44,968 nucleotides of DNA from a virus: the IMG/VR virus record IMGVR_UViG_3300020205_002429, positions 1 to 44,968 of that record; one strand, 5' to 3'. Shown piece by piece: positions 1-44,968 of this stretch. Under the pieces are notes generated by a model. It made no database searches. It had not been told where the DNA came from and saw only the letters and a program-made list of their open reading frames with translations. The first letter of the stretch is position 1. Every line of letters begins with the position of its first letter. A program made the position numbers and the translations under genes.

Positions 1-720
1 CAAGTCATCATCACTCCTAATAAGTACGCACGAACTGAATTGCTTAGTAGGGGTACCGAGACCAGCAAGCACAGGAGTAGCAAGGGTAAAAAGTCCATCA
101 CTTGCTGCATTGTAGTATTCCTTTATATAACGCATGCGAGCCGAATTGGGTTCTTCTTTATGGAACACAGTGGCCGCTGCAATTATGTATCTAATTTGCG
201 GAGTTTCATATGTTTGTTTTGTACTGCGATTTTTGACCAAATATTTTTCAATCAATTGTTCAATTGCTGCATACGAATACGTTTCATCCTTGGCATGATC
301 CAGCATTTCATTCATGCGATTCCAATCTTCCTCACCATACCACTCCAGCAATTCCGGGGTATACAATCCTGTGGCTATGTTGGTCTTTACAATCTCATAC
401 AAGTGCGGTGGCGTATAACTTCCGTACACATCTTTCCGTAACATACTCAATCGTTGCTTGCCTGCCACAAACTGATAATTGGTGTGTCCCACGCCCGGAT
501 TGGATTCTACGTCAATTAAATCAACAATAGCACGTAAAGTAATCCCATCAATCTCCTTGGTGGTAATGCCGTCATAAAAATGCAATTGAGCTTTGATTTC
601 CACCATACTCTGACTCACATCCGCTATGCCTGCACATACTTTGGCAATTTGTGTCTGCCATTTTTCGAGAGCAAGCGGCTCTCGTTGTCCGTGTCTCTTA
701 ACAACTGTTATAATCTTCAT
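1..720 (-). CDS. nrdA: Ribonucleoside-diphosphate reductase alpha subunit, class Ia (5' part)
   Basis: NrdA reduces ribonucleoside diphosphates to deoxyribonucleotides and supplies dNTPs for phage replication. I translated this frame directly, because it runs off the left edge of the window and only the first 240 residues are present. The N-terminus (VVKRHGQREPLALEKWQ) looks like an ATP-cone, the allosteric site of class I enzymes. The fragment ends in LATPVLAGLGTPTKQFSSCV, the start of the catalytic barrel; Cys231 corresponds to the conserved active-site cysteine near position 225 in E. coli NrdA. The ATG at 720 follows an AGGAG Shine-Dalgarno sequence and lies 7 bases after the upstream gene. 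No damage is visible, so the truncation is due to the window edge. T4-like phages usually carry nrdA beside nrdB; nrdB would be outside this window. Identification is firm. Confidence 0.95.
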   Translation of the reverse strand, partial: MKIITVVKRHGQREPLALEKWQTQIAKVCAGIADVSQSMVEIKAQLHFYDGITTKEIDGITLRAIVDLIDVESNPGVGHTNYQFVAGKQRLSMLRKDVYGSYTPPHLYEIVKTNIATGLYTPELLEWYGEEDWNRMNEMLDHAKDETYSYAAIEQLIEKYLVKNRSTKQTYETPQIRYIIAAATVFHKEEPNSARMRYIKEYYNAASDGLFTLATPVLAGLGTPTKQFSSCVLIRSDDDL

Positions 721-727
721 TCTACTC

Positions 728-1156
728 CTACTTTATTTGTAGTTTTATTTGGGTCTGGGTAATCTGGTGTTGAGACTTTGTTATTGGTCCCGGATTGATA
801 TTTACGACAGTGTCTCGGTCCCAATTCAATATATATTTGTTGTTGTCAAGTAGGACTACATTGTCACTACCCACCTCTACCAACACCGCATGCTGCAGAT
901 CTTCTCGATCCAGTATTGCTATAGTATACAGGATTCCAAGCCCGCGAGCAAGAGAACAATACAAGTTGTCATCTAATAATTGCCAAGGATCTGGCCAATC
1001 CAGTTGATCATCCCAATGCAAATGGTAAGGAGTCCAGGGGGTATTAAACCACCATTGATTGATGGCAGTAACAGCAGTGACAAGATCGGCAGTGGTACAC
1101 TGGCAACGAAGATCAGACCAGCTTGCCAGCCGATCGCCAAAGGTGTGTGGCCACAT
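728..1156 (-). CDS. Conserved T4-like phage protein of unknown function
   Basis: This encodes 142 residues when started at the ATG at 1156, which shares one base with the tailspike stop codon (TGATG). A TTG three bases upstream is less likely. The N-terminus is tryptophan-rich (MWPHTFGDRLASWSDLRCQC) and the middle holds DDQLDWPDPWQLLDDN, then a hydrophobic segment about CSLARGLGILYTIAILDR. There is no signal peptide or clear membrane helix. The tight coupling to the tailspike suggests a late gene linked to virion or adsorption structures, perhaps a fibre chaperone, but that is inference only. I recall similar short proteins next to fibre genes in marine T4-like phages. No enzymatic motif is visible. 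Confidence 0.75.
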   Translation of the reverse strand: MWPHTFGDRLASWSDLRCQCTTADLVTAVTAINQWWFNTPWTPYHLHWDDQLDWPDPWQLLDDNLYCSLARGLGILYTIAILDREDLQHAVLVEVGSDNVVLLDNNKYILNWDRDTVVNINPGPITKSQHQITQTQIKLQIK

Positions 1157-2952
1157 CAATCTAAATGTGTTATGGAATATTTAATTGTGCCAGCAGATCC
1201 AGTATTGGTTGTGGCATAAGAAACTGTTACATTGATCGAAGCCTGAGCCACTGTCAATGTAACCCCAGTGCTGGCATTTTCTGAATAGTCATCTGTGTAT
1301 GTAAATGCTGTGCCAGATACCACAGTTATTGTGCCAGTTCGATAGGTACTGCTGCGAGTGATAGTGTAGTCTACCTTGAATGCTCGAATGGCATTGACCA
1401 GATCAGTATTGACTACAAATAACGTGCCTGAACTGTTATTGGTAAGTTGACTGGTTACCCCTGTGGTACGGCTGTATTCGCCCAGTTGCAATTGATTGGC
1501 AATAGTAGAATTGGCTGTCCCGTCAATGGTGTAACTGATACCTTGAATGTTCATACCCAACACAATGCTACCAGTATTGTTCAATGCAATTCTAGGTTGG
1601 GTTGCTGCCTGAGAAGTTGTGCGTTCGAACATGTCACCAATACTGACATTGTTATCAGCATCAATGTCAATGACTGGTGTGGTTATTACTCCCAGGAACA
1701 GATTACCCACATCATAAAAAATATTGTAGGCACTGGCATTGAGACTTGGTCCAGATATCACAATTGCCTCATGATATATATTATCAAAAATGTTTTCAAC
1801 CATGCGTACACCAGTTGGGCTGGTGTTAGGGCTGCTGATGGTATCACTTTCTAATAACACTCCCTGGTACAATGTGTCAAAGTAGCTACCTCGGATAGTG
1901 GCACCAGTCACATCTTTATCAGTTTTAACACCATAGGTGGCACCGGCAAACACACAGGTATTGAAATTAATTTGTTTGCATGGCAGGCTTGCGCTGGAAT
2001 CAAATGACACACACGATAACTGTTCTGGACTGGTATCGCCATTGGCTGTGGTAAATGGCCCTTGCATTACAACATTGTCCACTGACAATTGCTGAGCACG
2101 ATCAATCAACATGATATTATGACTGATGGATGAATCATTTCCTGAATTAGCAGTCTGAAAACTCATGTCACGCATATTGATATTGATTGGAGCAGTGGCG
2201 CCATTGGTTCCAATATTATTTCCAGTCTGTTGCAAACTATCCACAGTCTGTACCACATAAGACGGCAAGGCCTCGGCTGTCCAATAAGTGGTGTTTGTGG
2301 GCAAAATTTCTGTGCCTGACAGGCTGGGCGGAACATCAATTACCGCACGATAATAGTTGCCATTGGCAGCATAAAACACCATGACATCTGCCGAGTATGC
2401 AGTCAGTGTAACCCAACTGCTCACTTGAAATAAAATAATACTGGAGTCAGCCCCTTCTCCATATAGTTCAGCAAATGGTGGAACCAGCAGTGTGTCAGTG
2501 ATCAAATATGTACCGGCTGGAAACATCAAACTGCGTCGAATTTGTGTATTTGTTTGGCGACAATACAACTGATAAAGAGCACGATTGATAGCATTGGTAT
2601 CATCTGTAACCCCGTCGCCAGTTGCGCCAAAGTCTGTGACTATAGCAATGCTATCCAGTCGAGATTGTAAACTTTGAGTTATAGGTGCGCCTGTTGTGGG
2701 TCCAGTTTGTACCGTGTATCCGGCAGCATCACCAGCGTATGTGTACCCAGTGGTATAACTCAACAGGTCTGAAAATTCTGTCAATACTTCAGTGTTCCCT
2801 ACCACAGGGGCACCATCCTCCACGGTGCCATTGCCAATGTACAGTCGACGATCGTCAATGGCCCATCCTAATTCAGCGCCGGCCAATGGTTCAGGTAGAT
2901 CTTGTGCTAGACCTTTTCGTTGTGTTATTCTAGATATTTGTAAAATGGCCAC
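1156..2952 (-). CDS. Tailspike / tail-fibre protein with right-handed beta-helix (pectate-lyase-like) domain
   Basis: This 598-residue virion protein probably binds or degrades a surface polysaccharide of the host. Residues 1 to about 60 (GLAQDLPEPLAGAELGWAID, then RRLYIGNGT) form a short domain found at the N-terminus of many phage fibres that attach to the tail. Residues 105-122 (VTDFGATGDGVTDDTNAI) are the classic start of the pectate-lyase-3 beta-helix seen in tailspikes. The remainder is rich in Asn, Thr, Ser and Val with the periodicity expected of beta-helix rungs. The start is GTG at 2952, chosen because a GAGG Shine-Dalgarno lies 7 bases upstream. A late-promoter-like CTAAATA sits 22 bases upstream of the start. 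The specific glycan target and any enzymatic activity cannot be read from the sequence. Confidence 0.85.
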   Translation of the reverse strand: MAILQISRITQRKGLAQDLPEPLAGAELGWAIDDRRLYIGNGTVEDGAPVVGNTEVLTEFSDLLSYTTGYTYAGDAAGYTVQTGPTTGAPITQSLQSRLDSIAIVTDFGATGDGVTDDTNAINRALYQLYCRQTNTQIRRSLMFPAGTYLITDTLLVPPFAELYGEGADSSIILFQVSSWVTLTAYSADVMVFYAANGNYYRAVIDVPPSLSGTEILPTNTTYWTAEALPSYVVQTVDSLQQTGNNIGTNGATAPININMRDMSFQTANSGNDSSISHNIMLIDRAQQLSVDNVVMQGPFTTANGDTSPEQLSCVSFDSSASLPCKQINFNTCVFAGATYGVKTDKDVTGATIRGSYFDTLYQGVLLESDTISSPNTSPTGVRMVENIFDNIYHEAIVISGPSLNASAYNIFYDVGNLFLGVITTPVIDIDADNNVSIGDMFERTTSQAATQPRIALNNTGSIVLGMNIQGISYTIDGTANSTIANQLQLGEYSRTTGVTSQLTNNSSGTLFVVNTDLVNAIRAFKVDYTITRSSTYRTGTITVVSGTAFTYTDDYSENASTGVTLTVAQASINVTVSYATTNTGSAGTIKYSITHLD

Positions 2953-2969
2953 GATGAATCCTCAGTGTA

Positions 2970-3686
2970 TTAGATATTTAGCAAATAATACTGTTCAACC
3001 TTGCGCCACCATTGGTCACGATATTTGTCATACTCAGCCCCCTCAAGCACAAATTCTTGATATTCTGGGGGTTTAATAATTGAATTGTTGTGGTCAATTT
3101 CTGGTTTGACACACATTAAAATAACACCTTTGCGTATTTTTGTGCCGTAGACTTCGTTATGGGCTTCGGCGTATGCACACAGTTGTACAAAGTAATCATC
3201 AATCCATTCACGTTTCTTAGGCCGATTGGTTTGTTTGTAATCTAGTATAGATTCCTGGTTCAAGTGCATGCCGGCACCGTCGGTAGTACCGGCATATATT
3301 CCGGGAAAGTACAACGGAACTTCTATACCCCAAAATTCATTGACATTCCTCAACCCCTGGTCAATTACCACCTGTGCCATGGCGTGGCTGGGCCAACTAA
3401 ATGGATTAGATCCACGTTCCTTAATCATTCCATCTTTAACGTATTGCTCAAGGTATGTGTGCATGCGTGTGCCGCGATTTGCAGCTTCGGTGGTAATTTC
3501 CTGAGCTTTTTCCACACCCACACGTTTTCGCCAATTGTTCAGTGCTTGTATTTTTTCTTGCGATTTGGTCTTGTCAAGGATAGTGGTCACACTGGGCAGT
3601 TTGTTACCATCTGGCGTTTCATAAAATCGCTTGCCGTCTATGGTCACACGAGGAATCAGTTTATATTCAAATTTAGGGTTATACAA
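2970..3686 (-). CDS. PD-(D/E)XK nuclease, RecB/Cas4-like
   Basis: This 238-residue protein is a predicted metal-dependent DNA nuclease, probably an exonuclease acting in recombination or host DNA breakdown. The RecB-type motifs occur in order: RGTRMH (His76), a conserved Glu in GIEVPLYF (Glu122), GTTDGAG (Asp136), ILDYKQT (Asp149, Lys151) and QLCAYAEA (Gln168). It has only two obvious cysteines in the catalytic half, so the 4Fe-4S cluster typical of Cas4 and AddB appears absent. The start is TTG at 3686: an in-frame stop lies just upstream and no ATG fits the conserved N-terminus. It is the last gene of the early operon that begins with the glycine-zipper gene and iscU-iscA. Its 3' end contains the late promoter of the tailspike. 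Confidence 0.82.
   Translation of the reverse strand: MYNPKFEYKLIPRVTIDGKRFYETPDGNKLPSVTTILDKTKSQEKIQALNNWRKRVGVEKAQEITTEAANRGTRMHTYLEQYVKDGMIKERGSNPFSWPSHAMAQVVIDQGLRNVNEFWGIEVPLYFPGIYAGTTDGAGMHLNQESILDYKQTNRPKKREWIDDYFVQLCAYAEAHNEVYGTKIRKGVILMCVKPEIDHNNSIIKPPEYQEFVLEGAEYDKYRDQWWRKVEQYYLLNI
2975..2981 (-). promoter_or_regulatory. Late-promoter-like motif CTAAATA upstream of the tailspike
   Basis: CTAAATA on the minus strand lies 22 bases before the GTG start of the tailspike, with a GAGG Shine-Dalgarno between. It resembles the T4 late promoter TATAAATA and recurs before other structural genes here. It lies inside the 3' end of the nuclease gene. Confidence 0.5.
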
Positions 3687-3702
3687 TATTTTCTTTCAAG
3701 AA

Positions 3703-4026
3703 TTATACTCTAAAACTTTCACCACAGCCGCAGCGGTCACGTTCATTGGGATTGCGGAATTCAAACCCTTCATTAAGCCCCTGCCTTACATAATCCACTG
3801 TCATGTTTTTGAGATAAACTTCTTCTTTCTGGCCAACCAGAACAACAAAGCCGGGCTGAGCATAATTAATAACCCCCGGGTCAGCGGCATACTCTTGTAC
3901 ATATTCCAATACATAAGCAAGTCCCGAACATCCAGTAGTTTTTACCCCAAGACGGATACCAGCATAGTTTTTGGCGGTGACAAGTTTTTGTATTTTATTT
4001 TTTGCCGTGTCAGTGAACGATATCAT
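3703..4026 (-). CDS. iscA: A-type iron-sulfur carrier protein (IscA/ErpA/HesB family)
   Basis: A-type carriers receive Fe-S clusters from the scaffold and hand them to target proteins in the cytoplasm. The 107-residue length is normal for the family. The three cluster-binding cysteines are in place: Cys33 in TTGCSGLAY, and Cys99 and Cys101 in DRCGCGESF. The gene overlaps the end of iscU by 17 bases, so the two are translationally coupled and probably work together. HesB/IscA-like genes are known in cyanophages and other T4-like phages. No truncation is visible. The exact subfamily (IscA, SufA or ErpA) cannot be settled by reading. Confidence 0.92.
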   Translation of the reverse strand: MISFTDTAKNKIQKLVTAKNYAGIRLGVKTTGCSGLAYVLEYVQEYAADPGVINYAQPGFVVLVGQKEEVYLKNMTVDYVRQGLNEGFEFRNPNERDRCGCGESFRV

Positions 4027-4399
4027 GCTTTTTTCGGTAATCTTCTACCGCAGCTTTGATGGCATCTTCAGCCAGTATTGAACAATGTATCTTAACGGGA
4101 GGTAATGCAAGTTCTTCTGCTATGTCTGAATTTTTAATGCTTCCTGCCTGGTCAAGCGTCATTCCTTTAACCAATTCTGTGATCAACGATGAGGATGCAA
4201 TTGCCGATCCGCATCCATAAGTTTTAAAACAAGCATCTTGAATTATGCCAGTGATAGGGTCAACCTTGATCTGCAATTTCATCACATCGCCGCACGCCGG
4301 AGCACCAACCATGCCAGTACCCACTGTGTCGTCTATTTCAAACTTGCCTACATTGCGTGGATTTTCGTAATGATCAATTACTTTTTCTGAGTATGCCAT
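4010..4399 (-). CDS. iscU: Iron-sulfur cluster assembly scaffold IscU
   Basis: IscU is the scaffold on which 2Fe-2S clusters are built from cysteine-desulfurase sulfur. This 129-residue protein is full length and has every key residue: Cys36 and Asp38 in GAPACGDV, Cys63 in YGCGSAIASSS, and His105-Cys106 in KIHCS. It also keeps LPPVK (99-103), the motif recognised by the HscA/HscB chaperone pair, so it could use the host chaperones. The ATG at 4399 has a strong AGGAGA Shine-Dalgarno. It follows the glycine-zipper gene by 15 bases and shares that gene's sigma-70 promoter, so expression is probably early. No IscS, HscA or ferredoxin gene is present, so sulfur and chaperones must come from the host. 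Confidence 0.95.
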   Translation of the reverse strand: MAYSEKVIDHYENPRNVGKFEIDDTVGTGMVGAPACGDVMKLQIKVDPITGIIQDACFKTYGCGSAIASSSLITELVKGMTLDQAGSIKNSDIAEELALPPVKIHCSILAEDAIKAAVEDYRKKHDIVH

Positions 4400-4414
4400 T
4401 GTATTCTCCTGTTA

Positions 4415-4810
4415 TTAATTATTAAATGTTTGTGTAAACACTCGCCCGCGATAGCTAAATGTAACTATTTCACCTTGTTGAACCTGTACAGGAATGTATC
4501 TACACACTTGTCTTTGTTCTATTCTAGCTGGTTCACGACCAACTTCATTACCAATGGCACCACCTATCAATGCTCCGATAACAGTTCCTGCCAACTGGTC
4601 ATTTCGATTGCTGCCCAGGGTACTTCCCAGCAGGCCGCCGGCCACGGCACCAATGGTTCCGGATCCAGAGCTGCTGTCTCGATGGAATTCCTGCACATGA
4701 CATTGCTGTTGTTGCACTGTGATAAATTTTGGTTGTACATTTACCACATAGATATCTTGCGCTATCACTGATAACGGAAGGGCCAATAAGATTGTTAATA
4801 ACTTTTTCAT
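4415..4810 (-). CDS. Secreted glycine-zipper 2TM-like protein
   Basis: This encodes a 131-residue exported protein. Residues 1-17 (MKKLLTILLALPLSVIA) are a typical Sec signal peptide. No lipobox is evident. The middle, GAVAGGLLGSTLGSNR and then GTVIGALIGGAIGNEVG, has the small-residue spacing of the glycine-zipper 2TM domain known from the rickettsial 17 kDa antigen and related envelope proteins. The C-terminal REPARIEQRQVCRYIPVQ and YRGRVFTQTF resemble host copies. The protein should sit in the periplasm or outer membrane. It is the first gene after a consensus sigma-70 promoter and heads the iscU-iscA-nuclease operon. It was probably acquired from a bacterial host. A role in superinfection exclusion or envelope modification is possible but unproven. 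Confidence 0.85.
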   Translation of the reverse strand: MKKLLTILLALPLSVIAQDIYVVNVQPKFITVQQQQCHVQEFHRDSSSGSGTIGAVAGGLLGSTLGSNRNDQLAGTVIGALIGGAIGNEVGREPARIEQRQVCRYIPVQVQQGEIVTFSYRGRVFTQTFNN

Positions 4811-4828
4811 CAGAGTCTCCTTATAGAC

Positions 4829-4857
4829 ATTATACTATATTTAACGCCTTAGGTCAA
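4829..4857 (-). promoter_or_regulatory. Sigma-70 promoter (TTGACC-N17-TATAAT) of the glycine-zipper/isc operon
   Basis: On the minus strand TTGACC (4852-4857) and TATAAT (4829-4834) are separated by exactly 17 bases. The ATG lies 18 bases downstream of the -10 box, with AAGGAG between. The -35 box is half of a perfect 8-base inverted repeat (4852-4859 and 4863-4870), which could be an operator or the end of the upstream transcript. Confidence 0.85.
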
Positions 4858-4877
4858 CTTTTAGTTGACCATTTTGT

Positions 4878-5237
4878 CTAAACTCCGCGATTTTTACTCA
4901 TTGCCGATCGTGCAGCATTGGCCACAATGTCCTGGGCCTTGTTCACTGGCATTTCGGTTGGGCCTTCGGGGCCTTGACCTTTAAATATAATGTCTGGAGA
5001 GTTTGGATCAATTGGTTCCAAAACTCCACTGAGTGGGGGTTGGCCAACAATTTCATCTAAATTGTTTGGCCCAATGTTAATATCTAAATCACGGGCAAGA
5101 CTAATAAATGCGGCTTTACTAATTTGTTTAGGTCCATTTGTATCATTGGCACGGCCTGCAAGAAACTGAACTAACCCTAATAATTGATCCGGACTAGGTG
5201 TAGAACTAACTGAGGTATCAACTTCAAATATTCGCAT
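4878..5237 (-). CDS. Conserved T4-like phage protein, unknown function
   Basis: This is a 119-residue soluble protein without signal peptide or membrane segment. It starts MRIFEVDTSVSS and has a hydrophilic, proline- and asparagine-rich middle (EPIDPNSPDIIFKGQGPEG). The MRIFEV opening resembles the MQIYEI opening of the protein at 9686-10516; in T4 a similar short leader (MKTYQEF) targets internal proteins to the prohead core. The ATG at 5237 shares a base with the stop of the preceding gene, so the two are coupled. Position in a block of virion genes suggests a structural or internal virion protein. I do not recognise a defined family. Confidence 0.7.
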   Translation of the reverse strand: MRIFEVDTSVSSTPSPDQLLGLVQFLAGRANDTNGPKQISKAAFISLARDLDINIGPNNLDEIVGQPPLSGVLEPIDPNSPDIIFKGQGPEGPTEMPVNKAQDIVANAARSAMSKNRGV

Positions 5238-6124
5238 TATCTGCGAGCACGGCCTAACCCGGCGCCACCCACTGGTTCGGCATCCATTTCAGGTTCTGCA
5301 CCCATGGCTGGATCCATTGCAGGATCCATAGCAGGTGCGCCGCCCATGGCAGGATCCATAGCAGGTGCGCCGCCCATGGCAGGATCCATGGCAGGTGATG
5401 CTGTGCCAGTTACTACACCAAGAGCCTGATCCAGCTGTTGTTTTGCCTGTTGTAAGTTTTGCATCAATCCTGACAATGCAGCACTTGCATCACCATTGAA
5501 TTGTGTGGCTTGGTCAACACCCACTTGATTTTTAATTGAATCAACCAATGCTGGCAATTCTTTAAACTGTAATTCTGACACGTCTTCTAACATGCCTTGC
5601 ATTTTGTCAACCATGTCTTGTGCAGCCAATACCACTTGCGCTTGTTGAACTTCACTTTCAATCAGTCTACGATTCATTCTAACAAAGCGATTTTCTGCTT
5701 GCATCATGGCAGCGCCGGCAACAAGTTTTTGTTCTTCTGGGTTAAGTGTTTGACCACCTTGACTCTTTTTAAGAGCAGCAGCCAATTTTGGATCTTTAAT
5801 TTCTACTTTGGCGCCGGGTGCTGCGCCGGGTGCTGCGCCGGGTGCTGCTCCAGCAACGGGTGCAACAGGAATTGCTTCTTCTTTCATGCGTGTGGCCAGT
5901 GCCTGTTCCATCATTATCAATTTGAGATAACCAGGATTCTGTTGACTTGTAAACCTGCCAGCCCCACTGCGATGTTCTCCAAGTAGGCCACGAACTCGTG
6001 ACAGTAGATGGTGTGTCTGACGACGAGTTAGTTGATCAAACTCGATCTTAGAACCAAAGTAACTTTCGAATACTTTAGCGATTTGTTGTGTGGGACGCTG
6101 AGCGGCCAGTTCTTTCAGTTTCAT
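5237..6124 (-). CDS. Probable virion protein with Ala-Pro-Gly and MDPAMGGAP repeats
   Basis: This encodes 295 residues. The first 65 residues (AKVFESYFGSKIEFDQLTRR, then LLSRVRGLLGEHR) are helical and basic. Next comes a low-complexity linker of GAAP repeats (nucleotides 5811-5846), then long alpha-helical stretches likely to form coiled coils (about residues 105-240), and a C-terminal tail of MDPAMGGAPA repeats (5321-5396). The start at 6124 is well supported: AGAGGA precedes it and a CTAAATA late-promoter motif lies 23 bases upstream. It overlaps the upstream gene by 50 bases. The composition suits a scaffold or internal head protein, but no named homologue is certain. Late expression is inferred from the promoter motif. 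Confidence 0.75.
   Translation of the reverse strand: MKLKELAAQRPTQQIAKVFESYFGSKIEFDQLTRRQTHHLLSRVRGLLGEHRSGAGRFTSQQNPGYLKLIMMEQALATRMKEEAIPVAPVAGAAPGAAPGAAPGAKVEIKDPKLAAALKKSQGGQTLNPEEQKLVAGAAMMQAENRFVRMNRRLIESEVQQAQVVLAAQDMVDKMQGMLEDVSELQFKELPALVDSIKNQVGVDQATQFNGDASAALSGLMQNLQQAKQQLDQALGVVTGTASPAMDPAMGGAPAMDPAMGGAPAMDPAMDPAMGAEPEMDAEPVGGAGLGRARR
5321..5396 (-). repeat. 30-base tandem repeat encoding MDPAMGGAPA
   Basis: Two perfect 30-base copies (5321-5350 and 5351-5380) and a partial third lie in the 3' part of the 295-residue gene. The reading frame is kept, so each unit adds ten residues to a low-complexity tail. Copy number is likely to vary between related phages. Confidence 0.9.
5811..5846 (-). 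repeat. 12-base tandem repeat encoding GAAP linker
   Basis: Three identical 12-base units (gcgccgggtgct on the plus strand) encode the Ala-Pro-Gly linker of the 295-residue protein. They are more GC-rich than their surroundings. Confidence 0.85.
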
Positions 6125-6572
6125 TTAAGAATCCTCTAATTTGTATATATTTAGCCGAATTTACACATTTCTCTAATTCGGTCTCCAATACCAACACATA
6201 GTCAATTTTACTTTGAATCTTCATCACAACGGATTCATAAAAATCTTCATGCTTACTACGGTCTGCTATTGTTTGTCGGCAGTATATATCTGCTGACAGC
6301 ATATGCTTTTTGTTATCTAACAAAAGTATATTTCTTGCCAGGGTGTGCTGATTATGTTGATCAGCTATGCACCAACTCATGGCGCTGCGTTTGCTGCCAA
6401 ATGTCAGTGGATCTTGATTTGGGATTTCAACTGTGGACTTGCTGTTGCCAGTTGTGATCTTATACTTGCCAAATGCCAGTATGCCTCCATGGCCATCAGA
6501 CTCAATCAGCTGGTTTTTAAGATTGCCAATTTCTCTGGCTGCAAATGCTTCTAATTTTTTGTTTTTATTCAT
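6075..6572 (-). CDS. Conserved phage protein, unknown function
   Basis: This is a 165-residue soluble protein. It starts with a basic helical segment (MNKNKKLEAFAAREIGNLKN), followed by a short beta-rich region (GGILAFGKYKITTGNSKSTV) and a helical C-terminal half (ADRSKHEDFYESVVMKIQSK). There is no signal peptide and no catalytic motif. Its first codons overlap the stop of the coiled-coil/TM gene by four bases, and its 3' end overlaps the 295-residue gene by 50 bases. The C-terminal 16 residues are therefore encoded in DNA that also serves the next gene. I recall similar hypothetical proteins in marine T4-like phages but no function. Confidence 0.7.
   Translation of the reverse strand: MNKNKKLEAFAAREIGNLKNQLIESDGHGGILAFGKYKITTGNSKSTVEIPNQDPLTFGSKRSAMSWCIADQHNQHTLARNILLLDNKKHMLSADIYCRQTIADRSKHEDFYESVVMKIQSKIDYVLVLETELEKCVNSAKYIQIRGFLNETERTGRSASHTTNR
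6148..6154 (-). promoter_or_regulatory. Late-promoter-like motif CTAAATA
   Basis: Minus-strand CTAAATA, 23 bases before the ATG at 6124 with an AGAGGA Shine-Dalgarno between. It lies inside the 3' part of the preceding gene, which is common for late promoters in compact phage genomes. Confidence 0.5.
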
Positions 6573-6832
6573 TTAAATACATAAGTTGTCAACAACCAGC
6601 CTACAGTGGCTAATAATGCACCAATAGCCCCCATTCCCCAGCCAATCAATTGATCATTTCGTTTTGTACTCATGGCCTGTACCATAGCATGAAGATCAGC
6701 AATCATTTCTTTTAAAGAAGATCCGCTGGCATATAACGATTCAAGTTTGAGTTCCAGAAGTTTATACCGTTCAGCACACAATTCAACATGCGCTTCTAAA
6801 CTTTTCTTTTCAATATCGGTAGTATCAGCCAT
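6569..6832 (-). CDS. Small coiled-coil protein with C-terminal membrane helix (holin/XhlA-like)
   Basis: This encodes 87 residues. Residues about 5-55 form an amphipathic helix likely to be a coiled coil (HVELCAERYKLLELKLESLY). Residues about 64-85 (WGMGAIGALLATVGWLLTTY) form one hydrophobic helix ending in a short basic tail. This layout matches XhlA-type membrane-associated phage proteins that assist holins, and also some small virion proteins. A CATAAATA late-promoter motif lies 21 bases upstream, with GGAG in the leader, so it should be a late gene. A lysis role is inference; no endolysin is visible in this window. Confidence 0.72.
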   Translation of the reverse strand: MADTTDIEKKSLEAHVELCAERYKLLELKLESLYASGSSLKEMIADLHAMVQAMSTKRNDQLIGWGMGAIGALLATVGWLLTTYVFK

Positions 6833-7262
6833 TGGTATTGGTCTCCAGTGGATTATTTATGGGTTTAAACCAAATGCTTTGATTTGGTCCTGTCGTGATT
6901 AATGTGGCCGATCTGGTGAGTTTTTCACCTAGTCCAACAATCATTGGCACGCCATTGCATTCATTTAATAATACTGACAAATTGTTATCGCTTCCGTACA
7001 CATCCACATGCTCCACTTCAAATTCAAATTGCCAAGTATCTGGGTCTGACGGCACAACATGCACATCATATGGCTGTGTTCGTAAACTTATCAGTTGATT
7101 CAATGTTTCCCAGTTGCGTTGTTGATTTCTGGAATAATTCCAAGAATCTTGATCGTCAATGGGATTGCCAACATTGTCGTTGTATGGTAACTTGCCTGCA
7201 TTAAATCGCCCAGTGGTGCCAGTGTGTGAACAGTCAAAAAAAGTACGACATAAAATTTTCAT
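6825..7262 (-). CDS. Conserved T4-like phage protein, unknown function
   Basis: This is a 145-residue soluble protein. It begins MKILCRTFFDCSHTGTTGRF and contains SWNYSRNQQRNWETLNQLIS, a segment I recall as conserved in cyanophage homologues of unknown function. The second half is beta-rich (WQFEFEVEHVDVYGSDNNLS). There is no Shine-Dalgarno; instead TTAAATA lies 8 bases before the ATG, placing the expected transcription start almost at the start codon. The gene lies directly behind a strong terminator that ends the upstream transcript, so it needs its own promoter, which fits this motif. It is likely a virion or assembly protein. Confidence 0.72.
   Translation of the reverse strand: MKILCRTFFDCSHTGTTGRFNAGKLPYNDNVGNPIDDQDSWNYSRNQQRNWETLNQLISLRTQPYDVHVVPSDPDTWQFEFEVEHVDVYGSDNNLSVLLNECNGVPMIVGLGEKLTRSATLITTGPNQSIWFKPINNPLETNTNG
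6854..6861 (-). promoter_or_regulatory. T4-type late promoter CATAAATA
   Basis: CATAAATA on the minus strand differs from the T4 late consensus TATAAATA at one position. It is 21 bases before the ATG at 6832, and a GGAG Shine-Dalgarno lies between. It lies in the 3' end of the upstream gene. Confidence 0.6.
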
Positions 7263-7270
7263 TCTACGGG

Positions 7271-7277
7271 TATTTAA
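7271..7277 (-). promoter_or_regulatory. Late-promoter-like TTAAATA, 8 bases before the start codon
   Basis: The motif sits between the terminator at 7284-7311 and the ATG at 7262. No Shine-Dalgarno is present. If T4 spacing holds, the transcript begins within a few bases of the ATG. Confidence 0.45.
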
Positions 7278-7283
7278 CCCAAC

Positions 7284-7311
7284 AAAAAACCCCGGGTTTT
7301 TATATCCGGGG
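7284..7311 (-). terminator. Intrinsic terminator after the 129-residue virion gene
   Basis: On the minus strand a perfect CCCCGG/CCGGGG stem (7306-7311 with 7290-7295) and a 10-base loop are followed by six Ts (7284-7289). It lies 24 bases after the stop of the upstream gene and should end that transcript efficiently. Confidence 0.9.
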
Positions 7312-7334
7312 TTGTAATCAACTTAAAGAGTCAA

Positions 7335-7724
7335 TTAAGAAGTAGCCAGTTTGAAGCCTACATTAGTTGAGCTAGAAGCTGCGTTTGTGCCTGCAATGTT
7401 GGCACCTTGAGCAGCAGTCAAGATAGTAGCAGCAGTGTATGCGCCTGTTGGGAATACACCAACGCTGATCTGAACGCCGTCAACTTGATACATTGCAACT
7501 GTAGAAGTTTGTTGGATTGCACGAATAACGTTGCCAACATAACCGTTTACACCTTGCAGAGTTGCGTTGGTGTTAGCGCAAGTGATCTGGAAGAAATCCA
7601 GCTTTGGGCCAGCCAGGTTGACTGGGGTACCAGCAGTGCTAGTACCGGGAGCAATTGGACCATTAAGTGTGTCAATTGCAAATACCGGTTGCGAGTCACC
7701 ATTTACGAGTGTTAAATATGCCAT
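7335..7724 (-). CDS. Small probable virion protein
   Basis: This encodes 129 residues rich in Ala, Thr, Gly, Val and Asn with beta-strand character, for example MAYLTLVNGDSQPVFAIDTL, and an Ala/Thr-rich C-terminus. There is no signal peptide. It is a single-gene unit: CTAAATA late motif 42 bases upstream, AAAGGA Shine-Dalgarno, and a strong intrinsic terminator just downstream. Such isolation with strong signals suits an abundant structural protein, for example a head decoration or tail component. I recall similar short proteins in marine T4-like phages. The exact role is not readable. Confidence 0.78.
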   Translation of the reverse strand: MAYLTLVNGDSQPVFAIDTLNGPIAPGTSTAGTPVNLAGPKLDFFQITCANTNATLQGVNGYVGNVIRAIQQTSTVAMYQVDGVQISVGVFPTGAYTAATILTAAQGANIAGTNAASSSTNVGFKLATS

Positions 7725-7766
7725 GATAAATTTCCTTTAAGTTAGTGGGTTCATTGACCCTGCACT

Positions 7767-7773
7767 TATTTAG
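7767..7773 (-). promoter_or_regulatory. Late-promoter-like motif CTAAATA
   Basis: Minus-strand CTAAATA 42 bases before the ATG at 7724, in a true intergenic gap, with an AAAGGA Shine-Dalgarno close to the ATG. This is one of the clearest examples of the motif. Confidence 0.6.
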
Positions 7774-7787
7774 CCTTTTGGCAAAAA

Positions 7788-9689
7788 TCACGTGGGCTGC
7801 GGATTATTTCTCTGCCGATTTTGAGCAGCAAATGCATTGGGATCAAAGCGATTTACAGCTTTGGCATAACCTGCTGGCGTGGCCATGACCCAGCCTTCTT
7901 GTCCCGGATGCTCAAGATCCGCTTGCTTTAGGATATCCATCTTTAGATCATGCAATTGTATAAATGCAGTGAATGCAGCTGCCAGTGAGGGTGTGTTTGA
8001 TGTGGGGCTTTCCAAATATTCAACGATGTTCCGAAACTTCTGTGCCGTTACTTTGGTTTTTAACCACTCACCAAACTCTGGTAACAACGTAGCAGGGTTT
8101 AATGGCGTGCCTACCTTGGTGTTGATATAGTCCACGCATAGTTTGGCCAAGTCTGTAATCTTGTGTGCTTTTAACTCAGCAGGATTAAACAATGTATTGA
8201 TGCCGGCACCATCAGACCGAATCAACTGCTTGAGTGCTTTGATTTTGGTAGGTTCTGCTGCCAATGCTTTGGGAGTTGCCGGACGTTCTAACATCAATCC
8301 TGGTACAGGATTAAATGTTACTCCAGCAAGTGGTTGTCTGGCGTCGCCAGCATCTGCATACATTGAATGCACCGCAATACCCATGTTGCTGTTACCTATG
8401 CGTTGACCCAAGGAACTTCGAGCTGGAATTTTATACTCAACAGTATTGGGACGAAACACATAGTTTCCGGCAATTTCTGGGGGTGTGTTCATGTACAACA
8501 AGTCGCCCTTGACATAACCCCGGAAGTTTGTGGGCAAGCTGGCTTCTAATACCGGAAATAGTGTGGCATACAACTGAATCAACTCAGTTCTATCACCACT
8601 GCGAGTGCTTTGTATCTGCGCCATCATGCGTGGGCTGGTGGCCAGGCCATCATATCCTTTGGCTTCAAATCCTGATCCGTCTGTTAGCACAAACTCACCA
8701 GTGGCAGGTTTACGGCCCCATATCACAGCAGGCTTGCCATCCCACTTGGCAGTGGTGGTTTGTGGATTTTCAGTAGCATGCTGCACAATTTCTATTGCAT
8801 CAGCAATGCCTTGTGTGCCGCGACGGAACACTAGATCTTCAAGATGTTCAATGCCCTTGGCTCTGCCGCCAACCCCGGCCTCCTCGGCCTCCACCAAGGC
8901 AACATATCCACGATTGATAATACGATCACGCAGTCGTGCTAGAAAATTCACATCACTTTCAGCCACTGTGGTGGGTTCTTGCATGCCTTCACGTGCTAGA
9001 TATTCTTGGAAATCTTTTAATTTAGCATCACGATCTGGATCCTGTGCCATTGCGGCATAGATGCTTTCCACTGTGGAAAGCGTGTTCACACTTGCATTGG
9101 GACCCAGTAATAACTTGGCAGCCTGGGTAGGGTCTAGTGTCAACACCCGATCGGAAGTTCGACTAATTATGCCCTTGGCACTTGCTTTGAGTCCCAGCGC
9201 CTTTGCCACTGAGCTCATTAATATATTACGATATACACCTTTGTACTTGCTGGGACCGCCGCTTAACCAAAATGTTCCCCAGGCCACGTCAGACATGAAC
9301 ATAAAGTCCGTTTGTACAAATCCCATTTTGACTTGTCCGGCAATGGGCGTTTTAAAATGCACTGCTTCGCCGGACAATCGAACCCATTCCTTGGGATCCT
9401 GCCCATTGCCGGAAACAAACTGGTCTAACTTGGTTTTGAGTTGTGCCTTGGCAATCTCGTTGGAATCTACCACAAGATCTAGGTCGCCAGATGTGGGCGT
9501 TTTTCCAGTTGAGCCCAGCCATCTAGACGGGTATCCAGTGGCCGGATCAGGCGGTCCGGTGAGATCCAGCCCTGTGACTTGTTCCAACCAGGCCACTGTG
9601 GCCGGCACATTGTCTTGATTGATGCGTTTGGTCAACGGAACTCCTGCACTGTCTTTGAATACGTTGCCACCTTCCTTGAGATACATCAT
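7788..9689 (-). CDS. Fusion of a nucleotidyltransferase-like domain and a ligase-like KWDG domain (DUF6267-like)
   Basis: This encodes 633 residues. Residues 59-75 (GSTGKTPTSGDLDLVVD) match the pol-beta-type nucleotidyltransferase signature, with a further carboxylate in VQTDFMFMSD (Asp128). Residues about 280-440 resemble a phage family I tentatively recall as DUF6267: HLEDLVFRRGTQGIADAIE, then TTTAKWDGKPAVIWGR. KWDG (315-318) has the KxDG shape of the lysine-nucleotidylation motif of DNA/RNA ligases, followed by GYVKGDLLYM (391-400) and VEYKIP (417-422), which could be motifs III and IV. TVAES at 241-245 lies between the domains and looks like a prohead-protease site. The ATG overlaps the preceding stop (ATGA). 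It may be packaged in the virion. Catalytic activity is inference. Confidence 0.7.
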   Translation of the reverse strand: MMYLKEGGNVFKDSAGVPLTKRINQDNVPATVAWLEQVTGLDLTGPPDPATGYPSRWLGSTGKTPTSGDLDLVVDSNEIAKAQLKTKLDQFVSGNGQDPKEWVRLSGEAVHFKTPIAGQVKMGFVQTDFMFMSDVAWGTFWLSGGPSKYKGVYRNILMSSVAKALGLKASAKGIISRTSDRVLTLDPTQAAKLLLGPNASVNTLSTVESIYAAMAQDPDRDAKLKDFQEYLAREGMQEPTTVAESDVNFLARLRDRIINRGYVALVEAEEAGVGGRAKGIEHLEDLVFRRGTQGIADAIEIVQHATENPQTTTAKWDGKPAVIWGRKPATGEFVLTDGSGFEAKGYDGLATSPRMMAQIQSTRSGDRTELIQLYATLFPVLEASLPTNFRGYVKGDLLYMNTPPEIAGNYVFRPNTVEYKIPARSSLGQRIGNSNMGIAVHSMYADAGDARQPLAGVTFNPVPGLMLERPATPKALAAEPTKIKALKQLIRSDGAGINTLFNPAELKAHKITDLAKLCVDYINTKVGTPLNPATLLPEFGEWLKTKVTAQKFRNIVEYLESPTSNTPSLAAAFTAFIQLHDLKMDILKQADLEHPGQEGWVMATPAGYAKAVNRFDPNAFAAQNRQRNNPQPT

Positions 9690-10516
9690 GCTCGTAATCC
9701 AAATATTTCTTTAAAGGCTGCATCATTTGCGGCGTCCTGTGCTAAAGCTATTATTGACGCAAGCTCTGTATCAGTTAATTTTGTTTGTTGTCCAAATCGT
9801 TTAATCAAAGGAGAAGCTATTGTTGCAGGTGTTGTCTTGTCAAGAATTACTGTTGCAATTTGATCTCCGTTAGGGCTGCCAATGGCTTGTCTAATCTTCA
9901 CGATATCCCCGTCGTCTAACTTTAACGAATCAGCTATTTTTTTGGCTCCTGCGGACAGTGTTATTACACTACTTTGATTCTGATTAAATACCTCGGCGTT
10001 TTGTGCCTGCACAATGTATTCCGCCAGTTTATCCCATGCTGCCGGCAAACCTTGAGTTGTTCCTGACATACTTTGTTTGACAACTTCTGCACTGGCAGCA
10101 TCTAACACTTTTGCAATTTGTCTTTTTTGTCCCGTGGGATCTGTTTCGTTTGTCAATGTAGCCCACCTACGAGTGTCAACTTTTGTTAATTGGTCAATCA
10201 AACTTTGCAATTCTTCTTTTACCACTGTTTGATCCAATGCTGTTACCGATGTAACTGGTGGAACACTTGTTGCAACCATCTTTTGCAAAGTTTGTAGCCA
10301 TACTTTTTGAGCTTGGTCGCTCATGGGTCCAATCAGCGCCTGTGACTGAGCCATACCAGCAGCCTGACCGGTGCCACCCTGGCCTTTGAATGCTGCATCC
10401 ACTCCTGGACCCAATACCGATTTAATAGCACTGTTTGCAATGCCACTAGCAAGGCCTCCTATTATGCCCTGCACCTCGTTGATGCGTTTTTTTCCAGTTA
10501 TTTCATATATCTGCAT
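9686..10516 (-). CDS. Probable internal virion protein with capsid-targeting-like N-terminus
   Basis: This is a 276-residue soluble, alpha-helical protein. The N-terminus MQIYEITGKKRINEVQG resembles the capsid-targeting sequence of T4 internal proteins and Alt (MKTYQEF...), which is cut by prohead protease gp21 after an [LI]-x-E motif; here Ile-Asn-Glu (12-14) would fit. The rest has Gly/Ala-rich helices and no enzymatic motif. The ATG at 10516 has a clear AAGGA Shine-Dalgarno, and the gene overlaps both neighbours. Pairing with the nucleotidyltransferase/ligase-like gene through an ATGA overlap suggests that the two proteins act together, possibly as ejected head proteins. This is inference from the N-terminus and context. 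Confidence 0.68.
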   Translation of the reverse strand: MQIYEITGKKRINEVQGIIGGLASGIANSAIKSVLGPGVDAAFKGQGGTGQAAGMAQSQALIGPMSDQAQKVWLQTLQKMVATSVPPVTSVTALDQTVVKEELQSLIDQLTKVDTRRWATLTNETDPTGQKRQIAKVLDAASAEVVKQSMSGTTQGLPAAWDKLAEYIVQAQNAEVFNQNQSSVITLSAGAKKIADSLKLDDGDIVKIRQAIGSPNGDQIATVILDKTTPATIASPLIKRFGQQTKLTDTELASIIALAQDAANDAAFKEIFGLRA

Positions 10517-10751
10517 GTGTTTTCCTTACGGACCTTGAAAACTTACTTGAGTCCTTTAGTCTTATTGCATTTAACAATTTACGTGTGAGATTTTCAGCCT
10601 GTTCAGCTGGAAATTCTTTTTCTATTTGTTCCAGTATTCGTATGGCACTTTGTATGAGATTATTAGCACGATTTTCAAGTACCAATCGAGAATCTCGTTG
10701 AACATACATGCTGTCCAATTCTTCAAGTATACTTCGTGTTTTCTTTTGCAT
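10503..10751 (-). CDS. Small conserved phage protein
   Basis: This encodes 82 residues from the ATG at 10751; an in-frame TTG nine bases upstream is a weaker choice. It is wholly helical and charged (RSILEELDSMYVQRDSRLVL, then LLNAIRLKDSSKFSRSVRK). I recall similar small proteins of unknown function in T4-like cyanophages. A CTAAATA motif lies 20 bases upstream. The 3' end overlaps the next gene by 14 bases. It is first in a late unit of three genes ending at 7788. Confidence 0.7.
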   Translation of the reverse strand: MQKKTRSILEELDSMYVQRDSRLVLENRANNLIQSAIRILEQIEKEFPAEQAENLTRKLLNAIRLKDSSKFSRSVRKTHADI

Positions 10752-10771
10752 TGTGTACAAGACCTTTGGAT

Positions 10772-10778
10772 TATTTAG
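10772..10778 (-). promoter_or_regulatory. Late-promoter-like motif CTAAATA (leftward)
   Basis: Minus-strand CTAAATA 20 bases before the ATG at 10751. Together with the plus-strand motif at 10794 it forms a divergent late promoter pair in this short gap. Confidence 0.5.
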
Positions 10779-10793
10779 TGTATTTTATATTCT

Positions 10794-10801
10794 AATAAAT
10801 A
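10794..10801 (+). promoter_or_regulatory. T4-type late promoter AATAAATA (rightward)
   Basis: AATAAATA lies 28 bases before the ATG at 10830, with AAAGGA between as Shine-Dalgarno. It differs from T4 TATAAATA at the first base. Confidence 0.55.
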
Positions 10802-10829
10802 TCTATTACTGCTTACTAAAGGACCAATT

Positions 10830-11756
10830 ATGACCAGCCAAATCAATCCAAATGACATTGTGACCAACTATCCTGTTGCCGGCCAACCCAATAACACACA
10901 AGGGTTTCGAGATAACTTCACAAATATTCAAAACAATTTTGGCTATGCAGAAGACGAGATCAATGATTTACAACTCAAAGTAGTTTTAAAGGCTGCATTG
11001 ATTGGTACCACATTGGACAACAACATGAATGATGCATTGATTTATGCTGCTACCATACGAGATTTTTCTGCCACAGCAGTGAACATCACTGCAACGTCTG
11101 GCTCTATTGCTGTGAATTACAGTGCAGGGCTGTATCAAAGCATTTCAACCACTGGCAATATAAGTTTGAGTTTTAGCAATTTTCCAGTGTCAGGAACTGT
11201 GGGACTGATTAGAATACAATTGATCATCGATACTGCTGCTAGAACTGTTACATTACCAGCAGCAGTAAATCAAGGCACCATTGGGGTACAAGGATATTCG
11301 GGCAGTGTGATTACCTTTGCACAACCAGGTACATTTGAATTTGCATTCTTGACCAACTCCAACGGATTTTCAATCACAATGTTTGACCTAAATCGACCAT
11401 TGCTTGCTGGCACAGGTAACGCAATTGGATACAGTACAGGAGCAGGTGGCACAGTCACGCAGGCCACTAACAAATCCACAGCAGTTACATTAAACGCCAA
11501 TTGCGGGCAGGTTACCATGAATGCGGCTGCACTTGCATCAGACACCACTGTTAGTTTTACCCTGACCAACAGCACCATTGCTGCAGGTGATGTATTGGTA
11601 TTAAATCACATATCAGGCGGTACCGCTGGTTCATATTTGTTAAATGCTCAAAGTGCAGCCGGGTCGGCCAGTATCAATGTAAGAAATATCACATCCGGCT
11701 CATTGAGCCAGGCCATTGTAATTGCATATGTTGTGATCAAGGCTGTGACTGCTTGA
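10830..11756 (+). CDS. Tail-fibre-like structural protein
   Basis: This encodes 308 residues. The N-terminus (INPNDIVTNYPVAGQPNNTQ, then GFRDNFTNIQNNF) is a module I recall in several virion proteins of marine T4-like phages. The C-terminal third (GNAIGYSTGAGGTVTQATNK, SFTLTNSTIAAGDVLVLNHI, SINVRNITSGSLS) matches a beta-rich domain common at the tips of phage fibres and in metagenomic phage structural proteins. Composition is Thr/Ser/Ala/Asn-rich with no signal peptide. It has its own late promoter and AAAGGA Shine-Dalgarno. It is a lone plus-strand gene facing the gp41 helicase. A role in adsorption is likely; the receptor is unknown. Confidence 0.8.
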   Translation: MTSQINPNDIVTNYPVAGQPNNTQGFRDNFTNIQNNFGYAEDEINDLQLKVVLKAALIGTTLDNNMNDALIYAATIRDFSATAVNITATSGSIAVNYSAGLYQSISTTGNISLSFSNFPVSGTVGLIRIQLIIDTAARTVTLPAAVNQGTIGVQGYSGSVITFAQPGTFEFAFLTNSNGFSITMFDLNRPLLAGTGNAIGYSTGAGGTVTQATNKSTAVTLNANCGQVTMNAAALASDTTVSFTLTNSTIAAGDVLVLNHISGGTAGSYLLNAQSAAGSASINVRNITSGSLSQAIVIAYVVIKAVTA

Positions 11757-11798
11757 CCAGTTTGAGATATATGGTATCGACTGAAGTAATGCCCGTGA

Positions 11799-13259
11799 TC
11801 ATGATTGTTTAATCTGACCCAATAGTTGTCTGAGTTTTGCACTTTGAACATCCGCTGTGACCTTTGCTGTGTCCTGTGGGGGTTGTTCCCAAGCTGGCGT
11901 TCCTGTGGCTCGTTCCCACTTGGTGGACACATTGCCAGTTTCTTGCCCTTCATCGGGTTTGACTTGGCTACGTGCTTTGATTGTGTCCATGATACTACTT
12001 TGTGGTTTGTTATAACCTGTTCCTTCGTCCCCACCCTCGTCAGTAATACGCATGGTGTCAATGTTATATTCCAGATCAATCTTTTGCCCAACACCAGTTG
12101 AACTGCGACTTTTCATACACTGAATTTGATATTTGCCACGCTCTTTCATTGCTCTGGATGTAAAGATACCAAACACATTGTCTGCTGTGTTGATCTTTGA
12201 GATACCACCACTAATGTGACTATGATCAAATTCAATTTCTTCCACAGCACTGCGATTTAACTGACTTGCTGTGACCATTAAAATGCCCAGCTCTTTGGCC
12301 AGGTTACGCAATTCCTCACTCACATACTTGTCTTTCACAAACAGATCATTGGGGCTAACTTTGGCGCTGACCGGCATTAACAAATCCAAATAATCAACCA
12401 TGACAAAATCTACTTTGATTCCTGTTTGTATTTGCACTTCTTTCAAGTAACTACGAATGTCATTGATGTTGCTCTGTGCCGGTAGTCCCTTGACTCTATA
12501 TTTGCCGGCCTTCTTGGATACTAACTTAACTTTGAGTTCGGTGGTATCTATATCCTTTCGAATATCTTTCGTACTCATGTTGGTTAACATGGCATCTGTA
12601 CGCAAACTTGTGAGCTCTTCTGAAAGTTCTAGTGTGATGTATACCCCTGATAGTCCTTGTTGCAACCAGTTCAGTGCAATATTCATCATGACCAAGCTCT
12701 TTCCCGAGCCCGATCCGCCGGCAAAAATGTTTAGTTCCCCTCGGCTGAACCCGCCATACAGTAGTCGATCCAATTGTCCCCATCCAGTACTAACTTGTCC
12801 GCCACTATTGAAATATTTGTTAATACGGCCAGCTGGATCAGCAAAGTAGTCAGTGCCCATGTCCTTGGTTAATGATATTTGTACAGCATCTTTGATCAAT
12901 TTTTCTATGGTGTCAAACTCTGAATTCTTTTCAAGTAAATCTGCTGCTTTGAGAATAGCTCGTTCAATTTCTTGTCGTCTGGTAAATGCCTCAAACTCTT
13001 CCATGAACCAGTCAAAGTGTCCGTCATTCAAGTCAGGTACTGGTGCAAGTTTAACGCCAGTTGTGGCCGCAATCTGTGCTCGATCTGGCATGGTCTTGTG
13101 TTTGTCCGAATGCTCTTTAATAAACTCGGCCGCTGATCTCAAACTTCGATCAAAGTTTTGCGGGTTATATATGTTAGACACACGCACATAGGCAGTGGCA
13201 TCTTCAAGCATCATCTCTAGAAATAGTCGTTGGACGTCAAGTCCGTATTCTTTTAACAA
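11799..13259 (-). CDS. gp41: Replicative DNA helicase, DnaB family (T4 gp41-like)
   Basis: This hexameric 5'-3' helicase unwinds the fork and works with the primase two genes upstream. The RecA-fold core holds Walker A GGSGSGKS (residues 181-188) and Walker B VMVDYLDLL (286-294), with a further conserved stretch SQLNRSAVEEIEFDHSHISG. The N-terminal 150 residues are the helical DnaB-type domain. The C-terminus is low complexity. I place the start at TTG 13259, because AAAGGA lies 6 bases before it and the upstream gene stops 10 bases before it. A longer frame to 13304 would overlap that gene without a Shine-Dalgarno. The protein is then 486 residues, close to T4 gp41 (475). The order primase - unknown - helicase forms one operon. 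Confidence 0.92.
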   Translation of the reverse strand: MLKEYGLDVQRLFLEMMLEDATAYVRVSNIYNPQNFDRSLRSAAEFIKEHSDKHKTMPDRAQIAATTGVKLAPVPDLNDGHFDWFMEEFEAFTRRQEIERAILKAADLLEKNSEFDTIEKLIKDAVQISLTKDMGTDYFADPAGRINKYFNSGGQVSTGWGQLDRLLYGGFSRGELNIFAGGSGSGKSLVMMNIALNWLQQGLSGVYITLELSEELTSLRTDAMLTNMSTKDIRKDIDTTELKVKLVSKKAGKYRVKGLPAQSNINDIRSYLKEVQIQTGIKVDFVMVDYLDLLMPVSAKVSPNDLFVKDKYVSEELRNLAKELGILMVTASQLNRSAVEEIEFDHSHISGGISKINTADNVFGIFTSRAMKERGKYQIQCMKSRSSTGVGQKIDLEYNIDTMRITDEGGDEGTGYNKPQSSIMDTIKARSQVKPDEGQETGNVSTKWERATGTPAWEQPPQDTAKVTADVQSAKLRQLLGQIKQS

Positions 13260-13269
13260 AATAAATCCT

Positions 13270-14106
13270 TTAAAAATCAAGTATGTAATTTCGTTCGTTG
13301 GCAATTAAAAATTCAATGGATCCGTCCACAGTATTAGGCAAATTGTCAATGGACCATAACCGGTTACTATCAAATGTATTGTGATTTTTTTCATAGATAA
13401 ACAATGCTGTTGCAATATCAAATGAATCTCTTGGTTTCACATGTTCAATGATGTCTTTCATTGATTTTGAATCGCAATCACCCAATGGAGTAAACTGTTT
13501 GTTTGTATATTCTTCAGCAAATTTGATTCTTTCATCATCGGGGTAGGATCCATTGGCTGATTTGTACAGTTCTATTAGATATGTTATATCATGCATTCTA
13601 CCAAAATTAATTGTCATGTCGGGTGGTATATCTTTGTCTTGTTGATTTATATTATACCAAGTTTTCAAGTTCATTAAATTTCCGTCAACTTGATATCGAA
13701 AATTAGCACCGCTGAAATCAATTAATTCAACATATTGTTTTTTATAAACAACATTTTTTATCCAACCAAAAATGTTTGTACCCGGTACCACTTTTTTTAT
13801 CCAATTTGTGGATTTAAATTCTTTCAACTCACTGATTTGCTGATAGTGACTTAATATAACTTGTCGTTGGTCATGCATAATTGCATTTTTTATATTTTGT
13901 AAACAAACATCTGATGCATAATCATTAAATTTTGCGTCTGAAGATTGTTCGCCAGATATAAAAACTGCCGAAGATACTGTTTGTCCTAAATCAATTCTAG
14001 AGTTAGGTAACACAAATATAGTGCCAATGGTCAACAGCGAGGCTAAAAAATTACCACCGGATCCTGTGCGAAATAAAATAACTTTTTTATTGTATTTTTT
14101 TGACAA
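13270..14106 (-). CDS. P-loop-like protein of unknown function between primase and helicase
   Basis: This encodes 278 residues. The N-terminus VILFRTGSGGNFLASLL resembles the nucleotide-binding turn of sulfotransferase-like P-loop proteins, but GSGGNF lacks the Lys-Ser/Thr of a true Walker A, so nucleotide binding is doubtful. Later segments are hydrophilic and helical. The start is TTG at 14106, supported by an AAGGA Shine-Dalgarno 8 bases upstream. It overlaps the primase stop by 20 bases. The base composition is more AT-rich than its neighbours and includes oligo-T runs, suggesting insertion of a foreign gene into a replication operon. The GSGGNF turn recurs loosely (YRGGMFGDL) in the unknown gene at 22820-23395. 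Function unknown. Confidence 0.72.
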   Translation of the reverse strand: MSKKYNKKVILFRTGSGGNFLASLLTIGTIFVLPNSRIDLGQTVSSAVFISGEQSSDAKFNDYASDVCLQNIKNAIMHDQRQVILSHYQQISELKEFKSTNWIKKVVPGTNIFGWIKNVVYKKQYVELIDFSGANFRYQVDGNLMNLKTWYNINQQDKDIPPDMTINFGRMHDITYLIELYKSANGSYPDDERIKFAEEYTNKQFTPLGDCDSKSMKDIIEHVKPRDSFDIATALFIYEKNHNTFDSNRLWSIDNLPNTVDGSIEFLIANERNYILDF

Positions 14107-15073
14107 GTTGCTTTTTCCTTAACTTAATTTTAATTCTACTGGTCTCTCTTGATTGCATTATAGTTAGTAAGGCACCTAATCGGCCCAACTTTATCACAGC
14201 ATCATTGACGTCTTTGCAACCTTTGGGCCATTCAGGAATGCTAACTGCCCAACCCAGTTCCACAGCACGATCAATTAATGCTACCCCTGCGACATCCTGG
14301 TCTGGTACCACAGTTACCTCACGTCCGAGACTGCGAATTAATCTTGCCTGACTATCACTAACAGCATTATGCATCACAGCAAGTCCACCAATTGAAAGTG
14401 CATCAAAGATACCTTCCATCACAAGCACATGTTGCCAGTCAGAGTGTTGTAAGTCTGTGCCAAACACATAACCTGGTTGTGAGTGATTGATATACTTGGG
14501 AATTTTATCATCCAAGAATCTAGCAGTCCAACCCACAACCCGGTTGTCATAGGTAAACGGAATCAACACAAACGGCCTGGCCCAATGAATGCCATCTGTC
14601 TTGATTGATGTCATTACGGGAAAGTCTTCTGGTACACTTCGTTTGCGAATGTAATCCCAGTATACAGGATGTTCCGGGGTGATCACTTCTGAGAACGGGG
14701 GGAAATCGTCCGACTCTTCAAACTCTATACTACCCAGCGTATTAAACACCCGTTGTCGGTCCTCCAGGATGCCGTGTATGCTACGGTGGCGCAGACTTTC
14801 AAGATTCAGCAGGTCAATCTCATTGTTTGGCACACCTATCCACCCTAACAACTGCCGAGCTTTGAAACTCACAGCACGGCCTAGTATAAAACTGGCTGTG
14901 TACGAACAATTGAAACAGTGATAACTCCATCCTTGTTCAGTTACCTTTATACCACCACGACCACGTCGATCTGCGCTGTTACCATTATGGACGCAACATG
15001 CTGCATTGAAACTTAACCAGCCTTGAGGACTGGGTTTTCTTTTTGCGGGCAGATATGAGACAATGTCAAGCAT
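14087..15073 (-). CDS. gp61: DNA primase with zinc ribbon and Toprim domain (T4 gp61-like)
   Basis: This primase makes RNA primers for lagging-strand synthesis with the gp41 helicase. The N-terminal zinc ribbon has Cys26/Cys27, His29 and then Cys53-x2-Cys56 (WSYHCFNCSYTASF). The Toprim catalytic core is clear: VLVMEGIFDAL (Glu220), VVPDQDVAG (Asp258 and Asp260) and CKDVNDAV (287-291). Length (328 residues) is close to T4 gp61 (342). The ATG at 15073 has no Shine-Dalgarno, and a sigma-70 promoter ends only 6 bases upstream, so the mRNA is predicted to be leaderless. It heads the three-gene replication operon with the unknown gene and gp41. Confidence 0.92.
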   Translation of the reverse strand: MLDIVSYLPAKRKPSPQGWLSFNAACCVHNGNSADRRGRGGIKVTEQGWSYHCFNCSYTASFILGRAVSFKARQLLGWIGVPNNEIDLLNLESLRHRSIHGILEDRQRVFNTLGSIEFEESDDFPPFSEVITPEHPVYWDYIRKRSVPEDFPVMTSIKTDGIHWARPFVLIPFTYDNRVVGWTARFLDDKIPKYINHSQPGYVFGTDLQHSDWQHVLVMEGIFDALSIGGLAVMHNAVSDSQARLIRSLGREVTVVPDQDVAGVALIDRAVELGWAVSIPEWPKGCKDVNDAVIKLGRLGALLTIMQSRETSRIKIKLRKKQLVKKIQ

Positions 15074-15079
15074 CTGTAT

Positions 15080-15108
15080 AGTATAACAGATTTACAGACA
15101 AAAAGCAA
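15080..15108 (-). promoter_or_regulatory. Sigma-70 promoter of the primase-helicase operon (TTGCTT-N17-TATACT)
   Basis: The minus-strand -35 TTGCTT (15103-15108) and -10 TATACT (15080-15085) are 17 bases apart. Only ATACAG separates the -10 box from the primase ATG, so the expected start of transcription is at or within a base or two of the start codon. Confidence 0.75.
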
Positions 15109-16176
15109 TCAACGATACAGCAAATTGGTAACAGTTCCGTTGTTTATGACCACACTGGCCATGGTAGTATTGCCAAAAGTTATAGGCAGATACCCATTTC
15201 CACCATCGGTGACTGTGATGCCATTGACCAGCCCGCCAGATTGTTGGGCAACTGCCTGAGCGCCCGAACCGTTGCCCACAATCAACACATTGGGATTGGC
15301 CACATAATTCATTCCTGGATCAGTCACAGTAACTCCGGTTACTATTCCATCTGTCACTTGTGCAGTTGCTTGCGCTCCCCATCCTTGACTTTGATTCAGT
15401 GCAACTCGAATCAACGGATGGAATCCCACTACATTGAGATATATGGTTTCTGTTGCATCCATATATTGTGTGCTTTCTGTAACATTATACCAAACTGCTT
15501 CATAGTCATCGGCACCTTGTGCTTTGATTGTTCCTGTAAAATGTGTGAGATCCATCTTAATGGTGGTCATGCTGGCGCCGTGAGTTGGTATGTTGCTGGA
15601 ATAAAATTCAGTAGTATGGGTATAGTTTAGTGGTTGCGGACTCAACGCCCAATCTGGCCATCCTGCCGGAGGGGTTGATGGCCACGATGCTGGTCCATAA
15701 ATTGTTGGGATTGATAGATTAGTGCTGTCCTGAAATTGTGGTAGTATGCTGTCTACAATATTACAGTCAGCTCTGGCACCAGAGTTTGCATCGGTATATG
15801 CAGCTTGCACATAGTCTCCAGCTGACCGTTGGATAGAATAGCTGGCCGGTTGTGCTATCATATCAATGGTATCTTCTGTTGACAATACCACCTTAACACG
15901 CCCAAGTGCGGCACTGAGAATGGTCATTGACTTGCTGAGTAATAATTCATCGCCATTTTGACTGATCATTCTGAACACAAATGTGCTGCCAGTGATGTTT
16001 ACCGGCTTTTCTTCCTGGTTAATAAATTCAAACAAAAGAACGTTATCCACGCCCTTGTTAATTGTTAGTTGTTTTGCGTACACTGGATTGTACCTCGCTG
16101 TGAAATAGGCGCCGCTGGTATCAATCAATAATACCTTGGTGATTTGCTGATATAAGTATGATGTAGTGGAATACAT
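15109..16176 (-). CDS. Virion structural protein (tail/baseplate-associated, BppU-like N-terminus)
   Basis: This encodes 355 residues from ATG 16176. The first 130 residues (LLIDTSGAYFTARYNPVYAK, NKGVDNVLLFEFINQEEKPV, NITGSTFVFRMI) resemble the N-terminal beta domain of phage baseplate upper-protein-type proteins and recur in marine T4-like phages. The C-terminal 100 residues contain two related Gly/Val-rich repeats (GIVTGVTVTDPGMNYVANP and GLVNGITVTDGGNGYLP), typical of beta-stranded fibre domains. There is no Shine-Dalgarno. CATAAATA lies 6 bases before the ATG, so the late transcript should be leaderless. A TTG 6 bases upstream of the ATG falls too close to the promoter to be used. Confidence 0.78.
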   Translation of the reverse strand: MYSTTSYLYQQITKVLLIDTSGAYFTARYNPVYAKQLTINKGVDNVLLFEFINQEEKPVNITGSTFVFRMISQNGDELLLSKSMTILSAALGRVKVVLSTEDTIDMIAQPASYSIQRSAGDYVQAAYTDANSGARADCNIVDSILPQFQDSTNLSIPTIYGPASWPSTPPAGWPDWALSPQPLNYTHTTEFYSSNIPTHGASMTTIKMDLTHFTGTIKAQGADDYEAVWYNVTESTQYMDATETIYLNVVGFHPLIRVALNQSQGWGAQATAQVTDGIVTGVTVTDPGMNYVANPNVLIVGNGSGAQAVAQQSGGLVNGITVTDGGNGYLPITFGNTTMASVVINNGTVTNLLYR

Positions 16177-16182
16177 GAACAA

Positions 16183-16190
16183 TATTTATG
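16183..16190 (-). promoter_or_regulatory. T4-type late promoter CATAAATA, 6 bases before the start codon
   Basis: The motif is followed by TTGTTC and then ATG on the minus strand. There is no Shine-Dalgarno. It overlaps the first codon of the divergent gene starting at 16188. Confidence 0.55.
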
Positions 16191-16568
16191 GGAAATAATA
16201 TCTTTGACAAGTTAACGGAAAAATATCCGTTTATCACATTGTGCATGTATGCAAACACGGAGTATGTGGGCATAGTGCAAAATAGAGACGATGCTGTTAC
16301 TACTATCTACGATTTTGCTGCGGTATCGGAGCAGGCCGACAAACTGATCTTTTTAGAATTGGCAAATATCTGGTGGTGGGAGTCAAATCGCAGCATTCCA
16401 ATTAATATTTTTTTACGAGGGGATTGGGAACGTTTTCGCCCCACACTAAAGACTTTTGTAAACAAAGATTTGGAAATTTTGCACGGTCCAATTTGCAGTT
16501 TGATAGACATTGCCCGCAAGAAAAGCAAGAGAAAGAGTATTACTTTAGTGCGCCGGGTGGACCAATAG
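16188..16568 (+). CDS. Conserved T4-like phage protein, unknown function
   Basis: This is a 126-residue soluble protein: NIFDKLTEKYPFITLCMYAN, then EYVGIVQNRDDAVTTIYDFA, LANIWWWESNRSIPINIFLR and a basic C-terminal tail ([14 protein letters not shown]). I recall close relatives of unknown function in marine T4-like phages. No catalytic motif or membrane segment is visible. It starts 12 bases from the divergent structural gene and ends overlapping the convergent DnaE-like gene by 24 bases. The basic tail suggests nucleic-acid contact, but this is weak inference. No clear promoter or Shine-Dalgarno was found upstream. Confidence 0.75.
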   Translation: MGNNIFDKLTEKYPFITLCMYANTEYVGIVQNRDDAVTTIYDFAAVSEQADKLIFLELANIWWWESNRSIPINIFLRGDWERFRPTLKTFVNKDLEILHGPICSLIDIARKKSKRKSITLVRRVDQ

Positions 16569-17108
16569 ATTCATATGCAGCATGACTAACATGCTGTAAC
16601 TTATTGCATGAGATTTCTTGAATACAAATCCTCGACTGTTGTCGCCGTCCCATACACTGGCAAACACATCTGACCACGGAAGATTTTGCAAGTGTGCCTT
16701 GCCTGGACGTATGATTGATATAAAAGCAGCCATTCTTGTTATGCTGTCAGGACGCATGGTTTCAAGCAAATGACTGTAGTTGCCCACATGTACCAACTGG
16801 CGAGCCCATTCATAGTCTTGCCACAATCGATCCCACGGCGGTTTGGCTGTGAGCATGGATTTGTAGTGTGCAGGATCTTTTACCAATTGATACACACTCA
16901 TGTTCAAGAAGTCTATTTTAAAATAGCCACGTTGCTCTGCTTGGTCGTAGTCTATGGCAGCACATTGATTGACAGGATCTTGTGGAATGTCTGTGACATA
17001 CACCCCTGAATTGTGTTTTTTTCCGTTGCTTTGTCGTGCAGGTGTATACTCAATCAGTTTCAGTATATGTTCGCGATTGGCAAAGTCAATATCAATATCA
17101 GCACTCAT
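16545..17108 (-). CDS. Miniature DnaE-like protein (DNA polymerase III alpha palm motifs)
   Basis: This encodes 187 residues with motifs in the order of bacterial DNA polymerase III alpha: [11 protein letters not shown] (compare PDIDIDF, bearing two catalytic aspartates), [11 protein letters not shown] (compare HAAGVVI), [19 protein letters not shown] (compare TQFD...KFDFLG, bearing the third aspartate), RPGKAHL (compare the YRPGP motif) and [13 protein letters not shown] (compare FNKSHAxAY). The PHP, finger and C-terminal domains, which make DnaE about 1,100 residues, are missing. I recall similar short proteins in cyanophages. The ATG overlaps the kdsA stop by four bases. Whether it polymerises DNA is unknown; it may instead be a regulator or clamp-binding decoy. 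Confidence 0.75.
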
Positions 17109-17884
17109 ACAAAGTTTCTAACATTATTGTGAATGAAATTCAACTGACCTATTAGGCCTCTCAGTTGTTTCAATGGAATCATGTTTGGACCATCACTGGG
17201 GGCTGTGTCGGGATTCTCGTGAGTTTCAATAAAAACTGCACTCAAACATCCAGTGGCCGCGGCGGCTCTGGCTAGAAAAGGCACCATGGTTCTGTCTCCC
17301 CCAGACTTGTCACCCAGCTTGCCAGGCTGTTGAACACTATGAGTGCAGTCAAACACCACAGGATAACCAGTACTTGCCATGATAGGTAAACTGCGCATGT
17401 CCACCACAAGATCATTGTATCCGTGACTATGACCCCTTTCACACAGCATGATATTGTGATTGCCAGTTGATGCAATTTTTTCTGCAACATTTTTCATATC
17501 CCAGGGTGCTAAAAATTGACCTTTTTTAACATTGATCGGCAGGCCAGTGGCCCCGGCAGCCAACAGCAAATCAGTTTGTCTGCATAAAAATGCCGGAATT
17601 TGTAGTAAGTCAACTGATTGGGCCACAACACCGGCCTGCGATGATTCGTGTATGTCTGTGATTGTAGGGACACCAATTTTGGAACTAACTGTTTTTAAAA
17701 TTTCCAATCCTTGTTCCATACCCACACCACGGGCGGTGCTTATACTGGTTCTATTTGCTTTGTCAAAACTACTTTTGTAAATGAATTGAACATTTAAGTC
17801 GTTGCAAATGCGTTTTACTTCTGAGGCCATAGCCACGGCATGAGCTAAGTCTTCAATTTGACACGGCCCAGCAATCACGGTCAA
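17105..17884 (-). CDS. kdsA: 3-deoxy-8-phosphooctulonate synthase (KDO-8-P synthase)
   Basis: KdsA condenses phosphoenolpyruvate with arabinose-5-phosphate to give KDO-8-phosphate, a precursor of the LPS inner core. Motifs are all present: IAGPCQIE (4-11), [11 protein letters not shown] (37-47), [17 protein letters not shown] (118-129), CERG (148-151), [11 protein letters not shown] (177-187) and [15 protein letters not shown] (220-234). Cys8, with His182, Glu220 and Asp231, indicates the metal-dependent class; E. coli has Asn at the Cys position. The coordinates use the first conventional start, TTG 17884. Homology suggests the protein begins about 16 codons earlier ([13 protein letters not shown]), where no AUG, GUG or UUG exists, only AUA at 17932 right after the upstream stop with GGGGTGG before it. 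It lies inside the uvsW operon, so it is probably early-expressed. Confidence 0.92.
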
Positions 17885-17933
17885 TGGTTGGTTGTTGCCA
17901 ATTGTAAAATAATCAAGTTCAATAGTTTTTATG

Positions 17934-18623
17934 TTACCACCCCGCCTGTTTTAATATCTCTTTGGCATATTCTTGATCTGATGAATAGTTAGCAAATCGT
18001 TTGGTCCATACATCACTGTTGATGTATGGCCATACCATGGTTATTTGTGCTGTGTCTAAATTGGTTAAAAATTCCTGTCCTGATGATGAATTATAAATCA
18101 CCCAGGGACTAATCTTTCCAGTGGTCACTGCATGACACAATGCATTAGAGTTACCGTAACGCAAACAATCGTGTGCCGGGTGTGTGGTTTTTTCACTCCA
18201 ATCGATGCTGTACTCAACGGCCCGAGACAGTGCATCAGCCACTGCTTCTGCTTGCAAATAAAACAACAGGTATTCGGTATAGATAGAATCACTGCACCAG
18301 CGGTCTATCTTTTTGTTGTTCTTTAACAACCATATCATGAACTGTGCTGGATTGATAACTCGTGTGTTTACACAATAGCGTCCAAACTTTACAAATGCTC
18401 GATAGTAAGGCGAGTCACAAAAGTCTTCAAACGTTTTGAGTTTTGCAGATCCTTGTTGGAGTTCAAAGAATTTAATGTATGCTTGAAAGCCCAACTGCAC
18501 ACCGCGTTCACTCTGTTCCATTCGTCGGCGCTTGGGCTCGCACATGTGAACCACAATACTGGTTTCACGTGCAAACTCTTTTTTGCAAAACTCACAGACA
18601 AATTTACTCGGAGTTTCAACCAT
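17934..18623 (-). CDS. Zinc-finger-bearing conserved T4-like phage protein
   Basis: This encodes 229 residues from ATG 18623, which overlaps the preceding stop by 8 bases; a TTG 21 bases upstream is possible. Residues 8-30 contain a C2H2/C2HC-like finger: [20 protein letters not shown], then CEPKRR. The body has [39 protein letters not shown] and a C-terminal [21 protein letters not shown] recall a full-length conserved family of this pattern in T4-like cyanophages, with no proven function. The finger plus basic run suggests DNA or RNA binding, perhaps transcriptional control in the uvsW operon. No enzymatic residues are visible. Confidence 0.78.
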
Positions 18624-19050
18624 GTTGCTTGATGTATTGATCAAGTTCTTTCTTTGTAGTTATTGATGCCAACAGATCAATTTCGTCAGTTTTATAATGC
18701 GGGAATAACTCTGTCAATTGCTTTTTAATACTGCCGGCACCGGGTTCTTTCTTTTTAAGGCCAATCCAGTTATGTCTTGGTGTGCCCATGTTTGGACTTA
18801 CTGTGGTGGCCAATAACCATTGTAGTTTGGGATGTTTATGCAGATCAAAAAAGTGTTTGTTAAAACGTTGGTTGGTGGATATCACATAAAACTCTTTCAA
18901 GTCTCGACTACCGTCCACGTCCGACATCCAACGTATCATTGGAAACAACGAAAACTGTTTTCGTTCGTCGGGTGTGAGCTCGTCGTAAAACCGTCTGTTC
19001 TTGCAATCCAGTTGTCGCATCTCGTTGGTAATGTGTAGTCGATCACTCAT
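18616..19050 (-). CDS. Conserved T4-like phage protein, unknown function
   Basis: This is a 144-residue soluble protein. Salient segments are MSDRLHITNEMRQLDCKNRR, FSLFPMIRWMSDVDGS, STNQRFNKHFFDLHKHPKLQ, WLLATTVSPNMGTPRHNWI and a helical C-terminus (YKTDEIDLLASITTKKEL). I recall relatives in marine T4-like phages but no assigned role. I considered the clamp-loader subunit gp62 and rejected it because cyanophage gp62 has different conserved segments as I remember them. It overlaps both neighbours (8 bases on each side), so it is translationally coupled within the uvsW-kdsA operon. A replication or transcription accessory role is suggested only by context. Confidence 0.75.
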   Translation of the reverse strand: MSDRLHITNEMRQLDCKNRRFYDELTPDERKQFSLFPMIRWMSDVDGSRDLKEFYVISTNQRFNKHFFDLHKHPKLQWLLATTVSPNMGTPRHNWIGLKKKEPGAGSIKKQLTELFPHYKTDEIDLLASITTKKELDQYIKQHG

Positions 19051-19363
19051 TGGGTTTAGTCAGTTGATAAATCATTATAGCATGATCCAATGCATCTTGT
19101 AAAGTGGGATTTGTCCTGGCGGCTCTTCTAATTTCATTCCACAATTTGTCTTCCATCATGCGACTGTGTCGTGTTTTCATTCCTCCACCAATACTGTCGA
19201 TCAGTCTACTCTCTTCGTATGTGCTGTAATCGTGACCTATTTCTTTTCGTGTGCTGGGATGGGCACCTATTTCTCTAGCGTAAACTGTGCCTTCATTACG
19301 TTCGTATATGTAAGTTGCGCCCGGTGTTAGTGATCCCATATCACCACGCTTTGTTGTAGTCAA
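19043..19363 (-). CDS. Conserved small T4-like phage protein, unknown function
   Basis: This encodes 106 residues if started at TTG 19363, or 98 from the ATG at 19339, two bases after the upstream stop. I favour TTG because KRGDMGSLTPGATYIYERN is, as I recall, conserved including the KRGD residues in cyanophage homologues. The remainder includes YAREIGAHPSTRKEIGHDYS and LWNEIRRAARTNPTLQDALD, a helical C-terminus. No motif of known function is seen. It is coupled to both neighbours by overlaps, so it is co-translated with the rest of the uvsW operon. Confidence 0.72.
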   Translation of the reverse strand: MTTTKRGDMGSLTPGATYIYERNEGTVYAREIGAHPSTRKEIGHDYSTYEESRLIDSIGGGMKTRHSRMMEDKLWNEIRRAARTNPTLQDALDHAIMIYQLTKPNE

Positions 19364-19841
19364 CTATCTCGCAGTTGCGACTGATGTCTTTGACAAAATA
19401 CACACAGTCGGGTTTTGGTCCGTCACTAATGGGTATTGCTAACATTTGCCCATTCTTTAGTTTTGGAGCATACCACGACACCTCGTGGTATACATCCAAG
19501 ATTTCAATGTTGGGAAAGCTGGGTCTAAAACTGCTGAGTGGGTTGAACTGAAAAACTTTAAATCCGCGATCATTAATTGATGTTAATGGTAGGACTTCTA
19601 GATCACCTACTTCGGGTTCTCCAATTAGCACCTGCCAATCCATGGGCATTTTGATAATGTTGTCACCAATTTGTAGTACCAGGGCAGGGCTGCTGAAACT
19701 CTCTAAAAAAATCAATGGGATAAAATAATAGTCTGGATCAGCAGGATTAGAGTTGTCTAATATTGCAAATCTCAACTCGTCCACCTCGTCGGGCAATTGA
19801 TTCAAGTCGTAGTGTTGATTGTCTAATGTCAGTATTCGCAT
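19341..19841 (-). CDS. Conserved T4-like phage protein, unknown function
   Basis: This is a 166-residue beta-rich soluble protein: DEVDELRFAILDNSNPADPD, YYFIPLIFLESFSSPALVLQ, MPMDWQVLIGEPEVGDLEVL, NPLSSFRPSFPNI and YVKDISRNCEIVD-like C-terminus. I recall full-length relatives beside uvsW in cyanophages, with unknown function. A TTGACT-N17-TATTAT promoter ends only 6 bases before the ATG and no Shine-Dalgarno is visible, so its own transcript would be leaderless. It can also be read from the uvsW promoter, 38 bases after the uvsW stop. The conserved linkage with uvsW hints at a role in DNA metabolism. Confidence 0.78.
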   Translation of the reverse strand: MRILTLDNQHYDLNQLPDEVDELRFAILDNSNPADPDYYFIPLIFLESFSSPALVLQIGDNIIKMPMDWQVLIGEPEVGDLEVLPLTSINDRGFKVFQFNPLSSFRPSFPNIEILDVYHEVSWYAPKLKNGQMLAIPISDGPKPDCVYFVKDISRNCEIVDYNKAW

Positions 19842-19847
19842 TTGTTA

Positions 19848-19876
19848 ATAATACATGAATTTTGTAACAAAGTCAA
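19848..19876 (-). promoter_or_regulatory. Sigma-70 promoter TTGACT-N17-TATTAT, leaderless arrangement
   Basis: Minus-strand -35 at 19871-19876 and -10 at 19848-19853 with a 17-base spacer. Only TAACAA separates the -10 box from the ATG at 19841. It lies in the gap after uvsW and could boost the kdsA part of the operon. Confidence 0.65.
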
Positions 19877-19879
19877 CCA

Positions 19880-21349
19880 TTATTTGATCTTCATCCATTC
19901 CAACTTTTCTTGGGTAAACGGATAGTTTGCTTCTCGATAAAACACCTTGCGTTTAGTAAGATGCCGACGAGCAAATTTGCAGGTTGATGTTATGTCCCAG
20001 ATCTGAACATGATCTTTATCCTCCGCTTTGCGTATACCACGGCCGATTGACTGAATGACTCTAACAAAGCTCTTGCCAGGCTCAATAAGCACCAAATTAA
20101 AAATGCGGGGAATATTAATACCAACAGCCGCGACACCATAGGTTGCCACAATGATTTTATCTGTTGCTTCGGCCACTTCATCATAATGTTCTTGTCTTTC
20201 TTTACCCTTAGTGGCGCCCGATACAAACACAGATTTATCACCCAGTCGTTCCACCAACTGTCTACCACACTCGGTGCGGTCAACCAGCACAAGGGTGTTA
20301 CCAGTTTCGTTTACCTTGCGTATGAGTTCGGCCATGGTATCTAACCTGCCGGACTCTTCTAACAAGTATTTAAGCTCGCTTTGATAGTCTCGATATTCCA
20401 CATGATCAACCAACTGCACAATGTTCACATGACATTGTGCCAACACGCCTCGATCTTGAAGTTCACTGGCTGCTAGTTTGCTTATAACAGGACCTAGACT
20501 GACCAACAAACTCTGGCTTTCAAACTTCTCTTTTGGTATTGTCCCAGTCAATCCCCACCGAATTGGCACTCTCGCCATCACACCAGTCAGCAGAGTCTTT
20601 AATGCATCTGCTTTGGCCATATGTACTTCATCCACCATCACACACACTACATCTTGAATAAAGTCTTGAATTGTGCAATCACCTACTCCCAATTTAGTAT
20701 TCTTAAGTAACACATTTAAACTTTGCCAGGTACAAATGGTATGTTGTTTTCCAAATTCTTTTCGGTCGCCAAAGTAAACCCCAACATCAAGTTCAAGGTT
20801 GATGTAATCTTTTTCTGTTTGGGTGACAAGACTCTTGTTGGGAACAATTACAATACTTCGCCCATATTGCCCAATTGACCAACTGAGTGCGGCAGTCATG
20901 ATTGTTTTGCCTGCACCTGTTGCTACTTCTTGTATACATTGAGGATTGCCTAAAAAATTATTGACAATCTCAACTTGGTAATCACGTAACTTGATGGGTT
21001 GCCCTGCTTGTGGATGATTAGATGGCCAGGTCTTGTCAGCAAATGTATCTTGTGTTACTTGTGTAAATTCAAATGTAGTAGAGTATTCTCTTTGATCATC
21101 CAGTTCAATATCGTAATTGTAGCGTTCTAAGATGGGTATGATTTCTGGCAACAGATTGGTGTATGTGCTACCGCCCAGCTGAAAGTAACTGACTTTACCA
21201 TCCCACCGCCCCAGTCTCACTGCCGGCAAATATCGTGCATATGGTACATCATACTTGAATGCCGTGACCAGGGCCTTACGCACATCCAAATCTATGCCCT
21301 CTAGCTTGATGTTTACTTCGTCTTTGATCACTATTGTTGCGTGTTTCAT
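19880..21349 (-). CDS. uvsW: UvsW-type superfamily 2 DNA helicase
   Basis: UvsW unwinds R-loops and branched DNA, migrates Holliday junctions and shifts T4 from origin-based to recombination-based replication. The 489-residue length is close to T4 UvsW (503). Motifs: N-terminal substrate-binding domain (RLGRWDGKVSYF), Q-motif-like LRDYQVEIV, Walker A ATGAGKT (143-149), DEVH box (240-243), GLTGT motif III (266-270), and motif VI QSIGRGIR (433-440). It has a consensus sigma-70 promoter 38 bases upstream and heads an operon ending with kdsA and the DnaE-like gene. No unusual residue changes were noticed. Confidence 0.95.
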   Translation of the reverse strand: MKHATIVIKDEVNIKLEGIDLDVRKALVTAFKYDVPYARYLPAVRLGRWDGKVSYFQLGGSTYTNLLPEIIPILERYNYDIELDDQREYSTTFEFTQVTQDTFADKTWPSNHPQAGQPIKLRDYQVEIVNNFLGNPQCIQEVATGAGKTIMTAALSWSIGQYGRSIVIVPNKSLVTQTEKDYINLELDVGVYFGDRKEFGKQHTICTWQSLNVLLKNTKLGVGDCTIQDFIQDVVCVMVDEVHMAKADALKTLLTGVMARVPIRWGLTGTIPKEKFESQSLLVSLGPVISKLAASELQDRGVLAQCHVNIVQLVDHVEYRDYQSELKYLLEESGRLDTMAELIRKVNETGNTLVLVDRTECGRQLVERLGDKSVFVSGATKGKERQEHYDEVAEATDKIIVATYGVAAVGINIPRIFNLVLIEPGKSFVRVIQSIGRGIRKAEDKDHVQIWDITSTCKFARRHLTKRKVFYREANYPFTQEKLEWMKIK

Positions 21350-21387
21350 GTCATGAATATTTTAAATTTTAGCTATACATACATCAC

Positions 21388-21416
21388 AGTATAAATAATT
21401 TTATGATAAATGTCAA
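21388..21416 (-). promoter_or_regulatory. Sigma-70 promoter of uvsW (TTGACA-N17-TATACT)
   Basis: TTGACA (21411-21416) and TATACT (21388-21393) on the minus strand are 17 bases apart, a near-perfect host promoter. The -35 box lies inside the first codons of the divergent oxygenase-like gene, and the -10 box overlaps that gene's late promoter. Confidence 0.85.
21390..21397 (+). promoter_or_regulatory. Perfect T4 late promoter TATAAATA, 5 bases before a start codon
   Basis: The exact T4 consensus is followed by ATTTT and the ATG at 21403. There is no Shine-Dalgarno. T4 spacing would place +1 at the A of the ATG. It overlaps the -10 box of the opposing uvsW promoter. Confidence 0.6.
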
Positions 21417-22020
21417 TCTCAATTGTGGAATTATTAATAATTTTTTTTCTATAGACGAATCTACCAGATTAATGCAACAGTTCCAGAAACTGGCACCAGT
21501 TGACGGAACAGGCAACGACTGTTATGGAATAGATCAAAATCATTTGGCATTTGCTTGGTTTAGAAAAGTTTTTTTAAATCAACTGGCCAATAAATTTGAT
21601 CCAAATCTTAAACTTATTTTTGGAATGCTCCTTGATTGTACTGTGCCGTTTGGCATACACAGCGATATCAAACCACTTCCAGACCCAAATGGTAAATCTT
21701 ATATGAGTTGTTTGATGCCTTACAGTGTAGATCACAATACTGCTTTATGTAGTAACGCATCAACTATAATATTTAACGAACAATGTCATCCAATTGACCA
21801 ATTACCTGTGTTAGAAAATAATGTATCAGATATTTATGAATCAATGATCAGTCACACTTCGCCCAAATATATTGATCGCTTTAGTGTTAAATTAATAGCC
21901 AATTGGAATATAGGCGATTTAATATGGTGGGACAGCCGATTAGCTCATGTCAGTAATAACTTTATTTCTCAAGGTTATCAGTCTAAACAATGCATAGTAG
22001 CTCATACTTATGTACTCTAA
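21403..22020 (+). CDS. Putative 2-oxoglutarate/Fe(II) oxygenase-like protein
   Basis: This encodes 205 residues. A double-stranded beta-helix pattern is suggested by [20 protein letters not shown] (His86-x-Asp88), [10 protein letters not shown], and [17 protein letters not shown] (distal His182), with a basic residue in [10 protein letters not shown] that could hold 2-oxoglutarate. This H-x-D...H order is the metal triad of Fe(II)/2OG enzymes. Such enzymes hydroxylate proteins, small molecules or nucleic acids; the substrate here is unknown. The next gene, a PLP-enzyme-like protein, overlaps it by 11 bases, so the pair is co-translated and may act in one pathway. AT-rich composition suggests recent acquisition. 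Expression is predicted late and leaderless. Confidence 0.72.
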
Positions 22021-22843
22021 AAATCAATTGTCAGTGGGCAAATTGCCACCATTAAAAGATTCTCTGTTTGATACATTTCGTCAGAATATTATTTCCAACA
22101 ACAGTTTATACCAAGGCACAAATCTGTACAACACATTTATCGAAACTAGTCAAGAATATTTTTTATCATCGAAAATTAATTTGTTATCAGGATTAGATTC
22201 AATGGACTCAACTGATATAATTTTAGGTTGCCATCATTTCATTGACAACTTAATTTTAAAACACGGTTTAGATAACTTACAAATTTTTGAGCATGATTAT
22301 AAATACTACAGCCGATTAAACCCAACTATTACTTACGCCAAAGTTGGAGAGTTGGTTTCTGAAAAACCAGTGATAATTGCAACACCATTTCCTGGGGCTC
22401 TGGGATTGCATTCTGATTGGTCAAAAATTTTAGACGAGTGTGATCATAAAAAAATTCCAGTTCATATCGACGGAGCATGGTTAGGGTCGGCCAAAGATAT
22501 ACATCTAGATTTAACTCGCCCTTGCATACAAAGTATAGGTATTAGCCTGAGCAAAGGACTTGGACTAGGCTGGAATCGAATCGGAGTTAGATGGTCTAAA
22601 ACTGAAGACCAAACAGATTCAATAACTATCATGAATAAATTTAATATGATTCCCGAAGTAGTAGTACGGATTGGCATTTCGGCGTTAAACACTGTGCCAG
22701 TTGACTACTTATGGAACAAATATGAAAAACAATATCAACAAATTTGTCGAGAACTTTTTTTGCGGCCAACAAACATTATACATGCGGCATTCAGTATTGA
22801 TAGAAAAATTCTTTATGGGTTACAAGATTGCTTTACTCAGTAG
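22010..22843 (+). CDS. PLP-dependent aminotransferase-fold protein, short form
   Basis: This encodes 277 residues. [10 protein letters not shown] contains the aspartate that pairs with the pyridine nitrogen of PLP, and [19 protein letters not shown] has the Ser-x-Ser-Lys-x-x-Gly pattern around the Schiff-base lysine of fold-type I aminotransferases. [16 protein letters not shown] resembles the loop before the cofactor site. The family is usually 350-430 residues; here the C-terminal small domain seems reduced, so the enzyme could be inactive or have a narrowed role. It is translationally coupled to the oxygenase-like gene. A joint role in making or altering an amino sugar or amino acid is possible. 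The 3' end overlaps the convergent gene by 24 bases. Confidence 0.68.
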
Positions 22844-23395
22844 ATCTTCTCGTTGGCGCCAAAAGGTATATTGTAGATCAGCTAATGTATGATCAAATGT
22901 AAAGTGCTTGGCTAACATTGAAATAAATTGCTCCTTGTCAAAGATACACGACACATCTAATAGGTTATCTGTTTTGATTTTACTTGAAGGATTGGTTGTT
23001 TGATATTTTCTTACTAGCAAATCACGCTGTTTTTCAAATGATAATTTTTGTATTGATGCGGTTAATTTCTCAGGATAGAATTGTTCAAGTATGCCTGTTA
23101 GTTGAAGATTAGGATACAGTTTAGTAAATCTGATTACAGCCCACTTAGAAATTTCGTCACTACTGCATATAACTTCATAGTTATTGAGAGACCATTGTAC
23201 TGGATAACTAGAACAACCAGTTAATGTAGTCAACGGCAGCGACAAAACAAAGTTCTTAAATTGGTCAGATATGGGCTTGCCAGATTTTAGATGCGTTTGT
23301 ACCCAACTAGGAAGATGTACTCCGTTATTGACCATTGAAAAAATCAAATCGCCAAACATACCGCCGCGATAATAAACATAATTAATAACTGCCAT
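22820..23395 (-). CDS. Protein of unknown function
   Basis: This encodes 191 residues. The N-terminus INYVYYRGGMFGDLIFSMVN loosely recalls the glycine-rich turn of the primase-operon protein at 13270-14106 (RTGSGGNFLASLL). A central stretch is SDEISKWAVIRFTKLYPNLQ; the C-terminus ends with [14 protein letters not shown]. There is no signal peptide. No Shine-Dalgarno is visible; a TATAAATT late-like motif lies about 25 bases upstream in the terminator T-run. The gene is AT-rich and lies convergent to the PLP-like gene, overlapping it by 24 bases. I cannot assign a family; a distant sulfotransferase-like P-loop fold is one possibility. Confidence 0.68.
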   Translation of the reverse strand: MAVINYVYYRGGMFGDLIFSMVNNGVHLPSWVQTHLKSGKPISDQFKNFVLSLPLTTLTGCSSYPVQWSLNNYEVICSSDEISKWAVIRFTKLYPNLQLTGILEQFYPEKLTASIQKLSFEKQRDLLVRKYQTTNPSSKIKTDNLLDVSCIFDKEQFISMLAKHFTFDHTLADLQYTFWRQREDLLSKAIL

Positions 23396-23426
23396 ATTTT
23401 AGTTAGTGTTGGCTAAAAAAATTTAT

Positions 23427-23459
23427 AAAAAAACAGACACCTTTTTTAAGGGTGTCTGT
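23427..23459 (-). terminator. Strong intrinsic terminator (second of a tandem pair)
   Basis: A perfect 9-base stem (ACAGACACC/GGTGTCTGT; 23433-23441 with 23451-23459) is followed on the minus strand by a run of at least six Ts. It ends leftward transcription from the AAA+ ATPase unit. Confidence 0.92.
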
Positions 23460-23462
23460 CAT

Positions 23463-23494
23463 AAAACCCGGGACGGAGCCAACCTGCTCCCGGG
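23463..23494 (-). terminator. GC-rich intrinsic terminator (first of a tandem pair)
   Basis: Arms CCCGGGA and TCCCGGG (23467-23473 with 23488-23494) enclose a 14-base loop that can pair further. On the minus strand TTTT follows. It lies directly before the second terminator, so transcription from the ATPase unit meets two stops. Confidence 0.75.
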
Positions 23495-23513
23495 AAAAAA
23501 GAAACTGACTTAT

Positions 23514-23615
23514 CTATGCTCTTACAACTCGAAATCCCAATGCTCGATGTTCGTCGGCCTCGTATTTGGTTGCCACAGCAAACAAAAACAACTCACCATC
23601 ATAAATTTTGTACAT
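23514..23615 (-). CDS. Possible 33-residue small protein
   Basis: I read this ORF directly, as it is short. Its ATG at 23615 follows the ATPase stop by one base (TGATATG), which suggests coupling. The product begins MYKIYDGELFLFAVATKYEA and ends in GFRVVRA, a compact alpha/beta pattern. It lies between the ATPase and the tandem terminators, which places it inside the same transcript. I recall short peptides of similar style in cyanophages but cannot name one. No independent Shine-Dalgarno is evident. Moderate support only. Confidence 0.5.
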   Translation of the reverse strand: MYKIYDGELFLFAVATKYEADEHRALGFRVVRA

Positions 23616-23616
23616 A

Positions 23617-24648
23617 TCAGGCACTCTTCATGCAAGTGGTTTCGGCCAGCCGTTTCCAATTGGTCATGCTCATTTGCCGTAAATCGGCAATCTTCAATGC
23701 CATACGCAAACTAACTTCACGCAAACGATCTTTGTTAGTATGCATGAAGTCAATAATGTCGTCGCATGTGGCAGGCTCAAAATCATAGTCTGCAAACAAC
23801 ACGCCATCGCTGGCAATTTGTTTGATCCGCAACAACTTGTCACGCATGGTATCCAATGTCAAATCCAGATAATGACAACGTGATTGCAATGCATCCAAGT
23901 GATCACGCAATTTCTGCGATTTCATTTTGTCAAACTTCAAGTTGGTGATAAAAATCACACTACCTTTGAATTCAAAACTGTCCGGGATGCCTTCACGACG
24001 CAAAGCACTGGATTCTGACAACCATGAAATTTTTCGTTTCTTGCCAGAGTCCAAGGCACCCTTGAGCAAGTTAAGAGCAACGTCATCTAACAAGATGCTG
24101 TCACAGTCATCAAACACCACCACAGAGTTCTCGTCTGAGAACTTGTACAACACTTGATATAGTCCAATTGGGGTGGCACTGCCTTTGACTACCTCGGCTT
24201 TTAACCGTTTGCCGGCCAGTTTGTCAAACAAACAAGCCTTGTCAATTTCTCGTTCTACACCAAAGCTCTTGCCCACGCCCGGGGGGCCGCTCACAATCAT
24301 TGCACGAATGTCACCACTCACTGTGGCTTTGGTCATTTCAGTTAAAATATCAAACCGCTCACGGATACGATCCATGGCTTGTTCGTCAGTTTCTGCAGCC
24401 ACCACGGGTGCAGGTTTAGTGAATGCTAGTGTATTGGCTGGCACTGTGTCTCCATTTACATATTCAATGTCGCTGATATTGTCTACCTTGATACGAATTG
24501 TATCTGGGCAGTTGGGAAAAATACCGTTGTTTTTTACGGTTACATAATTGCCCTTGACGCCGGAAGCAAAGCCCGACACCAAAGAAAATGTGGTACCGTG
24601 AACGGGTTTGTTACGATACTCACCTTTGTTAATACGAATGGCACTCAT
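23617..24648 (-). CDS. AAA+ ATPase of marine T4-like phages
   Basis: This encodes 343 residues. Residues 1 to about 75 form a beta-rich N-terminal domain (GEYRNKPVHGTTFSLVSGF). The AAA+ core has Walker A GPPGVGKS (121-128), Walker B VVVFDDCD (176-183), sensor 1 VIFITN (231-236) and an arginine-rich stretch LRDHLDALQSRCHYLDL that may contain the finger. It is distinct from clamp loader gp44, which lacks such an N-terminal domain. I recall a conserved ATPase of this kind in cyanophages and pelagiphages with no proven role; candidates are a protein remodeller or replication regulator. It has its own consensus sigma-70 promoter and AAAGGAG Shine-Dalgarno, so it is early-expressed, and tandem terminators follow. 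Confidence 0.85.
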   Translation of the reverse strand: MSAIRINKGEYRNKPVHGTTFSLVSGFASGVKGNYVTVKNNGIFPNCPDTIRIKVDNISDIEYVNGDTVPANTLAFTKPAPVVAAETDEQAMDRIRERFDILTEMTKATVSGDIRAMIVSGPPGVGKSFGVEREIDKACLFDKLAGKRLKAEVVKGSATPIGLYQVLYKFSDENSVVVFDDCDSILLDDVALNLLKGALDSGKKRKISWLSESSALRREGIPDSFEFKGSVIFITNLKFDKMKSQKLRDHLDALQSRCHYLDLTLDTMRDKLLRIKQIASDGVLFADYDFEPATCDDIIDFMHTNKDRLREVSLRMALKIADLRQMSMTNWKRLAETTCMKSA

Positions 24649-24692
24649 GGTTGGCTCCTTTTTGTGCGGATTAAATTACTTACTAAGCTTCT

Positions 24693-24721
24693 ATTATAGC
24701 AAATTGTGCATTGACGGTCAA
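24693..24721 (-). promoter_or_regulatory. Sigma-70 promoter of the AAA+ ATPase gene (TTGACC-N17-TATAAT)
   Basis: Minus-strand -35 at 24716-24721 and -10 at 24693-24698, 17-base spacer. The -35 sits in an extended GGTTGACC, shared with the promoter at 25177-25205. Confidence 0.87.
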
Positions 24722-24729
24722 CCTGCAAT

Positions 24730-24754
24730 GTGTGGCTTTTTTACCACACTTTTT
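24730..24754 (+). terminator. Hairpin with plus-strand T-run, possible terminator
   Basis: GTGTGG (24730-24735) pairs with CCACAC (24744-24749), followed on the plus strand by TTTTT. On the minus strand, where the neighbouring genes are, no T-run follows. It may block antisense transcription or fold at the end of the upstream mRNA; function uncertain. Confidence 0.4.
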
Positions 24755-24756
24755 GC

Positions 24757-25146
24757 TCAATTGCAAGGAACCGATACCCGATTTCCGTATTGATCTTGCC
24801 CCAACACCCCACACCATCCGCGTGGCAAACGATCCATATGAGGTGCATGCCGACGCTGATAAATCACAACAGGCTGCTGCTGTTGATATACAACATTAGG
24901 CTGCTGTTGCTGATACACAACATTGGGCTGTTGCTGATACACAACATTGGGCTGTTGCTGATACACAACATTGGGCTGTTGCTGATACACAACATTGGGC
25001 TGTTGTTCGGAATTGGATTTAACTTGGTGCCCAATTATTGCTCCAAGAAATAACCCTGCCAGGCCAGCCTGTTCGGCTGGACCCCAAGCATGGGAGGTAC
25101 CAGCAGCACTGATTGCAATTAGAGCAATTATTGCAGTTTTCTTCAT
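24757..25146 (-). CDS. Secreted repeat protein with QQPNVVYQ repeats
   Basis: This encodes a 129-residue exported protein. Residues 1-20 (MKKTAIIALIAISAAGTSHA) are a Sec signal peptide with an Ala-x-Ala-like cleavage site. Residues 27-40 (AGLAGLFLGAIIGH) have glycine-zipper spacing. Residues 48-96 are six tandem copies of an 8-9-residue unit, QQPNVVYQ. The C-terminal RLPRGWCGVLGQDQYGNRVS with two cysteines may form a disulphide-bonded knob. It is a single-gene early unit under its own consensus sigma-70 promoter. It resembles the other secreted protein at 4415-4810 in layout. It likely acts in the periplasm or at the outer membrane, perhaps in superinfection exclusion; this is inference. Confidence 0.82.
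   Translation of the reverse strand: MKKTAIIALIAISAAGTSHAWGPAEQAGLAGLFLGAIIGHQVKSNSEQQPNVVYQQQPNVVYQQQPNVVYQQQPNVVYQQQQPNVVYQQQQPVVIYQRRHAPHMDRLPRGWCGVLGQDQYGNRVSVPCN
24859..25005 (-). repeat. 24-base tandem repeat encoding QQPNVVYQ
   Basis: Four nearly identical 24-base units followed by one 27-base and one degenerate copy, all in frame within the secreted protein gene. Slippage could vary copy number between related phages. Confidence 0.92.
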
Positions 25147-25176
25147 ACAATTCTCCTGTGTTCTAACTATGAAGTC

Positions 25177-25205
25177 AGTATAACATACTTACAGTTACCG
25201 GTCAA
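25177..25205 (-). promoter_or_regulatory. Sigma-70 promoter of the secreted repeat protein (TTGACC-N17-TATACT)
   Basis: Minus-strand -35 at 25200-25205 and -10 at 25177-25182 with 17-base spacer and extended GGTTGACC. The ATG is 30 bases downstream with an AGGAGA Shine-Dalgarno. Confidence 0.87.
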
Positions 25206-25209
25206 CCAG

Positions 25210-25947
25210 TTATTTCCAATTTTCTGTTACCAGGTTATCCTTAATTGTATGGGGTTTGGGAGTGCCATGAAACACTATTATAGACGTATCGCCGGTGATC
25301 TGTGCTGGGATGCCAGGCAATCGGTGTTTTCTACGCTGAAAATCATAGCCTCCTTCCATGCATTGCCAGCGCCAGCTTTTTATTTGATCCTGGTCGAGGT
25401 ATCGAATTTTGTTGTGTCCCACTTGTGCTGACAAATAATCCTGGTCACCCGGATACCGACGTGTGGTCATGGCAACGTCTGTGTTTTTAAAATCATCCCA
25501 TACTGTGGCAAATTTTGTCACATTCCACCACATGACACTGGAGTTGATGGAAGATCTCACGGGATTTTGCAAATATCTAAAATCTTTGATACCCCACAAA
25601 TAACTAGAATCCAATTGAGTAATCCAACTGACATCTCGCACAATCACAGTATCTAGATCAAAATACAGCAGGTTGCCTGCATGATGCTCGGGATTGAACA
25701 ATTGCAGTTTGTGCCACCAGGATCGTTTGGGACCACTTATACCTGGCCAATCTTGTAATATGTGTTTGATCAAGTGAGGTGGCACACTACGATCGTGTTC
25801 AGTGTACACATGGAACCGTATACCATTGGGCAAATTCCTAGTAAGCATGTTATACAATCGTTCCACATAGGTCCAATCATATCCAGTGCTGTGTATCACA
25901 CAGGCACAGTCTATTATGCCAGTGCTGGTTCTAATCTTTTTAGCCAT
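25210..25947 (-). CDS. GT-A type glycosyltransferase-like protein
   Basis: This encodes 245 residues. LLYFDLDTVIVRD (Asp97-x-Asp99) is the metal/nucleotide-sugar DxD motif in the context typical of GT8-like transferases, and GPKRSWWHKLQLFNP resembles their acceptor loop. YPGDQDYLSAQV matches the DQD motif often seen near the catalytic centre. There is no membrane segment, so it acts in the cytoplasm. Its ATG overlaps the KpsS-like gene upstream by 34 bases. It ends the leftward arm of the glycan island. Sugar and acceptor are unknown. Confidence 0.82.
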   Translation of the reverse strand: MAKKIRTSTGIIDCACVIHSTGYDWTYVERLYNMLTRNLPNGIRFHVYTEHDRSVPPHLIKHILQDWPGISGPKRSWWHKLQLFNPEHHAGNLLYFDLDTVIVRDVSWITQLDSSYLWGIKDFRYLQNPVRSSINSSVMWWNVTKFATVWDDFKNTDVAMTTRRYPGDQDYLSAQVGHNKIRYLDQDQIKSWRWQCMEGGYDFQRRKHRLPGIPAQITGDTSIIVFHGTPKPHTIKDNLVTENWK

Positions 25948-26756
25948 AATCCTTGTTGTAATTCTTCCACTGTGTATTCGGTATGGCTTGTTTCAACCAA
26001 CCATTGCTTTCTATCAACAGTATACGGTCGATCAATGTCTGCTGTATTTACTGCAACTGGATATGCCAGGCTGGATTGATCTACCACGGGTCGACAACCC
26101 GCAATAGCTGCCTGTATTCCCGGTCCAGAGTTATAATTTACAATTGCATGACAATCCAATGGCAAATCAAAACTATCATACGTGCCCCGAAGTGCCACAG
26201 GGTTGTTGATAGTGACTTGTTTAAAACCACTGGTGTTCAATTGACATCGTGGATGTGGGCGTATATGTATAGGTCTATCTGTGTACTTCCTAATAGTACG
26301 AATTTGTTCTGCTATCCAGGTTTCTAACTGGATTCCATTCACTTGTTCACTGTGTGTGTGCTGAGCTGCAATTACCACATGTGACCTTGCATTTGCAGGT
26401 GTTGATAATTTCAGTTGTAATTTTGCCGGGCGGTCCCAATCTAAATTTGTTTCATGCCCGTAATACCCAGTGGCATTGATACTGTTGACAGCTACCTTCC
26501 AGGTCACACCGCGATTGAGTGCGCCAATATCAACAAATATCACTGGTTTACCTAAATTCCTGTAATGTTGATATATTGATCGATTTGCAGCCATGCGGCC
26601 AAACCACAGTGACGACCATAATAGTACTGCGTCCGAATCCATACTACATTCTTGTGTGGCAATCCCGCCAGACTGCAATGCAGATAGCATGGCTAACATG
26701 GGCGGCCTGCTGTTTAGAGCACATTGCAAAGGATAATAGGCTATGTTTTTAATCAC
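25914..26756 (-). CDS. KpsS/capsule-type glycosyltransferase-like protein (paralogue 1)
   Basis: This encodes 280 residues from GTG 26756 (VIKNIAYYPLQ), chosen because a longer frame would run into the divergent gene at 26769. Characteristic segments are ALNSRPPMLAMLSALQ, KPVIFVDIGALNRG, IRKYTDRPIHIRPHPRC and AIVNYNSGPGIQAAIAGCRP. These recur in three other proteins of this island (27569-28372, 30296-31228, and the C-terminal half of 31218-32831). The RPHPR and NSGPG segments resemble the donor-binding half of capsule-polysaccharide KpsS/KpsC transferases with the GT-B fold. It may transfer KDO or another sugar, an idea encouraged by the presence of kdsA. No membrane segment. Confidence 0.72.
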   Translation of the reverse strand: MIKNIAYYPLQCALNSRPPMLAMLSALQSGGIATQECSMDSDAVLLWSSLWFGRMAANRSIYQHYRNLGKPVIFVDIGALNRGVTWKVAVNSINATGYYGHETNLDWDRPAKLQLKLSTPANARSHVVIAAQHTHSEQVNGIQLETWIAEQIRTIRKYTDRPIHIRPHPRCQLNTSGFKQVTINNPVALRGTYDSFDLPLDCHAIVNYNSGPGIQAAIAGCRPVVDQSSLAYPVAVNTADIDRPYTVDRKQWLVETSHTEYTVEELQQGLWLKRLEPALA

Positions 26757-26762
26757 TAAATA
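26756..26762 (+). promoter_or_regulatory. Late-promoter-like CTAAATA, 6 bases before the start codon
   Basis: The motif is followed by TCTCAC and ATG 26769 with no Shine-Dalgarno, so a leaderless late transcript of the plus-strand glycan operon is predicted. Its first base is the start of the divergent GTG codon. Confidence 0.5.
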
Positions 26763-26768
26763 TCTCAC

Positions 26769-27572
26769 ATGAAATACTCTGTATGTACCACTTTTAACGC
26801 TGCTGGCTATGAAAAATATGGGCAGCGAATGATTCAAACCTTTTTGCAAACCTGGCCTAGCACGGTTCAACTGATAGTATATGCAGAAGCATGTGAGGTT
26901 TTGGAATCAGCAACCAATTTATTGGTGTATGATTTAGCCACAGCAAGTTCAGAATTAGTTGCATTCAAGACTCGATGGCGGGGAGTGCCAAAGGCCAATG
27001 GTAATGTGAGCAACGACCCAGTTCGCAGTCGCCGAAAAGATGCCGGCAAAGGATTTAAATGGGACGCTGTGCGTTTTGCACACAAGGTTTATGCTATTTT
27101 CCACTGTGCAAAAAATGCACAAACACAGTGGTTAATTTGGATGGATGCAGATACCATATGTCACAGTCCCATTGATATAAACAATATAGAGAAATTGTGC
27201 CCTGACAGAATGGATCTTTGTTTCCTGGGGCGAGGGCACAAATATACTGAATGCGGATTATATGCAATGAATCTAACCAGTTCTGCCACTCGATTATTTT
27301 TAAGCAAATTTCAACAGGCATACGATGATGCCGAAAATGGTATTTTTAAATTGGATGAATGGCATGATAGTTTTGTGTTTGATGCAGTGAGAAAGAACAC
27401 ACCACTGGTGGAACATGACTGGTCTGGGCATTTGATTGCCGGCGAAGGACATCCATTGATCAACAGCGAATGGGGTGCATGGTTGGATCATCTCAAAGGT
27501 GCAAGAAAAGATCTTGGCCGTAGCAAACGTGTTGATCTCAAAGTTCCAAGAACAGAAAGATATTGGCAATGA
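26769..27572 (+). CDS. GT-A type glycosyltransferase-like protein
   Basis: This encodes 267 residues. WLIWMDADTICHSP (Asp126-x-Asp128) is the DxD motif, preceded by FKWDAVRFAHKVYAIFHCA, which resembles the helix before DxD in GT-A folds. GLYAMNLTSSATRLFLSKFQ and LDEWHDSFVFDAVR complete the usual core. No membrane segment. It heads a six-gene plus-strand operon. The stop overlaps the start of the KpsS-like gene by four bases, and this GT-A/KpsS-like pair matches in order the two halves of the fused protein at 31218-32831. The substrate is unknown. Confidence 0.83.
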   Translation: MKYSVCTTFNAAGYEKYGQRMIQTFLQTWPSTVQLIVYAEACEVLESATNLLVYDLATASSELVAFKTRWRGVPKANGNVSNDPVRSRRKDAGKGFKWDAVRFAHKVYAIFHCAKNAQTQWLIWMDADTICHSPIDINNIEKLCPDRMDLCFLGRGHKYTECGLYAMNLTSSATRLFLSKFQQAYDDAENGIFKLDEWHDSFVFDAVRKNTPLVEHDWSGHLIAGEGHPLINSEWGAWLDHLKGARKDLGRSKRVDLKVPRTERYWQ

Positions 27573-28372
27573 ACTGGATATTTCTTAACAAAAAAAACTC
27601 CGACGAATACATTGAAATGTTTGCTCGCGGATGTGGTGCAGTCCCTACTACCCTGGAAACATGGCGTTATCAAGACAGCAATGCTCCGTTGGTTGTGCGT
27701 GGCATTATGAAACACAAAATTATCAAGCAATGTTGGCAAGATAAACGTGATTTCTGGTATATGGATTCAGGATATCTTGGCAATCAAAAATATGTTAAAA
27801 ATCCACGTGGAGATAAAGTATGGCATAGAATTGTACCAAACAATTTGCAACACAACTCAATAATCAACCGGCCCACTGATCGGTGGTGGAAACTGGGCAT
27901 GTCCCCAGTTGCGCCAAAAAAGAATGGCCACAAAATACTAATTGCTGCACCCGACGAGAAACCATGTGTGTTCTACGATATCAATCTAGATGATTGGCTG
28001 AGTACCACAGTGGCAACTATCAAACAGCACTCTGATAGACCCATAGAAATAAGACAACGAAATCCCAATAGACAAACTCGTATAACCAACAACATGCAAT
28101 CGGCATTGGAAGATGCACATGCCCTGGTAACTTTTAATTCAATTGCAGCCACAGAAAGCATCATGGCCGGAGTTCCGGCCTTTGTACTGGCCCCATGCAA
28201 TGCTGCATTGCCGGTGTGCAATACGGACCTGTCCAAGATTGAATCACCATGGTATCCTGATAGAGATCGTATAGAAGCATGGTTGTCACATCTTGCATAT
28301 TGTCAATTTTCCAATCAAGAATTGGCAAATGGTACGGCATTGCGAATATTACAGGACACATATCATGCGTGA
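27569..28372 (+). CDS. KpsS-like glycosyltransferase-like protein (paralogue 2)
   Basis: This encodes 267 residues from ATG 27569 (ATGA overlap with the preceding gene). It is clearly homologous to the C-terminal half of 31218-32831: both have VxRGI.K.K then RDFxYMDxGYxGN, an INRPxDR block, HxDRPIxIR, ALVTFNSIAATESIMAGVPA (compare CLVTFSSIAAGEALLLGKPA), and a C-terminal HLAYCQFSNQELANGTA block. The conserved Arg/His and Gly-rich segments suggest a GT-B sugar transferase related to capsule enzymes. The close similarity implies duplication within this phage lineage or repeated acquisition. No membrane segment. Confidence 0.78.
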   Translation: MNWIFLNKKNSDEYIEMFARGCGAVPTTLETWRYQDSNAPLVVRGIMKHKIIKQCWQDKRDFWYMDSGYLGNQKYVKNPRGDKVWHRIVPNNLQHNSIINRPTDRWWKLGMSPVAPKKNGHKILIAAPDEKPCVFYDINLDDWLSTTVATIKQHSDRPIEIRQRNPNRQTRITNNMQSALEDAHALVTFNSIAATESIMAGVPAFVLAPCNAALPVCNTDLSKIESPWYPDRDRIEAWLSHLAYCQFSNQELANGTALRILQDTYHA

Positions 28373-29012
28373 ACACTATGGATGGTACTTTCCAGACATT
28401 GAAAAACATTTTCCACAAATGCTGGCCAAAAACATCAGCAAAGGTGGTCTGCCAGAATATCAACAACCTGTGCGATTGCGTAGTCTACAGAAGGTTAATA
28501 ACAAAAGAATAGCACTAGATATTGGTGCTAACGTTGGGTTATGGAGTCGAGACTTGGTCAAACACTTTGAACAAGTGATTGCATTTGAACCTGTTGAGAT
28601 GTTTAGAGAGTGTTTACACCGCAATGTTACTGCATCAAATCTAATGGTGCAATCAATTGCACTGGGAGATCAGGATGGTATGGTCAATATGATCATTACC
28701 GAAGGCAATACAGGACACACACATGTTGATCCGTCAAGTGCAGGTGGCAATACTACTATTGTTAGACTAGACAGCTTGAATTTACAAAACGTTGACTACA
28801 TCAAAATAGACTGCGAAGGATTTGAATATCGTGTGCTGCAAGGTGCAATACAAACTATAAAACGTTGCCGGCCTGTTGTGGTAATCGAACAAAAACCACA
28901 TGATGCTTACAGCAAACAATACGGCCAGTTTGCGGCTGTTGAGTTGCTGAAATCATGGGGTATGATCAAACTAGATCAAATTAAAGATGATTGGATCATG
29001 GGATGGAACTAA
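28365..29012 (+). CDS. FkbM-family methyltransferase
   Basis: This encodes 215 residues from ATG 28365, overlapping the preceding stop by 8 bases; a longer frame starting at 28293 lies inside the upstream gene. The SAM-binding motif is ALDIGANVGLWSRDL (50-64), with the acidic loop VIAFEPVEMF, then VDYIKIDCEGFEYRVLQGA, the FkbM signature, and PVVVIEQKP. FkbM enzymes O-methylate sugars or natural products, so this one may methylate a glycan built by neighbouring transferases. All core motifs are intact. Confidence 0.88.
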   Translation: MREHYGWYFPDIEKHFPQMLAKNISKGGLPEYQQPVRLRSLQKVNNKRIALDIGANVGLWSRDLVKHFEQVIAFEPVEMFRECLHRNVTASNLMVQSIALGDQDGMVNMIITEGNTGHTHVDPSSAGGNTTIVRLDSLNLQNVDYIKIDCEGFEYRVLQGAIQTIKRCRPVVVIEQKPHDAYSKQYGQFAAVELLKSWGMIKLDQIKDDWIMGWN

Positions 29013-29638
29013 ACACAATTGAAAACCCCGACAAGGGTGCTGAGGATTCTGCTACCTGGACTCGTAAATGGACCAAGGACATATATATTGCCAAACATCG
29101 ATCTAGTTGGGAAATAGCAGATGCTTATCTCGCCCAACCCATAAAAAAATTATTGGACATTGGGTGTGGCTTTGCCTGGGAAAGCCGCTGGTTTAATGAA
29201 AAGTATGGCACAGAACTTTGGTTGTTGGATGGTGATTCTAGTACCAATGCCGCAAAGCCTGAAACTGCCAGTTACGGCAACTGGAATACAGATTCTAGTC
29301 AATTGAAATTTTATCACACATTTGATTTTTTAAATTCAAAACTGCAAGAACTAGGTACAAAAAACTATCACTTGATAGATGCCAACAACATAAACATACC
29401 CAGTGATGTCAAGTTTGATGTTATTACGTCATGGCTCAGTTGTGGACATCACTATCCAGTAAAGACCTACATAGAACTCATGAAGCAACATTCACATGAG
29501 AACACTAGAATTATTTTAGACATTAGATGTAAAGGCACAGAAACAAACTTCATTGGTGTAGATGGATTTGAAGTTGTAAATGTTGTGAGTAACGCAGGTG
29601 GCAAAAAACGTGCCACAGTGGAGATAAAGTTGCTATGA
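29003..29638 (+). CDS. Class I SAM-dependent methyltransferase
   Basis: This encodes 211 residues from ATG 29003 (10-base overlap with the FkbM gene). LLDIGCGFAWESRWF (50-64) is motif I, followed by ELWLLDGDSS (motif II acidic residue) and KFDVITSWLSCGHHYPVKTY, the motif IV region. The N-terminus DSATWTRKWTKDIYIAKHRS resembles small-molecule methyltransferases. The target is unknown; its place in the operon suggests a sugar or sugar-linked group. It ends in an ATGA overlap with a 44-residue ORF. Confidence 0.82.
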   Translation: MELNTIENPDKGAEDSATWTRKWTKDIYIAKHRSSWEIADAYLAQPIKKLLDIGCGFAWESRWFNEKYGTELWLLDGDSSTNAAKPETASYGNWNTDSSQLKFYHTFDFLNSKLQELGTKNYHLIDANNINIPSDVKFDVITSWLSCGHHYPVKTYIELMKQHSHENTRIILDIRCKGTETNFIGVDGFEVVNVVSNAGGKKRATVEIKLL

Positions 29639-29769
29639 CCAGTGCGTATTACGATGAATCAGTTCGTCTAGGACGTGAGTTCCAAGAAAACAACAAGAGT
29701 TGGACTGGATATGATGTCCCGGATACATTCAGCGGCAAGTATGAATACATAGAGGTAAACCACAGATGA
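29635..29769 (+). CDS. 44-residue small protein between two methyltransferases
   Basis: I read this short gene directly. It is joined to both neighbours by ATGA overlaps: its ATG overlaps the upstream stop, and its TGA overlaps the downstream ATG. The product begins MTSAYYDESVRLGREFQENN, then KSWTGYDVPDTFSGKYEYIE and ends VNHR. It is hydrophilic and has no membrane segment. The seamless spacing leaves no gap in the operon without it, which supports translation. Function unknown; it could be a partner of one of the flanking methyltransferases or a remnant of a larger gene. Confidence 0.65.
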   Translation: MTSAYYDESVRLGREFQENNKSWTGYDVPDTFSGKYEYIEVNHR

Positions 29770-30323
29770 TTATAAATCCCGAATATCAGGCTCAGTTAGC
29801 TACCATGCACAGTCAAGGACAATTTGTTAGAGGGAGTAAACTATTGGGATCAATAAAACCATTTCTTGAACAATATCAACCCACTAGTGTGCTAGACTTT
29901 GGATGCGGGCACGGCGCCTTGATCACAAGTATACAAGAACTTTATCCTGCCATGCAAGTAGAAGGATATGATCCTGGAAACTCTGACTATAATCGCATGC
30001 CCAACCGATCATTTGATGTGGTGATCAGTGCTGATGTATTCGAACACGTTGAGCCCAAACACTTGGCAGAAACTTTAAAGTTAATCAGCAACAAGATGAT
30101 CATTGCTGGATGGTTTAGAATTGCCTGCTATCCTGCAAAAAAATCACTGCCGGATGGGCGCAATGCTCACTTGATTGTGCAGTCGCCAGACTGGTGGCGT
30201 GAACAACTGCTGGCCAACATGGATATCTCAATTGCGTTAGAAGCGATCACAGTACTTGATAAGAGACAAAAATGGCCAAACGTGGTGGGGCACAACTATG
30301 ACGTTGTGGTCGAAGCCAAGTAA
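29766..30323 (+). CDS. Class I SAM-dependent methyltransferase
   Basis: This encodes 185 residues. SVLDFGCGHGALITSI (41-56) is motif I; VEGYDPGNSDY holds the motif II acid; FDVVISADVFEHVEPKHLAE is the post-motif seen in Methyltransf_23-type enzymes. MIIAGWFRIACYPAKKSLPD and DWWREQLL are also typical of phage and capsule-cluster methyltransferases. It ends the plus-strand operon and overlaps the convergent KpsS-like gene by 28 bases. A sugar or lipid-linked acceptor is likely, but unproven. Confidence 0.85.
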   Translation: MIINPEYQAQLATMHSQGQFVRGSKLLGSIKPFLEQYQPTSVLDFGCGHGALITSIQELYPAMQVEGYDPGNSDYNRMPNRSFDVVISADVFEHVEPKHLAETLKLISNKMIIAGWFRIACYPAKKSLPDGRNAHLIVQSPDWWREQLLANMDISIALEAITVLDKRQKWPNVVGHNYDVVVEAK

Positions 30324-31228
30324 GGCAAGAACTTTTGCCATACTCGCCCGGACCTCGCCTCTGCATCGCTCCAATGGGCAGCAGACAAATCATATAACCA
30401 TTGATCTCGTGCAAATGTTTCTGGTGATTCAATTTTAGCAATATCTTGATTGGCCACCTTCCAAGCAACACAACTTGAATCATCTGCGAACACAGGAACT
30501 CCAGCCAACACTGCCGCAACACTAGCACTGCTGTTAAAAAATACTGCGGCATGAGCACCATTTAAATTATCCATCAATCGAGTGGTCAATGGATCTACCA
30601 CTGTTATTCCCGATTGTCTTTGATATTGAACAAAGTTTTTTGGATTATAATCGCCAGGATGTGGTCGTATCACAATCTGTCGTTGGCTATACCGGCGTAT
30701 TTCTTCAATCTTTGTTGATAACCATTGTAATGGATTCAATGTTTTCATGGCAAACCCACCATCACGTTGCATACAAATTAAAATAGGTCCAAGGTGTGTT
30801 GTTTGTGGCAATTGTAATTCAACATTCAGCGCCTGCTTAATTTCTAACCATTTACTTGAATTGCTGTTATTGTTGGCATATTCGCCGCGATCATAAAAGG
30901 GACCACCAAGACTGTAACGCAAATAATTGCTATCAGTATCTATATATTTCCAACAACTGGAATCAATACACATGGTTTTAAATCCTATCTTGTGTTGTTG
31001 TGCAATTATTTCTTTGCGTAATGTTATATTGCTGCCACCTGTATTGGTTGTGGCCCAGCCTAACATCACAGCCAACCGACTAGGACGATATTTGTGTGCC
31101 CATTCAATATGCACTCGATGTCCAGTATGTGCAACTCCCGCAGCAAAACTTTCTAGGCAGGCAATTTTCCTAGTATGTTTTTTGGGGTTAGCTACACTAC
31201 TAACATATACCACAACATCAATGGCCAT
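30296..31228 (-). CDS. KpsS-like glycosyltransferase-like protein (paralogue 3)
   Basis: This encodes 310 residues. Recognisable segments are VDVVVYVSSVANPKKHTRKI at the N-terminus, AGVAHTGHRVHIEWAHKYRP, VIAQQ-type HKIGFKTMCIDSS, IRRYSQRQIVIRPHPGDYNP and HAAVFFNSSASVAAVLAGVP. The RPHPGD and NSS...AGVP blocks align with paralogue 1 at 25914-26756. The GT-B-like donor-binding half is plausible. The ATG overlaps the fused glycosyltransferase stop by 11 bases, so the two are coupled. It ends the leftward arm and faces the methyltransferase operon. Confidence 0.72.
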   Translation of the reverse strand: MAIDVVVYVSSVANPKKHTRKIACLESFAAGVAHTGHRVHIEWAHKYRPSRLAVMLGWATTNTGGSNITLRKEIIAQQHKIGFKTMCIDSSCWKYIDTDSNYLRYSLGGPFYDRGEYANNNSNSSKWLEIKQALNVELQLPQTTHLGPILICMQRDGGFAMKTLNPLQWLSTKIEEIRRYSQRQIVIRPHPGDYNPKNFVQYQRQSGITVVDPLTTRLMDNLNGAHAAVFFNSSASVAAVLAGVPVFADDSSCVAWKVANQDIAKIESPETFARDQWLYDLSAAHWSDAEARSGRVWQKFLPYLASTTTS

Positions 31229-32831
31229 TTAAAATGTTCCAGGCTGTGCCATTTCTCATCTCTTGTTCAGTGAATTGGCAATAAGCCAAGTGGCAAGCCC
31301 ATGCATACACTTGGTCTAGATTGGGCGTGATTGGATTTTCTATATCCGCCAGCGAATGACTGCATAATGGTGCGGCAGCATTTGGTCCCAGTGTAATTGC
31401 AGGTTTACCCAGTAACAATGCCTCACCAGCGGCAATACTAGAGAATGTGACCAAACAATGCACATCGCGATCTAATGCCATTTCCATGGTATCGTCATTG
31501 AGTCTGACACTACGACCTTGTTTAGTCCGAATTACAATTGGGCGATCTGTATGTTTTTTAATTTCTTCTTGCACATTAGCCAACCACTCTTCCAAAATGA
31601 TATCATAGTTGTTTAACAGTTTCTGACTAGGTGGTGCAATAAGAATATTTGTACCTCTTCTCATTTTTTTTATACTTACCCCAGTTTGAATAAATCTATC
31701 TGCTGGACGATTTATAACTTCACCAAACCATTGCACATCGTTGCGTGTTATTCTATGGTATAGTTTTCTCTTATCATTGCCAAAATACCCAGTATCCATA
31801 TAGTAAAAATCTCGGCCAGCAGTTTTACAGGCTTCCATGTGTTTACGTTTGGTAATGCCACGCAACACAACCGGCGTTGTATTAAATTCTTCATTGGTCC
31901 AGGTGCTGAGTTGACCGCCGGCACCCTGAACAAAACTTTGCAATAACGGATCGTACATGTATCCTTTCCTTTCAAATCGGTAGTCACTGGCTATTGCTGC
32001 TATGTTAGCCACTGGTAACATTGAAATCTGGTCAATCAATGTCTGTGAGGTAATCCCGTAAACCGTGCCAGCAGGATCCACACGATAATTGAGAAGATTA
32101 TCAAATATTTTTTGCAAGTCTGGTGGAATACAATCAATGACGGGTGCAGGGTCGACATCTTTATATTCATTATACATATTAACCCAATTGGCCCCATATT
32201 CTGTATGTTCGTGAGCAGGAAACCACGGGCCACCTTCGGTATAGTGTATGGCTTTGGGTTTGCCGTCGCCTGGCTCGTGATACCAGTTGACCAGCCAGTT
32301 CCACGTTCTATTGAGATTGCCAATTTTGTCAGTCCACTCAAATCTATGTAGATATTGTCCAGTTTGAGTGTTAACTATATCTCGTGTTAATACTGCACAA
32401 TCTGGATGAGCGCAGTTAAACAGCATGAGGCTGCTCCAGTTTTTTCTTGGGTACTGATGCTGTGTTTGTCCATCCATTTTTATTGTGTTAGGCGGAACAT
32501 AATTATGTTGTACCACCTGCACTGCATGTTCGTCAGTGGCCAAGCCAAATAACTCTGCAATGTCATGGGTGAACAAAAAGTCACAGTCAACAAACAATGC
32601 TGTGCCGGTATAATTGCAAAGATATGGGACTAAAAATCGTGAAAATGTAAATTCAGTAGAACTATCTGGGTCCGGACTTCGAGTATACAGGCCATCTTGT
32701 GCTTGTAATTCTTTCAGTTTAAGAAAATGTATTTCAACTGGCTCCGAGGTGTGTTTAAGTATACTATATCGACAAACTTCTGCAGCGTCTTGTTCTCTAC
32801 TATCCCACCCAATAAAAACTTTAAATGTCAT
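31218..32831 (-). CDS. Two-domain glycosyltransferase: GT8-like domain fused to a KpsS-like domain
   Basis: This encodes 537 residues. Residues 1 to about 245 are a GT-A domain: VFIGWDSREQDAAEVC, FTFSRFLVPYL and GTALFVDCDFLF (Asp82-x-Asp84), close to GT8-like transferases. Residues about 290-537 are the KpsS-like domain: RKHMEACKTAGRDFYYMDTG, KHTDRPIVIRTKQGRSVRL, CLVTFSSIAAGEALLLGKP and CHLAYCQFTEQEMRNGTA. The latter is closely related to the separate gene at 27569-28372, whose upstream neighbour is itself a GT-A gene. One pair is fused and the other split. Dual-domain capsule polymerases such as KpsC provide a precedent. No membrane segment. Confidence 0.85.
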   Translation of the reverse strand: MTFKVFIGWDSREQDAAEVCRYSILKHTSEPVEIHFLKLKELQAQDGLYTRSPDPDSSTEFTFSRFLVPYLCNYTGTALFVDCDFLFTHDIAELFGLATDEHAVQVVQHNYVPPNTIKMDGQTQHQYPRKNWSSLMLFNCAHPDCAVLTRDIVNTQTGQYLHRFEWTDKIGNLNRTWNWLVNWYHEPGDGKPKAIHYTEGGPWFPAHEHTEYGANWVNMYNEYKDVDPAPVIDCIPPDLQKIFDNLLNYRVDPAGTVYGITSQTLIDQISMLPVANIAAIASDYRFERKGYMYDPLLQSFVQGAGGQLSTWTNEEFNTTPVVLRGITKRKHMEACKTAGRDFYYMDTGYFGNDKRKLYHRITRNDVQWFGEVINRPADRFIQTGVSIKKMRRGTNILIAPPSQKLLNNYDIILEEWLANVQEEIKKHTDRPIVIRTKQGRSVRLNDDTMEMALDRDVHCLVTFSSIAAGEALLLGKPAITLGPNAAAPLCSHSLADIENPITPNLDQVYAWACHLAYCQFTEQEMRNGTAWNILNGH

Positions 32832-33181
32832 GGTGAACCTTTGAGTTTCCCCACAGTCTCACGTTCGATATCGTTGTGGTCAAATTCTGCCCAGTATAAT
32901 TCAAATGCCACAGTATCTTCCACTGCTTCAAACTGATGAAATTCTCCAGGTGCCACTTTGGTGTATTGTCCTGCAGTTAGAACTGTTTCATCTATTAGAT
33001 CATAGTTGCCTTTCCATACACGAATAATCATTTGGCCAGATTCAACAAAAAATCCATTCCATTTGAATTCATGTTTATGTTTTGAGCATACACCGCCGGC
33101 AGTTGCCTGGATACGATGAAATTCTAATACACCATTGGCTTCTAGTAATTCTGTTTGACCCCAAATTTTGCCTGCTTTCAT
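32828..33181 (-). CDS. Cupin-domain protein
   Basis: This is a 117-residue single cupin. VCSKHKHEFKWNGFFVESGQ is the first cupin motif with two histidines and a glutamate, and PGEFHQFEAVEDTVAFELYW is the second motif with another histidine. Such small cupins bind metal and act as sugar-nucleotide or sugar-phosphate isomerases, or in regulation. It is coupled at both ends (four-base overlaps) to the cytidylyltransferase-cupin and the fused glycosyltransferase, suggesting a step in making the donor sugar. Confidence 0.83.
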   Translation of the reverse strand: MKAGKIWGQTELLEANGVLEFHRIQATAGGVCSKHKHEFKWNGFFVESGQMIIRVWKGNYDLIDETVLTAGQYTKVAPGEFHQFEAVEDTVAFELYWAEFDHNDIERETVGKLKGSP

Positions 33182-33939
33182 TTTATTCTTTCTATATCAA
33201 GTTCGTCACATGACGCCCCGTATTGAATTTCAATTATCTTTAACGGTTGATCAGTCTCATTACACAATTGGTGCCATTCGTTCACAGCAATCCAACAATG
33301 TTCGTATACAGTTAACGAGCACTTGATGTCCTCGTCTGTGGATTTCTCATCCAAGGTGTATACAGTAGCACTACCCTCAGCCACAAACCAAAATTCGGCT
33401 CGTTGGTCATGCCGTTGCATACTAAGACAAGTTTTTGGATTCACAGTGAGTTCTTTGAGTTTAGTGTTGGTACCAACTTCATGTAGCACACGATAGTTTC
33501 CCCAAGTGCGAGGAGTACGAGGCTTGTTCCATTCTTCTAATATCCAGCTGGACGAGTTTTTTTTATCTTGGCCGCCAACCCCGAACACAAACTCCACATC
33601 GTCAAATATCATTTCTGGGATATTATCACGTGTGCGGTCACCGCCATTGGCAAATACAATTTCTGAGTTAGGGTACTTGGTCTTTACCAGTCGAATAGCA
33701 TCACAACTTGACCCGTCGGCATCTTTATATGTGATAACTTCGTCAACCATGTTCAAACACGATACCAGGGCAAATCGTTCACTCATGGGCATGAATGGCC
33801 GACCTTTTTTACGAGCAAGCCACTCGTCAGAATTGAGTCCTACAATAAGTCTATCACCAAGTTTTTTGGCTGCTCTAAAGTAGGCCAAATGCCCAGAATG
33901 TAGAGGATCGTATCCCCCGGTTACAATGACAATTTTCAT
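33178..33939 (-). CDS. Cytidylyltransferase-like domain fused to a mannose-6-phosphate-isomerase-type cupin
   Basis: This encodes 253 residues. Residues 1 to about 138 are a nucleotidyltransferase of the RfaE/TagD kind: TGGYDPLHSGHLAYFRAAKK with His14-x-x-His17, GLNSDEWLARKKGRPFMP, and a late KNSSSW block. Residues about 145-245 are a type II cupin: LSMQRHDQRAEFWFVAEGSA (172-191) and EWHQLCNETDQPLKIIEIQY (221-240), as in the C-terminal domain of GDP-mannose pyrophosphorylase/isomerase proteins. It probably activates a sugar or alditol phosphate with CTP or ATP for the transferases. No Shine-Dalgarno; GTAAATA ends 5 bases before the ATG. Confidence 0.85.
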   Translation of the reverse strand: MKIVIVTGGYDPLHSGHLAYFRAAKKLGDRLIVGLNSDEWLARKKGRPFMPMSERFALVSCLNMVDEVITYKDADGSSCDAIRLVKTKYPNSEIVFANGGDRTRDNIPEMIFDDVEFVFGVGGQDKKNSSSWILEEWNKPRTPRTWGNYRVLHEVGTNTKLKELTVNPKTCLSMQRHDQRAEFWFVAEGSATVYTLDEKSTDEDIKCSLTVYEHCWIAVNEWHQLCNETDQPLKIIEIQYGASCDELDIERIK

Positions 33940-33944
33940 ACTGC

Positions 33945-33951
33945 TATTTAC
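33945..33951 (-). promoter_or_regulatory. Late-promoter-like GTAAATA, 5 bases before the start codon
   Basis: On the minus strand GTAAATA is followed by GCAGT and the ATG at 33939. No Shine-Dalgarno is present. With T4 spacing, +1 falls on the ATG. Confidence 0.45.
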
Positions 33952-33968
33952 TACGCAGTTTTATATTT

Positions 33969-35012
33969 TTAAATATATTCGGCGGCAGCAAAGTTGGCAA
34001 TCAATGTTTGTTGTTGCACTTCTCTAGTTAGATGCATTTGTTTAAATATAGCAACATTTTTTTGGAATCTAGGCCAATATTGTTTACGTAAATTTATTAG
34101 ATCATATTTAGACATAACTCTATGCAACAACGCCACTATTTCCTCGCGACGTGTCTGGGTTGATTCAATTTGATCATAGTAGTGATTTTCAAATACGTCA
34201 TCAAATAAGTCAAACCCAAATTTTCTAACTTCACTAACAAGCCCGGGCACAGCATACCATATGGGAAATTGATACCATAGCAGTGTTTTGTATGTTTTCT
34301 CGGTTATAAATATTTTATGCCATACAGATGAATCAGTTTGGCTTGATGACTCAACTATTAAATTAATAGGTGCCTGATAAAACAATGTGGTCTCGGGAAA
34401 CGTTGTAGGATTACTATTAAGTTCTTGAGTAACTTCTATTGGGAATTTGGTTGGCCATACAATTTTAGAAAACTCGTCAAAGCTAGTTGGACCTGGAAGT
34501 CCTCCGCCTGTTCCTAATGTCATCATCAATTGAGCACGATCAAAATTGTTTAATAACAATTTAGCAAGCAGGGCACGATCTTCACTTGCTCTACGCATCA
34601 AGCATGTTAATTGATAGTTCATTGGCAAATTATCCCATTGGATATCGTCAATTCTATCAAGCATGGGGGCAATATATATCAGCCTATCTGGAATACAGAT
34701 GGCCGGGTATGGCAGTTGAGCAACATCCTTGACACAACTAAAGATTACTCGAAAGTTGCGTGGATTAACTTCGTACTGTGTGGTAAGCTGATTAAAAAAT
34801 GCAGAGATTTCACGGCTTGACAGCCCTTCCCACGCACAATCAAACACTAGCACATAGTTGGCTACCTTTTCAAAGTCCAGACCGTACGCAATCCAATTTT
34901 GTTTAAATCTGTCTATAATTTTACCAGTTATATAATCCTGGTATGGACTACCATACCATATGCTATAGTAAATTATATTGCCTGGCTTTTCTCTAATTTG
35001 CTCTATAGTCAT
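33969..35012 (-). CDS. Putative glycosyltransferase-like protein, family unclear
   Basis: This encodes 347 residues. The C-terminal third has FITEKTYKTLLWYQFPIWYA and GLVSEVRKFGFDLFDDVF, a block I recall in marine-phage glycan-transfer proteins and reminiscent of the ITEK...P motif in fucosyltransferase- and exostosin-like GT-B enzymes. The N-terminal half is alpha/beta without a clear motif (GNIIYYSIWYGSPYQDY). It follows uvsY by 8 bases and precedes the glycan genes, bridging the recombination operon and the glycan island. Function is inference from the short C-terminal similarity. Confidence 0.62.
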   Translation of the reverse strand: MTIEQIREKPGNIIYYSIWYGSPYQDYITGKIIDRFKQNWIAYGLDFEKVANYVLVFDCAWEGLSSREISAFFNQLTTQYEVNPRNFRVIFSCVKDVAQLPYPAICIPDRLIYIAPMLDRIDDIQWDNLPMNYQLTCLMRRASEDRALLAKLLLNNFDRAQLMMTLGTGGGLPGPTSFDEFSKIVWPTKFPIEVTQELNSNPTTFPETTLFYQAPINLIVESSSQTDSSVWHKIFITEKTYKTLLWYQFPIWYAVPGLVSEVRKFGFDLFDDVFENHYYDQIESTQTRREEIVALLHRVMSKYDLINLRKQYWPRFQKNVAIFKQMHLTREVQQQTLIANFAAAEYI

Positions 35013-35020
35013 GGATTATG

Positions 35021-35473
35021 TTAAACCTGAATATCTTCCATACCAGCTGCACGTAGTCTAACTATGTGGCCTGCCATCCATTGTTTTGAATCCAGCCCTT
35101 TCATGATTCCCAACCAACGATTACGCAAGTATGCTACCTCGTTAATTATTGTTTCATAATCAATCACTTCGTCTTCACCATCCACATACTTTTCTGCATC
35201 TCTTGATGTCAATGCGCGAGCATATGCTTCTAGATATTTTTGAAAATGTTTTCTACGTATTTTACGCAACTGAATATTAAGATGGTTAAGTATAGCTTCA
35301 ATTTCTTGCAATTGATTAAAGCGATGCTCTGTCAGCCCGGGCAATGCAGTGATATTTTTCTCTACAACGCCGCCAATCCTGCAGTCTTTTTTTGCATCAT
35401 CAAGCTCACGCTCGTAATGTGCTATAAAATCAGGAATTGCGGCGAGATTGGCAACAACCCGACTGTACCACAT
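35021..35473 (-). CDS. uvsY: UvsY-like recombination mediator
   Basis: UvsY loads UvsX recombinase onto gp32-coated single-stranded DNA. This 150-residue protein is close to the family length (T4: 137) and carries the block I associate with cyanophage UvsY: YVDGEDEVIDYETIINEVAY followed by LRNRWLGIMKGLDSKQW. The rest is charged and helical (RELDDAKKDCRIGGVVEKNI, LQEIEAILNHLNIQLRKI). It lies two genes after uvsX, and its ATG overlaps the preceding stop. The context and motif together make this assignment good. Confidence 0.83.
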   Translation of the reverse strand: MWYSRVVANLAAIPDFIAHYERELDDAKKDCRIGGVVEKNITALPGLTEHRFNQLQEIEAILNHLNIQLRKIRRKHFQKYLEAYARALTSRDAEKYVDGEDEVIDYETIINEVAYLRNRWLGIMKGLDSKQWMAGHIVRLRAAGMEDIQV

Positions 35474-35733
35474 TAATTTTCCCAGTTTTCTTCGTTATAA
35501 TCTTCTTCCTCGTCCTCTTCTTCCTCGTCCTCATAGCTTTTGTCATTGTCTAAATATGTTGTTAATGCACGTTTGATATCAACATCACCTTTGAATGCAT
35601 CTTTAATATTGTCCACAGTTGCATCATGATCAATCAAGATTGCCACAATAGTTTCTGCAGCTTCTGCTCGATCCACAGTGTTTACATAACGCTTGAGTTC
35701 TGACCAAATTTCACTTGCCACTAGTTCACTCAT
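35473..35733 (-). CDS. Conserved acidic T4-like phage protein
   Basis: This is an 86-residue protein with a helical domain (VASEIWSELKRYVNTVDRAE, AAETIVAILIDHDATVDNIK) and a highly acidic tail of about 24 residues (YEDEEEEDEEEDYNEENWEN). It is sandwiched between uvsX and uvsY with overlapping start and stop codons, and I recall the same order and tail in cyanophages. The acidic tail may mimic DNA or interact with recombination proteins such as gp32 or UvsX; this is inference. No enzymatic motif. Confidence 0.8.
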   Translation of the reverse strand: MSELVASEIWSELKRYVNTVDRAEAAETIVAILIDHDATVDNIKDAFKGDVDIKRALTTYLDNDKSYEDEEEEDEEEDYNEENWEN

Positions 35734-36785
35734 TCAGTTTCTCCTTCTGCAATACTTACCTCAGACTTTTGATAATCAAAGTCTTTCATAACCACATCCA
35801 AACATCCATCATCGTTGCGTTCCCAGGCCTTGCGGAACTTCTTGATAATCTCTCCGTCACTTGTGGTAAACACCAAGCTGTTGCCTTCTTTCTTGAGCAT
35901 GGCTTTCTTCTCAATCAAGTCGGTTAGTCCAGAGTAAGGACTCATTCCTGTTTCATAAGGAATTTTAACTTGCACACCTTCAAATGGTTTGGCATAACGA
36001 GTTTTCATCACTTTACAAGCTGCACGTATGCCCATGACATCGGTTATCTTGTTGCCATCTTCATCTTCTTTGAGCTTGAGTTTCTTCATAGCAACAACAA
36101 TTGAGCTTGCATAAACAAACCCTTGCCCACCGCTGATCTTATCGTCAGGGTCAAACATGTCCTGACTTGCATAAGTGTGATTGGTACACACCAACCCCAC
36201 ATTGTAGCTGCCAAACATGTTGACACAGTTGCGAACCAATGCAGTAAGTGCTTTGGGTTTACGACCCATGTCACCTTTCATATCGCCGGCATCAAATTGA
36301 TTTACGTCAGTCGGGGTGAGTAACATACCCAAGCTATCAATCACAAACAACACTTTTGGTCGTTCACCATTTGCCAGTGCTTTGTAGTCGCTCATGAATG
36401 TGCTGATGGTCTTTGCCACGTCATCAATCATGGCCATTGACAGTTTTAACAATTTGCTATCGTTGGTATCTACACCAAGATCATGCAACCATTTTTCATC
36501 CAGTGCATTTTCACTGTCAATTAGCACCACATAGATGCCTTGTTGTTGTGCGTTTTTAATGATGTTGCCGGAGCAGATGTAGCTTTTGCCGGCACCTGAT
36601 TCCCCGGCAAACACAGTGACTTTGCCCAATGGCACGCCTCGATTAAAGTCGCCTGAAATAAGATAGTTCAGCGCATAGTTGCCTGTGCTGATCCAATCCG
36701 TAGGATCGTTAAAGCCGATACTCAGGCCTTCAATGCTTTTTGTAATTTCCTTACGGAACTTTGAAACGTCGAATGCTTTTGCCAT
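35730..36785 (-). CDS. uvsX: RecA-like recombinase UvsX
   Basis: UvsX catalyses strand exchange for recombination-dependent replication and repair. It is 351 residues, against 391 in T4. Walker A GESGAGKS is at 61-68, a RecA-type loop LIDSENALDEKWL at 88-100, Walker B VLFVIDS at 145-151, and the L1/L2 region includes KISGGQGFVYASSIVVAMKK. The C-terminus is acidic. A sigma-70 promoter lies 23 bases upstream with AAGGA as Shine-Dalgarno, so it is early-expressed. It heads the uvsX - acidic - uvsY - glycan genes transcript. Confidence 0.95.
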   Translation of the reverse strand: MAKAFDVSKFRKEITKSIEGLSIGFNDPTDWISTGNYALNYLISGDFNRGVPLGKVTVFAGESGAGKSYICSGNIIKNAQQQGIYVVLIDSENALDEKWLHDLGVDTNDSKLLKLSMAMIDDVAKTISTFMSDYKALANGERPKVLFVIDSLGMLLTPTDVNQFDAGDMKGDMGRKPKALTALVRNCVNMFGSYNVGLVCTNHTYASQDMFDPDDKISGGQGFVYASSIVVAMKKLKLKEDEDGNKITDVMGIRAACKVMKTRYAKPFEGVQVKIPYETGMSPYSGLTDLIEKKAMLKKEGNSLVFTTSDGEIIKKFRKAWERNDDGCLDVVMKDFDYQKSEVSIAEGETE

Positions 36786-36804
36786 GATGTTTTCCTTAAT
36801 GTGT

Positions 36805-37419
36805 TTATATTATACTATGTTTTGTCGACAATGTCATCTTAATATTGCCGTTTTCAACGTCAGAGTTTACCGAAGTAATCTCTAAATACTCGCATTCTAT
36901 GCCAGTTTTCTGTAGTTCTCTCAGTTGCATTGCAACCATATCAGCCACTGAGTACTTTAATCTATTGTAGTAAATATGCCAGTCAGATACACTGAGATAA
37001 ATTTTACCCGGCTTTTTAAGCCACTTTAACAAATTAGGTTTGCTAGGGCCCGAGCGATTGATACGTTGGTTTACTAAGAAGTCTAGTATGCTGTTGTTGT
37101 ATTTTAACGATGTTGGATTTATCAGAATTAAGTTATCAAACTCTTTATCAAAGTCAATGCCTTGACTAGAATACAACATACCTTCTACTGATTTAATTGG
37201 ACAAGGTGAAACTTCTACCACTGTTATGTCAGGTATGAAGTCTTTGAAAAACAATCCCCCACTGTTAAACACCACTGATGAGCCTTCACAGTTTTCAATT
37301 ATTTTTTGAGACCACGGATCACAGATTTTTTCTGTTCTGTGTCGATTTCCGATATAGGAATCCCACTTATATAATGCGTTCTTCCACATCTTGTATTGTG
37401 CAACTCGATTGGGGTTCAT
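36805..37419 (-). CDS. Protein of unknown function
   Basis: This encodes 204 residues. Salient segments: EKICDPWSQKIIENCEGSSV, FNSGGLFFKDFIPDITVVEV, DFDKEFDNLILINPTSLKYN, KPGKIYLSVSDWHIYYNRLK and a beta-rich C-terminus. The alternation of strands and helices around VVFNSGG and VVEVSP is loosely like a Rossmann methyltransferase fold, but no glycine-rich SAM motif is intact. It follows the preceding gene by one base (TGATATG), so the two are coupled. Its last codons contain the uvsX promoter. Confidence 0.7.
   Translation of the reverse strand: MNPNRVAQYKMWKNALYKWDSYIGNRHRTEKICDPWSQKIIENCEGSSVVFNSGGLFFKDFIPDITVVEVSPCPIKSVEGMLYSSQGIDFDKEFDNLILINPTSLKYNNSILDFLVNQRINRSGPSKPNLLKWLKKPGKIYLSVSDWHIYYNRLKYSVADMVAMQLRELQKTGIECEYLEITSVNSDVENGNIKMTLSTKHSII
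36809..36837 (-). promoter_or_regulatory. Sigma-70 promoter of uvsX (ATGACA-N17-TATAAT)
   Basis: Minus-strand -35 ATGACA (36832-36837) and -10 TATAAT (36809-36814) with 17-base spacer. Both boxes lie in the last codons of the upstream gene. Confidence 0.75.
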
Positions 37420-37420
37420 A

Positions 37421-37948
37421 TCAATCCTTCCATAAAAAATATTTTATGTTTGGATGCACAAAAATGTAATTGCTTCCCTCTATCATATAACCTTGTTGGT
37501 GTGCCAATCGTAAAGGGTAGTCGATTACTGTGCTTAGATTTTCAATGCGGTCAGCAAACGAACAATTCATCCTAAAAACCGTGTCAATGTTTTCACTGTA
37601 AGTTCCTGACAGTGTTTCGTCAAAACTCAACGGTGAAAGATAGTAGCTCAGTGCCGCTATGTAAATACCACGGTTACTTTTGTTATAACAGTCTTGATAG
37701 AGTGCAAATAATTCTTCAAGTCGAATTTTACTCAACTCAATATCTGTGATAACATATAGGTCTGGTTGTTGGTCAGACGCACACTCAAACGCACCAAGCA
37801 GTCTCTTAATACTATAGTGACAATAATCAAAATTCAAAGATAAGTCCATTGGTGCCAAAATGTTAGCTAAAGTTGTGTCTGATGGAATAGTATCCCACCC
37901 TTGCATATCCTTTTGCAACTTATACCAATCGTGAAATCTCTTGCTCAT
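37421..37948 (-). CDS. Protein of unknown function
   Basis: This encodes 175 residues without signal peptide or membrane helix. Segments: MSKRFHDWYKLQKDMQGWDT, LNFDYCHYSIKRLLGAFECA, YVITDIELSKIRLEELFALY, GIYIAALSYYLSPLSFDETL and MIEGSNYIFVHPNIKYFLW. The pattern is alpha/beta, possibly a phage-specific partner of the neighbouring unknown proteins with which it is coupled by overlaps of one to four bases. AT-rich. I do not recognise a family. Confidence 0.7.
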   Translation of the reverse strand: MSKRFHDWYKLQKDMQGWDTIPSDTTLANILAPMDLSLNFDYCHYSIKRLLGAFECASDQQPDLYVITDIELSKIRLEELFALYQDCYNKSNRGIYIAALSYYLSPLSFDETLSGTYSENIDTVFRMNCSFADRIENLSTVIDYPLRLAHQQGYMIEGSNYIFVHPNIKYFLWKD

Positions 37949-38685
37949 GGAAATATTTCTATTAGATGACTTGTGATGGTTGGCTGAGTCTGCAACAATT
38001 TTAAATCGATGTGTGAGACGTTGTAATGCCTAAGTAACATTGAATGACACATTGCAGTCTCATAGAAGCTCAAGTTAATTTCATGTATCTTTTTTAAAAT
38101 AATATCATCAACAATCTGATGACATTTTACTACAGTATTGTAATACCATTGATTTGACGCTGACACAAGTTTACAGAATTCTTCCACTCTCTTGTGTACA
38201 GGGTCAAATCCCAAGTTTGTTAACCATGCAGAAACATGATCTGGACGTTGCCAATAATCAACAATGTCCAACTTATAATCACAATCTACATACCAATCTG
38301 AGTCAGATAGTATCTTGTCCTTTAGTGTCACCGACAGTATTTCTAACTGTTCACCGTATGTTTGTCCAATCTGTTTGTATGTCACAGGATCATTGTGATC
38401 TGGCATACTACCTACCCACTTCTTCAGCCCCATTAATAAAATTAAATAACGGCCAAAATAAGTAGTTGATGTGGAACAAGCTACTTTATTGCCCAGCGCC
38501 TGTTCTGCGGACACATCACATTTGGGGTGTTTTAGTTGATACAAAATACCTTGAGGAATGTAGTGATGTAAGTTTTGTTGATCAAGGAAACAAGGAATCT
38601 CCTTGTTTCCTTGTTTCGTGCATGTCTCAACGAGAGCCATGGTTGCATGACCCAATGCCCCATTATGGTAGCAAAAAATCAACAT
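37945..38685 (-). CDS. Protein of unknown function downstream of gp32
   Basis: This encodes 246 residues. The N-terminus MLIFCYHNGALGHATMALVE recalls the glycine/histidine turn of nucleotide-sugar-binding or P-loop-like proteins, but there is no complete motif. Other segments: KVACSTSTTYFGRYLILLMG, DYWQRPDHVSAWLTNLGFDP and LSFYETAMCHSMLLRHYNVS. The ATG shares one base with the gp32 stop (TAATG), so translation is coupled. It and the next two genes may be an accessory set inserted between gp32 and uvsX. Confidence 0.7.
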   Translation of the reverse strand: MLIFCYHNGALGHATMALVETCTKQGNKEIPCFLDQQNLHHYIPQGILYQLKHPKCDVSAEQALGNKVACSTSTTYFGRYLILLMGLKKWVGSMPDHNDPVTYKQIGQTYGEQLEILSVTLKDKILSDSDWYVDCDYKLDIVDYWQRPDHVSAWLTNLGFDPVHKRVEEFCKLVSASNQWYYNTVVKCHQIVDDIILKKIHEINLSFYETAMCHSMLLRHYNVSHIDLKLLQTQPTITSHLIEIFP

Positions 38686-39665
38686 TACTTCTGTTGACGA
38701 CTACGGATCAAAGCCAGAATATCCTGTGCATTCTGTCCAACAGGCTTGCTTGCACCAATTGCTGCCTCAGCAGTAGCAACATCATCTTCAAATGAAGATG
38801 CAGGAGATGGCTTGCTTGCTACAACTGGCTTTGTGGCCGGTGTATCGTCGTCACCGGCAGCGGCGCTGCCAGCTGGTGCGTTAACTCCAGCAGGACGGAA
38901 GTATTGACCCCAGCGTTCGGTGTCATATGATTTTCCATCCACACTTGCTTCAAACATCTCTTTGATAACTTTTAACTCAACGTCTGTTGGATGCTTGGGC
39001 AAGAATGTACCCAGGTCAAACAATCCGTGTGCTGTGACTGCTGCCTGTTCTGATTCGGTCAGTGCAGTTTCCTTACGTGCCCATTTGCTAGAGTTGTAGT
39101 CTGCAAATCCACCTTTTTGTGTTTTGGCAATGCGGAAGTCCAGGCCACGCAACATGTCTGTTGGCAATTCTTCCAGTTCAGGATCCATCAAGGCTGCCTT
39201 GATCAATGTGAACAACTGTGGGCCGATGATGAATCGACGAATTGGATTCTCTGGCGGCTTGTCGTCACCAATTGGGTTCTCACGAACAAATCCTTGGAAA
39301 ATGTAGCTGCGTTTTTTCCAGTACTTACGACCCATGTCTTCGAGGCTCTTGTCCTTGAACCAGGTGCGAACTTCGGCCAAAATTGGACAAATCTCGTTCC
39401 ACATCTCAACACAAGGTACTTGTACCATGACTTGTTTTGAATCCATTTCTCCCTTGACGCCGTTGAAGGGCAAACGAATCATTGCTCGTTCTTGCCAGAA
39501 AAATGTATTTTTTGTATTGCCGTCGGGTAAGAATCGAAGTAGTGCTGAACTACCCTCATCCATATTCCAATGCGGATAAATTGCTCGATCGCCTCCGCCG
39601 GCTTGTCCGCCTTTGGTACTGTCTGCTGCCTGTAGTCGTGCTCTGATGTCTGCTAATGATGCCAT
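38685..39665 (-). CDS. gp32: Single-stranded DNA-binding protein gp32
   Basis: gp32 coats ssDNA and organises replication and recombination proteins. The 326-residue length matches the family (T4: 301). An N-terminal basic segment (MASLADIRARLQ) corresponds to the cooperative binding tip. The OB-fold core includes WNMDEGSSALLRFLPDGNTK, RLPFNGVKGE, VPCVEMWNEICPIL (Cys85 and Cys93) and DMGRKYWKKRSYIFQGFV, all characteristic of cyanophage gp32. The zinc ligands of T4 appear only partly conserved. The C-terminal tail is acidic and Ala/Pro-rich, as expected for partner contacts. SD AGGAG precedes the ATG. Overlapping early and late promoter motifs lie upstream. Confidence 0.95.
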   Translation of the reverse strand: MASLADIRARLQAADSTKGGQAGGGDRAIYPHWNMDEGSSALLRFLPDGNTKNTFFWQERAMIRLPFNGVKGEMDSKQVMVQVPCVEMWNEICPILAEVRTWFKDKSLEDMGRKYWKKRSYIFQGFVRENPIGDDKPPENPIRRFIIGPQLFTLIKAALMDPELEELPTDMLRGLDFRIAKTQKGGFADYNSSKWARKETALTESEQAAVTAHGLFDLGTFLPKHPTDVELKVIKEMFEASVDGKSYDTERWGQYFRPAGVNAPAGSAAAGDDDTPATKPVVASKPSPASSFEDDVATAEAAIGASKPVGQNAQDILALIRSRQQK

Positions 39666-39745
39666 AGTATATTCTCCTAAAGTTGCCTATGTTAAATGCC
39701 TATCTAAATTACTTAGATTGTATGTTGCCTGTGCATACAAGTTGT

Positions 39746-39774
39746 ATTGTATACGAATTTATTTAGCAGAGCAA
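39746..39774 (-). promoter_or_regulatory. Sigma-70-like promoter of gp32 (TTGCTC-N17-TACAAT)
   Basis: Minus-strand -35 TTGCTC (39769-39774) and -10 TACAAT (39746-39751), spacer 17. A weaker match than the other early promoters. The long leader (about 80 bases to the ATG) might carry a gp32 autoregulatory site, as known in T4, but no clear pseudoknot was identified. Confidence 0.5.
39760..39766 (-). promoter_or_regulatory. Late-promoter-like CTAAATA within the gp32 promoter spacer
   Basis: CTAAATA on the minus strand falls between the -35 and -10 boxes of the sigma-70-like promoter, so early and late transcription of gp32 could start from the same region. Confidence 0.4.
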
Positions 39775-39847
39775 TAGCAAACGACATAAATTTTGCCTTT
39801 TCTTGCTGTAACGCAGTAGATAAAATCTAAAATTATTATTCGTGAAT

Positions 39848-39854
39848 GTAAATA
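39848..39854 (+). promoter_or_regulatory. Late-promoter-like GTAAATA, 8 bases before the start codon
   Basis: GTAAATA is followed by CACGTACT and ATG 39863. No Shine-Dalgarno precedes either this ATG or the in-frame GTG at 39842. Confidence 0.42.
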
Positions 39855-39862
39855 CACGTACT

Positions 39863-40447
39863 ATGACACAACACCACATTTACGATGCCGCCAGCGAGGT
39901 TAAACTTATTGCTTCTGATCTTTGGTCAGTTACCAATTGTTTTGGTCCTGAAACCTTTGATCACTTTAGCAAACTACACGTTAATCACAATGAGACTTGG
40001 ACTCGTCCACCTGATTGTTTGGAATTTCGACTGCAATTGGTGGCCGACTCGCCCACTAGTAATCGGTTGAAACAAATGAGTATTGACATGCTGCCTGAGA
40101 TAGAACGTATAGTTGGGTATCAGTTGATACCGTCAGAAAGCAAGATTTGGTTGGATCTGTCAGGATGGCATTGTCCGTATCATGTGGATGCTCCGTTGCT
40201 GTTTGTTACCTATCAAATGTTTTTATGGTCTCACGGTGAGGTATACGGTACTGAGTTTTGTTATGGCGACACTCCAAAAGATTTTTCTGATCCTCGTACA
40301 TTTGGAGAATTTGACAGGGTCGGCACACCTTTTATACCAAACACTGGTTATATCAATTTAAATAACAACAAGATTCACCATGCCAAGAACATGACTGGAA
40401 CCCGACTAAGTGCTTGTGTTCAGTACTGCCGCAAAGTGAAAGCATAA
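39863..40447 (+). CDS. Putative 2-oxoglutarate/Fe(II) oxygenase-like protein
   Basis: This encodes 194 residues from ATG 39863, preferred over the GTG at 39842 because the late motif lies between them. The metal triad appears in order: SGWHCPYHVDAPLLF (His-x-Asp), then NNNKIHHAKNMTGTRLS with the distal His and an Arg about 8 residues later that would bind 2-oxoglutarate. WLDLSGWHCPYHVD and GYINLNN are shared in style with the convergent gene at 40406-40987 (ASLDLSGNKIMMHRLHTD), suggesting they are distant paralogues. The substrate is unknown; phage oxygenases of this kind may modify DNA, proteins or lipid-linked sugars. Confidence 0.72.
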   Translation: MTQHHIYDAASEVKLIASDLWSVTNCFGPETFDHFSKLHVNHNETWTRPPDCLEFRLQLVADSPTSNRLKQMSIDMLPEIERIVGYQLIPSESKIWLDLSGWHCPYHVDAPLLFVTYQMFLWSHGEVYGTEFCYGDTPKDFSDPRTFGEFDRVGTPFIPNTGYINLNNNKIHHAKNMTGTRLSACVQYCRKVKA

Positions 40448-40987
40448 TGTTTCACGCACCGCATTGGAGGCAACTGGAACCCCTGTGCCAAAAAATGTAC
40501 GAGGATAATTTAACATTAACCAAGCATCATTTGGGTTATAGGGTACTCGGATCAATTCAGTAGGTTGGAAAAAACTAATATCTTCATAATCCATTGGATG
40601 TGTTGAATTGACTGTTGCATTGCTACAAAATACACTTGACATGTCTAAGTCAGGTTCTTGTGCCATACATACCTGTAGAAAACATCGTATATCAGTGTGT
40701 AATCTATGCATCATAATCTTGTTGCCGCTTAAATCCAAGCTGGCATATGCCACTTGAGGTTTCACAGCATGCCCGGTCAATTGTGTAATAGGGGCGACAC
40801 ACGCTGCCAAAACTGAGTCTATTGTAGAATTGGTTCCCCAAGGGGTTAATAATCTTCCTGGGTATTGTGTTTTCCACAATTGTTCGGGACTGCGATAGCT
40901 GTTACGGACAGAGTTAACGTCCGCAAAAAAGTTTGGCAATCGCCACACTGTGGGAAGGATTTGTTCAGCATGTTCAAAGTTGATCAT
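40406..40987 (-). CDS. 2OG-oxygenase-like protein with atypical metal triad
   Basis: This encodes 193 residues. SLDLSGNKIMMHRLHTDIRC has His97-x-Asp99 as in Fe(II)/2OG enzymes, and VRETLCFHFA holds the expected 2OG-binding Arg178. The distal histidine normally found in an R-T-W/F-H-G turn seems replaced: the segment reads NYPRTFFGTGVP, with Phe at that position. The protein may be inactive, may use another ligand, or may be a pseudoenzyme partner of the convergent oxygenase-like gene. No Shine-Dalgarno; TTAAATA lies 5 bases before the ATG. The 3' ends of the two oxygenase-like genes overlap by 42 bases. Confidence 0.7.
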   Translation of the reverse strand: MINFEHAEQILPTVWRLPNFFADVNSVRNSYRSPEQLWKTQYPGRLLTPWGTNSTIDSVLAACVAPITQLTGHAVKPQVAYASLDLSGNKIMMHRLHTDIRCFLQVCMAQEPDLDMSSVFCSNATVNSTHPMDYEDISFFQPTELIRVPYNPNDAWLMLNYPRTFFGTGVPVASNAVRETLCFHFAAVLNTST

Positions 40988-40992
40988 GCTTG

Positions 40993-40999
40993 TATTTAA
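40993..40999 (-). promoter_or_regulatory. Late-promoter-like TTAAATA, 5 bases before the start codon
   Basis: Minus-strand TTAAATA followed by CAAGC and the ATG at 40987. No Shine-Dalgarno. Confidence 0.45.
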
Positions 41000-41000
41000 A

Positions 41001-43769
41001 TCATCTAATCAGTGCCAGTGCTTTTATACGGGCCAGCAGCACGTCACTTTCACGACTTTCAAATGTTTTATTAAATCCTGCTGCAAAGTCACTAGGTTTT
41101 GGAATGCCTGCTCCAACCATTTTGCCAAGCATACCCATACTAGTGTCATCAGCACCTTCTGCCATTCCACATTCAGCTAGACCGTGTTCAGGGCAGTACT
41201 CGCCTTCCATGGTCTGGTTGCAACTACCTTCAACAATGCCAGAGCCACCTTTGGTCATTTCTTGGCCGCCTACTCCGCCAACAGCAGCACCAACTGGGCC
41301 CATCACACTGCCTAGCATGGCACCGCCAACTGTGCCAAGTACTCCTTCATTCATGCCCAGATGTTTTGCCAAGTGGTCACTTACCCATTCATACGGATCA
41401 CCAGTTCTGGCTTTCATTGTGCCATAAGGCATGTCACCGTTGTTGCTGTAGTAGTCATACAAGGCATGATACAGGTCATCGTCAAGGTCGCCGGTGGTTT
41501 CAAAGTTTCGTACTTCGTGTTTGAACCGATCAAGTATGTGATCAATAGTTTCGCCTGTAGCATCCATGAGTCGGCTTTCGGCCACCGGTATACCAGCCAG
41601 TTTGGTTAGGCTATGGATGTCTTCAAAGGTCGCAAAGTTTTCACCTTCTGCCATACCTGTCCTTTCTTCTCGGTTATCCATTCTATATTCGTAATCACTT
41701 AGTGCTTCATTGTAGGCTCTTTTGAATGTTTCATCAAAATATGATGCGTCATCATTACCACTACCACCATTAGTCATATCCATATAGTTTACATTGATAC
41801 TATCACCGTCATTATCTACCCTGGCACGAATTTCATGGTCTATGGTTTTATTCACAAATCTCATTTTTCTACCAGTTGGTGATCTGTAAATTTTATATCC
41901 GTGTTGTTTGGCAAAATCTATTGTCTTTTGTAGACCAGCCATTGCGTCATCATTAACGCCTTCCGCCATACCTTCTTCGTTGTATTGTGAGGAGCTATGG
42001 GCAGAATCTATTTTTCCTGTTTCAGGATCATATTGATGTGAATGAGTGTCGCCAAATAAATCATCTTCGTGTCTTGCAAAATATCCACCGTTGCTTGTTT
42101 TACTAAATGTAACTGTTCCTTTTCCATAGTGCTGTAGAAGTGCTTTTTTAACTTTTTGCTCCACTGCCCCGCTGAATCCTTCACCTTCCGCCACACCTTT
42201 GCTCATATACTTTTTAAGTTTTCCAGCAGCTTGATCCATACTAGCATCACGCTTGTTAACTTGTTTGTGTAAATTATTTGCTTGATCCTCATGGTCATAT
42301 GACTTGGCCACAGCAGAAGCAGTACCCTTGTCATACAAATTGGTTGCTTTTTCTGAGTGACCTGCGGCTTTGTCCAGCATTTTAGCATTTGACTTCTCAG
42401 CTTTCTTGCCATAAGATGACAGAGTATTGACGCTTAATTCGTTTAAGGCGCCTTCCGCCACAGGTGGTTGTTGACCAGTACCGGGCGCTGCCATTGGATC
42501 GGCTACAGCCGGATCAGATTCAGGTTGGGCCATGGTGTCAGACTCGGGTGTTTGAATCCCCAGTTCGCTCAAGCGACTCATGACTTCAGTGTCATCCCAA
42601 GCATTGGCACGTGGATCACGGTCGGCTAGATCAATCAGTCTATCAAACAACATATCATCGCCTACCAAGTCATACAATTGTTCTGTGGCATTGGTAGCAT
42701 CCGGTCCGACTATGAGTTCTTTACTCATCAACTGTTTGAGTCTAGTCAATTGTTCCGGAGTCTCAGGTAGATTCCATGTGCCTTCGGACAGATGGTCTAT
42801 CCATGATTCAAATATGTCAGCTTCTTTCATAACGTTTCCTTGTTGTATTCTTGCCAGCAATGGCAATGCGTCTTCAATCCGTGTGTCCAATGTTTGTTCA
42901 ATAAACATGGTCTTGATGTCTTCTACCAACTTTTCATGATCCACTGATTCAGCTGGATGCCAGGATTCAAAGTATGTAGAATAACCTCTATGCGTACTCA
43001 TGCGTTTGATATGCTCACGCAAATTCTTATAATATGTTTTTGCTTGTTCCACAATCTCTTGTGTAACACCTTCCATGACTCTGCCGGCACTGGCACGATT
43101 GAATCGACTTAATACCTTGAGTTCTCCAACCATTTCACAAATATGATTGCCACGTATATCGTAGGGTTTGCCACCTTGTTTCACATGTTCTAACATGGCA
43201 CGCCCACCACCTAAGTTGGTAAATGGAAGTTTAAAACGTTCGCCATCAGCTGTTTCGATAAAAATGCTTTCTACGTAGCGAAATCGAGCATCGTTTTCAC
43301 CTAACACACGATTGTGCTTGAGCATGAGTCGTGCTTCTGTGGGCTCTCCGGCATAGCTCACACGCTTGTTACCATAATACCCTTCAAACAGCCCTTCTGT
43401 AATGGCAGCAATGCCAGCTTGTATATGCTTGAGCTTGCTGATATCTGTCAAGGTTGCATGCCACCGATTACGATGTGCTAGATTTGTCAGTGTATGTTGA
43501 AACTCAAAAAATTCATTGCGGTCCTTGTGATCTTCAATGGTCTTGCCAAGATTGTCACCGTACATGACAAACATTTCATTGTCGTCTCCCAGCACTATAA
43601 CCATGGTACCATAGTTGTTGCCCGAACTACCAATATAATCAAAGCTAAATGTTTTGGCAGTAGAGGCATCCTTGACTGGGCGGCCGTCTTTACCCAAAAA
43701 TTCCGGGTGGAAATTATGTGTTTCTAACAAATCGTTTAGTTTTTGTTCAATATTGAGTTCTTGTGCCAT
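41001..43769 (-). CDS. Large modular phage protein with repeated [MV]AEG sites and a C-terminal glycine zipper
   Basis: This encodes 922 residues. Residues 1-435 look globular, with a conserved-looking block (YIGSSGNNYGTMVIVLGDDN; FKLPFTNLGGGRAMLEHVKQ). From residue 436 on, short modules are separated by near-identical sites: PVAEG 436, GVAEG 525, GMAEG 600, GMAEG 705, GMNEG 805, GIVEG 844, GMAEG 868. The modules differ: a basic helical one (440-524), two small alpha/beta ones, an acidic helical one, a glycine-zipper (809-838, VLGTVGGAMLGSVMGPVGAA) and a Cys/His-containing one (EYCPEHGLAECG). The hydrophobic-x-Glu sites resemble targets of the T4 prohead protease. It directly follows gp17, and CTAAATA ends 7 bases before the ATG without a Shine-Dalgarno. 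It is likely an internal head protein cut at maturation. Confidence 0.75.
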   Translation of the reverse strand: MAQELNIEQKLNDLLETHNFHPEFLGKDGRPVKDASTAKTFSFDYIGSSGNNYGTMVIVLGDDNEMFVMYGDNLGKTIEDHKDRNEFFEFQHTLTNLAHRNRWHATLTDISKLKHIQAGIAAITEGLFEGYYGNKRVSYAGEPTEARLMLKHNRVLGENDARFRYVESIFIETADGERFKLPFTNLGGGRAMLEHVKQGGKPYDIRGNHICEMVGELKVLSRFNRASAGRVMEGVTQEIVEQAKTYYKNLREHIKRMSTHRGYSTYFESWHPAESVDHEKLVEDIKTMFIEQTLDTRIEDALPLLARIQQGNVMKEADIFESWIDHLSEGTWNLPETPEQLTRLKQLMSKELIVGPDATNATEQLYDLVGDDMLFDRLIDLADRDPRANAWDDTEVMSRLSELGIQTPESDTMAQPESDPAVADPMAAPGTGQQPPVAEGALNELSVNTLSSYGKKAEKSNAKMLDKAAGHSEKATNLYDKGTASAVAKSYDHEDQANNLHKQVNKRDASMDQAAGKLKKYMSKGVAEGEGFSGAVEQKVKKALLQHYGKGTVTFSKTSNGGYFARHEDDLFGDTHSHQYDPETGKIDSAHSSSQYNEEGMAEGVNDDAMAGLQKTIDFAKQHGYKIYRSPTGRKMRFVNKTIDHEIRARVDNDGDSINVNYMDMTNGGSGNDDASYFDETFKRAYNEALSDYEYRMDNREERTGMAEGENFATFEDIHSLTKLAGIPVAESRLMDATGETIDHILDRFKHEVRNFETTGDLDDDLYHALYDYYSNNGDMPYGTMKARTGDPYEWVSDHLAKHLGMNEGVLGTVGGAMLGSVMGPVGAAVGGVGGQEMTKGGSGIVEGSCNQTMEGEYCPEHGLAECGMAEGADDTSMGMLGKMVGAGIPKPSDFAAGFNKTFESRESDVLLARIKALALIR
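41155..42464 (-). repeat. Dispersed 14-base repeat encoding G[MV]AEG boundaries
   Basis: Within the 922-residue gene, close copies of ccttcYgccaYacc (plus strand) occur at 41155-41168, 41644-41657, 41959-41972, 42184-42197 and 42451-42464, with diverged copies at 41227-41240 and 41344-41357. All keep the same frame, marking module borders. Confidence 0.85.
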
Positions 43770-43776
43770 AGTTGTA

Positions 43777-43783
43777 TATTTAG
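43777..43783 (-). promoter_or_regulatory. Late-promoter-like CTAAATA, 7 bases before the start codon
   Basis: Minus-strand CTAAATA followed by TACAACT and the ATG at 43769, just after the gp17 stop. No Shine-Dalgarno, so a leaderless transcript is predicted. Confidence 0.48.
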
Positions 43784-43785
43784 TA

Positions 43786-44968
43786 TCAACGCATCATAGA
43801 CACAAACGGCAAAGGCTCAATTATATTGTCGCCGTGGTCCTTCAAGTGTGCATCAAGGTCAGGATGATAGCTTTGTAGCATTTGTAGCATGCGTACAGCA
43901 AGGATAGTACTCATTACTAGATCATCAGTTTCTCCGGGCTTGGCAGCATAGCTTACGCCATTTGCAACAAATGTTTTTAACTCGGAAATCAATGGTTTAC
44001 TACGGATATTCATTCTATGCGTTTCTACCAAGTGCTTGAGTTTACTGCATGCACCAATCTTACTTTTAGCTGTGGTGTTAAATCCCTTGCGGTATCTACG
44101 GCCGCCGCCAGCACTGGCAGAGTCACTCAAGAAATATCCACGTATGTTTTCTTCACCAAATTCCGCAATACTGATCAAAGCAGCTTCACCAATGGTGTTA
44201 TTTTCCACTGAGTAATAGACCATTTTATCGTCACCAACCACAGTATACAATTGATTTACAATATCTGCCAATATACGTATCTGCTCAGGAATGGTGGTTT
44301 TGTTGTGCCGCCATTCTGCTACCTGTTCCGTTGTGCCTGCTTCAAATACCTGTATGGCACTGGGATCTCCACCTGTGCCCAGGCTAGGATCCAATGCAAC
44401 CACATAAATTGATCCAGGTTTGGGATCAGCATACCATCGTACTTGCCCAGTTTTCTTAAAAGGTTCTATGCCTTCGAGATCAATCAATGTGGTGGCAGCA
44501 ATCAACGTTTCATCATTTATAATAAATTCGCAATTCATCTCACGACGAAATCTATCTTCTCCCAGTTGTGCTCGTTGTTGTTCTCCCCAGGCATGATCTC
44601 GGTCCGGATGTTCCTCCCAATAACTGCGGAATGCTTTGAATCCATTTATTCCAAGTTCGGTATTGTTGCCATGTTCGTCCATGGTCTTATTGGCGCCTTT
44701 CCATAAAAACGCAAACTGATCTTCGTCTGAATTCGGGGTTGATGTAATAATTGCTTTACCACCAGTTGCTAGTGTAGGCGAAATACTGGTCCAAAATTCT
44801 TTAGCAATTGTGGGTCTAACAAATGCAAACTCATCTGAATATAACAACGAGATACTCATACCCCGTCCGGTTGTTTCTGTTGTGGTTTGACTTACAATAC
44901 GACTACCGTTGTCAAAGTCTATTGACCCTTTGTTATAGCTGGTAACTCCGGCACGTATGTGATTTGGA
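43786..44968 (-). CDS. gp17: Large terminase subunit gp17 (C-terminal part)
   Basis: gp17 pumps DNA into the prohead and cuts it at the end of packaging. The frame enters from the right edge; about 393 C-terminal residues are seen. The region upstream of the first internal Met reads NKGSIDFDNGSRIVSQTTTE then TTGRGMS, as in T4 gp17. Walker B is LLYSDEFAFV, the coupling motif is KAIITSTPNS, and the RNase H-like nuclease has YVVALDPSLGTGGDPSA (first catalytic Asp), SVENNTIGEAALISIAEFGE (Glu) and GETDDLVMSTIL (last Asp). No damage is visible. The preceding ATPase Walker A part lies outside the window. Terminases of this family act by headful packaging. Confidence 0.96.
   Translation of the reverse strand, partial: PNHIRAGVTSYNKGSIDFDNGSRIVSQTTTETTGRGMSISLLYSDEFAFVRPTIAKEFWTSISPTLATGGKAIITSTPNSDEDQFAFLWKGANKTMDEHGNNTELGINGFKAFRSYWEEHPDRDHAWGEQQRAQLGEDRFRREMNCEFIINDETLIAATTLIDLEGIEPFKKTGQVRWYADPKPGSIYVVALDPSLGTGGDPSAIQVFEAGTTEQVAEWRHNKTTIPEQIRILADIVNQLYTVVGDDKMVYYSVENNTIGEAALISIAEFGEENIRGYFLSDSASAGGGRRYRKGFNTTAKSKIGACSKLKHLVETHRMNIRSKPLISELKTFVANGVSYAAKPGETDDLVMSTILAVRMLQMLQSYHPDLDAHLKDHGDNIIEPLPFVSMMR

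Follow-up and report, generated by a model that had tools for sequence, protein, structure and literature searches.

Tailed phages process their head proteins and carry internal proteins, and to our knowledge the phage cargo proteins described so far are encoded one per gene. We searched the literature for phage polyproteins that a prohead protease processes and found nothing relevant. In T4, the prohead protease gp21 (Pfam Peptidase_S77) recognizes L/I-X-E and cuts core proteins into multiple fragments, most of which exit the head (PMC9026906). The T4 cargo that gp21 cuts, IPI, IPII, IPIII and Alt, consists of single proteins with one N-terminal propeptide (Alt has a C-terminal one too), such as the 10-aa IpII propeptide MKTYQEFIAE↓A (GenBank X04567), whereas the core proteins gp22, gp67 and gp68 are conserved scaffolds with several gp21 sites per chain. 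Polyvalent proteins (Iyer et al., 2017; PMC5512222) are multidomain, variable and probably virion-delivered, and Sullivan et al. (2010) place the hypothetical protein T4-GC119 within a mobile gene cassette. The 922-aa protein described here differs from the T4 cargo: many modules follow one another in a single chain, and each border between them carries a site. We consider it likely that this protein is a prohead-processed polyprotein precursor in which the border motif also serves as a recombination seam.

The gene lies in the window—the whole 44,968-nt stretch of viral DNA that was analyzed, from IMG/VR record IMGVR_UViG_3300020205_002429—as an ORF at 43769..41001 on the minus strand, with its ATG at 43769; the initial annotation had placed this ORF exactly and did not state the strand. 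It adjoins the gene for the terminase large subunit (TerL; 43786..44967, minus strand, 5′ end cut by the window; phrog_36964, E 2e-85). The N-terminal part matches phrog_13484 ("virion structural protein"; E 1.8e-9, aa 125–269), which by sequence and synteny makes the protein a member of this family of jumbo-phage TerL neighbors, and 80 relatives in IMG/VR, from many samples, have the same architecture. Its core domain has tblastn matches in PA5oct-like and RaK2-like phages, among whose TerL neighbors GAP32_270, CBB_276 and Paride_0003 have an orthologous N-terminal part; these jumbo phages keep the order TerL–ortholog–SSB–UvsX (SSB and UvsX lack names in some of the records behind this order). 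The jumbo homologs share a conserved [LMV]xE↓[GS] site preceding the core domain (↓ marks a proposed cut from here on). However, the GAP32 and CBB homologs stop after ~430 aa and lack the modular AEG tail, and GAP32_270 as a whole has no significant site excess (4 vs 2.2). The version in Sinorhizobium phage Phosso has 976 aa and ends in HIARLRKLAGI.

The layout of the chain (all coordinates on the minus strand) begins with an N-terminal alpha/beta domain (aa 1–129, 43383..43769; AF2 domain 1–116) that closes at the conserved sites I-x-E125↓G and L-x-E129↓G/S, in a linker (117–134) with pLDDT <50. E129 is invariant in 45 sequences, and an equivalent site is present in GAP32_270, Vibrio 2.275.O, Paride and Phosso. 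The conserved core domain common to jumbo phages follows (aa 130–329, 42783..43382) and closes at the linker sites E316↓A, E321↓S and E329↓G; after it come a helical domain and a Pro/Ala-rich linker (aa 330–439, 42453..42782; AF2 helices 338–402, low confidence 411–494), closing at PVAE439↓G. In the tail, border 1 (VAEG, E439; 42450..42461) precedes module M2 (aa 437–528, as a DNA cassette 42184..42462), border 2 (VAEG, E528; 42183..42194) precedes M3 (aa 523–604, cassette 41958..42204), and border 3 (MAEG, E603; 41958..41969) precedes M4 (aa 599–706, cassette 41652..41974). Border 4 (MAEG, E708; 41643..41654) leads into a peptide with ENFATFEDIHSLTKLAGIPVAE (aa 709–731, 41577..41645) that closes at PVAE731↓S, a site that 22 of 27 relatives retain. 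The all-helical M5 (aa 732–808, 41346..41576; pLDDT ~90 from residue 741), which is widely shared, closes at MNE808↓G. It is followed by a glycine-zipper segment (aa 809–847, 41229..41345), for which AlphaFold predicted no fold, closing at IVE847↓G, by a Cys/His peptide, SCNxTxEGEYCPEHGLxECG (aa 848–871, 41157..41228), kept in most relatives, and by border 5 (MAEG, E871; 41154..41165). The C-terminal peptide LLARIKSLALIK (aa 912–922, 41004..41036) resembles the scaffold C-terminus NVIDLKRLAGL.

The proposed P1 glutamates of the tail borders are thus E439 (PVAEG), E528 (GVAEG) and E603, E708 and E871 (each GMAEG), with variants at E808 (GMNEG) and E847 (GIVEG). The border positions in the initial annotation held, except that the first border, read there as GVAEG, is PVAEG; its site list was right for the borders it named and missed both E731 (PVAES) and the [LIVM]xE-type sites E125, E129, E316, E321 and E329 in the part it had called globular. 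The whole protein contains 15 [LIVM]xE[GSAN] sites. Five [VM]AEG occur in the 528-aa tail vs 0.04 in shuffles, and eight [LIVM]xE[GS] vs 1.3–1.6, with none of 3000 shuffles reaching eight (residues 411–922). That the repeated borders are a product of chance or misassembly has a negligible probability: apart from the metagenomic origin we found nothing in its favor, and five borders against an expectation of 0.04, in an architecture common to 80 relatives from many samples, speak against it.

At the DNA level, the element GGYRTGGCRGAAGG (≤2 mismatches) has seven matches in the window, five of them inside this gene, and none of 100 shuffles reached seven. Border codons are also atypical for the family's genes—GCG makes up 35% of border Ala codons (6% background) and GTG 73% of border Val codons (34% background)—and the borders are therefore related as DNA, beyond the peptide. 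This codon bias rules out a purely protein-level convergence and, with the GGYRTGGCRGAAGG matches, bears out the initial description of borders repeated in DNA between modules that are not alike. Some of the uniformity of the borders therefore reflects copying, as opposed to selection for a protease site. Equally, pure DNA repeats are disfavored, as sites also occur in the conserved N-terminal part and in gp22 and gp23. The border pattern alone flags dozens of unrelated proteins.

Three modules recur as DNA cassettes in other genes, at 98, 97 and 89% identity, two of them in non-homologous proteins. Specifically, M4 is 98.1% identical over 323 nt in L187, a non-homologous carrier, and is also found in L188–L190; M3 is 96.8% identical in L191, a distant TerL-adjacent relative with different neighboring modules; and M2 is 88.5% identical in the non-homologous protein L193 (47% aa identity in L194). 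The similarity begins and ends at the borders, and across 33 independent cassettes the ends coincide with border-type sites at three times the chance frequency (p ~1e-6), while the tails of the family differ between close relatives. Modules are thus exchanged as border-bounded cassettes, and the suggestion that repeated borders ease module shuffling is borne out in near-identical cassettes in other genes and non-homologous proteins. With border DNA near-constant and in frame, modules are gained, lost and exchanged, and the partners include the same gene, distant orthologs and quite different carriers with the same borders. Because the cassettes between borders are exchanged, the border acts as a recombination seam in addition to being the proposed protease site.

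These data could also be read as recombination seams or flexible linkers only, which are left uncut in an intact, hypervariable virion protein. The conservation of border DNA beyond its amino acids, with GCG and GTG over-used, the coincidence of cassette ends with borders and the spread of the border pattern over dozens of unrelated proteins are all what such a reading expects. We nevertheless regard it as improbable, as it leaves unexplained several features of the sites themselves. In the N-terminal part, which is inherited vertically, the sites keep P3, P1 and P1′ constant and let P2 vary (e.g., E125, I-[KQRST]-E↓G; E329, [LVI]-[AVSTI]-E↓G), and gp22, gp23 and gp21 of the same phages show the same conserved pattern. 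In the tails of 55 family representatives [LIVM]xE[GS] is enriched 4.3-fold and, without [VM]AE[GS], still 3.2-fold (151 vs 47.7), which copied borders do not explain; in their N-terminal parts the figure is 5.9-fold, inflated by homology. A like excess appears in the scaffold gp22 (5.1-fold), the capsid protein gp23 (2.9-fold) and gp21 (3.1-fold) of the same phages, and is absent from the 154 other ORFs of G004 (0.84-fold); control motifs gave 0.8–1.3-fold (reversed; D) and 1.7-fold (K). Ranked by sites, the homolog of the 922-aa protein leads the 390 ORFs of G017 and comes second among the 159 of G004, and gp22 takes the other top-two place in both. Finally, an uncut seam does not account for T4-like targeting N-termini on other carriers: other modular proteins here start with an M[RK]xxEF[ILV]xE-like peptide comparable to the IpII propeptide, and the N-terminal Glu8 pattern occurs in 13 of 40 of them vs 18 of 483 controls (p 3e-8). 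The 922-aa protein itself lacks an N-terminal capsid-targeting sequence of the T4 internal-protein kind, which has 10–19 residues and finishes in [LI]xE; its N-terminus, MAQELNIEQKLNDLLE16T, misfits M[KR]xxEF[ILV]xE.

We thus return to the prohead-processed precursor. The proposed motif, [LIVM]-x-E↓[GSAN], is a match by sequence to T4 gp21 specificity ([LI]-x-E) and to the substrate motif of an S77-type protease, in a relaxed version, as V or M occupies P3 at the tail borders and T4 gp21 is described as accepting L/I only. The initial annotation had named a predicted fold spanning the AEG sites as counter-evidence; in the AlphaFold model nearly all AEG borders instead lie in low-pLDDT linkers between modules, as do all five N-part linker sites, while the motif matches E158 and E233 fall within ordered regions and probably escape cutting. 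Genes for an S77 prohead protease were found in the relatives G003, G004 and G006 and in four jumbo isolates; of the seven largest contigs with borders that were examined, five encode one. Among the ORFs examined in the 45-kb window fragment there is no protease or capsid gene, and we therefore infer the protease from relatives with 56–65% N-part identity; most of the shorter contigs of relatives, probably fragments, yielded no S77 or Gp23 gene, and the closest long contig, G001 (76% identity), stops inside its capsid gene. The original proposal of maturation cleavage at the borders is therefore well supported for a predicted event, by the motif match, the enrichment in head substrates, the fixed P3, P1 and P1′, the linkers, the S77 genes of relatives and the scaffold-like C-terminus; the cutting itself is what we infer.

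We propose that the precursor would enter the prohead, probably via its conserved N-terminal domains and a scaffold-like (gp22-like) C-terminal helix, where a T4-gp21-type S77 protease would cut after Glu at the linker sites. Cuts in the N-terminal part (E125/E129, E316–E329) and at the tail borders would release ~9–11 pieces, of which the small folded ones would remain beside the DNA inside the capsid, like T4 internal proteins, and some may be ejected. The glycine-zipper segment may, as first suggested, be membrane-active, and the Cys/His peptide may bind metal. The likeness to T4 IPI–IPIII and Alt lies in an [LI]-x-E-type motif, a head location and variable cargo without shared sequence. 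Yet the same C-terminus, a site excess comparable to that of gp22 and the several, mostly exiting fragments of T4 core proteins (PMC9026906) would equally suit a cut but disposable core or scaffold protein like gp22, gp67 and gp68, whose modules serve head assembly and not the host; indeed, the scaffold-like C-terminal motif occurs in only three of 390 ORFs of G017: the scaffold, the 922-aa homolog and one modular protein. This we judge unlikely, if less so than uncut seams. Core proteins are conserved scaffolds, whereas these tails are exchangeable, vary between close relatives and form separate modules in the AF2 model, so that the protein does not fit the T4 core-protein class of a conserved scaffold cut into many fragments. 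Moreover, its modules also occur in other carriers, and some of those contain enzyme domains (e.g., GNAT, deaminase, chitinase), and a jumbo homolog of the N-terminal part, CBB_276, was found in mature virions by mass spectrometry (8 unique peptides, 21.7% coverage; PMC5259590 Table 4).

Polyvalent proteins are alike in being multidomain and variable, and the gene's position beside late genes and a BFVD structural relative named "large polyvalent protein-associated domain" point the same way. On that account the product would be a multidomain effector delivered at infection, with any processing done by its own metallopeptidase domain. We consider this very unlikely: polyvalent proteins carry recognizable effector domains and often a zincin-like peptidase, whereas Pfam found no known enzyme domain, peptidase included, in the 922-aa protein and no domain above cut-off (the best was glycine zipper PF05433, E 0.093, in the segment at aa 809–847), so that it does not qualify as a protein with several effector or enzyme domains, and its sites fit a prohead protease instead. 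Foldseek with both AlphaFold models against PDB returned nothing below E 0.04, and the PepSY/DUF2874-like and acetyltransferase-like names of the best matches were dropped as insignificant; BFVD matches are mostly other uncharacterized phage proteins. Modules in common with the carriers here are found in the cyanophage T4-GC119 proteins (Syn9 gp114, S-SM1_115) and S-SCSM2R_117, which lie near terS and have VAE-type separators (VVAEK); these separators are, however, followed by K, and there is no clear [LIVM]xE[GSAN] excess.

A wider reading, which we offer tentatively as a possibility, is that T4-like phages of fresh and marine waters draw on a common, population-wide library of cargo cassettes in dozens of non-homologous carriers, bounded by a ~17-nt QG[VM]AEG element. 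This element would act at once as in-frame seam and as cut site of the prohead protease, and the system, comparable at the protein level to an integron, would keep re-composing the cargo of the virion. Because the modules swap as ready-made DNA cassettes, a single gene may supply each virus particle with a variable set of small proteins. If true, such a chain of exchangeable, cleavable cargo modules would give a DNA virus a new means of delivering and evolving many small effectors from one gene, and it would help to predict, on sequence alone, which small unknown proteins ride inside the heads of aquatic phages.

The 922-residue modular ORF proved to be a real gene (43769..41001, minus strand) that immediately follows, on its downstream side, the gene for the large terminase subunit (TerL; 43786-44967, phrog_36964, E 2e-85), with SSB, UvsX and UvsY genes downstream. 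The order TerL, ortholog, SSB, RecA/UvsX recurs in the jumbo phages Paride, Vibrio 2.275.O, GAP32, CBB and Phosso (SSB and RecA/UvsX are not all annotated under these names in the five records), and mass spectrometry has found the CBB ortholog, CBB_276, in virions (8 unique peptides, 21.7% coverage; PMC5259590 Table 4). Over aa 125-269 the N-terminal part matches phrog_13484, annotated as "virion structural protein" (E 1.8e-9), and tblastn also located this part in PA5oct- and RaK2-related jumbo phages. Across 80 IMG/VR relatives the first ~430 residues are conserved; the tails span 100-900 aa and differ in module content even among close relatives. The interval separating the modular gene from the SSB gene contains a convergent ORF pair with overlapping 3' ends (39842-40447, plus strand; 40406-40987, minus strand), for which we found no PHROGs match and no Pfam match above the cut-off.

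The repeated borders reported in the initial annotation were confirmed. [VM]AEG occurs at E439, E528, E603, E708 and E871 (numbered by the P1 glutamate)—five times in 528 residues vs 0.04 in shuffles—with variants MNEG at E808, IVEG at E847 and PVAES at E731. In DNA, the pattern GGYRTGGCRGAAGG has 7 matches in the window, 5 of them inside the gene, and 7 or more were reached by 0/100 shuffled windows. At [VM]AE[GS] sites in the family, border codons depart from the usage of the same genes (GCG 35% vs 6%, GTG 73% vs 34%), so the borders are of common descent at DNA level.

That repeated borders ease module shuffling had also been proposed, and searches with single modules bore this out: modules move as cassettes, with near-identical DNA in other genes breaking at borders. 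The M4 cassette (323 nt, aa 599-706) shares 98.1% DNA identity with L187, a carrier (i.e., a non-homologous modular protein with the same borders) whose N-terminus (MDIRDILKSFDQLTEG...) and flanks are unrelated; identity begins at GGTATGGCGGAAGG and stops at the following border. M3 (247 nt) shares 96.8% identity with L191, a distant relative next to TerL in which different modules flank it, and M2 (279 nt) shares 88.5% with L193, likewise in a non-homologous protein. L002 matches the window gene at 95% up to aa 528, carries a different module next, and resumes the match, at 92.6%, from aa 705 onward. Among 100 dereplicated genes (a larger redundant set was analysed too), 33 isolated DNA cassettes were found, of which 17 starts and 16 ends fell within 6 aa of a site vs 5.0 expected (p 1e-6 and 7e-6), the expectation being drawn from random positions inside the same genes because many genes had been collected by border motif.

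The exact pattern CAAGGYRTGGCRGAAGG (QG[VM]AEG) occurs in at least 120 IMG/VR stretches, in dozens of unrelated ORFs, with up to four matches per locus among the matches listed; in an alignment of 46 of these QGVAEG is essentially the sole consensus feature, the set itself having been picked by that motif. Carrier domains include GNAT, ParB, cytidine deaminase, GH19 and DUF6321. One tail module, in L036:4873-8241 and other carriers, resembles a twin-arginine signal (LSRRGFLRGLGAAAVGLGAAGSAQA), odd in a head protein, and one carrier protein has a Pfam TAT_signal match. Carrier modules also turn up in >360 phage records, almost all of them from cyanophages (e.g., Syn9 gp114, S-SM1_115 of T4-GC119), in proteins with VVAEK-type separators.

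The claim that the borders are maturation cleavage sites is probably right. Cleavage there by a prohead protease is likely, judging from sequence and structural models, because of the T4 gp21 rule, site enrichment, genome ranks, fixed P3, P1 and P1' positions, sites in predicted linkers, S77 protease genes and a scaffold-like C-terminus. T4 gp21 cleaves after L/I-X-E, and T4 core proteins are processed into multiple fragments (PMC9026906). In family tails [LIVM]xE[GS] is enriched 4.3-fold (3.2-fold without [VM]AE[GS]), and likewise in the scaffold (gp22), capsid protein (gp23) and prohead protease (gp21) of these phages, vs 0.84-fold in 154 other ORFs of G004; controls gave 0.8-1.3 (reversed and D) and 1.7 (K). 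Since counts over homologs are not independent, z-scores for the N-terminal part are inflated, and single-protein counts and whole-genome rankings are safer. In the window protein alone, [LIVM]xE[GSAN] occurs 7 times in residues 1-410 (2.2 expected; reached in 8/3000 shuffles) and 8 times in residues 411-922 (2.2 expected; 2/3000), a class picked after the borders and the T4 rule were seen, for which the scaffold and capsid protein, unused in picking, provide the independent check. Ranked by site excess, the window homolog is first and the scaffold second of 390 ORFs in G017, and the scaffold first and the homolog second of 159 in G004. Over 45 sequences, P3, P1 and P1' are fixed and P2 is free at conserved sites (e.g., E125 I-[KQRST]-E|G; E129 L-x-E|[GS]; E329 [LVI]-[AVSTI]-E|G); gp22 and gp21 contain conserved sites of this kind too, as does gp23 in its N-terminal region, and the E129 type also occurs in GAP32, Vibrio 2.275.O, Paride and Phosso.

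In the AlphaFold model, three N-terminal domains are joined by linkers of low confidence that contain E125/E129 and E316-E329, and almost every tail border lies between separately predicted modules. The exceptions are E808, which is at the end of a helix, as well as E158 and E233, which sit in ordered parts and were not counted as cut sites. Once released, the pieces may stay in the head, be ejected or be lost. Neither the glycine-zipper piece (aa 809-847) nor the Cys/His piece (aa 848-871) gave a significant family or fold match.

S77 protease genes are present in relatives' genomes G003, G004 and G006 (head operon portal - core - gp21 - gp22 - gp23), in four jumbo isolates, and, leaving G024 aside, in five of the seven largest contigs with borders that were examined (G017, G020, G021, G022 and G023); G024 (128.8 kb) has no S77 match, and with it five of eight contigs above 119 kb are positive. 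No capsid genes were found among the window ORFs examined, and the protease of the window phage, if any, is outside the 44,968-base fragment. The C-terminal peptide of the window protein, LLARIKALALIR, resembles scaffold NVIDLKRLAGL, a possible prohead-binding peptide; within G017, just 3/390 ORFs have the shared pattern (the scaffold, the window homolog and a single modular protein). Peptides similar to that of scaffold genes L089, L090 and L091 were also seen in the TerL-adjacent protein, modular proteins and a 141-aa protein (L099:9603-10028).

The window system would work like T4 head maturation, but by N-terminal sequence the window protein falls outside the T4 internal-protein family. 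T4 capsid-targeting sequences have 10-19 residues (PMC9026906). Carrier N-termini have Glu at residue 8 after [LIVMF]x in 13/40 cases vs 18/483 other ORFs of the same loci (p 3e-8), and several ORFs in the 300-kb record G017 start with MRAxEF[ILV]xE, which the 10-residue T4 IpII propeptide MKTYQEFIAE (annotated -10 to -1; GenBank X04567) resembles; of the T4 protein sequence used as query, only the first 86 residues are backed by X04567. Carrier genes L212, L196 and L218 stand in tandem ORF runs with the same kind of targeting-like start (MRAYEF, MRACEFLIE, MRAKEFVSE, MRAIEFINE, MKPSDFLTE). Several small ORFs in G017 (L318-L332) and G004 (L093-L101) have the MRAxEF[ILV]xE start, very like a T4 internal-protein propeptide, and look like a group of cargo genes whose products are targeted to the capsid.

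This start could serve to predict head cargo in uncultured phages. The module-sharing proteins of Syn9, S-SCSM2R and S-SM1 (L337, L338 and L339), encoded near terS (T4-GC119 in S-SM1) and bearing EEVVAEK-type separators, offer cultured models for the same idea.
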